This document shows positions 1 through 64,000 of a stretch of DNA of 64,000 bases, in pieces. The notes below the pieces were generated by a model that was given only the letters and a program-made list of their open reading frames with translations, was not told the DNA's origin and searched no databases. Location of the stretch: NCBI RefSeq assembly GCF_002077175.1, contig NZ_CP014943.1, positions 868,001-932,000 of the forward strand. The letters run 5' to 3'. The DNA comes from Colwellia sp. PAMC 21821 (GTDB taxonomy: Bacteria; Pseudomonadota; Gammaproteobacteria; Enterobacterales; Alteromonadaceae). The first letter of the stretch is position 1, and each line of letters starts with the position of its first letter. The translations under genes were made by a program, and so were the position numbers.

Positions 1-715
1 CAGGTAACCAACTGTGTACGGGCACTGAGGGTAGTTTAACTGCAAAGGCAATAAAAAAACCTAACATCAAATATTGACTCATTTCGAGTGGAATATCTAA
101 CTTAAGCCAATCGAGGTAATAAAAACTTAACTGCCCCGTTTGTAATAAATGAAAATATCCTGTGGCAATAATAGCCACTAGCATTAGTAAACTACTCACT
201 TGAGTAAATATGAAAAACTTAAGCGCAGCAAATTGACGTTTCTCATGTCCCCAAATAGCAATAATGGCGGTCATGGGGAGTAACATAACTTCCCAGAAAA
301 AGAAGAAAAGAAACATATCAACCGCAACAAAAACACCAATAATACCGGCGATAGTTAACAGTAAATTAAAATAATAAAAACCAACATGAGTCTGAATTTC
401 TCGCCAAGAAACTAACACACAAATAATCGCTAACAGCCAAGTCAGCGCTATTAGCACAATGCTTAACTGATCAATCGCAATACTATATTGAATATTAAAA
501 GTTTTAATCCAATCAACTTGGGTTAGCACTTGTAACTGTTCAAAGTCATTATTGTGGTTGATTGCCTGATTAATAATAAAAACAGCAAAAACTGTCGCTA
601 ATAAGGCTAAGCTCATTAATGCCAACCACTTAGCACTACCTTGCCAATGTTTTTCAGCTCGCCATGCTAAGGCACCCGCAATCAGCAATGCCAACATAAT
701 AAAGGTGAGAGTCAT
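1..715 (-). CDS. nuoM: NADH-quinone oxidoreductase subunit M (5' part; gene cut by window edge)
   Basis: Membrane antiporter-like subunit of respiratory complex I that takes part in proton pumping. About 238 N-terminal residues are visible and the 3' end lies outside the window. The start ATG at 713-715 overlaps the nuoL stop in an ATGA arrangement. The translation has several hydrophobic helices and the subfamily motif FFFWEVMLLPM, whose Glu (about residue 141) corresponds to the conserved proton-channel glutamate of NuoM. Later the reading VKLPSVPVHSWLP runs to the edge, as expected for the family. It is the last visible gene of the nuo operon; nuoN is expected just outside. Confidence 0.95.
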   Translation of the reverse strand, partial: MTLTFIMLALLIAGALAWRAEKHWQGSAKWLALMSLALLATVFAVFIINQAINHNNDFEQLQVLTQVDWIKTFNIQYSIAIDQLSIVLIALTWLLAIICVLVSWREIQTHVGFYYFNLLLTIAGIIGVFVAVDMFLFFFFWEVMLLPMTAIIAIWGHEKRQFAALKFFIFTQVSSLLMLVAIIATGYFHLLQTGQLSFYYLDWLKLDIPLEMSQYLMLGFFIAFAVKLPSVPVHSWLP

Positions 716-2619
716 AAGAAACTTACTCCTAACAACAGTAATATGGCTAAACCAAAGGCCGCCAAATACCAGCGTAAACTGCCATTTTGTACCAGCAATA
801 ATGCATCGTGCCACAAGCTAACGTACCAAACATTGAGCATAATAATTTGGTCGAATATATCGCGTTTATTTAGCTCGGCAAGCCACTGATAAGGTTTAAC
901 TAACACTGCATCATATAAAGTGTCAAAACCTAAACCATGACGGCAGAACACTACAAGCTTACTTTCACTGGCTTTAATTTGATGTTCGCTGCCTTTCATT
1001 GCAGCACTACGATAGCTTTTAAAATAAAACCAAGAAAACACAATACCTATAAATGGCGTAATAATGGCAATTGTATGTAACCAATTAGGTTCATCCAATG
1101 ATGCTAATGGCGTTTGTATAAATGTTGAGAACACTAATGTAAGATCCAGCGGAATAAGTCCACCAAATAATGACAGCAGCGCTAACACAATTAATGCACT
1201 ACGTAACAAAGTACTTTTTTCTGTGTGGGGCTTTTCAGTGAAGCGCGCAGACCCCAGAAAGGCAAGAAAGAATAACCGGCAACTATAAATACTGGTTAAT
1301 AGTGCTCCTAAAATAGCGCACCACCATAACATTGGCCCCGCAGTATTAGACGACCAAAGCTGAGCAATAATCGCTTCTTTGGAGAAAAATCCTGAAGTCC
1401 CCGGTAACGCCATCAAACAAATTAAACCAACAATAAACAAACTGCTTTCAAACGGCAGTTTCTTCAATAAACCGCCCATGTTGAAAAGATTTTGTTGATG
1501 ATGCAGCGCATAAATAACCGCTCCTGCCGTTAAGAACAATAGTGCTTTAAAAAAAGCATGGGTCATTAAATGAAATACGCCTGCAGACCATGCACCCGCG
1601 CCCAACGCCAGCATCATATAACCAATTTGGCTCATGGTTGAATAGGCGAGAACGCGCTTAATATCGGTTTGTGCTAATGCCGCAATGCCAGCGAGTAATA
1701 GAGTTAAGGCTCCAAGCCAAGCGACATAATTCATTACTTCAGGCGATAATAAAAAGATGCCATGCATGCGGGCAATTAAATACACCCCGGCGGTAACCAT
1801 AGTGGCGGCATGTATCAGTGCGCTAACCGGTGTTGGCCCAGCCATAGCATCAGGTAACCAAGTTTGCAGGGGTAATTGTGCTGATTTACCGACCGCGCCA
1901 CCGAGTAATAACAAGGCAATCCAATAAATATCATTTGCGTGCTCTATGTTAGCAACCGAATTAGCGCTAGCCGCAATATTATTGGCTTGTTGTGCTAATG
2001 TCGTCACTGCTGCAATATTTAATTCACCGAATGTATTAAACAATAACAGCAAGCCTATCGCCATCGAGGTATCACCAATTCGAGTAACAATAAACGCCTT
2101 GCGTGCGGCTAAAACATTACTTTTTTCTTGATACCAAAAACCAATCAATAAAAAACTACATAAACCAACACCTTCCCAGCCAAGATATAACAGCACTAAA
2201 TTATCGGCTAAAACCAATATCAGCATAGCGACAATAAATAAATTCATGTAGGCCATAAAACGCGAGAAATTCGCATCAGTTTTCATATATATGGCGGCAA
2301 ATAAATGAATCAGAAAACCCACGCCACAAACCACGCTAATCATAACAGCGGATAGGCCATCAAGATAAAAGCGCATATTAACTTCGCTAGTGCCAAGTTG
2401 ATTAGTTAAATCAAACCAATGCCAGAGGTTAACGCTCAACACTTGGTTTTGAGTAGCCGACAATTCAAACAATAATATCGCGCTCACTAAAACCGTTACT
2501 GCCATGCTTGTGACACTAATTATGGCGGCAAGCTGCCAAGACAGCTTCTTACCAAAGATAATTAACAGCAAAAAACTCACTAAAGGATAAAATGGTAAAG
2601 TCGCTAATAGCACTATCAT
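712..2619 (-). CDS. nuoL: NADH-quinone oxidoreductase subunit L
   Basis: Largest membrane subunit of complex I (635 aa; the E. coli protein is slightly shorter), an antiporter-like proton channel with a long C-terminal lateral helix. The motif LGWEGVGLCSFLLIGFW carries the conserved Glu at residue 149, and the segment LPLQTWLPDAMAGPTPVSALIHAATMV is typical of NuoL. The start ATG (2617-2619) overlaps the nuoK stop by one base (TAATG) and the stop overlaps the nuoM start, so translational coupling is likely. Confidence 0.97.
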   Translation of the reverse strand: MIVLLATLPFYPLVSFLLLIIFGKKLSWQLAAIISVTSMAVTVLVSAILLFELSATQNQVLSVNLWHWFDLTNQLGTSEVNMRFYLDGLSAVMISVVCGVGFLIHLFAAIYMKTDANFSRFMAYMNLFIVAMLILVLADNLVLLYLGWEGVGLCSFLLIGFWYQEKSNVLAARKAFIVTRIGDTSMAIGLLLLFNTFGELNIAAVTTLAQQANNIAASANSVANIEHANDIYWIALLLLGGAVGKSAQLPLQTWLPDAMAGPTPVSALIHAATMVTAGVYLIARMHGIFLLSPEVMNYVAWLGALTLLLAGIAALAQTDIKRVLAYSTMSQIGYMMLALGAGAWSAGVFHLMTHAFFKALLFLTAGAVIYALHHQQNLFNMGGLLKKLPFESSLFIVGLICLMALPGTSGFFSKEAIIAQLWSSNTAGPMLWWCAILGALLTSIYSCRLFFLAFLGSARFTEKPHTEKSTLLRSALIVLALLSLFGGLIPLDLTLVFSTFIQTPLASLDEPNWLHTIAIITPFIGIVFSWFYFKSYRSAAMKGSEHQIKASESKLVVFCRHGLGFDTLYDAVLVKPYQWLAELNKRDIFDQIIMLNVWYVSLWHDALLLVQNGSLRWYLAAFGLAILLLLGVSFL

Positions 2620-2927
2620 TACCCCTTCATCTGGTTTAATAAATCAATATCTAAGGAGCGATATTTCTTTTGCATACGGATTAATAACGCTAACCCGACC
2701 GCAACTTCAGCCGCGGCAAGGGTTAAAATTAAAATAAACATCACTTGGCCATCAGCCTGCTGCCAAACGCTGCCTGCACCAATAAAAGCAACGCCAACGG
2801 CATTTAGCATGATTTCTAAACTCATCAAAATAAACAGCGTGTTTTTTCTTGCCACCACGCCAATAAAGCCGATAACAAATAATAGACTCGATAATATAAG
2901 CACATGAAACAGCGGAATAGAGGTCAT
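2619..2927 (-). CDS. nuoK: NADH-quinone oxidoreductase subunit K
   Basis: Small membrane subunit of complex I (102 aa) with three predicted membrane helices. It keeps two buried glutamates, Glu38 in LMSLEIMLNAVG and Glu74 in AAAEVAVGLAL, which are needed for proton translocation in the family. Its start overlaps the end of nuoJ by four bases and its stop overlaps the nuoL start by one base. Confidence 0.96.
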   Translation of the reverse strand: MTSIPLFHVLILSSLLFVIGFIGVVARKNTLFILMSLEIMLNAVGVAFIGAGSVWQQADGQVMFILILTLAAAEVAVGLALLIRMQKKYRSLDIDLLNQMKG

Positions 2928-3454
2928 AGCGGACCTCCAGTAACATCGGGTTTAGCATAGTGATAACCAGCTAGTAAACCTGATAAAAGTAGAAAAGAAG
3001 CAATTTCAACCGCCAGTAAATAGGGGCCATACAACATAATACCAACGGCTTTTGAACTAATAACCGTGGCTTGTAGGCTTTGTTGCATCTCAGCATTATT
3101 AATAATAACGACAATTTCAATCAGCAGCGCGAAGGCCAACAACATCGCCCCCACCATATTGGCTAAGTTTTTATTCTTTGGCGCGTTTGCGGTTTCATCT
3201 TCCCCTAAACCGAACATCAGTACGGCAAAAACAAACAGCACTAAAATTGCGCCAGCATAAACAATGACCTCTAACCCCGCGGCAAAAGGCGCTCCCATTA
3301 AATAGAAGCACACCGCAACCGCCAATAACGACACCACCAAATATAACAAAGCGTGTACGGTATTGTTGCCTGTTACCACTTTTAAACTAGCGATTACGGC
3401 CACCAAACCAGCAAGATAAAATAGGCTTTCAATAGCTGCAAAATTAGCGAGCAT
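2924..3454 (-). CDS. nuoJ: NADH-quinone oxidoreductase subunit J
   Basis: Membrane subunit of complex I (176 aa) with about five hydrophobic helices. The helix 3 signature VYAGAILVLFVFAVLMFG, characteristic of NuoJ, is present. A strong Shine-Dalgarno (AGGAGAG) stands just upstream of the ATG, which supports this start. It overlaps nuoK by four bases; 54 noncoding bases separate it from nuoI. Confidence 0.95.
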   Translation of the reverse strand: MLANFAAIESLFYLAGLVAVIASLKVVTGNNTVHALLYLVVSLLAVAVCFYLMGAPFAAGLEVIVYAGAILVLFVFAVLMFGLGEDETANAPKNKNLANMVGAMLLAFALLIEIVVIINNAEMQQSLQATVISSKAVGIMLYGPYLLAVEIASFLLLSGLLAGYHYAKPDVTGGPL

Positions 3455-3508
3455 GTTGACTCTCCTTAGCGCTATGCAGAGGTTTTTCTAGCAAAGTTAT
3501 GTCACAAC

Positions 3509-4024
3509 TCATGGCATTAATCCTTTAATATCAATAGGTGGCCTTTCTTGTTCTGCTTGTCCCTTGCCTTTACCCGCAATCGCAATACCTGACTGTTGAT
3601 AAAAGCTATAATCGTGATATTTACCTGGGCCATTAATTAATAAATGCTCTTTTTCATAGACTAAGTTTTGTCTATCGTATTCTGCTAATTCCACATCAGG
3701 GGTTAATTGAATGGCATAAGTCGGACAAGCTTCTTCACAAAAACCACATAAAATACAACGAGAAAAGTTAATACGGAAAAAGTCGGCGCGCTTTCGGCCA
3801 TCGTCATCAACCACTTGTTGCAACGCGATACAGTCAACCGGACAAGCCACTGCACAAAGATTACATGCCACACAACGCTCTTCACCATCAGGGTCTCGAG
3901 TCAGGACAATTCGCCCGCGATACCTGGGTGCCAAATAAGGCTTTTCTTCTGGATATTGCACCGTATCGGCTTTAGTAAAAGTGTGTTTTAGCACTAACCA
4001 CATGGTTCGAAGTTGACTAAACAT
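3509..4024 (-). CDS. nuoI: NADH-quinone oxidoreductase subunit I (2x[4Fe-4S])
   Basis: Peripheral-arm subunit that carries clusters N6a and N6b between NuoG/NuoCD and NuoB. Two ferredoxin-type motifs are seen, [15 protein letters not shown] and [12 protein letters not shown], each with four cysteines. I chose the ATG at 4022-4024 ([11 protein letters not shown], 171 aa) because a GGGGGC ribosome-binding sequence lies just upstream. The in-frame ATG at 4057 would add 11 residues and give a length nearer the E. coli protein, but has no clear ribosome-binding site. Either start is possible. Confidence 0.93.
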
Positions 4025-4081
4025 TATCGCCCCCGTTTGCATTGTTATTATCAGCATAGATTTGATGGAGTTTATTCATAG

Positions 4082-5056
4082 TTATAGCACTCCCGTTAAG
4101 CGCAATACCGCGGTAACTAAAAGGTTTAATAACGCTAAAGGCAACATCACTACCCAGCCAAACTTTAGTAATTGGTCAAATCTAGGTCGCGGCAGTGATG
4201 TTCTTAAAAGAATAAAAAACATCACAAAAAACATAATTTTAATAATGAACCACAATAACGGAGGTAACCATGATGCAAGGGGTTCAGGCATTAACCAACC
4301 GCCAAAGAAAAGCACCACTGACATGGCTGAAATTAAGGTTACGCCTAAATATTCTCCGAGAAAAAACAAAGCGAATTTCAAGCCAGAATATTCGGTATGA
4401 AAACCAGCGGTGAGCTCAGTTTCAGCTTCTGGCAGATCAAACGGTAATCGATGGCTTTCAGCAATACCCGCGACTAAAAAAATAAAGAAACCAACAAATT
4501 GCGATTGAATTAACCAGCCATCAGTTTGTGCTAAAACAATTTCACGGAGGTTAAATGTGCCGGTTAGTAACACCACGCCCATGACAGACAAGCCCATAAA
4601 AACTTCATAACTGACCGTTTGAGCGGCCGCTCTCATACCACCTAACAAGGCATACTTAGAGTTTGACGCCCACCCTGCCAACACCACGCTATAAACAGCC
4701 AGTGATGCCATAGCAAGAAAAAATAATAAGCCAATGTTTAAATCAGAAACGCCAATACTAGGAGAAAACGGTACGACCGCAAAACTCATTAATACACACA
4801 TCGCGCCAATAATAGGCGCTAATACAAAAACTAAACGATCACTAAAAGGTGGGATCCAATCTTCTTTACCCAAAATTTTCAATAAATCTGCCAATGACTG
4901 CAAAACACCAAAGGGCCCAACTCGATTTGGCCCACAACGGTCTTGCCAAATACCGATCATTCTACGTTCTACCCACACCAGCATAGCGGCAATGGGAATA
5001 AGTAATGAGATGATGATAGTAATTTCAAACAGTTTCCATAGCATTTCAACCATCAT
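4082..5056 (-). CDS. nuoH: NADH-quinone oxidoreductase subunit H
   Basis: Membrane subunit (324 aa) that forms the quinone-binding cavity at the junction with the peripheral arm. Diagnostic stretches are WVERRMIGIWQDRCGPNRVGPFG near residue 30 and AESHRLPFDLPEAETELTAGFHTEYSG around residues 200-230, the acidic E-channel loop. Its start lies inside the end of nuoG (11-base overlap), so it is coupled to nuoG translation. Confidence 0.97.
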   Translation of the reverse strand: MMVEMLWKLFEITIIISLLIPIAAMLVWVERRMIGIWQDRCGPNRVGPFGVLQSLADLLKILGKEDWIPPFSDRLVFVLAPIIGAMCVLMSFAVVPFSPSIGVSDLNIGLLFFLAMASLAVYSVVLAGWASNSKYALLGGMRAAAQTVSYEVFMGLSVMGVVLLTGTFNLREIVLAQTDGWLIQSQFVGFFIFLVAGIAESHRLPFDLPEAETELTAGFHTEYSGLKFALFFLGEYLGVTLISAMSVVLFFGGWLMPEPLASWLPPLLWFIIKIMFFVMFFILLRTSLPRPRFDQLLKFGWVVMLPLALLNLLVTAVLRLTGVL

Positions 5057-8054
5057 TCAATCCTCCTGAGAACAATCGAATAGGAATGTTTTGATCCTTT
5101 ACTTTTAGCCTGTCGAGAATGTTTTCTTTACTTTGTTTCGCGGCGATCAACCCATCATTAAATTGCGCTAAATAATCACTCACCTCTTGGTCGCACGCTA
5201 AAGAAATGCTCATTTCAACTTGCTGCGTCAAAGTCTGAGAAAGAGCAAAGTTGCCAAATGCTAATGAACTGGGTAAATGATTGACGATAAACACTTGCCC
5301 GATGACACTTTGACTGGCCAATTGCATTTCTTTGTTCGTCGCTGAGAAAATAATTTTACACCACTGACCTTTTTTCACTCCAGCTTGCTGAGCTGCCCCA
5401 GCATTGATATAAATTTGATTACTTTGTCGCTGCATTTTAAATTCAGGAGTTAGCGCGGCTTGCCACTCACTGAAATAAACATGCTTTTGCTGAACATAAG
5501 TTAAAAGATTAGCCGCTAGATTATTAGCAGAACTTTCTTTACTGCTTTCTAATATTCGCCAGTTAGGGTTGTTGGCTACTTCTGTCAATATCGGGATAAA
5601 CACCGCTGCCTTTTGCTTTAATAATTGACCATTAATTTCGGTTTGAAATTGAGCAATAGCTTGGTTCGAATTCCAACCTGGCGCCCAAGTAAAAGGCATA
5701 TCACCACTTTGCCCAACAGATTTACCTTCCATTGAAAAAGTAAAGTCATCATCAATTTTTTGCGTAGTTTTTGCTTCATGTACTGTAATATTAGCCATTT
5801 GTGCTGTACGCCCACTGGCTCGATGGCTCATTCTCGCAATAGACTTTTGCTCAGGTTCAATACTCTTTTCTGCTATTAACATAGGCCATTGAGCATAAGT
5901 ATCAGTAAAAAATTGATGTAATTGAGTGAGTGATTCGCAGTCGTTGTTTTTAGCGACAACTTGCACAGATTCATAAGGATTAAGACCACTAACTTCAGTC
6001 GATTTTTTCGATACTTTTATACCAACAATATCGGCAATATTATCTAACCAACGCCAGCTTTCTTGTATCGGAAGCACAGGTGCATGTACTTGAACGAATC
6101 GCTGTGCTCGGCCTTGGTAATTAACATAATGCCCATCGCCTTCACTAACAGCCGCAACGGGCAGCACAATATCGGCGATACTTGATAATCGATGAGCTGA
6201 ATGATCAAGCACAATGAGGGTTTTAGCTGATTTTCTTAACTGCGCGATTTGATTCGCAGAGAGTTTATCCAGTTCTTGCTCAAGTAAAATAAGCCCTTGA
6301 TAGTTTTTATCAGAGTCTTTTAGCTGTGCTATAACTTGTTCTATCGACAGCGATTGCTCATCTAAAATAGATAATAAACCAACGCTATTACTGCAAGGCG
6401 GCACAATAATTAATGCTGGCGCGACCATTGTATTTTGCTGTTTAAACGCCGACATTACATTGGTAATATGACTCAAAATTTCAGCACAAACGGAGCTAGT
6501 ACCAGAAATAAATAATGGCTTTTTAGCTTTACGTAAAGCCTTATAAATTGAGGTAATAAAACCTTGTTCCTCAACACTCAACTGATCTTGCTCAGCTAAT
6601 TTTGTAACCGCTTCTTCTACTGCTTTGTCATTGTTAATACTTTGAACGTTAGCTAGCTTTAATAACTTTTCAAAAGTGGCTAAACATTTCGTGATTTGCT
6701 CAATAGGTAACAATAATGCTTGCTCTGATACATCGTCGAGTTTAGTGGTGGTACTTTGCAGGCAAAATAACGGTGATAATAATTTTCCCCCAATGGTTCG
6801 AACTGCGCTGTCTTGCCATGATGGAATACCTATTTTTGCGGCTTTATCAATAGCGGCATTGCGCAGCGCTTGTCGCACAGACAAGGCCATTCTTGGCGCG
6901 GTTTGGCTAATATCCTCTGCAATAACAAAAATAAAATCACTGCTTTCAATATCCGTCAGACTTGGTGCTTTGTTTGATGCCAGTAATTGCGCATGATGCG
7001 CCGCTACTTTCATTTCTTGGTCATTATAGCCGGGGCTAAACTGCTCAGCGCCAACCATATTTTTCAAATAAAAATTAGCTTCTAATGAGGCACGGGCAGA
7101 GCCAATACCAATAAATTGTTTTTTTCTAAAGTGTGAGAAAGCTTTCGCAACATCTAATTTAGTTAATGAGACAGGTGATTGTTGCGCGATGCCTTTAGCT
7201 TGGTTGATACGCTGTTCACCATTAACAAAACCTATACCAAAACGACCGCGGTCACAGATGAAATAGCCATTAATATCATCATTGTAGCGGTTCATTACTC
7301 GGCGCACCGAACCATAACGTTCGCCAATACTTAAGTTACAACCTACAGAGCAATGGCTACAAACCGACGGTGCAGATTGTAGATCCCATTTTCGAGTATA
7401 GTGCGATGAAAATACTTTATTGGTAAATACGCCGGTGGGGCAAACTTCAACTAAATTACCGCTAAATTCACTCTCCAAAGCACCGTCAGACTGACGACCA
7501 AAGTACACTTGGTTTTTTGATCCATAAACGCCGAAATCCTTACCGCCAGCATAGTCATTATAAAAACGCGTACAGCGATAACAGGTAATACAACGGTTCA
7601 TTTCGTGGCCGACTAATTCACCTAAATATTGATTGGTGAATGTACGTTTTGTGCCCTGATATTCCCGTACGCTATGGCCGGTCATTACGGTCATATCTTG
7701 TAAATGGCATTCACCGCCCTCAGCACAAACAGGACAGTCATGAGGATGATTAGTCATCATTGCAGCGATAACTTGTTCACGAAATTCAGTCGCTGCTTCA
7801 TGCTTAATACTAATGCGCATACCGTCTGTAACTGGGGTAATACACGCCATGACTAAACGCCCACGTTTATCATCTTCATCTTGAAATTGTGTCACGGCGC
7901 ACTGGCGACAAGCCCCTACTGAGCCCATCGACGGGTGCCAACAGAAATAAGGTAAGTTTAATTTTTTTGATAGCACTCCCGCCAGCAAATTATCTTCAGT
8001 GCTAAGCTGATAAGGCACGTCATCAATGAAAATCGTCACGTTATTTTCACTCAT
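5046..8054 (-). CDS. nuoG: NADH-quinone oxidoreductase subunit G
   Basis: Largest peripheral subunit of complex I (1002 aa), carrying one [2Fe-2S] and several [4Fe-4S] clusters. Visible ligands are Cys38, Cys49, Cys52 and Cys71 ([2Fe-2S]); His103, Cys107, Cys110 and Cys116; the CITCYRC group at 155-161; and the N7-type motif CSHCSVGC with a later Cys in FICDRG. The C-terminal half is the molybdopterin-oxidoreductase-like domain without catalytic role. It is roughly 90 residues longer than the E. coli protein, the extra length being in this poorly conserved half. Confidence 0.96.
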   Translation of the reverse strand: MSENNVTIFIDDVPYQLSTEDNLLAGVLSKKLNLPYFCWHPSMGSVGACRQCAVTQFQDEDDKRGRLVMACITPVTDGMRISIKHEAATEFREQVIAAMMTNHPHDCPVCAEGGECHLQDMTVMTGHSVREYQGTKRTFTNQYLGELVGHEMNRCITCYRCTRFYNDYAGGKDFGVYGSKNQVYFGRQSDGALESEFSGNLVEVCPTGVFTNKVFSSHYTRKWDLQSAPSVCSHCSVGCNLSIGERYGSVRRVMNRYNDDINGYFICDRGRFGIGFVNGEQRINQAKGIAQQSPVSLTKLDVAKAFSHFRKKQFIGIGSARASLEANFYLKNMVGAEQFSPGYNDQEMKVAAHHAQLLASNKAPSLTDIESSDFIFVIAEDISQTAPRMALSVRQALRNAAIDKAAKIGIPSWQDSAVRTIGGKLLSPLFCLQSTTTKLDDVSEQALLLPIEQITKCLATFEKLLKLANVQSINNDKAVEEAVTKLAEQDQLSVEEQGFITSIYKALRKAKKPLFISGTSSVCAEILSHITNVMSAFKQQNTMVAPALIIVPPCSNSVGLLSILDEQSLSIEQVIAQLKDSDKNYQGLILLEQELDKLSANQIAQLRKSAKTLIVLDHSAHRLSSIADIVLPVAAVSEGDGHYVNYQGRAQRFVQVHAPVLPIQESWRWLDNIADIVGIKVSKKSTEVSGLNPYESVQVVAKNNDCESLTQLHQFFTDTYAQWPMLIAEKSIEPEQKSIARMSHRASGRTAQMANITVHEAKTTQKIDDDFTFSMEGKSVGQSGDMPFTWAPGWNSNQAIAQFQTEINGQLLKQKAAVFIPILTEVANNPNWRILESSKESSANNLAANLLTYVQQKHVYFSEWQAALTPEFKMQRQSNQIYINAGAAQQAGVKKGQWCKIIFSATNKEMQLASQSVIGQVFIVNHLPSSLAFGNFALSQTLTQQVEMSISLACDQEVSDYLAQFNDGLIAAKQSKENILDRLKVKDQNIPIRLFSGGLNDG

Positions 8055-8055
8055 G

Positions 8056-9462
8056 TTATTGCCCTGCCTTTGGTGATGTAGGAGAGAGTGTTGACTGGGT
8101 TGCGTGAATATTTGACACTTGGGCTTGCGATACTTTAGTACGCTTTGGCGTCATTGACGGATTATAATGACAACAACCGTGCTCAATATGCTGTAAGAAG
8201 TCGTCATGAAAATATTTTAAAGCGCTACGTAATGGCTCAACAGCGCCAGGAGCTAAAGCGCAATGGGTTTTGCCTATCCACATAAAGTCACACAGTTTAG
8301 CTAAGGTGTCTAAATCTTGTATTTTGCCTTGGCCTTGTTCGATACGGTTGAGCACTTCAACCGCCCAAGGTGTGCCATCTCGACACGGCGTACACCAACC
8401 GCAAGATTCTTGAGCAAAAAAGCGCATCAAATTTAACACCATAGCAACTGGACAGTTCTTATCGTCCAACACAATCAATCCACCGGTACCTAAACGACTA
8501 CCTACTTTGGCAATTGAGTCAAAATCCATAGGTGTATCAAGATGTTCTTCAACGAGAAAATCTGTAGATGCACCACCGGGCAGTAAGCCTCTAAATTGCA
8601 GGCCATCTTGCATACCACCAGCGTAGTCGTATAGCACCTCACGCAAAGTCGGCCCCATAGGTAACTCCCACAAACCAGGAGTTTTTACTCGCCCACAAGC
8701 ACCGTAAATTTTACTTCCGGCGTCACTGTTGGGCGAAATAGCCTGAAACCACTCAATGCCATTTTTTAATATATGCGGTAAATTACATAAGGTCTCAACA
8801 TTATTCACTATGGTCGGTTTGCCAAATAAACCACTGACTTGCGGAAAAGGTGGCTTTGCTCTAGGCGTTGCACGTTTGCCTTCGAGTGCATTTATCAAGG
8901 CCGTTTCTTCACCACATATATAGCGTCCCGCACTGCAATGGACATATAAATCCATTGCATATGAGCTACCTTGAATTTTTTCACCTAACCAATTATTTTG
9001 GTACGCTTCATCAATTGCTTGCTGTAGGCGCTTGGCCGCTAAATGATATTCACCGCGCAGAAAAATATAAGCTTTGTTCGCCCCTATGGTGTAAGCCGCA
9101 ATAATCATAGCTTCAACTAATTGATGCGGCACACCTTCAAGTAATAAACGGTCTTTAAATGTACCTGGCTCCATTTCATCGGCGTTGGCGACTAGGTATT
9201 TATTATCTGGCGCATTTTCATCGCCGTCCTCAAACATCGGCACAAAACTCCATTTCATGCCGGTTGGAAAGCCAGCACCTCCGCGCCCTTTTAAGCCTGA
9301 ATTTTTAACAATCTCTAATACGTCATTGGGTGAATGTTCTAGCGCTACTTTTGCCCCTTGGTAACCGCCCACTTGGCAATAATCGTCAAATGACAACGGC
9401 TGTTGTAAATTTACCCATTGGGTTAACGGCTTGTGATTAATGTTAGATGTCGACTCAGGCAT
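8056..9462 (-). CDS. nuoF: NADH-quinone oxidoreductase subunit F (NADH/FMN binding)
   Basis: Oxidises NADH and passes electrons through FMN to cluster N3. The glycine-rich NADH/FMN loop GLKGRGGAGFPTG is at about residues 57-68. The N3 ligands are in SCGWCTPCRDG plus the Cys of GKTHCALAPGA. At 468 aa it is slightly longer than E. coli NuoF because of a polar N-terminus and a low-complexity C-terminal tail. Its stop is one base from the nuoG start and its start abuts the nuoE stop. Confidence 0.97.
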   Translation of the reverse strand: MPESTSNINHKPLTQWVNLQQPLSFDDYCQVGGYQGAKVALEHSPNDVLEIVKNSGLKGRGGAGFPTGMKWSFVPMFEDGDENAPDNKYLVANADEMEPGTFKDRLLLEGVPHQLVEAMIIAAYTIGANKAYIFLRGEYHLAAKRLQQAIDEAYQNNWLGEKIQGSSYAMDLYVHCSAGRYICGEETALINALEGKRATPRAKPPFPQVSGLFGKPTIVNNVETLCNLPHILKNGIEWFQAISPNSDAGSKIYGACGRVKTPGLWELPMGPTLREVLYDYAGGMQDGLQFRGLLPGGASTDFLVEEHLDTPMDFDSIAKVGSRLGTGGLIVLDDKNCPVAMVLNLMRFFAQESCGWCTPCRDGTPWAVEVLNRIEQGQGKIQDLDTLAKLCDFMWIGKTHCALAPGAVEPLRSALKYFHDDFLQHIEHGCCHYNPSMTPKRTKVSQAQVSNIHATQSTLSPTSPKAGQ

Positions 9463-9981
9463 TTACTTCTCCCTTACCGCAAGTTGTTGCAGAATATCAA
9501 CCGCGCTTTCAGGACTTAAATACTGGTAATGCTCGGTGCCAATCATCATAGCCGGTGCTTTGTCACAACTGCCTAAACATGCATTAGACAGTAGCGTGAA
9601 CTTACCGTCTGCTGTGGTTTGGCCGTATTCTATGTTTAAATGTTGTTTAATCGCCGTAAGAACTGAGTCTAGGCCTGTTAAATGACAAGCAATGCTGTCG
9701 CACAAATGGATAACATATTCGCCGACAGGTTGGCGGTAAATTAAATTATAAAAAGTCGCTACGCCTTCTAGCTGGGCAATGGGAATAGCTAACAAGTCAC
9801 TAATAGCAAAAAGGCTTTCATCACTGATCCAGCCACGATGTTCTTGCACTACTTTAAGTGCCTCAATACCTGCGGCTTCACGTGTTTCCATGATACTGGC
9901 TTCATGCTCAATAGCAGCAATTTCAGGTGCTGTTAAATAATGTTGATAATCAATTGTCGTCGTGTCGATTGTTTCCATCAC
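9463..9981 (-). CDS. nuoE: NADH-quinone oxidoreductase subunit E
   Basis: Small peripheral subunit (172 aa, thioredoxin-like fold) that works with NuoF and holds the off-path [2Fe-2S] cluster N1a. The four ligands are Cys94 and Cys99 (CDSIAC) and Cys135 and Cys139 (CLGSC). The helical N-terminal part ends in the LEGVATFYNLIYRQPVG segment typical of the family. It lies between nuoCD and nuoF, the usual order. Confidence 0.96.
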   Translation of the reverse strand: MMETIDTTTIDYQHYLTAPEIAAIEHEASIMETREAAGIEALKVVQEHRGWISDESLFAISDLLAIPIAQLEGVATFYNLIYRQPVGEYVIHLCDSIACHLTGLDSVLTAIKQHLNIEYGQTTADGKFTLLSNACLGSCDKAPAMMIGTEHYQYLSPESAVDILQQLAVREK

Positions 9982-10030
9982 TATCTCTTTATTTGCTATA
10001 ACTCGTTGTTATAAATCGTTGTTATAATTT

Positions 10031-11830
10031 TTATCGATCTACATCTGCCATCACATAATCAACGCTGCCCAATGTCGCGATAAGATCCGCCACCATTTGC
10101 CCTTTACTAATTAATGGCAACATTTGTAAATGGGGAAAGCTAGGAGTACGAATGCGGGTGCGATAACTCATGGTGCCGCCGTCACTGAACAAGTGATAAG
10201 CCATAATACCTTTCGTGGCTTCTACGCTTATCGACACTTCACCGGCGGGGATCACAGGCCCCCATGAAACATTAAGAAAATGCGGAATTAAGGTATCAAT
10301 ATCACGCATGGTTCTATCTTTTAACGGTGGCGTGGTTTGCGGATGTTCCGCTTTATAAGGGCCTTGTGGCATATTATTAAGGCATTGCTCAATAATGCGA
10401 ATACTCTGGCGCATTTCTTCTACGCGAACACGGCAACGATCATAGCAATCACCGTTCTGGCCAAGGGGCACTTCAAAATCAAATTGATCATAGCCTCCAT
10501 AAGGTCGTTGTTTCCGCAAGTCCCATGAAAAGCCTGTCGCTCGTAAACCTGGGCCAGTAACGCCCCAGTCAATAGCTTCTTGCGTTGAATACGCACCAAT
10601 ACCGACCGTACGTTGTTTTAAAATTGAGTTTTGCATGACCATTTTTTCATATTCATCAAGACGCTTAGGCAAGTAATTAACGTAGTCACGCACCAAGCCT
10701 TCCCAACCTTTTGGTAAATCTTGTGCAACGCCGCCAATGCGGAACCAACTCGGGTGCATGCGAGCGCCAGTAAAGGCTTCAATAATGCCAAAAAGCTTTT
10801 CACGGTCGATAAACATATAAAAGATAGGTGAAAGCGCGCCAAGATCTTGCGCGAATGTACCGTAAAACAATAAGTGACTAAGAATACGGAACATTTCAGC
10901 GGTCATAATACGAATAACTTTCGCCCGATCCGGTACGGTAATGCCGGCGAGTTTTTCAACTGCCATCACGTAAGGAAAGTTATTCATTACGCCGCCAAGG
11001 TAATCAATACGGTCAGTATAAGGAATATAACTATGCCAAGATTGTCGCTCGCCCATTTTCTCAGCGCCGCGATGGTGATAACCAATATCAGGCACACAAT
11101 CGATAATTTCTTCGCCTTCCATTTGTAAAACAATACGAAAAGCGCCATGAACACTAGGGTGATTAGGCCCAAGGTTTAAGAACATAAAGTCGCTGTCTTT
11201 ACTTTGTCGTTTCATCCCCCAAGCTTCGGGGTTAAATTGCAGTGCAGCTTGTTCCTTATCTTGTTGATAAGGTGGCAACGTAAAGGGATCCATTTCGGTC
11301 GCACGCGCAGGATGAGTTTTCAGTAACGGATGCCCTTCCCAGGTTTGCGGCATTAAAATACGAGTTAAATGCGGATGATTTAGAAAAACAATACCAAACA
11401 TATCCCACACTTCTCGTTCGTACCAATTGGCATTTGGCCAAAAACCACAGACACTTTCTAAGGTTTTATCTCTCGGATTAAGGGCAACTTTAATACGAAT
11501 GTCTTGGTTACGTTGATAAGAGCGTAAATGGTAGCTAACGGTAAAGGCTTGAGATAATAATGATGTGTGCTCTCGCTCACTTTCATCGATAGCGGTAATA
11601 TCAAAACACATATCAAAGGGCTGAGCTAATGCTTGTTTTAACACTTGCATCAGCTTAATTAACTGATTTTTTTCTAACCAATAAGAAGGAATATCGTCAA
11701 CAATATTTTCAACAGCGCTGACCGGCTGTAATTTCAGCTTAGGCGAAATGGCAAGAATTTCATCAAGCAAAGGAACAGCTTGCAGCATCTGCCAATCAGT
11801 ACTCGCTTTCATATTTACTTGTGTTGCCAT
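10031..11830 (-). CDS. nuoC: NADH-quinone oxidoreductase subunit C/D fusion
   Basis: Fused NuoC (30 kDa) and NuoD (49 kDa) subunits, 599 aa, as in E. coli and other gammaproteobacteria. The NuoC part holds [10 protein letters not shown] near residue 140. The NuoD part begins near residue 210 with [23 protein letters not shown], whose HPSVHG motif contributes to the quinone headgroup pocket. It ends with [12 protein letters not shown], a standard family terminus. Confidence 0.97.
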
Positions 11831-11927
11831 TAACTTCCCTTCACGCTAGCCGTTTTTATTATTAGTTTGTTTACTACGTTTTCACTTTATTAAAATTTTG
11901 TTTATTAAAGCCAATAACTGAGCCCAT

Positions 11928-12566
11928 TTAAATATGATCTGGCGAATCTAAATTAGTCACCTGTATGCGCTCTTCGTGTTTAATATCTCGTAATGACGGT
12001 TTACCAATTTCACTCACCTGCTGCTCCCCAACCGCCCAACTTAACGGTCGTGGCTGGTGTTCAATTTTAGTTTGCAGCAATAATAAGGCTTCGAGTAACG
12101 CTTCTGGACGTGGTGGACAACCGGGAACATATACATCAACGGGGATAAATTTATCTACCCCTTGAACAACGCTATAAATATCGTACATACCGCCGGAATT
12201 AGCACATGACCCCATAGAGATAATCCAACGGGGTTCTAATAATTGTTCGTAAAGATGTTGAATCACCGGCGCCATTTTGCGAAAACAAGTCCCTGAAATC
12301 ACCATCAAATCGGCTTGTCTTGGCGTTGCACGTATAACCTCTGCGCCAAAGCGGGCAATGTCATGGCGCGAAGTAAAGCTTGTTGCCATTTCGACATAAC
12401 AACAACTTAAGCCAAAATTAAACGGCCATATGGAATTTTTACGTCCCCAATTCACCATGTCATCAAGCTTAGCAAAAAGCACACTGCGCTTTAGTTCTGC
12501 TTCAGAAACGCCCTTCATCTCACCCATGGCATCATCTAATTTTGCTTTTGTTAGCGACCATTCCAT
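11928..12566 (-). CDS. nuoB: NADH-quinone oxidoreductase subunit B
   Basis: Holds cluster N2, the last iron-sulfur cluster before quinone. The ligands are the tandem Cys55-Cys56 (LSCCYVEM), Cys121 in GSCANSGG and Cys150 in PGCPPRPE. Length 212 aa. The start overlaps the stop of nuoA by one base, and about 100 noncoding bases follow before nuoCD. Confidence 0.97.
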
Positions 12567-13054
12567 TATTGCTGTCCCTTAGTCTTATCAAAAAGAGTTT
12601 GTTCAAAAATGCTTTGTTTAACAGGTTGCTTTTCAGCTTTTTGCAAGCGCTGAAGTTGCGTTACTCTAAAAGGTTGATGGCGACGTGTTAACTCTAATGC
12701 GCCAATACGAATCAAATAAATTAAAGCCGCAAGGAGTACCGTAATGAAAATACTAGCTTCGATAAATCCTGGCCAACCAACTTCGTCAAAAGCAATAACC
12801 CAAGCAAAAAGATAAATAGTTTCTAGGTCAAAAATGACAAAGAAAATGGCATATAAAAAGAAGTGATTAGTAAAACGAGTTTTATTGTCAGAGACAGAGA
12901 TAATGCCAGATTCATAAGGCGTGTCTTTCGCCCGCTGTTTTCCTTTGGGGCCAAGAAAATGTGACAGCAGCATCATAACAATGAGCATACCAGCCAAGAT
13001 AATAAAGTAAGCCGCGATCGGCCATACTTGAGTTATTTGATCGGATGTGTCCAC
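12566..13054 (-). CDS. nuoA: NADH-quinone oxidoreductase subunit A (GTG start)
   Basis: First gene of the nuo operon (162 aa), a membrane subunit with three helices. The segment [11 protein letters not shown] near residue 45 and the acidic [19 protein letters not shown] near residue 80 are the family signatures. The start codon is GTG (13052-13054), preceded by GGAGG at good spacing. The C-terminal tail after residue 125 is polar and longer than in E. coli. Confidence 0.95.
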
Positions 13055-13610
13055 AAAGCCTCCACTGATAACTTAATGTTTGCTTGTGCCAAATATTAAT
13101 GGCCACAAATCATTAAACTAAAACCGACAGACAGCAAACTTATCGATACATGCTTAATACGCAATACTCAGCCATTCATTTGCACTTTGGCATAACATAA
13201 AGCGATTAAAATAAAGTTAACATGCATTAGCTATATTGGATTTCAGTGTTACTAAAATTCATCGCAAAGTAACCACTAAGTAGATGGGACAGACAAAAGA
13301 GTCTGCTAGGTAGGTTAAATTCCTGACCTTATAGGGAGCTCATTATTACCAAGGGTAGTATTTGCTCACTGCATTTACTTATTATTGTTATTTCGCTTTC
13401 GCTAACTTTCTCTCTTCATTAATCCTACTGAGATAGCACCTATAACTTTATAATTTACACAATATTTGCATAGTCGACTTTTGCGAATGTACTTTGCAAA
13501 AGATCACAATGAAAAATATCGTTGATAATTTGAGTATAGAAAAGAATTCAAGTAATGCTTGTTTTTTAAGCGAATATTAGCATTTAAAAATTATAGATAG
13601 TGTGAAAAGC
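13055..13610. other. noncoding region upstream of nuoA
   Basis: About 555 bases with no credible gene. It should hold the nuoA promoter on the minus strand, but I could not single out a convincing -35/-10 pair. Two short inverted repeats stand out: CAGAC/GTCTG around 13294-13309 inside a less AT-rich stretch (about 13280-13345), and CTTTTGC/GCAAAAG around 13478-13502. Either could be an operator or part of a long nuo leader RNA. I do not recognise a known riboswitch. Confidence 0.4.
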
Positions 13611-13642
13611 AATAAACACGGCGCTTGCCGTGTTTATTGTTA
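13611..13642 (-). terminator. terminator after the Lon-family gene
   Basis: A perfect 12-bp stem, AATAAACACGGC paired with GCCGTGTTTATT around a four-base loop (13611-13638), lies about 40 bases past the stop of the Lon-like gene on the minus strand. The T-run is modest on either side. It separates that gene from the nuo promoter region. Confidence 0.7.
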
Positions 13643-13677
13643 GAGGTAAAATTTTATAAACTGGCCATTATCAGTGA

Positions 13678-16068
13678 TTATTCTTCAACGCCATTTAGTA
13701 AGTCAGAAAATGCAGACAATTTATCAAGCACTATACCGTGTATTGATTTTCTTGGATAACGACCCGTTCTCGTCATTGCTCCAGCAGGTTGCGCCATCAA
13801 AATTTCAATCGCCTGATCAATATTATCCACCGCATAAATGGCAAATTTCCCATCAGCTACGGCCTGAATAACCTCAGGTGCCAACATTAAGTTAATGGTA
13901 TTAGTCTTAGGAATAATAACCCCTTGCTCGCCGGTTAAACCTTTATCTTTACAGAGACGATAAAAGCCTTCAATTTTTTCATTAACGCCACCAATTGATT
14001 GCACTTCTCCATGCTGATTCATCGACCCCGTTATCGCTAGGCCCTGGTTTATCGGTAAATGAGCAATAGCAGAAATTAATGCGCAAAGCTCAGCCATAGA
14101 AGCACTATCACCATCGATATGGCCATAAGACTGTTCAATGGCAATATTGGCCGAAATAGTCACCGGAAATTTTTGACCATATTTATGGCCCAAATAACCG
14201 GTTAAAATCAACACCCCTTTCGAGTGAATAGATTTACCTAAATCAACTTCACGTTCAATATCTGTTACCCCTTGGCTACCGGCATATACCGTCGCGGTTA
14301 TGCGCGCGGGTGTACCAAAAACGCTATCACCAATCTCTAATACTGTTAGACCATTGATTTTACCGATTTGTCCGCCTTCAGTATCAATTAATAACTGACG
14401 CTCTTTAATTTCCTCTAGCCATGCTTCACTCATGCGACCGGTTCGACGTTGTTTGGCTGCTAGCGCCATCGTCACATGTTTACCACACAAGCCATTTGTA
14501 CCAGCAGATAGCTTCCACAAATAGAATGCCTCATCTAATAAGTCATTAACTTGCACAATATTAGCCGATATTTTGTGTTGATGCTCGGCACGCCTAAGCG
14601 CATATTTAACCAGTTCTAATACGGCTTCGTCGGTTACTTCAGGGTAATGATTACGATGGGCTCGTTGGCGGATTAAATTCGCGTAATCATTTAAATTGCT
14701 CTGATTTTTCTCTAGATGACGATCAAAGTCCGCCAAAACACGAAATAGCTCGGTAAATTCTTGATCATAATCTTGTAAGGTGTAATAAATTTCAGGATCA
14801 CCCAACAAAATTACTTTAACGTTTAACGGTATTTTTTCAGGCTGTAGACTAAATGCGCCTGGCTGTGCATATTCTAAATGCGGATTTTCAATGGTTATTT
14901 GCTGCGACTTTAGCGCTAATTTCAGTCGCGCCCAAACTAAAGGCTGAGTCAGCAACTTATCCGCTTCGAGTAATATGTAGCCGCCATTAGCTTTATGCAA
15001 AGCACCCGGTCGAATTAAACGGTAACTGGTGTAACTGCCACCTTGAAAACTACCAAAATCAACATGACCAAACAAGTTTTGAAAGGTCGGGTTTTGTTCA
15101 TAAATAACCGGCGCACCTTCATCCGCTTTGCGGGTGACCAGTAAATTAGGTAAAAAGCGTTCAACCATCAATTTACGCATATCTTTGTCATTAGGTGCCT
15201 CGTTACTTTCATCTACCAGTAACTCTAATACAGCATCTACGACATGAGCTTTCACTTTTGCTAAATATTTTTGAACGCCAATATTACTGGCGAATTCCGT
15301 CTCAAGCTCTTTTAAAAACGGTTGAATACTTTGTGCCGCGGTTTCGTGCTTTAACTTACGTAATTTATCGGAAGCAATGCGTTTCCATTGCGGCAATTCA
15401 ATTAACTTTTCAGACAATAAATCTTCTAACTTGGCCAATAAAATATAAAAGTCAGCACGTTTGGGCTCTTTTAGTTCAGCAAACTCTTTATCATTAAGTG
15501 GCTTACCTTCAACTAATGGTGAAAAGCCAATTTCACCATTTTCTTCGAACAATACCACATCTTCTTTTAATGCCGCTGCTTCAACTTCGGTAATGGCTTG
15601 ATCATATTTTTTATTAAAGTCGCGATCGAGCGCAGCTTTTTGTCTTTGGTAACCGGGGTTATCGAAAATTTCTGGAAACAAATCCATCAACTCATCAATA
15701 AAGGTATTCATACGAGTAAGTAACTGCTTACCATCACCTGGGCTAACATATAGATTATGTGGCGAATTTGGGTCATCAAAATTGTTGATATAGCACCATT
15801 CATCAGGTGTTGGTTCTTTACTCGCTGTTGCGGCTAGCATTTGTTTAATAAGGGTTTGACGTCCCGTACCATGCTCACCCATAGCGTAAACATTAAAACC
15901 TGGTGCATCCATCGACAACCCGAAAGTTAACGCTTCTTTAGCTCTTTCATGGCCAATAAATACTTGTTCTATTTCTGCTGTTGGTGTGGCATTGGCAAAT
16001 TGTTTAACCGTTAAATCTGCGGTTAATTGACTAGGCTTAAGGCGTGCATTGGTTGACACATTTGTCAT
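13678..16068 (-). CDS. Lon-family ATP-dependent protease (AAA_32 plus Lon_C type)
   Basis: A 796-aa LonB/LonH-like protein, distinct from housekeeping Lon. A P-loop-like GEHGTGRQTLIKQML is near residue 65. A long middle region contains the helicase-like sensor segments LEADKLL and VKVILLGDPEIYY. The C-terminal Lon protease domain shows DGDSASMAELCALISAIAHLPI with the catalytic Ser, and GGVNEKIEGFYRLC with the catalytic Lys. It is probably a cytoplasmic quality-control protease. It is a single-gene unit between the ybeL-like gene and the nuo operon. The ATG at 16068 is accepted because homologous-looking sequence begins soon after it. Confidence 0.9.
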   Translation of the reverse strand: MTNVSTNARLKPSQLTADLTVKQFANATPTAEIEQVFIGHERAKEALTFGLSMDAPGFNVYAMGEHGTGRQTLIKQMLAATASKEPTPDEWCYINNFDDPNSPHNLYVSPGDGKQLLTRMNTFIDELMDLFPEIFDNPGYQRQKAALDRDFNKKYDQAITEVEAAALKEDVVLFEENGEIGFSPLVEGKPLNDKEFAELKEPKRADFYILLAKLEDLLSEKLIELPQWKRIASDKLRKLKHETAAQSIQPFLKELETEFASNIGVQKYLAKVKAHVVDAVLELLVDESNEAPNDKDMRKLMVERFLPNLLVTRKADEGAPVIYEQNPTFQNLFGHVDFGSFQGGSYTSYRLIRPGALHKANGGYILLEADKLLTQPLVWARLKLALKSQQITIENPHLEYAQPGAFSLQPEKIPLNVKVILLGDPEIYYTLQDYDQEFTELFRVLADFDRHLEKNQSNLNDYANLIRQRAHRNHYPEVTDEAVLELVKYALRRAEHQHKISANIVQVNDLLDEAFYLWKLSAGTNGLCGKHVTMALAAKQRRTGRMSEAWLEEIKERQLLIDTEGGQIGKINGLTVLEIGDSVFGTPARITATVYAGSQGVTDIEREVDLGKSIHSKGVLILTGYLGHKYGQKFPVTISANIAIEQSYGHIDGDSASMAELCALISAIAHLPINQGLAITGSMNQHGEVQSIGGVNEKIEGFYRLCKDKGLTGEQGVIIPKTNTINLMLAPEVIQAVADGKFAIYAVDNIDQAIEILMAQPAGAMTRTGRYPRKSIHGIVLDKLSAFSDLLNGVEE

Positions 16069-16232
16069 AGAAGATCTCTTGGGGGTACGATTTACATATC
16101 AACGGAAATAATACTAAACGGCTAATTTAAGAGTCCGTTTAGTATAGATACTGCTTCATTAAATACAGTGTACAGCGACACGGCTATGAACAGCAAAATA
16201 ATATTAAAAAACCCGTAAAAAAAAGTTAGTTT

Positions 16233-16718
16233 TTACGGAGTTAGACTTAAGCGATTAAAGTCTTTGCCACCGCAGTTAATACAATCTGTCACAACATTAG
16301 CATGGCTATAAGTAACACAGTGTAAGCAGGTCTGACATTGTAATTGCCCAAACCCTACATAATCACCAACATGGTAGCCATCTTTATGTTGAAAGTCATC
16401 CATAAGCTCCGACCATTCTACTTGTGATTTATCGGTAATTTTAGCCAAGTTTTCCCAGAGGCTTTCATGCAGTATTTCTAAATAGACTGAGTGCTTAATA
16501 TCGGCTTGATATTGCTGATAGAAATCACTGAGATCATATTGTAGATTGGCTATAAATTGTTTAACTTTCTGTTCTGGAATTTGCTCTGCAGCAATAACAA
16601 TAGCTTTCGCTTGTTCCAGAAAACCGGCTATTGACCGAACTTCATTTTCTTTGGTGTCTTCAAGCCATGTTTGTAACTTTTGATACACCTCTTTAACAGA
16701 AGATTGTTCTTTTTTCAT
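16233..16718 (-). CDS. zinc-ribbon-containing protein, YbeL/DUF1451 family
   Basis: A 161-aa protein of unknown function. The N-terminal two thirds are helical and charged. The C-terminus has a zinc ribbon with CQTCLHC and CINCGG (four cysteines). I set the start at ATG 16716-16718 (MKKEQSSVKEVYQ) because GGAGG lies directly upstream. The longer open frame to 16865 would add 49 residues unlike the family. In E. coli ybeL also lies next to leuS, which supports the assignment. Confidence 0.85.
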   Translation of the reverse strand: MKKEQSSVKEVYQKLQTWLEDTKENEVRSIAGFLEQAKAIVIAAEQIPEQKVKQFIANLQYDLSDFYQQYQADIKHSVYLEILHESLWENLAKITDKSQVEWSELMDDFQHKDGYHVGDYVGFGQLQCQTCLHCVTYSHANVVTDCINCGGKDFNRLSLTP

Positions 16719-17013
16719 AACGCCTCCGTAATATAAAGCCCAGCTTTTAGTATAATAATTAAGGTGATAAAAGCCACCATTAACTGTTTTAGTATAGGGT
16801 AAAAAACAATGACAAAAGTGGCTTTTGTCGACTAACTCGTCTTTATCTTGAAAAATCTGCCGCATTAACCTGCTTTAACTTGTCGCAGCGGCTAGAGATA
16901 AGGTATCCTATCGGGATAATTTTTATCGCTAAAACCTAATCTTAAAATATCAAATTTTATTACTATAAATTTGCCAATAAAGCAGGTTGAAGCTCCTATT
17001 TAAGCGTGCTTGA

Positions 17014-19614
<2,601 letters not shown>

Positions 19615-19748
19615 TTTCTGCAATGACTTTTGCGTAAATTTTTAGTCATCATTTATAGATTAACAACATCGCAGTAACTTAACAGTGCCTACTAAACCTA
19701 TTAGCTAGGCACTGATTAAATTTTTATCCATTAAAAAGTGAACACTTT

Positions 19749-20255
19749 ATGAAGCAATTGGTCATTGGTCGAGTAAGCAAACTGCTATCATTTAGCCTAG
19801 TATTAATCATGTTAACGGGTTGTGGTTTTCAACTGCGCGGTAATTATTTATTAGCGCCTGAATTACAAACCATTGCTTTTAGCTCGGTTGACCAATATGG
19901 CGAACTTACGCGCTTAGTTAAACAGCATTTAACGATTAATGATGTTAATTTAGTGCAAAAAAGTGATGATAAAATTCCACAAATGCGCATGCTACAAGAC
20001 AACTTAGACAGAAGAACACTGTCAGTTTTTCCGAATGGTCAAGTAGCAGAATACGAACTTATTTATACCGTTCGCTATCAAATTTTAATTCCTGGGCAAG
20101 ATATACAAAACTTCCGCTTTGAGCTTAACCGTGATTATCAAGATGATCCTGATATTGCATTAGCAAAAAGTCGCGAGTTATCGTTAATGCTACGAGAAAT
20201 GCGTAAAGAAGCCGCCAATAAAATCTTGCGTGATATGGCTAGTATTCAGCTATAG
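19749..20255 (+). CDS. lptE: LPS-assembly lipoprotein LptE
   Basis: Outer-membrane lipoprotein plug of the LptD/LptE translocon that delivers lipopolysaccharide to the cell surface. The signal sequence ends in the lipobox MLTGC with the lipidated Cys at residue 25, followed by GFQLRGNY, a family hallmark. Length 168 aa. It lies between leuS and holA, the classic neighbourhood (old name rlpB). Confidence 0.95.
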   Translation: MKQLVIGRVSKLLSFSLVLIMLTGCGFQLRGNYLLAPELQTIAFSSVDQYGELTRLVKQHLTINDVNLVQKSDDKIPQMRMLQDNLDRRTLSVFPNGQVAEYELIYTVRYQILIPGQDIQNFRFELNRDYQDDPDIALAKSRELSLMLREMRKEAANKILRDMASIQL

Positions 20256-20264
20256 GTAAATTAC

Positions 20265-21308
20265 ATGCGCATATATCATAATCAACTCGACAACACACTC
20301 AACCAAGGCTTTAAGCCAATATGGTTAGTATTTGGTGATGAGTTATGGCAAAAAAATGACGCATTAGAAAAAATAAAACTGCACGCAAAAAAGCAAGGCT
20401 TTGACGAAATAATTCGATTTAGCATCGACGATAAATTTGATTGGGACGAGCTGTTTCAAGAATATCAATCAATGAGCTTATTTTCGTCATTACGTATTAT
20501 CGAAATAGAGTTTACCTCGGGTAAAATTGGCGATAATGGCGCAAAAGGTGTTGCCCAATTACTCACGTTATTACATCAAGATATCCAACTAATATTTCAT
20601 GGCCAAAAGCTAGACGCGGCAACGCAAAAGCGTAAATGGTTTAAATCGTTAGAAGCAGCTGGTTGCTTTGTCCCTTTATACGATATGGAGACTAAACAAT
20701 TAAAACAATGGCTGAATAATCAAGCTCGACAGTTACAATTAACATTGCAACCCGACGTGATTAATTTAATGGCGGAATTATTTGAAGGTAATTTACCGGC
20801 ACTCGCTCAAGAATTGCAAAAGCTGTCTATTTTGTTTTCACAGCAACCGGTGAGTATAGAGGACGCTGAACAACTTTTCATTAAACAAGCAAAATTCAAC
20901 GCTTTTCAACTCATTGATACTTTATTGATCGGCGATCTAAAAAAATGCTTAACTATGCTAGATCAAATGCAACATGACGGCAGTGCGCTTGGTCAATTAG
21001 TTTGGGTGGTCCATAAAGAAATTAGCCAGCTTTATGCCATGTTGGAGCAAATAGAGCAAGGCAGCAGTATTAACGACATTTTTAAGCAGTATCGTATTTG
21101 GGATAAGAAAAAACCTTTATATCAGCATGCTTTAAAGCACATAACCTTAAGGCATGCTGAACAAGCTTTAGCACGGCTAGCGCAAGTTGATTTACTCAGT
21201 AAAACCAGCAGTGATTTTAACGCATTCACTTTACTGAGTGATGTTTTCATTAGCTTATTTCACGATACCATCAGTCAGAATTTCAGTTTAGATTATGAGT
21301 ACAACTAA
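20265..21308 (+). CDS. holA: DNA polymerase III subunit delta
   Basis: Clamp-loader subunit (347 aa) that opens the sliding clamp. The N-terminal segment PIWLVFGDELWQKNDALEKIK matches the start of the AAA-like domain of HolA (family form: YLLxGxExxL). It overlaps nadD by 14 bases at its 3' end, so the two are translationally coupled. It follows lptE by nine bases. Confidence 0.95.
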   Translation: MRIYHNQLDNTLNQGFKPIWLVFGDELWQKNDALEKIKLHAKKQGFDEIIRFSIDDKFDWDELFQEYQSMSLFSSLRIIEIEFTSGKIGDNGAKGVAQLLTLLHQDIQLIFHGQKLDAATQKRKWFKSLEAAGCFVPLYDMETKQLKQWLNNQARQLQLTLQPDVINLMAELFEGNLPALAQELQKLSILFSQQPVSIEDAEQLFIKQAKFNAFQLIDTLLIGDLKKCLTMLDQMQHDGSALGQLVWVVHKEISQLYAMLEQIEQGSSINDIFKQYRIWDKKKPLYQHALKHITLRHAEQALARLAQVDLLSKTSSDFNAFTLLSDVFISLFHDTISQNFSLDYEYN

Positions 21309-21954
21309 GCAAACTGCGCCAACGCTTATCGCATTACTTGGCGGTACTTTCGACCCGATTCATCAGGGTCATATTTTACCCGCTCAAGAAACGGCAAAAT
21401 GGTTAGGTACGAAGCAATTACATTTAATTCCCGCGCATATTCCGCCCCATAAAAACAGTACCCATGCCAATGCAAAACAGCGTGCTAACATGGTGTCTTT
21501 AGTCTGCGAAAACAGTAATATATTCACTCTAGACAATCGAGAGCTTAACCGTAAAAGCCCTTCCTATACTGTCGATACTTTGCATGAAATAAAAGCTGAA
21601 CAACCAAGCGCAGACTTATTTTTTATTATGGGTATGGACTCGCTGCTATCATTTACAACTTGGCATTGTTGGCAAGAAATTCTTAGCTTGTGTAACTTGG
21701 TGGTTAATATTCGCCCTGGTTATCCGCATTCAGCGCTGGAAGCGTCACTTGCACCAGAATTAAAATCCCGCCTTATTTATGATTTGGCAAAATTACAGTA
21801 TAAAAAAACAGGGCAAATCATTCTTCATGAAAGTACACCTGTTGATATTTCGTCTACCGAAATTAGAGCCAAAATAAAAGCTAATTTACATTATTGCCAA
21901 TACCTGCCCAAACCGGTGTTTGACTATATAGAACAGCAAGGACTCTATAAGTAA
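21295..21954 (+). CDS. nadD: nicotinate-nucleotide adenylyltransferase
   Basis: Adenylylates nicotinate mononucleotide in NAD biosynthesis. The nucleotidyltransferase motif GGTFDPIHQGHI is near residue 16 and the second signature ISSTEIRAKI is near residue 185. Length 219 aa. The ATG lies inside the end of holA. The next gene, rsfS, starts about 180 bases downstream. Confidence 0.96.
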   Translation: MSTTKQTAPTLIALLGGTFDPIHQGHILPAQETAKWLGTKQLHLIPAHIPPHKNSTHANAKQRANMVSLVCENSNIFTLDNRELNRKSPSYTVDTLHEIKAEQPSADLFFIMGMDSLLSFTTWHCWQEILSLCNLVVNIRPGYPHSALEASLAPELKSRLIYDLAKLQYKKTGQIILHESTPVDISSTEIRAKIKANLHYCQYLPKPVFDYIEQQGLYK

Positions 21955-22133
21955 CAACATACTTTAGCCAGTAACCTCCCATGAATGCCCTATTTTTGGC
22001 TAGTTTTAATCACCAGTCAGTGAAATAAATCAATTGTTGTGTAAAAAACCTGCGATTGACGACATTAGATGGTTAACTGACAAACAAAATAATGTTATTA
22101 TCGCCGATTATTGTTAATTATAGAGATCCCACT

Positions 22134-22451
22134 TTGCAAAGTTCAGACCTAATTACTTTTGTTACCGAAAAAATCGAAGATATGAAAGGCCGCGATATCG
22201 TCACATTAGAGGTATCTAAAAAATCGAGTTTCACTGACTACATGTTAGTTTGCTCTGGTAACTCAAAACGTCACGTTATTTCTATTGCCCAATCACTAAC
22301 TATTGAATGCCGCGCTGCAGGTATTGAAGCGTTAGGCGTTGAAGGTAATGATATTGGTGAATGGTCTTTAGTTGATTTAGGTGATGTGGTTGTTCACGTG
22401 ATGACTGATGAAATTCGCGATCGTTACCAACTAGAACAACTTTGGGAATAA
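22134..22451 (+). CDS. rsfS: ribosomal silencing factor RsfS (probable TTG start)
   Basis: Binds ribosomal protein uL14 and blocks subunit joining during starvation. The core motif SSFTDYMLVCSGNSKRHV and the end DLGDVVVHVMTDEIRDRYQLEQLW are characteristic. I place the start at TTG 22134, giving 105 aa, the same length as E. coli RsfS, with the residues after it aligning to the E. coli N-terminus. An in-frame ATG at 22092 would add 14 unrelated residues. Neither has a strong ribosome-binding site. It is followed 11 bases later by rlmH, its usual partner. Confidence 0.9.
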   Translation: MQSSDLITFVTEKIEDMKGRDIVTLEVSKKSSFTDYMLVCSGNSKRHVISIAQSLTIECRAAGIEALGVEGNDIGEWSLVDLGDVVVHVMTDEIRDRYQLEQLWE

Positions 22452-22462
22452 TCTAAACAACA

Positions 22463-22933
22463 ATGCGCATTACCTTATATGCCGTTGGTAATAAAATGCC
22501 AGCTTGGGTTAGCCAAGGATTTAGCGAATATTGCCGTAGATTTCCCCGTGACATGAGTTTCCACCTAGTGGAAATTTCCCCGGGGAAACGTGGTAAAAAT
22601 GCCGATATTGCTCGCATTCTAGAAAAAGAAGGTGAGCAAATGTTAGCCGCTATTCCAAAAGGTAATCGCATTGTTACGTTAGAGGTAGAAGGCAAGCCTT
22701 GGACTACACCTCAACTTGCTAAACAACTTGATCGTTGGCATGTTGATAGTCGAGACGTTGCTCTGCTTGTTGGTGGTCCTGAAGGTTTAGCGCCCGCTTG
22801 TATTGAAGCGTCTGAACAAAAGTGGTCATTATCTCCGCTGACATTACCACATCCAATGGTTAGAATTGTCGTTGCTGAAAGCCTTTATCGTGCTTGGTCA
22901 ATCAACAATAATCACCCATACCATCGAGAATAA
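22463..22933 (+). CDS. rlmH: 23S rRNA pseudouridine-1915 N3-methyltransferase RlmH
   Basis: SPOUT-family methyltransferase that modifies helix 69 of 23S rRNA. Length 156 aa, normal for the family. The SAM-binding knot segments [47 protein letters not shown] and the C-terminal HPYHRE are as expected. It lies between rsfS and mrdA, as in E. coli. Confidence 0.97.
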
Positions 22934-22936
22934 ATA

Positions 22937-24916
22937 ATGGCCCCCAAAAAACGCGTTGCCATTAGAAATCATAGCGCTGAAGCCAATTTATTTGCACGCC
23001 GTACTTTCATCACCTTTATTGCCGTCATCATAATTGCCTTGATGTTGTTTAGTAATATTTATGATCTCGAAGTTAATTCATATCAGAAATACCAGACACG
23101 CTCAAACTCCAATCGTATTAAACTTTTACCAGTCGCGCCCAATAGAGGCTTAATCTACGATCGAAATGGTGTTTTATTGGCTGACAACACGCCAGTTTAC
23201 AGTTTAGAAGTGATCCCTGAACAAGTGACTGATATTGAAAATAGCCTAGCTGAGGTTAGCCAACTATTAGATATAAGCCAAGAAAAACAAGACGAATTAC
23301 TCAAAGCAGTAAAAAGTAAACGTCGTTTTAAGCCAATTGAGCTTTACTCTCGTTTAAGCGAACAACAAATTTCTTTATTTTCGGTCAATCAACATAAGTT
23401 TCCCGGTTTTTTTATCGATGCACGTTTAAAACGTTATTACCCTTTTGCAGATTTAACCACTCATTCGCTTGGCTACGTCGCACGTATTAACGGCCGAGAT
23501 TCTCTCGCGCTTGAAAAGCAAGGCTTAGCTGAAAACTACGCCGCTACCCGCAATATTGGTAAGTTAGGCTTAGAAAAATATTATCAAGATATTTTACACG
23601 GCACTATTGGTCACCAAGAAGTTGAAATAAATAACTTAGGTCGGATCATACGTACTTTAGATTTTACGCCGCCGATCCCAGGAAAAGACCTAACCTTAAC
23701 CATGGATATTGAGCTGCAAATGATCGCAAAACGAGCCCTTTCGGGTAAGCGTGGTGCCGTTGTTGCTATTGACCCAAGAGACGGTGGCGTTCTCGCCATG
23801 TATTCTAACCCGAGTTTTGATGGCAACCTGTTTGTTCATGGTATTAGCAGTAAAAAGTACAAAAAACTTTTAGCTCCTGAAAGTAATAAACCTCTACTAA
23901 ACCGAGCAGTACAAGGCTATCCTCCGGCCTCAACCATTAAACCTTTATTAGCATTAACTGGTTTAGATGCTGGAGTCATCACGCCAGAAACAGAAATTTA
24001 TGATCCCGGTTTTTATCAACTTCCCGGCATAGAAACCAAGCGTCGCGACTGGAAAAAGTGGGGCCATGGTAAAGTCGACTTGAATAAGTCCTTGGAACAA
24101 TCTTGTAATGTTTATTACTACGACTTAGCCTACAAACTTGGCATTACCCGCATTAGTCAAATGATGATGAAATTTGGCTTTGGTGAATATACTGGCATAG
24201 ATTTACATGAAGAAAGCCGGGCAATTATGCCCAGTATCGAATGGAAAAGAGCCCGTTATAATAAAGGTTGGTATACCGGTGAAACCTTATCTGTGGGTAT
24301 TGGCCAAAGTTACTGGTCAGTCACCCCCTTACAGTTATCACAAGCCATATCCATCTTGGTCAACAAGGGTGAAATTAAAGTACCGCACTTATTAAAATCC
24401 ACCAGTGAAGTGTTAGCACACAACGAAGATACCAGTGTGCAACAGGCGCTTATTACTGAATATATTGTTGATCAGAAACCGCCAATTATTTTAAAGAATA
24501 AAAAAAGTTGGGATGTTGTTTTAGACGGTTTACATAATACCGTGCAAAAATTCGGTGCTACCGGTTATAACGCATTTAAAGGCACTAAATATGACGCGGC
24601 GGGTAAAACTGGCTCAGCACAAACCGCTAATATTGAGCAAGGTGAAGAATACGACGCCAGCAAAGTTAAAGAAAGCAAACGTGACAATGCCATGTTTATT
24701 GCTTTCGCACCATATGAAAACCCCGAAATAGTTGTAGCTGTTGCCATTGAAAATGTCGCTGAAGGCGGTGGTGGTGCAAATGCCGCACCAGTAGCGCGCC
24801 AGATTATGGATCAGTATTTTGGGGATCGTGAAATTGTCAGCAAAAACCCACGGCAACATCCAAATCATGACAATGTTTATCAACAAAACATTATAAATAA
24901 AGCAGGTGAGCCTTAG
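22937..24916 (+). CDS. mrdA: penicillin-binding protein 2
   Basis: Transpeptidase of the elongasome for rod-shape peptidoglycan synthesis (659 aa). One N-terminal membrane helix is near residues 25-45, then the dimerisation domain (APNRGLIYDRNGVLLADN), then the transpeptidase domain with SxxK (PPASTIKP, near residue 330), SxN (QSCNVYYYD) and KTGS (near residue 557). The stop overlaps the rodA start (TAGTG). Confidence 0.97.
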   Translation: MAPKKRVAIRNHSAEANLFARRTFITFIAVIIIALMLFSNIYDLEVNSYQKYQTRSNSNRIKLLPVAPNRGLIYDRNGVLLADNTPVYSLEVIPEQVTDIENSLAEVSQLLDISQEKQDELLKAVKSKRRFKPIELYSRLSEQQISLFSVNQHKFPGFFIDARLKRYYPFADLTTHSLGYVARINGRDSLALEKQGLAENYAATRNIGKLGLEKYYQDILHGTIGHQEVEINNLGRIIRTLDFTPPIPGKDLTLTMDIELQMIAKRALSGKRGAVVAIDPRDGGVLAMYSNPSFDGNLFVHGISSKKYKKLLAPESNKPLLNRAVQGYPPASTIKPLLALTGLDAGVITPETEIYDPGFYQLPGIETKRRDWKKWGHGKVDLNKSLEQSCNVYYYDLAYKLGITRISQMMMKFGFGEYTGIDLHEESRAIMPSIEWKRARYNKGWYTGETLSVGIGQSYWSVTPLQLSQAISILVNKGEIKVPHLLKSTSEVLAHNEDTSVQQALITEYIVDQKPPIILKNKKSWDVVLDGLHNTVQKFGATGYNAFKGTKYDAAGKTGSAQTANIEQGEEYDASKVKESKRDNAMFIAFAPYENPEIVVAVAIENVAEGGGGANAAPVARQIMDQYFGDREIVSKNPRQHPNHDNVYQQNIINKAGEP

Positions 24917-26031
24917 TGCGCAGTACCGGACATGACCAACAAAGGCAGCGAACCTTATGGCAGCGCTTACATATTGATTTACCTCTTTTAATAGGTATTC
25001 TGGCCTTAATGACCCTAGGGTTATTTGTTGTTTATAGTGCAGGAGGACAAGAATCTGCTGTACTTATACGCCATGCAAAACGTGTTGGGTTAGCACTTTT
25101 TGTTATGTTTATTGTCGCGCAAATCCCACCCTTGTCGTATCGAAAATGGGCGGTGCCTGTATTCATTGTTGGCTTAATGTTATTAACTGCCGTTTTGCTT
25201 TTTGGCCATGTTGGCAAAGGCGCTCAACGTTGGTTAGATCTTGGCGTAACTAAATTTCAACCCTCTGAAATTATGAAACTTGTTATGCCAATAATGATCG
25301 CTTGGTATGTCAGCCAATACGATTTACCGATTAGAATTTCTAAAATAATTATCGCTTTTATTTTAGTGTTAATACCCACTTTATTAATTGCTAGACAACC
25401 TGATTTGGGTACCTCTTTACTTATCGCAAGTTCTGGTATTTTTGTTATTTTTCTTGCTGGTGCTAGTTGGAGGCTTATCGGAACCTGTGTCGGATTAGCG
25501 TCAGCTTTTGCCCCGGTTTTGTGGATGTTTTTGATGAAGCCTTATCAAAAACAGCGGGTACTTACATTTTTAGATCCTGAACAAGATCCACTCGGTTCTG
25601 GCTATCATATTATTCAATCTAAAATTGCTATCGGTTCAGGCGGCATACACGGTAAAGGCTGGTTGCAAGGTACCCAATCGCAACTAGAGTTTTTACCTGA
25701 GCGCCATACAGATTTTATATTCGCCGTATTTAGTGAAGAATTTGGCTTAATTGGTGTGGGTTTATTATTAACCGTATATTTAGCAATAGTTATGCGCGGC
25801 TTATGGATTGCCGTTAATGCTCAACATGCGTTTACCAAACTATTAGCCGGTAGTTTAACGCTAACATTTTTTGTTTATATTTTTGTGAATATCGGCATGG
25901 TATCCGGTTTATTGCCGGTAGTTGGCGTCCCGCTACCTTTAGTTAGCTATGGTGGCACATCAATGGTGACATTAATGGCAGGTTTTGGCATGCTAATGGC
26001 AATAAGTACGCATAGACGGTTTAATATCTAA
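24916..26031 (+). CDS. rodA: rod-shape-determining protein RodA (SEDS glycosyltransferase, GTG start)
   Basis: Polytopic membrane protein (371 aa) that polymerises glycan strands with PBP2. SEDS signatures are KGAQRWLDLGVTKFQPSEIMKL, GSGGIHGKGWLQGTQSQLEFLPERHTDFIFAVFSEEFG and VGVPLPLVSYGGTSMV. The start is GTG at 24916, overlapping the mrdA stop by one base. It is followed after about 50 bases by rlpA. Confidence 0.96.
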   Translation: MRSTGHDQQRQRTLWQRLHIDLPLLIGILALMTLGLFVVYSAGGQESAVLIRHAKRVGLALFVMFIVAQIPPLSYRKWAVPVFIVGLMLLTAVLLFGHVGKGAQRWLDLGVTKFQPSEIMKLVMPIMIAWYVSQYDLPIRISKIIIAFILVLIPTLLIARQPDLGTSLLIASSGIFVIFLAGASWRLIGTCVGLASAFAPVLWMFLMKPYQKQRVLTFLDPEQDPLGSGYHIIQSKIAIGSGGIHGKGWLQGTQSQLEFLPERHTDFIFAVFSEEFGLIGVGLLLTVYLAIVMRGLWIAVNAQHAFTKLLAGSLTLTFFVYIFVNIGMVSGLLPVVGVPLPLVSYGGTSMVTLMAGFGMLMAISTHRRFNI

Positions 26032-26083
26032 TAAAAATTTGCGAATAAACAAATTGTAAAATAAAAGGGTCAACTGGTATTTC

Positions 26084-26998
26084 ATGACGAAACTAAATAT
26101 ACCCCAACATTTCTATCTCTGGTTACTATTGATAATGGTTTCGGCCTGTAGTACCAACCATGGCCGCTACCAACAAAAGCATGACAGTACACCAACGCGC
26201 ATACCAAACGCCAGTGAACTACATAATGCAACACCGCGAGCTGAAGAGCATAGCCGAGGTGGCAACAAGCACTACCAAGTATTTGGCAAGCATTATCAAG
26301 TATTAAACACTGCAGAAAACTTTAGCCAAACCGGCACAGCCTCATGGTATGGCCGAAAATTTCATGGCCATTTAACCTCTAACGGTGAAATTTACGATAT
26401 GTACGCCATGAGCGCCGCCCATAAAAATTTGCCCTTACCTACCTATTTGAAAGTCGTTAACAATAGTAATGGTAAATCCGTTATTGTTAGGGTCAATGAT
26501 CGAGGTCCATTTCATCAGAGCCGCATTATCGATTTGTCTTATAGTGCAGCCTATAAACTTGATATGCTAAGAACAGGCACCGCTAACGTAACTATTTCTG
26601 CCATTAATGACTTTTCTACTGCTGGTTTAGCACAACTTGAAGACAATACTCCGCGCTTCAACGATACTGCAGCACAAATAACAACTTTACCAACATCAGC
26701 TGTTTCAACTGTTACTCAAGTAATAGCAACAGATAAAACCATACCTAAAATACCGACATTATTAGTATCATCACCTGTAAAATCACAGTACATACAGGTA
26801 TTTGCTAGCCAAAGTCATGCGCAAGCAACTAAACTTGCCAAGACATTAGCTAAGCAATATCAAAAAAATGCACAAATAGAAGAAAAAAATGGAATTTTTC
26901 GTGTGCTTGTTGGTCCGATAGAAAGTAATGATGAACTAAAGCGATTATTATTAATGATTAAAGACAATGGTCACCCTAAAGCTTTTATTCGTAAGTAA
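26084..26998 (+). CDS. rlpA: septal ring lytic transglycosylase / lipoprotein RlpA
   Basis: Secreted lipoprotein (304 aa). The signal peptide ends in MVSAC, with the lipidated Cys near residue 22. A double-psi beta-barrel domain (TGTASWYGRKFHGHLTSNGEIYDMYAMSAAHKNLPLPTYLKV and VRVNDRGPFHQSRIIDLSY) is at about residues 82-170. After a Thr/Ser-rich linker comes a SPOR domain at about 230-304 (YIQVFASQSHAQATKLAKTL), which binds denuded glycan at the septum. The position after rodA and before dacA is conserved. Confidence 0.94.
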   Translation: MTKLNIPQHFYLWLLLIMVSACSTNHGRYQQKHDSTPTRIPNASELHNATPRAEEHSRGGNKHYQVFGKHYQVLNTAENFSQTGTASWYGRKFHGHLTSNGEIYDMYAMSAAHKNLPLPTYLKVVNNSNGKSVIVRVNDRGPFHQSRIIDLSYSAAYKLDMLRTGTANVTISAINDFSTAGLAQLEDNTPRFNDTAAQITTLPTSAVSTVTQVIATDKTIPKIPTLLVSSPVKSQYIQVFASQSHAQATKLAKTLAKQYQKNAQIEEKNGIFRVLVGPIESNDELKRLLLMIKDNGHPKAFIRK

Positions 26999-27225
26999 AA
27001 TTTAAACTTTATAAAACCCTGTTTTTTTCTCTGTTCGCGGTTATGTTTTAGCCATTATTTTTAGCGATTAAATAATTTCACCGCTCATTTAAACGTACAA
27101 ATATGCAGCTAAATTCATCAATAGTAACAAATTGATGCTGGTGCTCATTAGAATTCAAAATGAATAATGTTATACTCCATAAAATATTTATAATTTCCAT
27201 TAATCGATAGTGCTGTAGGACAATT

Positions 27226-28413
27226 ATGCCCCAACTCAAAGTTACTCAAGTGTCTAAAAAATCAATAAAGTTATTAACTTTTTTAGGCTCTGTATTATTA
27301 AGCGTTTGCTCTCTTTCTCATGCTCAAACTATTATCCCATCAGCGCCAGAAGTAAATGCTAAAGGTCACATTTTAATTGATTACGCCACAGGTAAGGTTA
27401 TCGCTGAAAGTAATGCCGATATATTACTAGCACCAGCAAGTTTAACCAAAATGATGACCAGCTACATCATAGGTAAAGAATTGGTTAGTGGTAACATCAA
27501 AAATGATGATCCGGTGAGAATTAGCGAAAAAGCTTGGGCGAAAAACTTCCCTGAGTCATCAAAAATGTTTATTGAAGTTGGCACAGAGGTACCGGTAAGT
27601 TTACTAAACCAAGGTATTATCGTTGCATCAGGAAATGACGCTTGTGTCGCTATGGCAGAGCATATTGCCGGTAGTGAAGGCGCATTTGCCCAATTAATGA
27701 ATGCTCACGCTGAACAATTAGGCATGCACAGCAGCTTTTTTGAAAATAGCCATGGTTTAGACAGTAAAGAACACAAAACTACAGCTCGCGATATGGCGAC
27801 ATTGGCTATTGCCCTTATTCGCGATGTGCCAGAAGAATATAAACTGTATAGCCAAAAATCTTTTACTTATAACAATATTAAACAATATAACCGCAATAGC
27901 TTATTGTGGGATAAAAGCATGAATGTTGACGGGTTAAAAACCGGCCACACATCTCAAGCGGGTTATAGTTTAGTAACTTCGGCCACTAAAGGCGACATGC
28001 GTTTAGTCAGTGTGGTTATGGGCACAGACAGCGAGCGCGCACGTAAAGTAGAGAGCAAAAAATTACTTAACTACGGTTTCCGCTTTTTTGAAACTTACAC
28101 ACCGTATAAAGCCGGTGAGAAATTTGTCAGTGACCGTGTTTGGATGGGCGATCGCAAAGAAGTTGATTTAGGTATTATGGTTAATACACCGATCACTATA
28201 CCGCGAGGTCAACGTAAAAATTTACAAGCTAATTTTGAGTTAGACAAACAATTAACAGCACCACTGAAAAAGGGCGAAGTTGTTGGTAAGTTATTTTTAC
28301 AACTTGACGGTGAAGATATTGCCCAATACCCACTGGTGACACTGCAAGAAGTTAATGAAGGTAGCATGTTCAATAAATTAATGGACTATGTAAAACTGCA
28401 GTTTGTTAATTAA
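27226..28413 (+). CDS. dacA: D-alanyl-D-alanine carboxypeptidase (PBP5/6 type)
   Basis: Trims the terminal D-Ala from peptidoglycan stem peptides. The signal peptide ends near SLSHAQT. Active-site motifs are SxxK in APASLTKMM (near residue 74), SGN in VASGNDAC (near residue 137) and KTGHT (near residue 239). A C-terminal amphipathic segment (FNKLMDYVKLQF) should anchor it to the inner membrane. Length 395 aa. It has its own upstream gap of about 230 bases and a terminator after it. Confidence 0.96.
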   Translation: MPQLKVTQVSKKSIKLLTFLGSVLLSVCSLSHAQTIIPSAPEVNAKGHILIDYATGKVIAESNADILLAPASLTKMMTSYIIGKELVSGNIKNDDPVRISEKAWAKNFPESSKMFIEVGTEVPVSLLNQGIIVASGNDACVAMAEHIAGSEGAFAQLMNAHAEQLGMHSSFFENSHGLDSKEHKTTARDMATLAIALIRDVPEEYKLYSQKSFTYNNIKQYNRNSLLWDKSMNVDGLKTGHTSQAGYSLVTSATKGDMRLVSVVMGTDSERARKVESKKLLNYGFRFFETYTPYKAGEKFVSDRVWMGDRKEVDLGIMVNTPITIPRGQRKNLQANFELDKQLTAPLKKGEVVGKLFLQLDGEDIAQYPLVTLQEVNEGSMFNKLMDYVKLQFVN

Positions 28414-28454
28414 TCCTGCTCAATGTTTGCATGATTAGGCTATTATTTTCTGTC

Positions 28455-28480
28455 AAAAACTCAGCCTAGGCTGAGTTTTT
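28455..28480 (+). terminator. terminator after dacA
   Basis: ACTCAGCC and GGCTGAGT form a perfect stem around CTAG, flanked by A5 and T5. The symmetry makes it bidirectional in principle. It lies about 40 bases past the dacA stop. Confidence 0.85.
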
Positions 28481-28745
28481 ATGTTTTAGCTGCGGCTCAG
28501 TAAAAATATAATCACCACTATCCATTGATTTTAGATAAAATCTCCCTCACTTATACTCAATAAAGATAAGCAAATTAGCGGCTATTGGTCACATTCGTAA
28601 CAAATAGTGTTAAAATATCGCCAATTTACATATGCAAACAAATAAATTACCACTTAATGGCTTGGTTTATTAAACATTTATCTAATATCCCAGACATTTT
28701 AAAACACCTATCATAGCGTTGTTTTACCGATTTAAGAGAAAAGAA

Positions 28746-29009
28746 ATGAATACTAAGTTTGATGAATTACTAGATTTCCCCACCGTACTTAACTTTAAAA
28801 TTATGGGTATTGCGTGTGACGAATTGCCAGATCTTGTTGTCGGTGAATTACAAAAGCACACGCCAGGTGATTATGCACCAAAAATCAAACAAAGCTCAAA
28901 AGGTAATTACCACTCAATTGCAGTGGCTGTTACCGTGACAAGTAAAGAGCACATAGAAACAATATATAAAACCTTGAACGCTATTGAACAAGTGCGCTAC
29001 GTACTTTAA
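28746..29009 (+). CDS. ybeD: DUF493 family protein YbeD
   Basis: Small cytoplasmic protein of unknown biochemical role with an ACT-like fold (87 aa). The start at ATG 28746 ([13 protein letters not shown]) gives exactly the E. coli length; an upstream ATG at 28719 would add nine residues. The segment [27 protein letters not shown] is characteristic. It stands between dacA and lipB as in E. coli. Confidence 0.93.
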
Positions 29010-29085
29010 TGCTATTCGGTTTTTACGGTGTATTCCAGTTATTATTTGGATATAATAAACACTACAGAATTTATAGAGATATACC

Positions 29086-29745
29086 TTGAAAAACACTTTG
29101 ATTATTCGGCAACTAAATAACCTCGACTACATCGATGTTTGGCATGCCATGCAAAATTTCACCGATAATCGAGATGACAATACCGCTGATGAACTTTGGC
29201 TGGTAGAGCATCCGCCAGTGTTTACCCAAGGGCAAGCAGGCAAAGACGAGCACCTTTTGATGCCTGGTGATATCCCGGTAGTGAAAGTAGATAGAGGTGG
29301 ACAAGTGACCTATCACGGTCCCGGTCAACAAGTTATCTACTTTATGATCAATCTACGCCGCAGAAAAATGGGCATTAGACAGTTGGTAACACTGATAGAA
29401 AACGGCATCGTAGCGTCAATGGCCGATTTTGGCATCAATGCAAAAGCAAAACCGGATGCTCCGGGTGTTTATGTAGACGATAAAAAAATTGCCTCTTTGG
29501 GACTACGCGTGCGCAAAGGCTGCTCTTTTCATGGTTTAGCATTAAACGTAAATATGGACTTATCACCATTTCTACGCATTAACCCTTGCGGTTACCAAGG
29601 CTTAGAAATGATACAAACAATCGATTTACAGGGCCCTGCCACAGTAGATCAAGCGGGTGAATCACTGGTTAAACACCTTAGTGAATTATTAGACACTCAG
29701 CATTTATCTTATCAAACGGGATTGGAAACAGTACATGACCACTAA
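29086..29745 (+). CDS. lipB: octanoyltransferase LipB (TTG start)
   Basis: Transfers octanoate from acyl carrier protein to lipoyl domains, the first step of lipoate synthesis. Motifs are [21 protein letters not shown] near residue 70 and the catalytic Cys/Lys region [33 protein letters not shown]. Length 219 aa. The start codon is TTG at 29086. The last 11 bases overlap lipA. Confidence 0.95.
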
Positions 29746-30703
29746 ATCATCACGCATTACCCCTGGCACTAAATTACGCGATGCCGAAAAAATGGCCCAT
29801 ATTCCTATTAAGGTTGTGACTTCTGAGCGTGAAACTATGCTCAGAAAACCTAATTGGTTACGTATTAAATTGCCAAAAAGCTCAGAACGTATTGATAGTA
29901 TAAAAGCCGCACTACGTAAGCATAATTTGCATTCAGTTTGTGAAGAAGCGTCATGTCCAAATTTATCTGAATGTTTTAACCACGGCACCGCAACCTTTAT
30001 GATTTTAGGCGACATTTGTACTCGTCGTTGTCCATTTTGTGATGTTGGCCATGGTCGCCCACTAGCTGCAGATAAAGAAGAGCCGCGTAAATTAGCCTTA
30101 ACGCTAAAAGACATGAAATTAAAATACGTAGTGATCACCTCAGTAGATCGTGACGATTTACGTGATGGCGGCGCACAACAGTTTGTTGATTGTATTACAG
30201 AGATTGCCGAGCACTCTCCACATACAAAAGTAGAAATTTTAGTGCCGGATTTCCGTGGCCGTATGGATCGTGCTTTAGAGATTTTAAATACCCACCCACC
30301 GGGTGTATTCAATCACAACCTAGAAACTGCTCCGCGTTTATATACCAAAGCTCGCCCTGGCGCTAATTACCAATGGTCTTTAGATTTGTTGAAAAAATTT
30401 GGTGAAGCAAATCCAAGCGTGCCCACAAAATCGGGTTTAATGGTTGGTTTAGGTGAAACTAACGAAGAGATTCTACAAGTCATGCGCGATTTGCGTGCTC
30501 ACGGCGTGACTATGTTAACCATTGGACAATACTTGCAACCAAGTAAACATCATTTACCGGTTGAACGTTACGTTCACCCTGACGACTTTGACATGTTTAA
30601 ACGTGAAGCTGATAAAATGGGCTTTGATCACGCTGCTTGTGGTCCTCTCGTGCGTTCAAGCTATCATGCTGACAAACAAGCCGCTGGTGAAGAAGTAAAG
30701 TAA
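29735..30703 (+). CDS. lipA: lipoyl synthase (radical SAM)
   Basis: Inserts two sulfurs into protein-bound octanoate. The radical-SAM cluster motif [13 protein letters not shown] (CxxxCxxC) is near residue 95. The auxiliary cluster comes from [12 protein letters not shown] (near residue 70), and the late [10 protein letters not shown] supplies the conserved serine ligand. Length 322 aa. The ATG lies within the end of lipB. A strong terminator follows. Confidence 0.97.
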
Positions 30704-30732
30704 TACTTGTTGCTTAGTAAATTAAATTAAAA

Positions 30733-30761
30733 AGCTAGAAGCTAACACTTCTAGCTTTTTC
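30733..30761 (+). terminator. terminator after lipA
   Basis: AGCTAGAAG and CTTCTAGCT pair around a six-base loop, with A-rich sequence before and a T-run after. It lies about 30 bases beyond the lipA stop and ends the mrdA-lipA block. Confidence 0.85.
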
Positions 30762-30829
30762 AATTCTAGAACAGGATAAAGGAGCCTAAAGCATATTTTC
30801 TCATTAAGTTTTCCCCCAAAAAACGAATA

Positions 30830-30990
30830 ATACCAAATGTAATAAGTTATTGACCAATTTTAAGCGAGGATAAATTGTTCAAGAATAAGGCGTTTGATTG
30901 AGTAATAGCGGGCTATTGGGATTGAAAACAACGCAGTTATTGACGATTTAAACCGCCTTAAAATGATCGATTATTTATTTCAATTGGTAT
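30830..30990. mobile_element. MITE-like element with imperfect terminal inverted repeats
   Basis: A 161-bp noncoding segment begins with ATACCAAATGTAATAAG and ends with the complement of ATACCAATTGAAATAAAT. The two ends match over roughly 34 bp at about four positions in five, including an inner TTTTAAG block. There is no open reading frame of note. The form is that of a non-autonomous miniature transposable element. No clear target-site duplication was seen, so mobility is inferred from the ends only. Confidence 0.55.
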
Positions 30991-31072
30991 AACTAATAAC
31001 TCATATCCCTACAGTATAAATTCAATAGTAATTTTATCCTTATCTTCTTAAATTTAAATTCTAAAAACATAT

Positions 31073-31134
31073 AGACATCTAAACGTCTGAGTGATATCTT
31101 CTGAAATACAAACCATGTAGACGTCTAAGCGTCT
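31073..31134 (+). promoter_or_regulatory. two pairs of MetJ boxes upstream of msrA
   Basis: Tandem 8-bp met boxes (consensus AGACGTCT) occur as AGACATCT-AAACGTCT at 31073-31088 and AGACGTCT-AAGCGTCT at 31119-31134, 46 bp apart. MetJ dimers with S-adenosylmethionine bind such tandem boxes and repress methionine genes. The sites lie 75-136 bases upstream of the msrA ATG and probably overlap its promoter. Confidence 0.75.
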
Positions 31135-31208
31135 TTTAGTTACATTTAAATACACTTTTAGCAACCTAATCGCATAGCTATCAGGTAACTTACACGAGGA
31201 AAAGAGCA

Positions 31209-31784
31209 ATGAATTTCGAAAAAATAACACTAGGCGCCGGTTGCTTTTGGTGTGTCGAAAATATTTTTTCACGCGTTAAAGGCGTAATTTCTGTGACTAG
31301 TGGTTATGCTGATGGCGATATTGAAAACCCAAGCTACGAGCAAGTTTGTAGTGGTCTCAGTAATCATGCAGAAGTAGTTCAAATTGCCTTTAATCCGTCG
31401 CAATTAAGTGTAGAGCAATTATTAACGGTATTCTTTGCTATACATGATCCAACCACGATTAATCGTCAAGGTGAAGATATAGGTAGCCAATATCGTTCGA
31501 CCATTTTATTTCACAACTCAACGCAACAAATTATAGCTGAAACTAAAATTAGTCAATTGAATGCACAAAAACTTTTTGCACACCCTATTGTCACTTTGAT
31601 CAAAGCGGCTAATAATTTTTATAGTGCAGAAGACTATCATCAAGATTATGTTACCAACAACCCAGAAAATAAGTATTGTCAGCTAGTGGTAGCGAAGAAA
31701 ATTCAAAAGTTTTTAAGCGAGTTTGCCCATTTATTAAAAGATGAAAACTTAATGGATGAAAATGTAATGGATGAAGCGATTTAA
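31209..31784 (+). CDS. msrA: peptide-methionine (S)-S-oxide reductase
   Basis: Repairs oxidised methionine. The catalytic motif GAGCFWCVE lies at residues 9-17, with nucleophilic Cys12. SGYADGDIENPSYEQVCSG and the HAEVVQI, GSQYRS and EDYHQDY segments are standard. Length 191 aa, with an acidic C-terminal tail. GAGGA precedes the ATG. It is a single gene with MetJ boxes upstream, so it appears to belong to the methionine regulon here. Confidence 0.94.
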   Translation: MNFEKITLGAGCFWCVENIFSRVKGVISVTSGYADGDIENPSYEQVCSGLSNHAEVVQIAFNPSQLSVEQLLTVFFAIHDPTTINRQGEDIGSQYRSTILFHNSTQQIIAETKISQLNAQKLFAHPIVTLIKAANNFYSAEDYHQDYVTNNPENKYCQLVVAKKIQKFLSEFAHLLKDENLMDENVMDEAI

Positions 31785-31798
31785 TTCATATGATGTAG

Positions 31799-31860
31799 AC
31801 CTACAAACGCAAGCGGCAATTTTTATTCACCTGCTGTTATGCTGCCGCTTCCTTGTAGGT
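31799..31860. repeat. long imperfect hairpin after msrA
   Basis: ACCTACAAACGCAAGCGGCA at 31799-31818 pairs with TGCCGCTTCCTTGTAGGT at 31843-31860, leaving a 24-base loop. There is no T-run directly after it, so it is more like a small palindromic repeat than a simple terminator. Confidence 0.5.
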
Positions 31861-31909
31861 TGTATATGGGCTTTAGCCGTTCGTATTAACTAAGCAATAA
31901 ACCCCTGCT

Positions 31910-32144
31910 AGCTTGACGGCATAAATACCGACTTAAATCGAAATAGAACCGAGACAGCAAGGATAATTAACTTATTGGCTTGCTGTTGGTTAAATATGCG
32001 TTAAATGCCCGTTGGATTTCAGCCCATCACCTTTATTTGGCAATAGCTTTAACTTGCTACCCAAGCTTGACGGCATAAATACCGACCTACATCGGTTTAG
32101 CACCAAAGCACCAACCATAATTAACTTAATGGCTTGCTGTTGGT
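31910..32144. repeat. two direct repeats at 154-bp spacing
   Basis: AGCTTGACGGCATAAATACC occurs at 31910-31929 and again at 32064-32083. A second block, AATTAACTTA(T)TGGCTTGCTGTTGGT, occurs at 31965-31990 and 32119-32144. Both blocks keep the same 154-bp offset, so a segment of roughly 80 bp has been duplicated with diverged sequence between. No gene was found in this 420-base gap between msrA and the cnoX gene. Confidence 0.65.
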
Positions 32145-32206
32145 CAATTGTCGGTTCGGCTGAAACCAATCATCTTAGCTAGCTGCTAGGTAAACTTGCT
32201 AAATTA

Positions 32207-33052
32207 TTAATACATTAAGGTATAAAGCTTACGTCGATATTTACTGACTAATGCATCACCATCCGGTAACGATTTCAGCACATCAAGTAATAAATCTTTA
32301 CTGGCTGTATCTGCGCCATCTTTTTGTACCAGTAAAAATAGAATCGTCAGTGCTTCGTCATTGCGATTAACTTGGCTATATTGCGCGGCTAATTTTTGTT
32401 GCAGCTCAATATTATCAGGATCACTTTCTAACTGTTGCTCTAACGCTTGAATCTCAGGAGAATCAGCAGCCTGAGTGGCTAGCTCTAATCTTGCCATTAA
32501 TGATTGATAACTACTGTCTTGATCGACCATTTTAATGCTTTTCAACAACGCTTCTGCTTCTGTAATCTTGCCAGTTTGAATATATACATTAGCTAGCACT
32601 AATTTAATATCAGCGCGTTCGTTGTCAAGTTGGAAAGCTTGAGTGATAACAGGAAATGCTTCAGCAACTTTATTTTCGGCTAAAAGTTCATTAGCTTGCG
32701 CCAATAAAACATCTTGCTCTTTAGGTAGGTATTTACCTAAAAACTCATTAATGGTTTCATCAGTTTGTGGTCCGGTAAGACCATCAAGTGGCTGGCCGTC
32801 TTTTACTAATATTACGGTTGGTAAGCCTTGAATGCCAAATTGTTGAGCTATTTGTCCCTGAGTTTCGCAATCTACTGTTGTAAATAATATTGTGTCGCTA
32901 TAGTTTGCCAATGCACGAGTCAACTTATCTCTTAGTTCAACACTTTCAGGTATTTGTTGAGCCCAAAAATCAAGCAATACAAGTTTGTTTTTTGATTCTT
33001 CGATAATAACTTGTTGAAAGTTTTCTAAGGTGATCGCGAGAGAATTTGTCAT
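32207..33052 (-). CDS. CnoX/YbbN-like thioredoxin-TPR co-chaperone
   Basis: A thioredoxin-fold domain (about residues 1-105) is followed by tetratricopeptide-type helices. The end DALVSKYRRKLYTLMY closely matches my memory of E. coli YbbN (CnoX). The CxxC site is replaced: the region reads LLDFWAQQIPESVEL with no cysteine, so it should not act as an oxidoreductase. I start at ATG 33050-33052 (MTNSLAITLENFQQ). The open frame extends 16 residues upstream to 33100 with a hydrophobic stretch that could mimic a signal peptide, but family members are cytoplasmic. It probably protects or hands over unfolded proteins to GroEL/DnaK. Confidence 0.85.
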   Translation of the reverse strand: MTNSLAITLENFQQVIIEESKNKLVLLDFWAQQIPESVELRDKLTRALANYSDTILFTTVDCETQGQIAQQFGIQGLPTVILVKDGQPLDGLTGPQTDETINEFLGKYLPKEQDVLLAQANELLAENKVAEAFPVITQAFQLDNERADIKLVLANVYIQTGKITEAEALLKSIKMVDQDSSYQSLMARLELATQAADSPEIQALEQQLESDPDNIELQQKLAAQYSQVNRNDEALTILFLLVQKDGADTASKDLLLDVLKSLPDGDALVSKYRRKLYTLMY

Positions 33053-33363
33053 CAATGCAGTTCCAATAATAAAGAGATATGCTAATTTAAGTGGGGTCAA
33101 ACGCTAAAGATGCAAGCAAATGGACTAAATATTTCTTTTAAGCTGTGATTATAAATTAGGCCCAGTATATAACAATAGCATTAGTAAACTGCTCAGCTAG
33201 AACTTTTAAAGGCCCTGCCCGACAACTGTTTGATAAATATTTGACTAATAAACGGTCCTATTTTTAGCTGAATTTAAAACGAGCGGTTGAGCATTTAGTT
33301 TGACCCTGTAGTTTAATAAGTTCATAATTTGTCGGAATTTTTTGTTTTGAATTAGGTAGTTAA
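33053..33363. other. intergenic region between divergent cnoX-like and HDOD genes
   Basis: About 310 bases, AT-rich, that must contain the two divergent promoters. I see no RNA gene, repeat or confident promoter in it. Confidence 0.4.
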
Positions 33364-34512
33364 ATGTCATTAGATAAGATCATTATTGTTTTCGCCGTAA
33401 TTACCTCTATCTTATGGTACTTAAATCGAGGAAAAAGCAGTAGAAAAACTAATCGTGCTCAGAGTATTATTGCTAGACGCAGTAAATCCCCAACGGTTAA
33501 GTTACGCAGCATATCATCAAGCCCTCAGGCGCATGTAAACCTTATTCCTAAACAAAGTGATGTAATAAATAACTCCGAAGATTTTCTGGATTTTAAATTA
33601 CTACGTTTTGATAGTTTCAATAAAAAACAGCAGCAAACAATTAATGAAATGAGTCAATGCATTCGTCAACCGAACCCCTTATTGCTAAACTTGACGAGCG
33701 GCGAGCTTGAGCCAAAAGAGTTAATAGCGCTGATAAAGTCAGATGCAGAAATGACGGCCAAAATCATTAACACCGTGAATTCTTCACTTTTTTCCTTGCG
33801 ACAACCCATAGAGAGCATTCATCATGCCATTGTATTTATGGGGGTAACGGCGGTAAAAAGTATCGCTATACAGTTTATCTTGCAACAAAGTCTATCATTT
33901 GAAAATAAAGCCCAAGCAGCGGCCTATAAAAAAATATGGATATCTAGTTATTTGGCGAGTTCCTTTGTATTTTTGCTTGCCAAACATTTAGATAAGGAAA
34001 ATGCGGCTGAATTATCGACCTTATGTTTGCTAATAAGCTTGGGAGATATGACGATGCTCTCTTATAAACCATCAATAGCCAAGCTCTATTTGAGCCAGAC
34101 TTCATTGTACGAAAGAGTGCGCGACAGCCAATTATCTTTGGATATCAATTCGTCTGTAATCGGCAAAGTATTAGCCGAGCGCTGGCAGCTACCCAAATCC
34201 ATTGTCGAGGGCATTGGCAACAGCCTAGGCCCCTTAATTAATGATAAATTATACAGTGACCGGCCAATTGAAGAAGCTCAAAACACTTTGCTATGTTATT
34301 TTTCATGCCGCCTAGGTGATTTAATTGCCTTTGACAGTGTTAAGGATATTTTTAAGGTTGGAGACGATGGTGTAGAGGCGTTTAATAACTTAGATTTCTT
34401 TCATGTACAAAAAAATATTGAACAAGTCGGGCTAGAAAAAATAAGCCATTTATTCAGAGATCAAAGTTTTATAAGCAAGGCAAAGAAGCTCATTGCTCAG
34501 ATAGCCGTGTAG
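33364..34512 (+). CDS. HDOD-domain protein with N-terminal membrane segment
   Basis: A 382-aa protein. Residues 4-20 are hydrophobic (IIIVFAVITSILWYL), followed by a basic linker. An HDOD domain occupies about residues 90-290: LLNLTSGELEPKELIALIKSDAEMTAKIINTVNSSLFSLRQPIESIHHAIVFMGVTAVKSIAIQF is its signature. HDOD proteins are signalling or scaffold proteins related to HD hydrolases, usually lacking the catalytic residues. There is no enzymatic output domain. The function is unknown; the gene stands alone. Confidence 0.8.
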   Translation: MSLDKIIIVFAVITSILWYLNRGKSSRKTNRAQSIIARRSKSPTVKLRSISSSPQAHVNLIPKQSDVINNSEDFLDFKLLRFDSFNKKQQQTINEMSQCIRQPNPLLLNLTSGELEPKELIALIKSDAEMTAKIINTVNSSLFSLRQPIESIHHAIVFMGVTAVKSIAIQFILQQSLSFENKAQAAAYKKIWISSYLASSFVFLLAKHLDKENAAELSTLCLLISLGDMTMLSYKPSIAKLYLSQTSLYERVRDSQLSLDINSSVIGKVLAERWQLPKSIVEGIGNSLGPLINDKLYSDRPIEEAQNTLLCYFSCRLGDLIAFDSVKDIFKVGDDGVEAFNNLDFFHVQKNIEQVGLEKISHLFRDQSFISKAKKLIAQIAV

Positions 34513-34781
34513 GCATTGCGCCCTTGGTGATTTTTTAGCTTATTCATTGAGTCGTGCAACGAATACAAGAAAAGCAAGGTGACTATTTATAGGGATTATT
34601 TTTAGGGAGTATATAGGGAAAATAAAAAGTATTTTTTACGTTTTTTTCTAAACTTAATTTTCGTAAAGTACTGCACATTGCTTGATGTAAAGTTAAAGCT
34701 CTTTTCCTCGCTTAAATTCCCAAAAGCGTTAAATATGAGGTTCAGAGCGTTTAACTTTTATTAAATAACCACGATTATCGC

Positions 34782-35936
34782 TTAAACTTTTTGCAATAAT
34801 TCGCGAGCAATAATCACTTTTTGAATTTCACTCGTGCCTTCATAAATTGAAGTAACACGCACGTCACGCGCCATACGCTCAAGTGGGTATTCTTTAATAT
34901 AGCCTGCACCGCCCATCAACTGTAAAGCATCGTAACAAGCTTTATTGGCATTTTCAGTGGCAAATAATTTCGCCATTGAAGCGGCCATACCAAATGGTTG
35001 GCCTTGATCTTTAGTATATGCAGCTTGCATCAGGAGTAATCGTGCAGCTTCCATCTCAGTATAACGCTCTGCTAGCGTCCATTGAAGACCTTGAAAGTTT
35101 GACAGTGATTGACCAAATTGCTTACGGTCAACAATATAAGCTTTAGCATAATCAAGTGCGGCAAGACCAACACCTAATGCTAAAGAACCAATACCAATAC
35201 GACCACCAGCCAATTCACCTACGGCAACGCCAAAACCTTTATTTTCTGCGCCCATCATCGATGATGCTGGCACACGACAATTGTTAAATTGTACTTCATT
35301 AGTTGGTGACGCTTTTTGGCCCATTTTTTCTTCAGCTTTACCAATGGTAATGCCTGCAGTATCGGCTTCAACAATAAAGCACGAAATACCCTTACCTTTT
35401 TTTGCCTCAGGGTCAGTTACTGCCCAAACCACAAATACATCAGCGAACGAGCCGCTAGTAATATAGAGCTTACTGCCATTAATAATATAATGTTCGCCGT
35501 CTTTAACCGCTTGAGTTTTCATGCCTGCAGGGTCTGAGCCTGCAGTTGCTTCAGTTAAACAAAAGCCACCAGCACGATATTCACCACTACAAATTTTTGG
35601 CAGGTATTTATTTTTTTGTTCTTCGTTACCTACCGCTTGAATAACTTCAGCGACCATATTAGTCACCGATGTTGTAACAGCCGTTGATGCACAAGCACGC
35701 GCTATTTCGGTAATCGCCAAACTAAAGGCTACAGTGCCAGCTTCAACACCGCCATATTCAGCTTTAATATTTAAGCCCATAAAACCTAACTCATTTAATT
35801 GAGCCAAGTTTTTTAAAAACAAATTTTGATCCCTTGTTTCATCAAGCTTTGCTGCTACAGGTGCTAACTCACTATCGGCAAATTTACGTGCCATATCTTG
35901 AATCATTATTTGTTCTTCAGTTAAAGACAAATTCAT
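34782..35936 (-). CDS. acyl-CoA dehydrogenase
   Basis: FAD-dependent enzyme that oxidises acyl-CoA to trans-2-enoyl-CoA. Family signatures are FCLTEATAGSDPAGMKTQAVKDGEHYIINGSKLYITSG (flavin/substrate site) and LMGGAGYIKEYPLERMARDVRVTSIYEGTSEIQKVIIAREL, whose Glu in IYEGT is the catalytic base position of the MCAD/SCAD group. Start at ATG 35936 (MNLSLTEEQIMIQDMAR); the frame to 35972 adds 12 residues without support. The chain length is typical (384 aa). The substrate (short/medium or branched chain) cannot be told from sequence by eye. Confidence 0.9.
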   Translation of the reverse strand: MNLSLTEEQIMIQDMARKFADSELAPVAAKLDETRDQNLFLKNLAQLNELGFMGLNIKAEYGGVEAGTVAFSLAITEIARACASTAVTTSVTNMVAEVIQAVGNEEQKNKYLPKICSGEYRAGGFCLTEATAGSDPAGMKTQAVKDGEHYIINGSKLYITSGSFADVFVVWAVTDPEAKKGKGISCFIVEADTAGITIGKAEEKMGQKASPTNEVQFNNCRVPASSMMGAENKGFGVAVGELAGGRIGIGSLALGVGLAALDYAKAYIVDRKQFGQSLSNFQGLQWTLAERYTEMEAARLLLMQAAYTKDQGQPFGMAASMAKLFATENANKACYDALQLMGGAGYIKEYPLERMARDVRVTSIYEGTSEIQKVIIARELLQKV

Positions 35937-36100
35937 CAAATTTCTCACTTTTATTAGCTGAATATCTATCATTACCGGTTAACTGGAAAGTTTATACGCG
36001 ATGTTAAAAAAGCCTGATAGATAATTATTACAACTAAGGTAAATAAAGTAATACTAAGTGCAAACTACCCACTTAGTATGTGTATATATATATTTATAAC

Positions 36101-36123
36101 AAAAACGCGCCAAAGCGCGTTTA
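36101..36123 (-). terminator. terminator after uppP
   Basis: AACGCGC and GCGCGTT pair around CAAA (36104-36121). On the minus strand the stem is followed by TTTGTT, about 30 bases past the uppP stop. Confidence 0.75.
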
Positions 36124-36149
36124 TTTATAAGTTAAATGTATTGTAACAA

Positions 36150-36950
36150 TTATCCGACAACAAACCAAAGCAGACCTACGCCAAGCACTAAACGATAAAC
36201 CACAAATGGCATCATGCCTATTTTGTTGACTACAATAAGAAAATAATGAATACAAGCATAAGCACTAACAAACGCTATCACACTGCCTAAGCCCATTGCT
36301 GACCAGTCTACAGCTCCAGCTTCTAGAATCAGCTTTAAGGTCAAATAACTGCCAGCCATAGCAATAGCAGGAATAGAGAGTAAAAAAGAAAAACGCGCGG
36401 CGTTTTCTCTACTTAAACCTAACATCAAGCCGATAGTCATCGTAATACCAGAGCGTGATGTTCCCGGAATTAGCGCTATTGCTTGCGCTAGCCCAATTAA
36501 CATAGCGCCTTTAAAACCTAAATTTTCAATGCTCTTGTTTTGTTTCGCTTTAATGTCAGCAAAGCCAAGTAAAAAGCCAAATAATAATGTTGTCGCGGCA
36601 ATAACCAGTGCGCTACGCAAATGTTCTTCAATAAAGTCTTTACCAAGTAAACCAAATAATCCTGCTGGTATAGTGGCAAAAATAATCCACCAAGCTAATT
36701 TACCATCGAAATTATCGCGTTCGCCTTTCAGTGTGCCAAACCATGCAACGGCCATATTGCCCACTTCTTTACGAAAATATAATACTACCGCGAATAAAGT
36801 ACCAACATGCACGGCAACATCAAACGCCAAACCTTGATCTTCCCAGCCAAAAACAGCCGATGGTAAAATTAAATGTGCCGAACTCGAAATCGGCAAAAAT
36901 TCGGTTAAGCCTTGTATTAACGCTAAAATAAAAACTTCAATTGTGCTCAT
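36150..36950 (-). CDS. uppP: undecaprenyl-diphosphate phosphatase
   Basis: Integral membrane phosphatase (BacA type, 266 aa) that recycles undecaprenyl pyrophosphate to the lipid carrier used in cell-wall synthesis. The two family motifs are present: [17 protein letters not shown] near residue 15, and [35 protein letters not shown] near residue 165. It lies five bases after folK in a folB-folK-uppP run. Confidence 0.96.
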
Positions 36951-36955
36951 ACTGA

Positions 36956-37462
36956 TTATATTTCCTTATTTACTCTTGCCCAAATTAAAGGCACTTTTTT
37001 TAACTGCTGTTGATTTTTATCGTATTGTCGCCATAACTCTTCATAGCTTTGTTCAACAATAGGGTGAACCAAATGCCCGGCTATTTCAGCTAACGGCCAT
37101 AAAACAAAAGCATTTTTAGTAATTTCATCACGTGGTATTTGGGCGGGTTCTTCTGTAATAACCACGTCATAAAGTAATAAATCTAAATCTAAAGTACGTG
37201 GACTAAACTTCTTAGCATACTGACTTCGACCATGAGCAAACTCTATTTTGCGTAGTGTTTCGGCAACGTCAGTTAGGGTTAGCTCAGTACTTACCCCAGC
37301 CACCATATTGTAAAATGCTTTACCCGCAAAGCCGACCGCTTCACTTTCAAATAACGATGATAAGGTTAACGTACCAAAAGCATCCGTTAATGCATTAAGT
37401 CCCTGCTCAATATAATGTTGACGATTGATATTACTACCAAGCGAAATATATATTTCAGCCAT
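36956..37462 (-). CDS. folK: 2-amino-4-hydroxy-6-hydroxymethyldihydropteridine diphosphokinase
   Basis: Pyrophosphorylates hydroxymethyl-dihydropterin in folate synthesis (168 aa). [19 protein letters not shown] at the start and [13 protein letters not shown] near residue 90 are the HPPK signatures. The start overlaps the folB stop by one base, matching consecutive steps of the same pathway. Confidence 0.95.
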
Positions 37463-37833
37463 TACAATGCTTGGCCTAACAGCGTGGTACCACGTTCTAT
37501 TTCAACACCAACTGTTTTAGCGTTATGTACCGCAGTGGGTTTCATTAATTTCAAACGCAACCAAGGGATTTGATATTCATCGATAAGAAATGTGGCAATA
37601 CGTTCAGCAAGTGTTTCAATTAAATCAACCGGATTCGCATTAGCAAACTCGACTATAGCTTCAGAAATTGCTGCGTAATCAAGCGTTTTAGCTAGCTCAT
37701 CATTCTCCGCCGCATTGGCCGTATTCCAGCCCATGGCTAAGTCGATGACGAGTGTTTGCTTTATTTCTTTTTCCCATGGGTAAAAACCAATGGTTGTTTG
37801 AAAGGTTAATCCTTCAATATAGACTTTATCCAC
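37462..37833 (-). CDS. folB: dihydroneopterin aldolase
   Basis: Cleaves dihydroneopterin to hydroxymethyl-dihydropterin, the step before FolK. Length 123 aa. Motifs are MDKVYIEGLTFQTTIGFYPWEKEIKQTLVIDL and the lysine-containing LRLKLMKPTAV. First gene of the folB-folK-uppP group, divergent from plsY. Confidence 0.94.
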   Translation of the reverse strand: MDKVYIEGLTFQTTIGFYPWEKEIKQTLVIDLAMGWNTANAAENDELAKTLDYAAISEAIVEFANANPVDLIETLAERIATFLIDEYQIPWLRLKLMKPTAVHNAKTVGVEIERGTTLLGQAL

Positions 37834-38026
37834 ACTAAAACCTTATTTATGCAACGGCGTAATCGAATAGAACAAACAATCGCCACACTTGCTTTAAAAA
37901 TAAATGGCGAGTTTACCTGTGCGGGTCTAGAAAAACTAGTAAACATCACGCTACAATGGCAAAAAGCTAAAAAGAAATGCTTATTTTTACAGCTTTTGCT
38001 AACAACTGCTTTGGAAGGAGCTGAGT

Positions 38027-38626
38027 ATCACAAGTTTACTTGTCACATTTATAATGGTTGTTATGGCTTACTTAGTAGGTTCAATTTCGAGTGCCATTTT
38101 ACTTTGCAAGTTATTGAACTTACCTGATCCTCGCGCTACTGGTTCTAAAAACCCTGGTGCTACAAATGTATTACGCATTAGTAATAAATTCGTTGCCGCC
38201 GCTGTGCTTATTTTTGACATACTCAAAGGCACATTACCCGTATGGGGTGGCTACTTTTTAGGTTTAGACCCCGTATACTTAGGCATTATCGCTGTCGCGG
38301 CTTGTTTAGGGCACATGTACCCAATATTTTTCAATTTTGAAGGTGGGAAAGCTGTTGCAACAGCATTTGGCGTGCTTTTACCTATTGGTTTAGATTTAGG
38401 TGGGTTACTTGTTTTAACCTGGTTATTAGTCGCTAAAGTTACACGTTATTCAAGCTTAGCTGCCATTGTTACTGTATCAATGGCACCTATTTATACTTGG
38501 TTATTGAAACCTATTTATGTCTACCCTGTGTTAATGTTATCTGGGCTAATTATCTTTCGACATAGAGAAAATATAATCAGACTTATACAGGGCACAGAAT
38601 CAAAAATATCCTTTAATAAAAAATAA
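38027..38626 (+). CDS. plsY: glycerol-3-phosphate acyltransferase PlsY (start uncertain)
   Basis: Inner-membrane enzyme that acylates glycerol-3-phosphate from acyl-phosphate. Motifs are [33 protein letters not shown] and [19 protein letters not shown]. The first standard start, ATG 38054, leaves only eight residues before GSISS and has no ribosome-binding site. The sequence GGAAGGAG at 38013-38020 lies six bases before an in-frame ATC at 38027, which would restore a full first membrane helix ([16 protein letters not shown]). I list the extended form as a hypothesis; the conservative CDS is 38054-38626 (190 aa). Confidence 0.85.
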
Positions 38627-38657
38627 CGTCGCTGCTTAGCGGGTATATTTAAGCAAT

Positions 38658-39707
38658 TTAAATAGGCGCTAAAGTATCTAGTGGCCAACGCGGCGTTGCT
38701 TTAAAAGTTAAGTCTGTATCTACACCAGCTTTTAAACGCTGCAAACCTGCGTAGGCAATCATGGCACCGTTATCGGTACAAAACTCAGGTCTAGGGTAGA
38801 ATACTTCGCCGCCAAGCTTCTTCGTAATCTCGGCTAACTTTTCTCTTAACGCTGTATTAGCACTCACACCACCGGCAATAACTAAACGACTTAAATCACA
38901 TTGTTTTAATGCTCTTTTACATTTAATGGCCAACGTATCAACTACCGCTTCTTGAAAGGCATAAGCGATATCAGCTTGTGTTTGCGCTTTTTGCTCGGGA
39001 GTTAATGCTTCTTTTTCTTCTTTTCGGATGGTATTTGCCGCTGACGTTTTTAAACCACTAAAGCTAAAGTCTAGACCTGGTCTATCGGTCATAGGCCGCG
39101 GAAATTTATAACGACCTTTTCGACCACTTTCTGCCATTTTGGCTAATACCGGACCACCAGGATAATCAAGCCCAAGTAGTTTGGCTGTTTTATCAAATGC
39201 TTCACCGGCAGCGTCATCAACAGACTCGCCAAGAAGTTCATAGTGACCGATACCATCAACACGCACTAACATAGTGTGACCACCCGACACTAATAAAGCT
39301 ACAAATGGGAAGTCAGGGACATTTTCTTCCAGCATTGGCGCTAATAAATGCCCTTCCATATGATGTACAGGTACAGCAGGTAAGTTCCAGCCATAAGCCA
39401 AACTTCGACCAATTGAACAGCCAACTAATAAAGCGCCAACCAAGCCAGGTCCTGCAGTATAAGCAACACCATCTAAGTCTGCCGGTGTTAAGTTAGCGTC
39501 AGCGAGTACTTCTTTGATTAAAGGAATCGTTTTACGCACATGATCACGTGATGCCAACTCAGGTACTACTCCACCATAATCAGCATGAACGGCAATTTGG
39601 CTATATAACCTGTGAGCCACTATGCCTTCGGGTAAATTACCTTCACCATCATCGTAAATGGCAATACCGGTTTCATCACAAGAAGTTTCAATACCTAAAA
39701 TTCGCAT
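38658..39707 (-). CDS. tsaD: tRNA N6-threonylcarbamoyladenosine synthase, catalytic subunit
   Basis: Transfers the threonylcarbamoyl group to A37 of ANN-decoding tRNAs with TsaB and TsaE. The metal-binding HMEGH is at residues 116-120. [21 protein letters not shown] and the late [13 protein letters not shown] and [12 protein letters not shown] segments define the ASKHA-type fold. Length 349 aa. It is divergent from rpsU, a conserved arrangement. Confidence 0.97.
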
Positions 39708-40101
39708 AGTTTTTCTTTACCTAGCAGGGTTACATCAATAGAAGAAGTCGACTAATTGCTAGCATTCAGAAAGCAGTTGTCATTTGGCCGATGATTTTAC
39801 CTATGCCACAAGCAACTTTCAATTTATAGCGTATAAAAGATAGTTAAATTTATTTTAAAGCGCCCACAGCCAGCAATAGGTCAACGAAAACAACGTAATT
39901 ATTAACATTCCCTGACTACGGCTATTTTATAGAAGGCAATTTAAGCAAAATATGGCCGAAAAAGTTATTACTCCTTTACATTAGCGTATCGTTCGCATTA
40001 GAATATGTCACCAATTTTTAATAGAGTGGGTGAAGATGAGGCCATGTGGCTGAAATCAGACACCGATTTAATATAGATTTCTAACTAAGGTAACATAGTA
40101 C
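39708..40101. promoter_or_regulatory. divergent promoter region tsaD / rpsU with candidate rpsU promoter
   Basis: About 390 bases without a gene. A plausible sigma-70 promoter for the rpsU operon is TTTACA (39975-39980), an 18-base spacer and TAGAAT (39999-40004). This gives an mRNA leader near 90 bases. I did not resolve the tsaD promoter on the other strand. Confidence 0.5.
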
Positions 40102-40317
40102 ATGCCAGTAATTAAAGTAAGAGAAAACGAACCATTTGACGTTGCATTACGTCGTTTTAAACGTTCATGTGAAAAAGCAGGTATCCTTTCAGAAGTTCGC
40201 CGTCGCGAATCTTACGAAAAGCCAACTTGGGAACGTAAGCGTAAAAAAGCAGCAGCAGTAAAACGTGCAGCTAAAAAAGTTTCTCGTGAGAACGCTCGTC
40301 GCGTTCGCATGTACTAA
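40102..40317 (+). CDS. rpsU: 30S ribosomal protein S21
   Basis: 71-aa basic ribosomal protein required for initiation on structured mRNAs. [27 protein letters not shown] and the Lys/Arg-rich C-terminus are nearly invariant in gammaproteobacteria. First gene of the macromolecular synthesis operon (rpsU-yqeY-dnaG-rpoD). Confidence 0.98.
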
Positions 40318-40375
40318 GAATATAATACCTTAGTAAATCCTAAGCCAACTGAGTTAACTTAAGCGTAAATTACAT

Positions 40376-40822
40376 ATGAGTCTACTTAGCCAACTTAATG
40401 ATGAAATGAAAATTGCCATGCGTGCCAGAGACAAACTTCGTCTTGGCGTAATTCGTATGGCAAAATCTGCGATAAAGCAGGCAGAAATAGACCACAATAC
40501 AGAAGCAACTGATGAAAATATCATTGTTTTGTTGACCAAAATGGTTAAACAACGCAAAGAATCTATCAAAATGTTTACTGAAGGTGGTCGCGATGAATTA
40601 GCAGCTAAAGAAGCCGCAGAAATAGTCGCCTTAGAAGATTTTCTACCGCAGCCGTTATCAGCAGATGAAATTAACCAACTGATCACAAAAGCAATTGCCG
40701 ATACCGGTGCAGCTTCAATGGCTGATATGGGTAAAGTAATGGCGGTGTTAAAACCGCAAATGCAAGGCAAAGCTGACATGGGCGCTGTAAGTGGCCAAAT
40801 CAGAGCGATTTTAAAAAGTTAG
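40376..40822 (+). CDS. GatB/YqeY domain protein
   Basis: 148-aa YqeY-family protein related to the tRNA-interacting tail of amidotransferase GatB. The sequence MSLLSQLNDEMKIAMRARDKLRLGVIRMAKSAIKQAEID and ADMGAVSGQIRAILK are typical. It is commonly inserted between rpsU and dnaG in gammaproteobacteria. The biochemical role is not established. Confidence 0.93.
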   Translation: MSLLSQLNDEMKIAMRARDKLRLGVIRMAKSAIKQAEIDHNTEATDENIIVLLTKMVKQRKESIKMFTEGGRDELAAKEAAEIVALEDFLPQPLSADEINQLITKAIADTGAASMADMGKVMAVLKPQMQGKADMGAVSGQIRAILKS

Positions 40823-40973
40823 TTAAACTTCCTTTTGAACTTCAATGTTCATTCTGAATATAAACCGCGATAGCTTAGGCCTCGCGGTTTTATTTTAATT
40901 AGAGTGCAATAACTTACTATTCTCCTAACCTTATTTGTGTAGAATAGTGTTTTATCTGGATGTATTGATATTT

Positions 40974-42731
40974 ATGGCTGGTATGATCCCTAGACAGTTT
41001 ATTGATGACTTGTTGGCAAGAGCCGATATTGTAGAATTGATAGATTCTCGCGTACCATTAAAGAAAGCAGGTAAAAATTACCAAGCTTGCTGTCCATTTC
41101 ATACCGAAAAATCGCCCTCTTTTAGTGTTAGCCAAGATAAACAATTTTATCACTGCTTCGGCTGTGGTGAACACGGTAATGCCATTTCATTTTTGATGGA
41201 GTTTGACCGTCTAGAGTTTCCAGATGCCGTTGAAGAGTTAGCTTCCCATTACAATATGGACGTGCCACGCGAACAAAACACGCGCTCACCAGCACAACAA
41301 AAACAAGATCAAAAAGCCTACATACAAAAACAAGACGACTATGAATTAATGGCGCAAATAAGCCGTTTCTTTCAACAACAATTAAAAGTTGCGTCTGATA
41401 AAGATGTTGCCATAGACTACCTAAAAGGTCGGGGCTTAAGCGGCGAAATAGTTAAGCGCTTTGGCATAGGTTACATCAGTGATGCCTGGGATGGCATGAT
41501 GAAAGTCTTTGGTCGCAGTGGTCAAATAAATCAACAGCTCGTTGATTTAGGTATGGCTATTCAAGGTGATAAAAATAAACCCTATGACCGCTTCAGAGGT
41601 CGCATTCAATTTCCAATTCGTGATAAACGTGGCAGAGTTATCGGCTTTGGTGGCCGCGTATTAAGTGACGGCACCCCTAAATATCTAAACTCACCAGAAA
41701 CCCGTATTTATCATAAAGGCCAAGAACTCTATGGTTTATTCGAAGCCAAACAAGCCATTAAACAATTAACCCGCTTAGTGGTAGTTGAAGGCTATATGGA
41801 TGTAGTTGCACTTGCTCAACACGGTGTTGATTACGCGGTTGCCTCACTTGGCACAGCAACAACGCCCGAACAACTACAAACGTTATTTCGTACCGTAAAA
41901 GAAGTAATTTGTTGTTACGATGGCGATCGGGCTGGTCGCGACGCCGCATGGCGCGCAATGGATAATGCCCTACCTTTGATTCAAGATGGTTATAGCTTAA
42001 AATTTGTTTTCTTACCTGACGGACAAGATCCCGACTCCATGATCCGCGAGCAAGGCCAAGCTGCTTTTGAGCAAATATTAGATAATGCCACGCCATTGTC
42101 ACAATTTTTGTTTGAGCACTTATTAAGTAGAATTGATATGAGTTCTCCTGAGGGAAAAGGAGCCGCTGTTGGTGCTTTTCAACCTTATTTAGCCAAGTTA
42201 CCGGAAAGTAATCTTAAAGACGCCATTGTGACCAAATTAGCCAATCAGTTTGGCGCAAGTAATGAAATGCAATTAAAAAAATTACATAAAAACTTCGCTA
42301 ACGTCACTGAAAATAAAGCGAAAGCTAAGCGTCCTAAAATCACCCCAGTAAGACTCGCTATTGCATTATTACTTGAGCATCCCCATATAGTAGAAATATT
42401 ACCCGACCCGGCAATTTTAAATGAATTGAATATGCCAGGTATTCCTTTGCTAAATACACTGTTAGCATTGTGTAAGAAAAATCCAAAGGTAAATAGTGCC
42501 CAATTAATTGAGCACTTTAGAGGCCAGGAAGCCGGAAAACAGTTAACAAAATTGATGTGTTTAGAACATCATGTTGAAGCAGAAAACGCCGAAAGCATGT
42601 TTTTAGATTTAATTGAAAACTTTTTAAATGTTTTTATTGAACAACGCACAGAGCAATTATTAGAAAAAGAACGTAACGGCGGATTAACGTTAACCGAGAA
42701 GCAAGAATTGCACGGTTTACTTAGCGCATAG
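40974..42731 (+). CDS. dnaG: DNA primase
   Basis: Makes RNA primers at the replication fork (585 aa from the chosen start). The zinc-binding ligands are Cys40, His43, Cys61 and Cys64 (CCPFHTEKSPSF and CFGCGEHG). The TOPRIM core contains VVVEGYMDVVALAQHG and CYDGDRAGRDA. The C-terminal helicase-binding domain is divergent. I start at ATG 40974 (MAGMIPRQFIDDLLARADI), which aligns with E. coli MAGRIPRVFI; the frame upstream to 40935 adds 13 unsupported residues. Confidence 0.96.
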   Translation: MAGMIPRQFIDDLLARADIVELIDSRVPLKKAGKNYQACCPFHTEKSPSFSVSQDKQFYHCFGCGEHGNAISFLMEFDRLEFPDAVEELASHYNMDVPREQNTRSPAQQKQDQKAYIQKQDDYELMAQISRFFQQQLKVASDKDVAIDYLKGRGLSGEIVKRFGIGYISDAWDGMMKVFGRSGQINQQLVDLGMAIQGDKNKPYDRFRGRIQFPIRDKRGRVIGFGGRVLSDGTPKYLNSPETRIYHKGQELYGLFEAKQAIKQLTRLVVVEGYMDVVALAQHGVDYAVASLGTATTPEQLQTLFRTVKEVICCYDGDRAGRDAAWRAMDNALPLIQDGYSLKFVFLPDGQDPDSMIREQGQAAFEQILDNATPLSQFLFEHLLSRIDMSSPEGKGAAVGAFQPYLAKLPESNLKDAIVTKLANQFGASNEMQLKKLHKNFANVTENKAKAKRPKITPVRLAIALLLEHPHIVEILPDPAILNELNMPGIPLLNTLLALCKKNPKVNSAQLIEHFRGQEAGKQLTKLMCLEHHVEAENAESMFLDLIENFLNVFIEQRTEQLLEKERNGGLTLTEKQELHGLLSA

Positions 42732-42785
42732 AAACAATATCGTTCAAATTAGATTAGAACAACAAATAGAAGCGCAGTTTATCGC

Positions 42786-42814
42786 TGGTAATTTAGTAAA
42801 TATTTAGCTATAAT
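42786..42814 (+). promoter_or_regulatory. candidate internal promoter for rpoD
   Basis: A perfect -10 TATAAT at 42809-42814 has a weak -35 (TGGTAA, 42786-42791) 17 bases upstream. The position, about 50 bases before the rpoD ATG, fits independent expression of the sigma factor from within the operon. Confidence 0.5.
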
Positions 42815-42866
42815 TTCCGGCTTACTGTTGTAATTTTGATAGCCATAAATAGGTGGACACTCGTCA

Positions 42867-44699
42867 ATGGATCAAGCCCCGCAATCTAGACTTAAAGAGT
42901 TAATAATCAAAGGTAAAGAGCAAGGTTATTTAACTTTTGCACAAGTTAACGATCATCTCCCTCAGGATATTATCGATTCAGATCAAGTTGAAGATATCAT
43001 TCGAATGATTAACGACATGGGTATTCAGGTGTTTGAAAACGCTCCTGATAACGACACGTTAATGATGAGTGAAGCAAATACTGATGAAGATGCTGCTGAA
43101 GCTGCTGCGCAAGCACTTGCTACCGTTGAAAGTGAAATCGGTCGTACTACAGATCCCGTTCGCATGTACATGCGTGAAATGGGTACGGTAGAGCTATTGA
43201 CGCGTAAAGGCGAAATAGTTATCGCCAAGCGTATCGAAGAAGGTATCAAAGAAGTACAGCGTTCTGTTTCTGAATATCCGCCAGCAATTAATTATTTGCT
43301 TGAGCAATGGGATAATTTTGAAGCTGAAGAAGTTCGCTTAAGCGATATTATCGTTGGCTTTTTAGACCCTGATGCTGAAGATGAAGAAATTCCTGCAGCC
43401 GCGACTCATATCGGTTCTGAGCTTTCTAAAGAAGAGTTGGCTGAAGAAGATAAGTCTGATGATGACGAGGAAGAAGAAGATACTGGTCCTTGTCCTGAAG
43501 AAGCGCGTGAAAAATTCACGGCTTTGCGTGAAGCATACGAATTTGCTAACAAAGTTATCAAAACTAAAGGTCGTGGTCATGCTGATGCACAAGCAGCAAT
43601 TGACGCTTTAGCTGAAGTATTTAAAGAATTTAGAATCGTACCAAAAGTATTTGATCGCTTAGTGAAAAACATGCGCAGTGTGATGGACCGTTTACGTGTT
43701 CAAGAACGCTTAATCATGAAGCACTGTGTGGTTGGTGCGGGTATGCCAAAAACTACCTTCATTAAAATATTTCCAGGTAACGAAACCTCGAAAGGTTGGT
43801 TTGAAGAACAAAAAGCGGCGGGCTTACCTCATTCAAAGAGAATGTCTGACATCGAACTAGATGTTGAGCGTTGCATATACAAACTGAACATGTTAGAAGA
43901 AGAAACCTATCTTAACGTGCATGGCATAAAAGACATTAACCGTCGTATGTCAATCGGTGAAGCGAAAGCTCGTCGTGCGAAAAAAGAAATGGTTGAAGCT
44001 AACTTACGTTTAGTTATTTCAATTGCAAAAAAATACACCAACCGTGGCTTACAGTTCTTGGATTTAATTCAAGAAGGTAACATTGGTTTGATGAAAGCAG
44101 TTGATAAGTTTGAATACCGTCGTGGTTATAAGTTCTCAACTTATGCGACATGGTGGATACGTCAAGCGATTACACGTTCAATTGCCGATCAGGCGCGTAC
44201 TATCCGTATTCCGGTGCATATGATTGAAACGATTAACAAACTTAATCGTATTTCACGTCAAATGTTACAAGAAATGGGTCGCGAGCCAACACCTGAAGAA
44301 TTAGCTGAACGCATGATTATGCCAGAAGATAAAATTCGTAAAGTGTTGAAAATCGCTAAAGAACCTATTTCAATGGAAACGCCGATTGGTGATGATGAAG
44401 ATTCTCACTTAGGTGACTTCATTGAAGATGGTAGCGGTGAATTGCCTGTTGATTCAGCGACCTCTGAAAACTTAAAAGATGCAACACACGAAGTATTAGC
44501 GGGCTTAACAGCGCGTGAAGCAAAAGTGTTAAGAATGCGTTTTGGTATTGACATGAACACTGATCATACCCTTGAAGAAGTCGGTAAACAATTTGATGTA
44601 ACACGTGAACGTATTCGTCAAATTGAAGCAAAAGCATTACGTAAATTGCGTCACCCTTCACGCTCTGAGCAACTGAAAAGTTTCTTAGACGGTGAGTAA
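42867..44699 (+). CDS. rpoD: RNA polymerase sigma-70 factor RpoD
   Basis: Primary sigma factor (610 aa). Region 1.1 is at the N-terminus ([27 protein letters not shown]). Region 1.2 includes [12 protein letters not shown] very acidic segment follows in the non-conserved region near residue 200. Region 2 carries [58 protein letters not shown]. Region 4 carries [29 protein letters not shown] for -35 recognition. Confidence 0.98.
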
Positions 44700-44735
44700 T
44701 TAATTTCTCAAATTAATTACTTCCCTGTGAACATA

Positions 44736-44763
44736 AAATCCAGCTAATAGCTGGATTTTTTTT
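44736..44763 (+). terminator. terminator after rpoD
   Basis: AAATCCAGCT and AGCTGGATTT form a 10-bp stem with a three-base loop, followed by further T residues, about 35 bases past the rpoD stop. Confidence 0.9.
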
Positions 44764-44831
44764 GGCTTGATTTTATTGACTTGAGTTTATTGGCTTAAGT
44801 TGTTTGGCTTGTGCTTGTCAGCTTGAGTTTA
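44762..44831. repeat. five degenerate 14-bp tandem repeats
   Basis: Five consecutive 14-bp units related to TTGGCTTGAGTTTA run from directly after the rpoD terminator to just before the 3' end of the mbnH-like gene. Units differ from each other at two to five positions. There is no reading frame or known role. Confidence 0.6.
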
Positions 44832-44853
44832 ATTTCTAGTAACTTGAACAGCA

Positions 44854-45996
44854 CTATTCTTTTTCATTAAAACCGTGTTTAGGTGAGGTTAAAAAAGTGT
44901 CATCAGTTAGGGTATCTAGAAACGCTAACAAGTCTTTTTTCTCATCAGGCGTTAACTCAAAGCCCTTAACAAACTGGCTTTTCATTGGGTTCGCCCTGCC
45001 ATCTCCCTGATGCTGTCCACTTTCAATATTACGCCCGCCTGCCGCATAAATATCAATGACCTCAGCAAGTGTAGCTACACTGCCATCATGCATATATGGG
45101 GCAGAATGGCGTATGTTGCGTAACGTTGGAGCGCGGAATCGGCCATTGTCTTTGGCTAAAGTCGATATTTCAGCGAGTCCGATATCTTTACTAGGGTAGC
45201 CAAATATCGCTTTACTTGATTCAACATAATACAAGCCCGTATTGTGAAATGGTCTGCGATCAATCAACTGCTGTTCATGACCGGTTGATTGCGTAAAGTT
45301 AAAACCGCCATGGCAGTGATGACATTCTAAACGTTCAGAAAAAAACAAGTTCATACCGCGAATAGCGGCAGCAGGAATAGCGTCATCGACACCTAAATAA
45401 GCATATTTATCGAAAGGCGATGCTAATGAGATTAAACTGCGCACATAACTCGCTAAAGCCTTCACTATCAACTCGAAGCTAATGGGTTGTTCAGGAAAAG
45501 CGGCGTTGAAAGCCTGTTGATATTCTATGGTTTTAAATCGCGCCAGCACTTCGACTTCATGGCCAGTTATCCCAAGTTCAATTGGCGATTCATCAAACAT
45601 AGGCAACAATATTTGACGCTCTAATGAAGTAATGCCGTCATGTGCCCAGGTAAGCGTTTTATTATAGGCGATGTTAACTAGGGCTGGAGCATTTCGTCGA
45701 TGCACTGTGCCTGTTGACCCAACAGAAACTGATAATGGCTCAGCAAATGCAAATTGCTGCATATGGCAACTTTCACAAGATTGTTGCTGATTAGCCGATA
45801 GTTTTTTATCAAAAAATAGTTGTTTTCCTAATGCTACTTTCTCGTCACTCATCGGATTATCTAACGGTACTTGTGGTTTAGGAAACCCTTCTAAAATAGG
45901 CCATTTATAGCTGTTTTCTATTTTTTTAGCGTTATCACAGCCAAACATTAAAGCCATTAAAGTTAGGCACATGGCTATAGCTATAAATTTATTCAA
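44854..45996 (-). CDS. di-heme cytochrome c peroxidase-family enzyme, MbnH-like
   Basis: A secreted or lipid-anchored di-heme protein (about 380 aa). Two CxxCH heme sites are seen, CESCH near residue 75 and CHHCH near residue 235. The AFAEPLSVSVGSTGTVHRRNAPALVN and RFRAPTLRNIRHSAPYMHDGSVATL segments belong to the bacterial cytochrome c peroxidase/MauG superfamily. The immediate upstream partner is an MbnP protein, which points to MbnH rather than a peroxide-scavenging CcpA. The start is probably TTG 45994-45996 with AGGAGAGG upstream, giving a lipoprotein-like signal ending MFGC at residue 20. It overlaps the mbnP end by eight bases. Confidence 0.85.
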   Translation of the reverse strand: MNKFIAIAMCLTLMALMFGCDNAKKIENSYKWPILEGFPKPQVPLDNPMSDEKVALGKQLFFDKKLSANQQQSCESCHMQQFAFAEPLSVSVGSTGTVHRRNAPALVNIAYNKTLTWAHDGITSLERQILLPMFDESPIELGITGHEVEVLARFKTIEYQQAFNAAFPEQPISFELIVKALASYVRSLISLASPFDKYAYLGVDDAIPAAAIRGMNLFFSERLECHHCHGGFNFTQSTGHEQQLIDRRPFHNTGLYYVESSKAIFGYPSKDIGLAEISTLAKDNGRFRAPTLRNIRHSAPYMHDGSVATLAEVIDIYAAGGRNIESGQHQGDGRANPMKSQFVKGFELTPDEKKDLLAFLDTLTDDTFLTSPKHGFNEKE

Positions 45997-46885
45997 CGTC
46001 CTCTCCTGGACTTTCAGGCTTAATGTTAACAGCCCTAAATACACTTGATACACTTGATACACTTGGCGTATTATTAATTTGTTTCACTAGAGATAAATTA
46101 TTAAATAATTGCTGACAGCTCAATTTATTCTGCTCCGATTGACAACTCGACGACGGAGTTAAATCAACATTATTTAATAGCGTAGCTAAATCAAAGTTTA
46201 ACGCCAGTCGACCATCACTGTTAATAGAAAGAGGAAGTTCGAAATTAAATCGATTAGGATAACGACAAGCTTGTTTAGGTGCTCGCATTGCACTTGCTGA
46301 TTTACAACCAGTAGAGCCCAAGTGAAATAGCCATTGCTCATTATTAGCGGCAAGCTCAAGTCGCATAAATTTATGGCCGGTTTGCCAAACCCAAAACATT
46401 GACGGTAAATTTAACGGGCTTTTTTGACTAATAGGATTTAAATGATTTACCTCAAAAGGCACGCCAAGGGTAAAGCGAATAGCGCTATTTTTATTGATAC
46501 CAGCACCAGGCAGAGGTTCAAGCTCGATAGTCCAATTACTGTTTTTCAGTGAGCCTGTTTGCGGCTTAGCTGATTGGCAGTTCGTGCCAAGCAAAACGGT
46601 ATCATGCGCTTGAAAAGGTGTTTGTGCTAAATTAATTTTTTGCCAACCCGTTTCAGCTGAGCCATATTCAATATGACTAATAAAAAATTGAAACTGCTCA
46701 ATAAGCCAATTTTTATTCACCTCGCCGGTATTAAATGGCGTTTGGCAGTTCAACTCGCCGTGCTGCCATAATAACTGCACGTTTATTTGCGAATGACTTT
46801 TTGCTGTAAAACTTAAAAAGTACCCCATTAAACTGAGTAAAATAATAAATATTGCTAAAAATATATACTGCTTATTACTTAACAT
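45989..46885 (-). CDS. MbnP-family metallo-mystery-pair protein
   Basis: A periplasmic protein (298 aa) after a signal or anchor helix (YIFLAIFIILLSLMGYFL). Four-cysteine pattern: GELNCQT, LLGTNCQS, HLGSTGCKSASA and QACRYPNRFNFEL. This is the signature of the four-Cys partner in MbnP/MbnH pairs. In Methylosinus MbnP binds copper, and MbnH oxidises one of its tryptophans to kynurenine. I start at ATG 46885 (MLSNKQYIFL); a GTG at 46894 is possible. It is translationally coupled to the mbnH-like gene. Confidence 0.85.
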   Translation of the reverse strand: MLSNKQYIFLAIFIILLSLMGYFLSFTAKSHSQINVQLLWQHGELNCQTPFNTGEVNKNWLIEQFQFFISHIEYGSAETGWQKINLAQTPFQAHDTVLLGTNCQSAKPQTGSLKNSNWTIELEPLPGAGINKNSAIRFTLGVPFEVNHLNPISQKSPLNLPSMFWVWQTGHKFMRLELAANNEQWLFHLGSTGCKSASAMRAPKQACRYPNRFNFELPLSINSDGRLALNFDLATLLNNVDLTPSSSCQSEQNKLSCQQLFNNLSLVKQINNTPSVSSVSSVFRAVNIKPESPGEDVE

Positions 46886-47022
46886 AAGTTCCACTTAGTC
46901 ATTATTTCGGTTATAAATTTATGCGTAAAGATTAAAACCACCGTTACTATTAAGCAATGATTTTAAATAAAACTCAAATGCGTTAAAGTCATATGTAACC
47001 TTTTTAATATAAGGACTTGCTG

Positions 47023-49770
47023 ATGTTACGTACAATCTGGGTATTTCTATTTATCTCGGCGATGTTTAATAGCCACCTAACCCTAGCTCACTCAGAACAT
47101 GACAAAGCACGTTTTGTTGCTCAAACAGGCAAAGACTCAGGTAAATGCGATCAGGTATTAAGACCTTGTAAAACTATTGCTTACGCTGTTCAACAAGCAA
47201 ATAAAGGCGACAAAATATTAGTTTCTGCTGGTCAATACACGGTTAATACCAGTGATGAGCTATTCTATTTAAAAAGCGCTCTAGTGCCCATTTATGGCGG
47301 TTACAATCGCTTTGACCATTTTCAAAGCCAAAGCCCTGATACTAACCCTACAGAATTAGTAAACATTCCCCTAGATATGGCAGAGCCTTTACGTCAACAA
47401 GGTTTTGTTATAATGGCTGACGGTAAATCGCTATTTGCTAATAACAGCGCCGAAAGCAAAGCACTGAAACGCAAACTGGAAAGTTACTATACCTTAAGTG
47501 AAAAGCAAACAGGCGTAGATTGTGTAGATGGTTTAGCCGGAAGCTTTGCTTGTAGCAATATCGATTTACTTGCCCACATGCCCTTAAATGAGTTTTCTAG
47601 CCGCCCAAGCAGCGCAAATGACATATGGGGTCACGTTGATTTAAATAATGGTAACGAATATGCGTTGATTGGTTTGCGTAATGGCGTTGCCATCGTCAAT
47701 GTTACTGACCCTGAAGATCCTCAAGAAGTAGGAACAATTTCTGGGCTGAACTCTACATGGCGCGATATTAAAGTTTATCAATACTTCGATAATATAATAA
47801 ATGCTTGGCAAGCCTATGCTTATGCCACTATAGACGGCGCTTCTGATCACGTAACGATTATTAATCTCAACCAACTGCCAAATTCAGTAAGTTTAGTCGA
47901 GAAAAATACGGTAGTCACTAAAGCACATAATGTTTACATCACCAATGTTGACCATACACTCAACATCGCTTTACCTGGTTTAACACCCAGCTTGCAACTT
48001 ATTGGAAGTAATAGATTTGGCGGTGCATTTCATAGTTATTCACTAGCAACACCTGCAACGTTAACCGCATTATCGAATAACTATTTTGGCTCAGGTTACA
48101 CCCATGACGGCGCTTCAATCAACATTACTGATAACCGAAAAGAAAGCCAGTGTGATACCCAAGGTGACAGCTGCACTGTCTTCATCGACTTTAATGAAAA
48201 AGAAGTAAAGCTATGGAATATCACCGACACTTCAGCAACTACGTTACTCGGTACAGGTGAATACAACGATGTAGCGAAAAGTAATCAATATGTTCACTCT
48301 GGTTGGGGCACAGAAGATGAACAGCACATATTTTTACATGATGAATTTGACGAGAAAGATGGTGGCTTAAATTCAACTGTACGTATTTTCTCAATTGCTG
48401 ATTTAACTAATCCTGTGCAAGTTGGACAATGGACCGGCCCAACTCGTGCCATTGATCATAATGGCTTTGTTCGAGGCAACCGCTATTACATGTCAAACTA
48501 TGAGCGCGGTTTAACAGTATTAGATATTACAGACCCTGCAAATCCAGTCGACGTTGGTTTTTTTGATACTTATACACCTTCGAATAACGCTGGCTTTAAC
48601 GGAGCTTGGGGCACTTACCCATTTTTACCCTCTGGAAATATATTAGTCAGCGATATTGGCAGCGGTTTATATATATTAAAAGACCGTACGCATGAATCTA
48701 ACCAAGGTAAAGTAGCTTTTAGCCATAAAGCGATAACCGCTAACCAAGGCGAAACCTTAACGATTAGTGTGCAACGCAGTAGCGCAAGTAACCCTGATCA
48801 GGCTATCAGCGTTCATTACCAAGTGTTGCCAGGAAGTGCGAAAGAAAACAGCGACTATACGCCAGTAAAAGGCATAGTAACTTGGCAAGCAAATGACATA
48901 GCCGATAAAACCATTAATATTGATATCATGAGCGACCTAACAGGTGAAGAATTCAAAGAAGAATTTTTTGTCCGTTTAAGCCAACCAAGCAATAGCGCAA
49001 CATTAGGCAGCAATAGCTACCTAACCGTCAATATAGATGGCCTTGTCGACAACGGAACATTAACATTTACGGGATCGGAAACAACGGTTGCTGAAAACCA
49101 AGGGACTCTCGATGTAGTAATTGCGCGACAAGGGAGCTCAACAGGAGCAGTATCTGTTACGTACTTATTAAGCTCAGGCACAGCAACTATTGGCGAAGAT
49201 ATGGAATCAGCTTCAGGCACCGTAAATTGGTCAGACGGCGACTCGGCAGAGAAAAGCATTCAAATCATCATTATTGATGACACTGAAAGTGAAGTTAACG
49301 AAAACTTTACTATTACCTTATCACCCGTTGCAGAAAGCAATTTAGGCGCCATAACTCAATACACCGTTACTATTTCAGATGATGATAGTAATACCGCACC
49401 AACAGTAACCTTATCTGAAAATAGCGAAGTAAATACTGGCGCAACCGTAAGTGTATCCGCAACTGTCACAGACAATGAAAATGACCCTATGACCTACTTA
49501 TGGCAACAAACAGCGGGAACCAGCATCAACTTGACTAACGCCGACACTTTAGCAGCAAGCTTTGTCGCTCCTTCTGCCGCCGGTAATATCCAGCTATTAT
49601 TCACCGCCACAGACTCTAAAGGATTCTCTACCAGTGAAATCCTAACGCTAACTGTAGTTGCCGCACCAGTGATAACACCCACACCGGATAAAAAATCATC
49701 AAGTAGTGGTTCAGTCAGTTACTTAATCCTATTTTTGCTCGTTTTATTAACCAGAAAACACCTGAAATGA
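47023..49770 (+). CDS. choice-of-anchor B family surface protein with Calx-beta domains
   Basis: A secreted multidomain protein of about 915 aa. The signal peptide is near residues 1-23 (IWVFLFISAMFNSHLTLA). A polymorphic-repeat-like N-part follows (RFVAQTGKDSGKCDQVLRPCKTIAYAV). Then comes a beta-propeller with LVIVD-type repeats (GVAIVNVTDPEDPQEVG, GLTVLDITDPANPVDVG). Two Calx-beta domains occupy roughly residues 570-790 and an Ig-like domain follows. The C-terminus SSSSGSVSYLILFLLVLLTRKHLK resembles a GlyGly-CTERM sorting tail. The ATG at 47023 is preceded by AAGGA; the frame begins two codons earlier at TTG. It is divergent from mbnP. Function unknown; probably surface-exposed. Confidence 0.85.
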   Translation: MLRTIWVFLFISAMFNSHLTLAHSEHDKARFVAQTGKDSGKCDQVLRPCKTIAYAVQQANKGDKILVSAGQYTVNTSDELFYLKSALVPIYGGYNRFDHFQSQSPDTNPTELVNIPLDMAEPLRQQGFVIMADGKSLFANNSAESKALKRKLESYYTLSEKQTGVDCVDGLAGSFACSNIDLLAHMPLNEFSSRPSSANDIWGHVDLNNGNEYALIGLRNGVAIVNVTDPEDPQEVGTISGLNSTWRDIKVYQYFDNIINAWQAYAYATIDGASDHVTIINLNQLPNSVSLVEKNTVVTKAHNVYITNVDHTLNIALPGLTPSLQLIGSNRFGGAFHSYSLATPATLTALSNNYFGSGYTHDGASINITDNRKESQCDTQGDSCTVFIDFNEKEVKLWNITDTSATTLLGTGEYNDVAKSNQYVHSGWGTEDEQHIFLHDEFDEKDGGLNSTVRIFSIADLTNPVQVGQWTGPTRAIDHNGFVRGNRYYMSNYERGLTVLDITDPANPVDVGFFDTYTPSNNAGFNGAWGTYPFLPSGNILVSDIGSGLYILKDRTHESNQGKVAFSHKAITANQGETLTISVQRSSASNPDQAISVHYQVLPGSAKENSDYTPVKGIVTWQANDIADKTINIDIMSDLTGEEFKEEFFVRLSQPSNSATLGSNSYLTVNIDGLVDNGTLTFTGSETTVAENQGTLDVVIARQGSSTGAVSVTYLLSSGTATIGEDMESASGTVNWSDGDSAEKSIQIIIIDDTESEVNENFTITLSPVAESNLGAITQYTVTISDDDSNTAPTVTLSENSEVNTGATVSVSATVTDNENDPMTYLWQQTAGTSINLTNADTLAASFVAPSAAGNIQLLFTATDSKGFSTSEILTLTVVAAPVITPTPDKKSSSSGSVSYLILFLLVLLTRKHLK

Positions 49771-49863
49771 CCAATAATCTGAGTTGTTCGAGCAAGCTAA
49801 GCACTTAATTGTTCAACTAATGAACTATCAGACTAATTTATCAGTTTTTTTGACGTTATAGTG

Positions 49864-49892
49864 GTGACAACAAAATAAAAAATGCTTATACT
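49864..49892 (+). promoter_or_regulatory. promoter of the tRNA-Ile2 gene
   Basis: GTGACA (49864-49869), a 17-base spacer and TATACT (49887-49892) are followed by a GC-rich discriminator (TCCCGCCGC). A GC-rich discriminator is typical of stringently controlled stable-RNA promoters. Confidence 0.75.
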
Positions 49893-49942
49893 TCCCGCCG
49901 CTTGATGAACCTTTCGCGTTTATCAAAGCAATTTAGAAAGAT

Positions 49943-50019
49943 GGCCCCTTAGCTCAGTTGGTTAGAGCATCCGACTCATAATCGGCAGGTCCCCTGTTCA
50001 AGTCAGGGAGGGGCCACCA
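49943..50019 (+). tRNA. tRNA-Ile2 (anticodon CAU, modified to lysidine)
   Basis: A 77-nt cloverleaf with encoded CCA. The acceptor stem is GGCCCCT/AGGGGCC, the D arm GCTC...GAGC, the anticodon loop CTCATAA, and the T arm CCCTG-TTCAAGT-CAGGG. The body matches E. coli tRNA-Ile2 (GGCCCCTTAGCTCAG and CTCATAATCG), not initiator or elongator Met tRNA. It should therefore be modified by TilS to read AUA. The top pair of the anticodon stem (T27-C43) is a mismatch. A P4-type integrase follows, so the 3' end probably serves as attachment site. Confidence 0.93.
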
Positions 50020-50030
50020 TTTCAACATTA

Positions 50031-50055
50031 AAGACGCATTTAAGCGTCTTTTTTT
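50031..50055 (+). terminator. terminator after tRNA-Ile2
   Basis: AAGACGC and GCGTCTT pair around six bases and are followed by T7, 11 bases after the CCA end. Confidence 0.85.
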
Positions 50056-50186
50056 ATGCCTGAAATCCAGTAAAAACGTACGTGATGATCTTTCGGGCAC
50101 GCCACAGCCCTTTAAAAACAAGCACCATTAATTCTTTAAAGAGTCCAACAAGGTTCTTTAAGAGATTGTAACATCCAGTGTTTAAT

Positions 50187-50236
50187 GTAACACTCTTAGT
50201 AACACTGAGCGAAAAAGGCAGTCACAGTGTTACTAA
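50187..50236 (+). promoter_or_regulatory. operator-like repeats upstream of the integrase
   Basis: TTAGTAACACTG (50196-50207) and CAGTGTTACTAA (50225-50236) are a perfect 12-bp inverted repeat, 17 bases apart. A third GTAACACT lies at 50187-50194. They end 13 bases before the integrase ATG. Possible roles are an autoregulatory operator, a recombination-directionality or arm-type site, or an RNA hairpin masking the start. Confidence 0.55.
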
Positions 50237-50249
50237 AAGAGATAATATT

Positions 50250-51470
50250 ATGGCTAGAACAACTAAACCACTCACAAATACTGAAGTAAAGCAGGCTAAA
50301 CCAAAAGAAAAGGAATATAACCTTTCTGATGGAAGTGGCTTAATGCTTAGAGTAAAACCGCATGGCTCAAAAATATGGCTATTTAACTATTACCGGCCTT
50401 TCTCTAAAAAAAGAGCCAATATTGGCTTCGGACAATTTCCAGAAGTTACACTTGCCGATGCAAGGCAGCGCCGCGATGAGGCACGAACACTCTTATCCAA
50501 AGATATAGATCCTAAAACATATAAAGTTCAGCAGTTTCAAGAAAAAAAAACTGCATTAGAAAACACTTTCGGTAAAGTTGCAGAGAAGTGGCACATATTA
50601 AAAAAACAACAAGTAAAAATAGAAACCGCCGAAAAATCATGGCAAACAATGAACCTTCATATTTTACCTGAATTAAATAACGTACCTATTCACCTAGTTA
50701 AACCTAAATTAGTTATTGATATACTCAACCCTATTGCAAGCAAAGGTAGTTTAGAGACAGTTAAAAGGCTATGTCGTAATATTAATGAAGTCATGCGTTT
50801 GGCTGTAGCTTCAGGGCTGATTGAGATCAATTATTTAGCGGATATTACTAAACTATTCGCTGCGCCTAAAAAAACTAACATGGCGACAATCACACCTGAT
50901 AGATTACCTGAATTAATGCGCGCACTTAACCAAGCTAGTATAATGAAAATAACAAGATGTTTGGTTGAATGGCAATTGCATACAATGACCCGACCAAATG
51001 AAGCTGCAACTGCTAAATGGGAAGATATCAGTTTAGAAAATAAAACTTGGATCATTCCTGCAGAACAAATGAAGATGAATAAAGCTCATATCGTACCATT
51101 ATCACCTCAAATGCTATCCTTACTTGAAATTATAAAACCTATATCTGGTCATAGAGAATACTTGTTTCCTAGTCATAGAACCCCTAGAGGTCACGCTAAT
51201 AGCCAAAGTGTAAATATGGCCTTAAAGCGAATGGGATTCAATGGGCAACTAGTTTCTCATGGCCTACGAGCCTTAGCTAGTACAACACTTAATGACCAAC
51301 AAATTTTCGATAAAGAGTTAATTGAAGCCTCGCTTGCACATGTTGATAAAAATCAAGCGCGTAGAGCATATAACCACGCGGATTATTTAGAACACCGTAG
51401 AAAAGTTATGGATTGGTGGTCTCTGCATATACAAAAAGCTGCTGACGGGAATATGAGTTTAGTTGGTTAA
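50250..51470 (+). CDS. P4-type tyrosine recombinase / integrase
   Basis: Site-specific recombinase of an integrated element (406 aa from ATG 50250, MARTTKPLTNTEVKQAKPK). The N-terminal arm-binding domain (LSDGSGLMLRVKPHGSKIWLFNYYRPFSKKRANIGFGQFPEVTLADAR) is the DUF4102 type. The catalytic domain shows Arg248 (MTRPNEAA), His337 and Arg340 (HGLRA) and the nucleophile Tyr374 (RRAYNHADY). The frame to 50178 would take in the upstream inverted repeats and is not preferred. It lies 230 bases after a tRNA gene, the standard position for this family. It appears intact. Confidence 0.93.
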   Translation: MARTTKPLTNTEVKQAKPKEKEYNLSDGSGLMLRVKPHGSKIWLFNYYRPFSKKRANIGFGQFPEVTLADARQRRDEARTLLSKDIDPKTYKVQQFQEKKTALENTFGKVAEKWHILKKQQVKIETAEKSWQTMNLHILPELNNVPIHLVKPKLVIDILNPIASKGSLETVKRLCRNINEVMRLAVASGLIEINYLADITKLFAAPKKTNMATITPDRLPELMRALNQASIMKITRCLVEWQLHTMTRPNEAATAKWEDISLENKTWIIPAEQMKMNKAHIVPLSPQMLSLLEIIKPISGHREYLFPSHRTPRGHANSQSVNMALKRMGFNGQLVSHGLRALASTTLNDQQIFDKELIEASLAHVDKNQARRAYNHADYLEHRRKVMDWWSLHIQKAADGNMSLVG

Positions 51471-51494
51471 TTTAAATTATTATAATATAAAAAA

Positions 51495-54400
51495 TTTATA
51501 AGCTGCCTGTGTGGCAGTGAACAATCTAGCTAACTTATCTAACGATATGTCTATTTTCTAAGCTGCCTGTGTGGCAGTGAACTTTAGCTTCTTTAACTTT
51601 TGCTTTGACCATTGTTTCTAAGCTGCCTGTGCGGCAGTGAACACAGCGGCAACTTTTAGCTCAACTATTGGTGATTTCTAAGCTGCCTGTGCGGCAGTGA
51701 ACAACAATCACACTTTGGTTGGGTTAATGCGCTATTTCTAAGCTGCCTGTGCGGCAGTGAACTCAACACACCAGAAAATAAATGATAGTAGTAATTTCTA
51801 AGCTGCCTGTGCGGCAGTGAACAAAACGCGTCGTTTCGTACTGCCAGTGTCAGCTTTCTAAGCTGCCTGTGCGGCAGTGAACAAGGCTGATTTATCACAA
51901 TCCCAGTTTGGACATTTCTAAGCTGCCTGTGCGGCAGTGAACCGTGGTGTTTAAAAGCCGTATGCATTTTTCTATTTCTAAGCTGCCTGTGCGGCAGTGA
52001 ACTGTTAAAGAGTCGGCAGATTGGAATGGTGAACTTTCTAAGCTGCCTGTGCGGCAGTGAACTAGACGCAGGCGGCAGTGTTAAATGGATTAGTTTTCTA
52101 AGCTGCCTGTGCGGCAGTGAACTACCGGTTCGGTTTGGTGGGAACGATTTAAAGTTTCTAAGCTGCCTGTGCGGCAGTGAACAGGTAAAGGCAAAGGCGC
52201 ATCAAACGCAGCTATTTCTAAGCTGCCTGTGCGGCAGTGAACACGAAGGTTAGATGGTAGAGTGTGCGAAGTTATTTCTAAGCTGCCTGTGCGGCAGTGA
52301 ACTTGCATATCGTGAGCATCGATAACGCATCACATTTCTAAGCTGCCTGTGCGGCAGTGAACTAATAAGCCAACTGTTAACCAGTTGGCTTACTTTTCTA
52401 AGCTGCCTGTGCGGCAGTGAACATTTCGCTATCAGATAATTTATCGGTCTGATTTTTCTAAGCTGCCTGTGCGGCAGTGAACGTAGCTGCTGCTGTAGTC
52501 GTTTGACCTATAACTTTCTAAGCTGCCTGTGCGGCAGTGAACCTACTACACCCGCGTTTTACATTGCACGCGTTTTTCTAAGCTGCCTGTGCGGCAGTGA
52601 ACCTTTTGCGGCAATTGCTACGGGCGCGATGGATTTTCTAAGCTGCCTGTGCGGCAGTGAACCCAAACACAGCCGATTTATTGACTCAATAAATTTTCTA
52701 AGCTGCCTGTGCGGCAGTGAACGAAGTAAATTAACGCTTTCGGTTTTGTGTGGTTTTCTAAGCTGCCTGTGCGGCAGTGAACTTTTTTTCGCCTTGGTCA
52801 TTGGTTGGCTGTTCTTTCTAAGCTGCCTGTGCGGCAGTGAACTCTCGTTATAAGCTTAGGGTCTGCATTGGATATTTCTAAGCTGCCTGTGCGGCAGTGA
52901 ACTATTACATTAAATAACTGGTCGATAGCTATCATTTCTAAGCTGCCTGTGCGGCAGTGAACCAATAGGTCGTGAAGTGTCAAGGTTTTTTGACTTTCTA
53001 AGCTGCCTGTGCGGCAGTGAACTCTGTATTTGGTGTTTGTCCCTTCTTCATACTTTTCTAAGCTGCCTGTGCGGCAGTGAACATGAATGAAAAACTACAT
53101 TTCTTAACCTTTGATTTCTAAGCTGCCTGTGCGGCAGTGAACGTAAAAATGTTATAGATAATTTTTACTATGACTTTCTAAGCTGCCTGTGCGGCAGTGA
53201 ACACTTGATTTGCAAAAGCCTAACTTTCACGCTATTTCTAAGCTGCCTGTGCGGCAGTGAACTGATATGTAGTGATATGTAGTGATATATATTATTTCTA
53301 AGCTGCCTGTGCGGCAGTGAACTTGGCGATAGTCATATTGCAGATGCGCTTTATTTTCTAAGCTGCCTGTGCGGCAGTGAACGAAATAGATGAACATTTA
53401 GATAAGGTAGAGATTTTCTAAGCTGCCTGTGCGGCAGTGAACATTTAAGTTTTTAGGTATTAAATGTTTTCTGTTTTCTAAGCTGCCTGTGCGGCAGTGA
53501 ACAACAACGCTAAAGCTTGGGCCTCTTCTTGTGCTTTCTAAGCTGCCTGTGCGGCAGTGAACCTATTCGAGTTTTAGACGGGGATCTAACAGATTTTCTA
53601 AGCTGCCTGTGCGGCAGTGAACAGAAGATTAGCGATTAATATTAGTAATGTTGCTTTCTAAGCTGCCTGTGCGGCAGTGAACAATCTCCACTGTTTTTAC
53701 ATATCCATCCTTGCTTTCTAAGCTGCCTGTGCGGCAGTGAACGTCGCTAAGATATTAGCGGCCTTAGTGTAATCTTTCTAAGCTGCCTGTGCGGCAGTGA
53801 ACTAAACCTAATGATATCGTCCGCGCTCAACTACTTTCTAAGCTGCCTGTGCGGCAGTGAACAAATGTTTGAATTGAACGGCGAACGTTGGAACTTTCTA
53901 AGCTGCCTGTGCGGCAGTGAACTTATCGTGGGGCTGTAAAACTTATAGTGTTGATTTCTAAGCTGCCTGTGCGGCAGTGAACTTACTGGTAACACTAACA
54001 AACAAACACTAACATTTCTAAGCTGCCTGTGCGGCAGTGAACTATCCCAGTAGTGTTCTCTCGTCGTTTCAACGTTTCTAAGCTGCCTGTGCGGCAGTGA
54101 ACTATTTTTAAAGTCCTACGCTTCGATGCTTGCTTTTCTAAGCTGCCTGTGCGGCAGTGAACGCATCAACGCCTTGTGATGCGTTACTCATAGCTTTCTA
54201 AGCTGCCTGTGCGGCAGTGAACTAAACCTAACAGACTTAACAGGCAGACCAGATTTTCTAAGCTGCCTGTGCGGCAGTGAACGTATATTACCTGACGGAA
54301 TGACAAGTTCAAAATTTCTAAGCTGCCTGTGCGGCAGTGAACTGATGTTGGTAATGTTTCCACTCCGTACCCTATTTCTAAGCTGCCTGTGCGGCAGTGA

Positions 54401-56503
54401 ACTTTCTTCTAGCATGTCTTTAACTACCGGAGCCTTTCTAAGCTGCCTGTGCGGCAGTGAACCCTTATAGGTTTTGACAGAAACAACACTGATTTTTCTA
54501 AGCTGCCTGTGCGGCAGTGAACTAAAAACTGCCCTTTATAACCTTTGCTTAACTTTTCTAAGCTGCCTGTGCGGCAGTGAACGACCAAGTGGAAAACCAC
54601 GGCGATTCCTTGCTTTTCTAAGCTGCCTGTGCGGCAGTGAACCCTCACATCGGCAAGCAGAATTAATCGTTAAATTTCTAAGCTGCCTGTGCGGCAGTGA
54701 ACCATCTCAGTATGTAGATGACCCGGCTGATATATTTCTAAGCTGCCTGTGCGGCAGTGAACGATGATATGCGCTTTCTTAGCACTCTTAAAGTTTTCTA
54801 AGCTGCCTGTGCGGCAGTGAACGTTTTTCGCTTTTTGTCTAGCAGGGTATTTATTTTCTAAGCTGCCTGTGCGGCAGTGAACGCTGCAACAATGTTTGGT
54901 CGGTCTGTTTTAATTTTCTAAGCTGCCTGTGCGGCAGTGAACGGTGGTTAATGATGATATTTATATATCTAATCTTTCTAAGCTGCCTGTGCGGCAGTGA
55001 ACAGATCGCGAGGGCTTGCGATCGGTGTTTGGGGTTTCTAAGCTGCCTGTGCGGCAGTGAACATGTTAAGCATCACACTCGTTTTTTTGCTACTTTTCTA
55101 AGCTGCCTGTGCGGCAGTGAACTCAAGAAAGAAAGTAGAAAGGTTTATCTAATCTTTCTAAGCTGCCTGTGCGGCAGTGAACCTATGTCTTCGTAAGTTG
55201 CTTGATCCTATTATTTTCTAAGCTGCCTGTGCGGCAGTGAACTTGTTTTAATAACGTTGGCGATTTAATTAAGTTTTCTAAGCTGCCTGTGCGGCAGTGA
55301 ACCACTATGCTTGTCGGCCAAGTGAGTTGCGCATTTTCTAAGCTGCCTGTGCGGCAGTGAACTTACTTGAAGTTGTTGTTGATGCTTGTAATCATTTCTA
55401 AGCTGCCTGTGCGGCAGTGAACTATCTCTTGAGTTGGGCGTTGAGCCACCTCACTTTCTAAGCTGCCTGTGCGGCAGTGAACTTTTCTATATAACTATCC
55501 CCTGCAATTATTGCTTTCTAAGCTGCCTGTGCGGCAGTGAACATCTTAATAACAAATTGTTTGGTTCGGCCAGTTTTCTAAGCTGCCTGTGCGGCAGTGA
55601 ACGCGATGCTGCGTTTAATAATGTACTTTCTGGCTTTCTAAGCTGCCTGTGCGGCAGTGAACCTGTGCTCATGAGTGAAAAAGTATATGTGCTATTTCTA
55701 AGCTGCCTGTGCGGCAGTGAACGTTTCATATGGAACTAAGTGGTGATGCTGTTTTTTCTAAGCTGCCTGTGCGGCAGTGAACATTACCGGTAATCGTTGC
55801 ACTGATTACCGGTGTTTCTAAGCTGCCTGTGCGGCAGTGAACTAGTTAAAAAAAACATGAAGAATAAGTTTTTATTTCTAAGCTGCCTGTGCGGCAGTGA
55901 ACTAAATACATCAAGGTACTTGAGTTGCTTTAATTTTTCTAAGCTGCCTGTGCGGCAGTGAACGATATTAGAAAGACCGAGTTTAATTATTTTAATTTCT
56001 AAGCTGCCTGTGCGGCAGTGAACTTTTTCAGTTCGGTCCTATGAATACAGTTAATTTTCTAAGCTGCCTGTGCGGCAGTGAACCATTAAAAAACTTGTTT
56101 GACTTTATTGTTCGCTTTCTAAGCTGCCTGTGCGGCAGTGAACTGGTGGCAATTTGCCCTGATGTTTATTGTTCATTTCTAAGCTGCCTGTGCGGCAGTG
56201 AACCTACATTGTTAATTGTGCTTAATTTTTTTAGTTTTCTAAGCTGCCTGTGCGGCAGTGAACATTTTACCCTGAAATAAAAGCCTTTTTAATGCTTTCT
56301 AAGCTGCCTGTGCGGCAGTGAACCAAGCAACAGAACGATGATAAAAGTGTTGTTTTTTCTAAGCTGCCTGTGCGGCAGTGAACAGTCACCGCTCGCCGTA
56401 CAAACCCACCCTTGATTTCTAAGCTGCCTGTGCGGCAGTGAACATATTCCTTTTGATGTACTTAAATCAGGTATATTTCTAAGCTGCCTGTGCGGCAGTG
56501 AAC
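51495..56503 (-). CRISPR. type I-F CRISPR array, 84 repeats and 83 spacers
   Basis: 28-bp repeats recur every 60 bases. On the transcribed (minus) strand the repeat reads GTTCACTGCC-GCACA-GGCAGCTTAGAAA, with the CTGCC/GGCAG stem recognised by Cas6f. Spacers are 32 nt, except one of 33 nt (55903-55935). Orientation follows from the repeat sense and the cas6f-proximal leader: the newest spacers are at high coordinates. The two repeats nearest the integrase carry a C-to-T change in the loop region, and the last also has one change in the end, as expected of the old trailer end. By eye the other 82 repeats look identical. Short frames reading FLSCLCGSE or SLPHRQLR are artefacts of the repeat. Confidence 0.99.
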
Positions 56504-56631
56504 AATAGAATATCACGCAAAAAACAAGTTACAACAGTGGATTAAGGTAAAATATGAATTTTTACCTTATTTTTATCGCTTGTTGTAACTTGTTGTTTTA
56601 GTTTCTTATTTTTAAAGAGCAAAAATAAAGG
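56504..56631 (-). promoter_or_regulatory. CRISPR leader with nested inverted repeats
   Basis: The 128 bases between cas6f and the first repeat form the leader on the minus strand. AACAAGTTACAACA (56523-56536) and TGTTGTAACTTGTT (56581-56594) are a perfect 14-bp inverted repeat, 44 bases apart. Inside is a second one, AAGGTAAAA/TTTTACCTT (about 56545-56569). Type I-F leaders are known to carry inverted motifs around IHF sites that position Cas1-Cas2/3 for spacer insertion. I found no good IHF consensus, so that role is inferred. Confidence 0.65.
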
Positions 56632-57285
56632 TTAAAACTGGGGAATACTTACCAGTTTTTCTTTATGGTTATGATTTACACTCAAACCATAACAATTAAA
56701 CTTTCCAAATTGTTGCTCGGCAACGTCTACCTTTTTGATAAACAGTGGGAATTTTCTACTGCTAGCTAAATCACGTTGTTTCGTTTCTTGGCTTTCTAAC
56801 CAAATAAAAGGTGAGTTGTTATTCGCTTTAGGTTTGCTTTTTTCAAGCTCGGCTAAACAAATATCAAGCGGTTGTCCAGATTTTTCAGACCAACGCTGCG
56901 CTTTGCTAAGCATATCTTTTTCTATACGCGCTTCACCTTTGACTTGCACCCTAACAAAACTCGCGTGTGCCACCTTTTCTGGTACGGGTTTTATTGATTT
57001 TATATGCACGTAATCTTCAAAGCGATTAAGCCATTTAGCTATGTTTAATTCAGTTAGTTGCGACTCTGCATTTGCTAGTAACCTTAATTGATTGCCTAAC
57101 GGAAATGCGTGTCCACCACTTTTTTCAGCACTATAACGAGGAAAACTAACGGCAATAGCCGACTCATTATCTGCTACTTTGTTATCAACTAAGGCAATAT
57201 GCACTTGTTGGTATACCTTTTGCCAAATGAAACCAAGGGTGATGTCGGCTTCAGGCAGTAAGGTTATATCGAGATAATATTTCAT
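56632..57285 (-). CDS. cas6f: Cas6f / Csy4 CRISPR RNA endoribonuclease
   Basis: Cleaves the repeat RNA at the base of its stem-loop and stays bound to the 3' hairpin of the crRNA (217 aa). His29 lies at exactly the position of the catalytic histidine of P. aeruginosa Csy4 (VYQQVHIAL). The C-terminal part contains SRKFPLFIKK and FNCYGLSV, typical of the family. Last gene of the csy operon, 27 bases after csy3, and immediately followed by the leader. Confidence 0.93.
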   Translation of the reverse strand: MKYYLDITLLPEADITLGFIWQKVYQQVHIALVDNKVADNESAIAVSFPRYSAEKSGGHAFPLGNQLRLLANAESQLTELNIAKWLNRFEDYVHIKSIKPVPEKVAHASFVRVQVKGEARIEKDMLSKAQRWSEKSGQPLDICLAELEKSKPKANNNSPFIWLESQETKQRDLASSRKFPLFIKKVDVAEQQFGKFNCYGLSVNHNHKEKLVSIPQF

Positions 57286-57312
57286 TTTCTTTCTTCCTAT
57301 AAGAAATAAAGA

Positions 57313-58347
57313 CTACTTGTCGCTTTCCCCAAACACACCGCCACGCACTAAAATAGCCATAACATAATGCTCATCTTCCACTCGTTCTAACTCTGTGCCG
57401 CGTGCCCATTTATCAAAAAAGGTGTAGAAATCTTGTTTATCTTTAGGGGTTCTGTACGCTTTCCCTAAATTGGTGACTGCACCATAAGGCTCTATTGCGA
57501 TAGGGCCTGCTGTTTTTTCTGCATCATCAAATTCTGGATACCAAGTATCGATACTGCGTAATGCATTACCTAGTTTTTGCGAGTGCATGGCGGCAATGTC
57601 GTGCACTGAATAAAGGATTTTACTTTTTTTACCTTTACCTTTATCAAGCACTAACTCTTCACTTGGGTAGACTTCTTGCGCCTTGCCTACCTGCACAAAG
57701 CAATTAATTTCCAACATTAAAAAATCATCCGCACTTGATAACGCTGCTGCGATACGTTCGCCCAATTCAGCAACTTGTTTGTCATCATGATTAAAATGAC
57801 GCGTACTAAATTGCGTTGCGTCAAACACCCATGATTGTTTGCTATTTTTATTTAATGCGTTTACTTGTACTTCTATATTTTCAGCACCAACTCGATTACG
57901 CCATAAAAAACGTGCATTCGCTAAGTTAAGAGCATAGCGTTTACCTAATTCTTTAAAAGCTTCTTTTTCAACGTAAGCTGATACCGCTTTACTGTAGCTT
58001 TCTTTAAATAATGCGTTGTTACAGGCTGAAGGAGTTTGTACGCCGCCTAACACTTTTAAGGTAAAGTGCAGCTTTAAGGTATCTTGCTCTGGTGCAAGTG
58101 CACAGCTATCAACTGTTTGTAAGTTAGCTTTTTCTACTTCGGCGTTCAATTTTACAGGATCGCTTTTAATTGCTGCTTTTAAGCGGTTTGAAATAGTACC
58201 GCGCACTGACTTTTCAATGAGTTTTAACGAAATTTGGTTACTGTTTTTATTCCGTTCTTCCCATTGTGTGCCATACATATAACCGTCGGATGGTACTAAT
58301 TTTTTTTCAAATGCCAATACTGATGCGGTGTCTTGATTCTTAGCCAT
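57313..58347 (-). CDS. csy3: Cas7f / Csy3 backbone subunit
   Basis: Forms the helical backbone of the type I-F surveillance complex, one subunit per six guide bases (344 aa). Family sequence: ASVLAFEKKLVPSDGYMYGTQWEER at the N-terminus, LANARFLWRNRVGAENIEVQV in the middle and EQ-rich GAVTNLGKAYRTPKDKQDFYTFFDKW near the end. It lies 25 bases after csy2. Confidence 0.94.
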   Translation of the reverse strand: MAKNQDTASVLAFEKKLVPSDGYMYGTQWEERNKNSNQISLKLIEKSVRGTISNRLKAAIKSDPVKLNAEVEKANLQTVDSCALAPEQDTLKLHFTLKVLGGVQTPSACNNALFKESYSKAVSAYVEKEAFKELGKRYALNLANARFLWRNRVGAENIEVQVNALNKNSKQSWVFDATQFSTRHFNHDDKQVAELGERIAAALSSADDFLMLEINCFVQVGKAQEVYPSEELVLDKGKGKKSKILYSVHDIAAMHSQKLGNALRSIDTWYPEFDDAEKTAGPIAIEPYGAVTNLGKAYRTPKDKQDFYTFFDKWARGTELERVEDEHYVMAILVRGGVFGESDK

Positions 58348-58372
58348 GATAATTTCCTTTTAATAAATTAAG

Positions 58373-59314
58373 TTATGCGTAATAAGCGTTTTCAATTTCT
58401 TCTTCGGTTTGAACAATTTTTTGATTTTGAGTACAAAGATATAAGTTATTGGTTTGATCTGTTTGATAACGCCACAATATTTCGTCGATTGATTTAATTT
58501 TATGAGGCATTTTAAACTCCCCTAGCGTTACAACACTTTCAGCAAAACGGTGCGGGGTATTTGAGTCTCGTTGATTTTTGGCTTCACCTAATTCTGTTAA
58601 ACCGTGAAAACCTGTTGCTATGGGTACAATCCAACCTTTATTTTTTCGCTTGCTCGTCCATTTAAAAGTTTCATCACTTTCAAGTAACGGTTCATCACAT
58701 TTATGATGAATAACGAGATTATCTAACAGCGCATCCATTGCGTCTTGCCCTGCTTTCATTGCGTCAATCATTAAGTCTCGTCGCTCAATTAAGGCATAAC
58801 CGGGCATGAGTTTTCGTGTTAACTTACTAAGGTCTGTGGTATTGCCATTTTCAACCTTGAAAAACTGCGGCGCTTTAAAAGTTAAAATATCACCGCCAGC
58901 CATTTTCATGTTGCTGTTCAGAAAATGCGTAATTTTTTCTTGTACGACGGCTTCATCATCTTTTTCAATACCGATATATTCAATCACTAATGACACAGTT
59001 AAATGACAACGTGCTTCTTCAATGAATGCACTTCTTGCCCCTGTTTTATCTAACGGGTTACCCGTACCAATGATTGAATGTACAAAGTCATCAACACCTT
59101 TATGGGTTTGTAAGTCACATTGATGGTTAACTACAGCAACGCTATTAAATTTAATATCATTATAACCTTGCGCATTCAACTTTCGTTGTAACGCATGTAC
59201 CGCGCCAAGCCATGCGGTCATGGCAGGAAAGCCAATAGAAAACGGGCTAGAAAGCGCATTAGCGTTATGTACTTTTATATGGGGTAATAGCAATAATCGT
59301 TTTAACTCGTTCAT
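58373..59314 (-). CDS. csy2: Cas5f / Csy2 subunit
   Basis: Binds the crRNA 5' handle together with Csy1 (313 aa). The start ELKRLLLLPHIKVHNANALSSPFSIGFPAMTAWLGAVHALQRKL is the family signature. FKWTSKRKNKGWIVPIATGFHGLTELGEAKNQRD and the RFAESVVTLGEFKMPHKI segment follow. The start overlaps the csy1 stop by four bases (ATGA). Confidence 0.94.
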   Translation of the reverse strand: MNELKRLLLLPHIKVHNANALSSPFSIGFPAMTAWLGAVHALQRKLNAQGYNDIKFNSVAVVNHQCDLQTHKGVDDFVHSIIGTGNPLDKTGARSAFIEEARCHLTVSLVIEYIGIEKDDEAVVQEKITHFLNSNMKMAGGDILTFKAPQFFKVENGNTTDLSKLTRKLMPGYALIERRDLMIDAMKAGQDAMDALLDNLVIHHKCDEPLLESDETFKWTSKRKNKGWIVPIATGFHGLTELGEAKNQRDSNTPHRFAESVVTLGEFKMPHKIKSIDEILWRYQTDQTNNLYLCTQNQKIVQTEEEIENAYYA

Positions 59315-60567
59315 TTTAAAAACTCCTTATTACGTTCAATCACTTCGGCAAAGTGTAAACGTTCGGCTTCCCCTAATTTGATTGCTTTTTTATCTAATAC
59401 CTTTTCATAACTACGCGTTAACCATGCAGATATTTCAGTGATGAGTGAATTTAGCCATTGTGCTGATTTTTCTCTTTCATCAGCAAAGTCATCATGTAAC
59501 CAAGTACGTTGAATACTTGATAGTGAAGACGTTTCAGCGTGGTATTGCGTTTGTGAAACTGCACGAACCGCCCACATTTTCTCAATGAGTAAATCTATGA
59601 TTTGTTGAAGGTTACGATCTCTCGCATCACGAAGTTTGATATTGTTATAGTCAGTCTGAAATAATTTATGCAGTGCTTTAAAATTATTGGCATATTCATA
59701 TTTTTTAAATGACTCGGTAAAAAAATCACTTTTAGGAAAGTGAACATTTCGCTTTTCAATACTCGGTGGTGATGACGATAAAAGGTGCGCTTTACCACCA
59801 TTTTGATTATTTAAAACACTTATATTTTGTGGCTTTGTGCCACCATAACCTATGGTAGTTAAGCCATATATTTCACTATAACCTTGCTCGCTAAATTCGT
59901 TTTTACGCTTTTTATCACGAAGTTCTTTAACTTCTTCTGAAAAACGTAATTTATCTAAGCGAGAACGCAATTGATAAACCATGCCCGAATTAGTTAGCAG
60001 TGATAGTTGGTGATAATCATCGTCAACGGGAAAATATACTTGTTTTATTTTAGAGCTAGTAATGTTTTCCGTTGCGCTTTCAACCATTGCTAAAAAACCA
60101 CTTCTCAGCTCTTGATAATTAGCAGATTTAATTGCTAATAATGTTTGTGCTAAGTCCGTTTCTTGTTGAATGTGTGTTAATAAATTATCACCGTTTTGCA
60201 TGGTTAAGGTTAAGAATTTATAGACATCTAGCGCAGCAGCATTACCTAATGCATCGGTAGCTACTGCAACGTTACCTGTTTTTAAGTAACCATCATCAAC
60301 GCTGTCTATTTCAGCTAAAACAGAAGAGACATAACCATTTTTGTTTTTTCTGGCACTAGGATGGCTAAAGGTGCAAGGATGAGTAGACATAGATATTTGC
60401 CCTGCCCTTTTCGCTGCATTAGGCAACCATTCATTTAATGAAAATTGTTGCTCGCATAATTGCTCTAGTTCTTGTAACTCATGCTCTTGCATAGCTGCTT
60501 TAGCATTCTTTTTTAACCATGCTTCTTTTCGTTCAGAAAAGTAATTCTGTATTGCAGGATCTAACAT
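59311..60567 (-). CDS. csy1: Cas8f / Csy1 large subunit
   Basis: Large subunit of the type I-F complex that recognises the CC PAM (418 aa). Typical segments are FSLNEWLPNAAKRAGQISMSTHPCTFSHPSARKN and GNAAALDVYKFLTLTMQNG in the N-terminal half, and GYGGTKPQNISVLNNQNGGKAHLLSSSPP near residue 245. The ATG (60565-60567) has an ideal AAGGAGG upstream. It is the first gene of a four-gene operon with its own promoter, separated from cas2-3 by the mini-CRISPR. Confidence 0.95.
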   Translation of the reverse strand: MLDPAIQNYFSERKEAWLKKNAKAAMQEHELQELEQLCEQQFSLNEWLPNAAKRAGQISMSTHPCTFSHPSARKNKNGYVSSVLAEIDSVDDGYLKTGNVAVATDALGNAAALDVYKFLTLTMQNGDNLLTHIQQETDLAQTLLAIKSANYQELRSGFLAMVESATENITSSKIKQVYFPVDDDYHQLSLLTNSGMVYQLRSRLDKLRFSEEVKELRDKKRKNEFSEQGYSEIYGLTTIGYGGTKPQNISVLNNQNGGKAHLLSSSPPSIEKRNVHFPKSDFFTESFKKYEYANNFKALHKLFQTDYNNIKLRDARDRNLQQIIDLLIEKMWAVRAVSQTQYHAETSSLSSIQRTWLHDDFADEREKSAQWLNSLITEISAWLTRSYEKVLDKKAIKLGEAERLHFAEVIERNKEFLK

Positions 60568-60599
60568 TGTTAACCTCCTTATCTTTTAAACTTGAAAAT

Positions 60600-60628
60600 A
60601 CAATAAAATAAAAACAAAAAGTTATCAA
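60600..60628 (-). promoter_or_regulatory. csy operon promoter
   Basis: On the minus strand TTGATA (60623-60628), a 17-base spacer and TATTGT (60600-60605) precede csy1 by about 30 bases. The -35 box abuts the CC PAM of the site matched by the mini-CRISPR guide. Confidence 0.6.
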
Positions 60629-60650
60629 CCTCATAATGATTAAATTAATT
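60629..60650 (+). promoter_or_regulatory. predicted target site of the mini-CRISPR RNA at the csy1 promoter
   Basis: CC (60629-60630, the type I-F PAM) is followed by TCATAATGATTAAATTAATT (60631-60650). This matches the mini-array guide TCATATTGATTGATTTATTT at 16 of 20 positions. Mismatches are at 6, 12, 14 and 18. A Csy complex bound here would cover the region directly next to the csy1 -35 box. Confidence 0.75.
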
Positions 60651-60673
60651 AAAGATTAATTTTATTTAATAAC

Positions 60674-60702
60674 GTGATTTTAGCTCTGTATTTTTTTATA
60701 CT
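60674..60702 (+). promoter_or_regulatory. promoter of the mini-CRISPR RNA
   Basis: TATACT at 60697-60702 with a weak -35 GTGATT at 60674-60679 (17-base spacer). The predicted start near 60709 falls just before the first base of the repeat stem (60710). Confidence 0.5.
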
Positions 60703-60704
60703 TT

Positions 60705-60780
60705 GACTACTGCCATAAAGGCAGCTTAGAAATCATATTGATTGATTTATTTGTTCACTGCCACATAGGCAGCCTAAAAG
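60705..60780 (+). CRISPR. degenerate two-repeat mini-CRISPR (CreR-like) between cas2-3 and csy1
   Basis: Repeat 1 (60705-60732) matches the array repeat at 22 of 28 positions and repeat 2 (60753-60780) at 23 of 28. They flank a 20-nt guide (60733-60752). Sense is plus, opposite to the cas genes and the main array. Repeat 1 retains the stem and the full 5' handle CTTAGAAA. Repeat 2 retains GTTCACTGCC and GGCAG. Changes in repeat 1 fall before the stem and in the loop; changes in repeat 2 fall in the loop and after the Cas6f cleavage site. The guide is 12 nt (two Csy3 units) shorter than normal. Confidence 0.9.
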
Positions 60781-60806
60781 CCTGATTAGTAATAATCAGG
60801 TTTTTT
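60709..60806 (+). ncRNA. predicted crRNA-like regulatory RNA (CreR-type)
   Basis: A transcript of about 98 nt is predicted from the promoter at 60674-60702 to the terminator at 60781-60808. Cas6f cleavage would give an 8-nt handle, a 20-nt guide and a 3' hairpin. I infer that it loads into a short Csy complex and represses the csy operon without licensing cleavage. The boundaries are predictions; no expression evidence can be read from sequence. Confidence 0.65.
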
Positions 60807-60808
60807 TT
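60781..60808 (+). terminator. terminator of the mini-CRISPR RNA, overlapping the cas2-3 3' end
   Basis: CCTGATTA and TAATCAGG pair around GTAA and are followed by T8 on the plus strand. The cas2-3 stop codon (TGA at 60796-60798 on the minus strand) lies inside the stem, so the two convergent units share these bases. Confidence 0.85.
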
Positions 60809-63800
60809 ATTTTAACTAACCCAAACTGGTCGTTATATTCGTACTGTGCATTTTCACGCTCTACCATATTTATTTCCCCGTAACGCAATGAGACTCGCTT
60901 TCGTGTTGTTAACCATGGTTCACTGAGGTAATTCGCTAATAACTGTTGGTAATTGCGCTCAAACCATAAGTTTTTTTGCTGTTTTTCTGTTAATTCTATT
61001 TGCTTAATATTGTGAATATTTCCTCGATTTATGGCCTGATAATACATATCTAACAAAGGCTTACCCGCATCATCTTTTTCGGTAAAATAACAGTTATCTT
61101 CATTCTCGTTATAAAACAAAAATAAATTAATACTCGCTTCACTTTTTCTAAAAGGGGTTAATACTTGTGGTAAAGCTGTTAAGTACCAGGTTTCGGTTAA
61201 ATACCCTTGTAAAGTGTTTGCGCCAAATGCAGAAAAGTTTGTAAGTTGTTGCGCAGTTACTTGATGTTCCATAAACGCTAATAACTGCTTATCTGCTTGG
61301 ATAGGTACTTTTATCCTAGGAATGGCATTTAAACTTTTGTTAATACGTACTTCATTCACTAATTTATTAAGATCATGGCTGTGTAGTGTTTGAGCCCAAC
61401 CATCTTCATAGCCTGGTTTAATGAAATACTTACCATCTTGCTTATCATTAGCTTTAAATGTCTTGAGGTTATATTGCATTACACTAATGTTGGCTGATGC
61501 TACTTCTTCCGATCTATGTCGTCGAACGCGCCCGGCAAGTTGTACAATTGAGCGATAAGATGATGGTTCAATAATTGCCCAGTCAAAATCATGATCTCGC
61601 CCGACTTCTTCAACAGGCGTTGCCACTAAAATGAACAGTACATTGTTAATATGGCTATTATTTTTAGCGCATGATTTTTTTGCACATAAGTCAAGATGAT
61701 TGCGGATCACGGGGTTGGAAAATGCTTGCTGAGTCTCTCCTGCTTTTTCTTTTCGTTTTAACACCTCATCAAGGTGTTTTTCTTGTTCATGACGCAGTAA
61801 CAAAACTTGTTGGCTGTGATATGCCATTACTTTTACTTGGGTATCTTGTGGGTAGTCGGCTTGTAGTAAGTATTTGGTTAATTCTACACAGGGCGAAATA
61901 TTAGCTACACGAACAACGCCGAATGAAACCTTTATTGCTGTTTTGCTATCAATGCTATGGTGTTGTTGATGTTTGGCTAAAGTAGCTTGTTTTACTGCTG
62001 AAAAATAATGAGATTGTTTACTTTCTTCACATCCATTTTCTGTTGTTGTTGCTTCTATCGGTATTAGTGGGCAAGGCAGAATGTCAGCTTTACGTTTAGC
62101 TACTTGCTTATTTAGACTGTTAACACGTTTGTCGATAAAGTTATTGTGATTAACCTGATATTGTTCAAGAGCACTATTACCATGTGTTGCGTTGCTTTGT
62201 ATCACATTGACGCTATGCACGTGTGTGGTAAATTCGTCTATCCATGCGCAGCCTATTTCAGCTTTTGCTTCGTCTCGACTTTTGGTGAAAATTTGCCAGC
62301 CTTTTTTGTAGGCATTGAAGTAACCTAGCGCTAAATCTGGCGGAATAGTTGCCGATGAGATCATGACTTTTCTACCTAACATGCCTGCTAAGTGAATAAG
62401 TCTGCCAATGGCGATTAAATCATCGCCAGTAAAATCATCTATTTCATCAATAACAAGATCAGAAGACATTAACCGTAAACTCGGCAAAATATAGCGACCA
62501 CCTCGCTTGGTTTCTGTTGCCGCCATTAAGTGGTCAATGGTGCACGCCAGCACTGGCGCATATAAAAACTGTTTATCTTTAGTACACGTTAATACGGTAC
62601 TTAGCCCTTCTTCGGGTATTTCGCAGTCATAATCAATAAACTCCTCTAATAAGGTCTCTTGTGATTCTGAGCCTAAAACCTCATCAGTTATTTCATCTTG
62701 TTTAATTTCTCGTTGGTTGTGCAGTTCAGCAACCGCCCTTGAGCCAATTAATACCGCAAGGTCTGCATTGGTTAAACCTATTCGGTCACGATATTCATCA
62801 CCTGTTTGCAAAGTTAATGTACGTAACCCCAGAGCAAGAATATAACGCAGGCTTTTGCCGTCAGCCGATAACGCACGCATAACCTTAGCGTTGGCAAATG
62901 TTTTACCACAACCGGTACTTGCCATGTTAACCGCGAAAAAACCTGTTACTTTTTTGTCTTGCTGTGTTTTCCATTCATTAATTTTGGTTACGGCTTTATC
63001 TTGCCATTTATATTTAGGGTCTGAACTTACCCGCCTTAACTCTTGAATATCAGTTGCCACTGGTGGCTCTTTTTCAAATGCGGGTAATAAATGTGCGGTG
63101 TCTAAGGCGTTTTTTGCCACGCCTACCAAGTGCTCATCAAGCTTTTGCTTTAGCTCGCTAGTATTTCGATCAGTATTAGCGAATAGTCCTGTACTATTTT
63201 TCCAGTTTTTCGCGGCATTTTGTGATGAATAAAAGTGATCACCTAACATTAAACACAAACGCGCATGGTGTAATACCAAACGATAACTTCCGTCTTTCAT
63301 CGCTGATTCAAGCAAAGGCAAATTATTGAGTAGGCTAGTTGACCAACGTTTTATTTTTTGAGTCCACTGTATTGACTCTGATAACAAACCATTGGGAAAT
63401 TCAAAACAATGCTTTACGCGTTTGTTGTATTCTGCTTCATCTATCTTGTTTTCATAGCCCCATTTTTGGGTTATACGTTTAAGCGTAGTGGCTATATCAG
63501 GTGCTTTGTCACAGCGCCAATCTTCTTTCGAATAGGGTAGGCGATGATGCGAAACAATTAACCAAGCTAATAGTTTTGCCGCGTTAGGCAACTTATCTAA
63601 TGGTGTTGAGTTTTGTGTTTTAATAGTTGCTTTTAACTGTGTTTCAGTAAAACCGTTTTGCGCTAATTCGGTTAACCATGTTTCATCACTTTTACTATTC
63701 ACTAAGGCATTAAGTAATAAAACAGAAATCCATTCATGCCTTAGCGGATCACCTTTGAATTTATTTTTACTATTAGGGCTTAACTTCTCTTGAAATAAAC

Positions 63801-64000
63801 GAGATGCTTTTCCCCAGTCATGAAGTAACGCTGAAAGCGCTGTAAGTGATTTAATTAACGGTAAGTATTTCCAGTCACTTTCTATTTCACTATTTAACAA
63901 ATTTTTCTTAGTACTATTCACCGCGACTACACCTGCTGCATTAAACTTGTTTTTATTCCCTACCACCCAAATAAACTGACTTCTTGAACGCGAACGTATC
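60796..64000 (-). CDS. cas3: Cas2-3 fusion nuclease-helicase (Cas3f), 5' end beyond window
   Basis: Type I-F Cas3 fused to Cas2. The frame stays open to the window edge. Upstream of residue VGNKNKF the visible codons read IRSRSRSQFIWV, which aligns with the end of the Cas2 domain in P. aeruginosa Cas2-3. The GTG at 63964-63966 is therefore internal and not the start. The HD nuclease motif is LLHDWGKASRLFQ, with a later SHHRLPY. Helicase motifs follow: Walker A STGCGKT, DEID, SSAT, VATPVEEVGRDHDFD, and QLAGRVRRHR. A C-terminal domain of about 200 residues ends in YNDQFGLVKIKKT. It degrades target DNA and joins Cas1 in adaptation; cas1 should lie just outside the window. Confidence 0.96.
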   Translation of the reverse strand, partial: IRSRSRSQFIWVVGNKNKFNAAGVVAVNSTKKNLLNSEIESDWKYLPLIKSLTALSALLHDWGKASRLFQEKLSPNSKNKFKGDPLRHEWISVLLLNALVNSKSDETWLTELAQNGFTETQLKATIKTQNSTPLDKLPNAAKLLAWLIVSHHRLPYSKEDWRCDKAPDIATTLKRITQKWGYENKIDEAEYNKRVKHCFEFPNGLLSESIQWTQKIKRWSTSLLNNLPLLESAMKDGSYRLVLHHARLCLMLGDHFYSSQNAAKNWKNSTGLFANTDRNTSELKQKLDEHLVGVAKNALDTAHLLPAFEKEPPVATDIQELRRVSSDPKYKWQDKAVTKINEWKTQQDKKVTGFFAVNMASTGCGKTFANAKVMRALSADGKSLRYILALGLRTLTLQTGDEYRDRIGLTNADLAVLIGSRAVAELHNQREIKQDEITDEVLGSESQETLLEEFIDYDCEIPEEGLSTVLTCTKDKQFLYAPVLACTIDHLMAATETKRGGRYILPSLRLMSSDLVIDEIDDFTGDDLIAIGRLIHLAGMLGRKVMISSATIPPDLALGYFNAYKKGWQIFTKSRDEAKAEIGCAWIDEFTTHVHSVNVIQSNATHGNSALEQYQVNHNNFIDKRVNSLNKQVAKRKADILPCPLIPIEATTTENGCEESKQSHYFSAVKQATLAKHQQHHSIDSKTAIKVSFGVVRVANISPCVELTKYLLQADYPQDTQVKVMAYHSQQVLLLRHEQEKHLDEVLKRKEKAGETQQAFSNPVIRNHLDLCAKKSCAKNNSHINNVLFILVATPVEEVGRDHDFDWAIIEPSSYRSIVQLAGRVRRHRSEEVASANISVMQYNLKTFKANDKQDGKYFIKPGYEDGWAQTLHSHDLNKLVNEVRINKSLNAIPRIKVPIQADKQLLAFMEHQVTAQQLTNFSAFGANTLQGYLTETWYLTALPQVLTPFRKSEASINLFLFYNENEDNCYFTEKDDAGKPLLDMYYQAINRGNIHNIKQIELTEKQQKNLWFERNYQQLLANYLSEPWLTTRKRVSLRYGEINMVERENAQYEYNDQFGLVKIKKT

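Follow-up and report, generated by a model that had tools for sequence, protein, structure and literature searches.

The gap between cas3f and csy1 of Colwellia sp. PAMC 21821 holds a mini-CRISPR array whose 20-nt guide matches a site beside a CC PAM at the csy1 promoter. Judged from the DNA alone, this mini-array is probably (at about 0.84) a type I-F CreR-like autorepressor guide that turns down the csy1-csy2-csy3-cas6f operon. The kind, a CreR-like regulatory mini-CRISPR, is already known and the element adds a member to it; the most interesting part of the analysis is a three-block pairing rule that holds over dozens of csy1 loci. The means by which cells stop a DNA-targeting immune complex from growing too abundant are a subject of active interest; in this locus the controlling element is legible in the DNA itself and open to direct testing.

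A mini-array in the type I-F locus

The window, that is, the whole stretch of 64,000 nt analysed, contains a type I-F system with a csy1-csy2-csy3-cas6f operon behind cas3f.

59311–60567, minus strand: csy1 (cas8f), NCBIfam TIGR02564 above cut-off, first gene of the operon proposed to be regulated
58373–59314, minus strand: csy2, NCBIfam TIGR02565 above cut-off
57313–58347, minus strand: csy3 (cas7f), NCBIfam TIGR02566 above cut-off
56632–57285, minus strand: csy4 (cas6f), NCBIfam TIGR02563 above cut-off, presumed processing enzyme
60796–63999, minus strand: cas3f (cas2/3), NCBIfam match above cut-off, continuing past the window end
L119 2250–3245, just outside the window: cas1f, NCBIfam match above cut-off
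51495–56503, minus strand: main CRISPR array with 84 repeats; of its 83 spacers, 82 have 32 nt and one has 33

The main array has the orientation of csy1, csy2, csy3 and cas6f and may be the source of competing crRNAs for the Csy proteins. None of its 83 spacers matched positions 56601–64000 at 75% or more. Between the main array and cas6f, an imperfect inverted repeat with 32-nt arms (78%; 56519–56598) is possibly part of the leader.

The mini-array, its target and the promoter next to it are laid out as follows.

60698–60703, plus strand: putative −10 box TATACT of the mini-array promoter, picked by eye
60705–60732, plus strand: repeat 1, degenerate type I-F, 5′ handle CTTAGAAA kept and head lost
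60733–60752, plus strand: guide TCATATTGATTGATTTATTT, 20 nt, between the two repeats
60753–60780, plus strand: repeat 2, degenerate type I-F, head and hairpin kept and tail altered
60776–60805, plus strand: intrinsic terminator-like hairpin belonging to the mini-array and separating it from the cas3 end
60631–60650, plus strand: guide target site TCATAATGATTAAATTAATT, 16/20, mismatches at 6, 12, 14 and 18
60629–60630, plus strand: CC PAM, adjoining the −35 box of the csy1 promoter
60600–60628, minus strand: csy1 promoter-like pair TTGATA-17-TATTGT from a pair scan, with the same placement beside the PAM seen again in relatives

Both repeats resemble the Rfam CRISPR-DR4 family at scores below its gathering score, repeat 1 from model position 5 (E 0.0066) and repeat 2 with E 4.8e-6, its 34 bits falling just short of the required 35. 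The complement of TATACT is invariant in an alignment of four clade members. One terminator-like hairpin was found where shuffles led to an expectation of 0.1, and the fold of the predicted transcript beat 200/200 shuffles (z −5.5), its longest stem being the terminator. Two degenerate repeats around one short guide, with cas genes adjoining, form an arrangement expected of CreR. An ordinary array spacer was rejected as an identity for the guide, because it has 20 nt rather than 32, its repeats are degenerate, and it lies on the strand opposite the main array.

The guide matches the csy1 promoter beside a PAM

Recomputation bore out the match on which the original prediction was built: the guide and the site at 60631–60650 agree at 16 positions, the site is preceded by CC, the mismatches fall at 6, 12, 14 and 18, and the seed is intact. 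The PAM had also been said to touch the −35 box, and this is literally so, since on the csy1 strand GG, the complement of CC, is followed directly by TTGATA-17-TATTGT, running from 60628 down to 60600. As the pair scan found three promoter-like pairs against 2.2 expected in shuffles, the promoter call rests on position and on recurrence in relatives. The csy1 start lies 63 nt from the PAM edge. As in CreR, the guide is thus partly complementary to the promoter of its own cas operon, with an adjoining PAM. Between the site and csy1, the window contained no ORF with an ATG and a Shine-Dalgarno sequence in a scan from 8 codons upwards, giving no sign of toxin-gene coupling at that size; a pure RNA toxin would escape such a scan.

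To gauge chance, the 137 bp separating csy1 from repeat 1 were shuffled 20,000 times with dinucleotides preserved. A 16/20 match of any kind arose in 84/20,000 shuffles, and one with an adjoining CC in 0/20,000. Within the 64-kb window, no second place reached 16/20, or 14/17 at the non-sixth positions, the guide itself excepted. When the whole genome (4,884,300 bases) was searched for CC plus the 17 non-sixth guide bases with at most two mismatches, two matches were returned, the target site (one mismatch) and the guide itself (two mismatches, no CC), leaving the target site as the only CC-flanked match within two mismatches in the 4.88-Mb genome. The same pattern read backwards, as a control, gave 0 matches in the whole genome.

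Guide and site change together in relatives

Independent divergence of guide and promoter site in related genomes would have spoken against the original prediction; the outcome of this check favoured it. Matched changes of guide and site were seen at six block positions, 2, 4, 7, 8, 16 and 17, in the window's clade of four (L001, which is the window; L017; L003, Thalassotalea sp. ND16A; L007, Colwellia sp. NORP201). Positions 6 and 12 showed no matched change among the four, and positions 18–20 varied loosely. Position 14 differs in the window's site alone: it is paired in L017, the nearest relative that carries the module, and the change sits in the window's site. Together with the CC found in 33/33 mini-arrays of the survey below, the six matched changes call for selection, so that the match appears, as in CreR, to be upheld by selection in relatives (33 loci and the clade of four). 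Elsewhere, L113 and L114 share an identical guide, and within the first 17 positions their sites differ at 6, 12 and 14.

A survey of csy1 loci

We gathered 140 csy1 loci by protein similarity plus the Pfam Csy1 family and scanned 137, having dropped as duplicates L054 and L056 (whose genes equal those of L001 and L019) and L016 (taken as a duplicate of L002). Gene pieces (L109, L116), second hits of genomes already included (L110, L111) and matches lacking a locus id (1 + 4 + 5 + 8 in four draws) were left out. The draws, 14 loci by similarity, the orders of four genomes, and one family, class and phylum, were non-random, and relatives are not independent; counts excluding the window's clade are given separately. 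A strict scan, blind to the target, required two I-F-like hairpin repeats on one strand, 13–40 nt apart and at most 1.1 kb upstream of csy1, with 6 of 8 handle bases kept. Guides were then scored at all positions on both strands over their first 20 bases (fewer if the guide was shorter), with no PAM imposed.

Strict mini-arrays were found at 33 of the 137 loci, and in 33/33 the unique best site was preceded by CC, a dinucleotide that precedes 3,303/68,864 candidate positions (4.8%) in the background. The site lay on the mini-array strand in 31 and on the opposite strand in two (L077, L088). The best CC match averaged 0.81 for own pairs versus 0.53 for 1,056 cross-locus pairs, and a match of at least 0.75 was reached by 31/33 own pairs and 8 of the 1,056 cross pairs. 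The family draw yielded one strict mini-array in 28 newly scanned loci. A looser scan asked for repeat 1 only plus a CC site with the first five bases intact and 12 of 15 block positions matching; 39 loci scored, including eight new ones, and the scan missed two from the strict set of 33. Control guides scored in 3/1,220 cases, and 54 loci had a repeat-1-like hairpin, 39 of them with a qualifying CC site. The eight extra loci were picked by the match itself and enter no position statistic. Enterobacter cloacae DSM 26481 (L015), seen by the looser scan only, has a repeat-1 hairpin and a guide with a nearby CC-flanked match.

By either scan the element is present at 41/137 loci and missing from 96/137, including close relatives such as L002, and is therefore dispensable. 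The search for such a repeat came up empty in L002 (Motilimonas sp. E26, csy1 86% identical), L004–L006 and L008, where the cas3 coding sequence was judged by eye to reach csy1. A gap of at least 150 bases upstream of csy1 was present at 28/33 loci with a strict mini-array versus 21/101 without, seven of these 21 being among the eight new loci of the looser scan; the median gap was 255 with a strict mini-array and 0 without. The module thus tends to accompany a split operon and may be missing in close relatives. Over the mini-arrays, repeat 1 kept 7.6 of 8 handle bases (the filter demanded 6) and 1.7 of 5 head bases, and repeat 2 kept 3.5 of 5 head bases and 3.4 of 8 tail bases. The conserved repeat parts are, by comparison of sequences, those predicted for the mature crRNA, an outcome partly imposed by the filter.

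Pairing is kept in three blocks of five

At block positions 1–5, 7–11 and 13–17 the 33 guides matched their sites at 457/487 positions, while positions 6, 12 and 18 matched at 28/96, the level of unrelated sequence. The earlier explanation of the mismatches by flipped-out bases fits these data well: mismatches occupied 68/96 of positions 6/12/18 versus 30/487 elsewhere in positions 1–18. When mismatches were permuted within loci, 14.0 fell at 6/12/18 on average (sd 2.7, maximum 27 in 20,000), and 0/20,000 permutations reached the observed 68. Excluding the window's clade, the counts were 60/84 versus 29/427. No clear sign of active avoidance of matching at 6, 12 and 18 was seen, the observed frequencies being 0.21, 0.27 and 0.40 versus 0.34, 0.27 and 0.34 expected.

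Later positions, multiples of six excluded, matched at 56/127, compared with 0.36 for unrelated guide-site pairs. In the ten guides of at least 24 nt, block positions matched at 139/150 and later ones at only 39/91, so strong pairing stops near position 18 in long guides as well. The constraint mostly ends there even in guides of 24–36 nt, and a small excess over 0.36 persists. Eight loci had no block mismatch, 20 had one and 5 had two; the commonest break was position 14 (5/33 loci). The window, whose effective pairing had been described as broken once, at 14, does have this single break, and with it the commonest state (20/33). The flipped-out bases look unconstrained in these alignments, and about 15 paired bases seem enough for regulation. 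We lean slightly towards the view that type I-F regulatory guides share one design rule across distant bacteria, in which three 5-bp blocks adjoining CC are kept by selection, every sixth base and mostly all bases past 18 are ignored at any guide length, and the PAM usually lies against the −35 box.

Promoter geometry across loci

Among the 28 loci of the window's orientation, 22 had a TTG box starting 0–3 nt past GG, against a background of 109/1,189 upstream GG dinucleotides, PAMs included. In L011, L013, L020 and the window's clade, 62–68 nt separate the csy1 start from the PAM edge, and on reading the sequences an ATG or GTG csy1 start was placed within about 130 nt at 17/33 loci. At the other 16 the intervening sequence is longer or the start is unclear, and CreTA-like modules may be among them. 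The layout is mirrored in L009 (a Helicobacteraceae bin): csy1 and the mini-array share a strand, and the site falls just downstream of TTGACA-16-TATAAT.

Several loci have further features after the site. L028 and L031 carry ORFs with Shine-Dalgarno sequences (49–51 and 44 codons) between target site and csy1, with basic and then hydrophobic residues at their start; the mini-arrays of these two loci may provide antitoxin guides in CreTA-like modules and not be CreR. In L043 and L044, mini-arrays with 36-nt guides on the csy1 strand lie about 600–770 bases upstream of the csy1 match, and the CC-flanked site is followed by a 107-codon ORF; the regulated gene may be other than csy1. By eye, L047, L050, L052 and L053 have G+C-rich hairpin-like sequences after the site promoter and well before csy1, which are possible small RNAs.

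Proposed autorepression and its alternatives

In the proposed mechanism, Cas6f would cut the mini-array transcript into a short crRNA with an 8-nt handle, a 20-nt guide and a 3′ hairpin, predicted to start CTTAGAAA-TCATATTG. This crRNA would load into the Csy complex and direct it to the CC-flanked site at 60631–60650, where a short R-loop of three 5-bp blocks (1–5, 7–11 and 13–17) would form, with 6, 12 and 18 flipped out and 14 unpaired in the window's strain. With the PAM-binding end of the complex against the −35 box, RNA polymerase would be kept off the csy1 promoter, and its exclusion would turn down the csy1-csy2-csy3-cas6f operon. An R-loop of this length would not suffice to license Cas2/3, leaving the chromosome uncut. 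Since array crRNAs would compete for the Csy proteins, repression should rise with Csy excess and be relieved by an ample crRNA supply or by a block of the complex.

Experiments on related systems bear on these steps. Every sixth guide base is flipped out in Class 1 complexes, the type I seed is formed by positions 1–5 and 7–8, and Cas3 acts after a complete R-loop (PMC11127173); for a natural I-F3 guide, a mismatch at a flipped-out position is discussed (PMC12774636). The 20-nt guide of the Acinetobacter I-F CreA, unpaired at 6, 11 and 18, gives about 7-fold, csy4-dependent repression at the RNA level; its function was lost on mutating 2–5, 7–9 or 13–17, partly lost at 1, and kept on mutating 10, 12, 19 and 20, while compensatory mutations at positions 5, 7 and 15 brought it back (PMC10097628). 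Type I-B spacers shortened to 24 bp repressed without interference or primed adaptation (PMC10989794). With the Acinetobacter CreA and type I-B short-spacer precedents, repression without self-cutting would be expected here too. The CreA results agree with the natural profile except for the predicted cost of the window's break at 14: because mutations in 13–17 abolish CreA function, repression in the window may be only partial. The Acinetobacter toxin assay may demand tighter repression than control of csy1.

Other readings of the element were weighed against autorepression. It is improbable that the mini-array serves as antitoxin in a CreTA addiction module, its guide repressing a toxin gene and not csy1. 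An Acinetobacter I-F CreTA does occupy the same cas3-csy1 gap, and it too has a 20-nt guide whose target is flanked by CC (PMC10097628); the short ORFs between site and csy1 in L028 and L031 would suit such modules. In the window, csy1 itself comes directly after the promoter with no such ORF between (an RNA toxin would be missed), and CreTA was rejected there, neither a toxin gene nor a mini-ORF having been found. We likewise give little credence to a bound complex that activates csy1 or mainly roadblocks read-through from cas3. The predicted R-loop lies upstream of the −35 box, off the promoter core, which counts against autorepression; activators also bind in that place, transcription from cas3 would cross the site, and loci without a strict mini-array are mostly gapless before csy1 (the medians of 0 versus 255 above). 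Against this, a terminator-like hairpin already parts cas3 from the mini-array, the PAM edge touches the −35 box, and the L009 site downstream of the −10 box suits blocking.

A slightly more remote reading is that an ancestral autorepressor, once working, is weak or decaying in the window's strain, with position 14 as the first sign. L017 pairs at 14 where the changed site of the window does not, and that position mattered in Acinetobacter CreA (PMC10097628); yet one block break is the commonest state and 14 its commonest place, and CC, seed, handle and terminator are all intact. Hardly any weight falls on the notion that guide and site are functionless, copies by descent or a chance match in A+T-rich DNA. 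Both are indeed A+T-rich, and 84 of the shuffles reached 16/20 when no PAM was asked for, but the CC at every strict mini-array and the six matched changes speak against both forms. Chance was rejected because no shuffle gave a match with CC and the site is unique in the genome; decay of a relic would strike all positions alike, and descent was rejected because mismatches are concentrated at every sixth base. Autorepression of csy1 by the mini-array thus remains the preferred reading.

Known systems and wider meaning

CreR (Liu et al. 2023, Cell Host Microbe; as cited in PMC13131331 and PMC12737573) resembles the window's element in being a mini-CRISPR near cas genes with a guide partly matching a cas promoter, and in the expected autorepression that senses crRNA supply and anti-CRISPRs. 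Such autorepression is named for types I-B, I-E and V-A in PMC13131331 and given for type I and V-A in general in PMC12737573. Unlike CreR as described there, the window's element is of type I-F, sets its PAM against the −35 box and has three 5-bp blocks. Acinetobacter sp. WCHA45 has an I-F CreTA (PMC10097628) that shares with the window's element the cas3-csy1 gap, two degenerate repeats, a 20-nt guide, the CC PAM, unpaired positions 6 and 18 and Csy-based repression; it differs in repressing a toxic RNA gene, in a target downstream of the transcription start, and in being unpaired at 11, where the window is unpaired at 12. Racr phage RNA anti-CRISPRs are also repeat mimics handled by Cas6f, but each is a single repeat unit of viral origin by which Cas proteins are sequestered (PMC10651486 and PMC11656645), whereas the window's element has two repeats and a guide in a chromosomal cas locus. 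A Racr identity was rejected because of the two repeats in a cas locus, and no viral contig carried a copy of the window's guide by the one guide pattern tried; no csy1 relative was confirmed in viral contigs either.

In the part of the literature covered, no mention of a csy1, csy, csy operon or cas8f promoter was found. The same partial coverage returned neither a position profile across large numbers of I-F regulatory guides, nor pairing that stops near 18, nor a PAM set against −35, any of which may therefore be published elsewhere. Shmakov et al. (2023, Nucleic Acids Res) reportedly described mini-arrays with partial complementarity to cas8 promoters, a type I-F1 example being tested. The natural guide-site pairs can be read as an extensive mutagenesis of the Csy R-loop carried out in vivo, and if the shared design rule is true, their variation records the R-loop length needed to silence a promoter yet spare the chromosome. 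If so, a module with its own terminator and promoter would also turn one cas operon into a self-limiting csy operon. A search rule follows, namely a repeat hairpin, a CTTAGAAA-like handle, a 17-nt guide and a CC site in the adjoining promoter, and the profile likewise provides a design rule for type I-F silencing guides.

Five Acinetobacter plasmids (NZ_CP156773.1, CP061706.1, NZ_CP046295.1, NZ_CP156769.1 and NZ_CP156788.1) matched 26–30% of the intergenic query, at 74–77% identity to the mini-array/repeat part and in stretches without listed genes; these matches are perhaps I-F repeats on plasmids.
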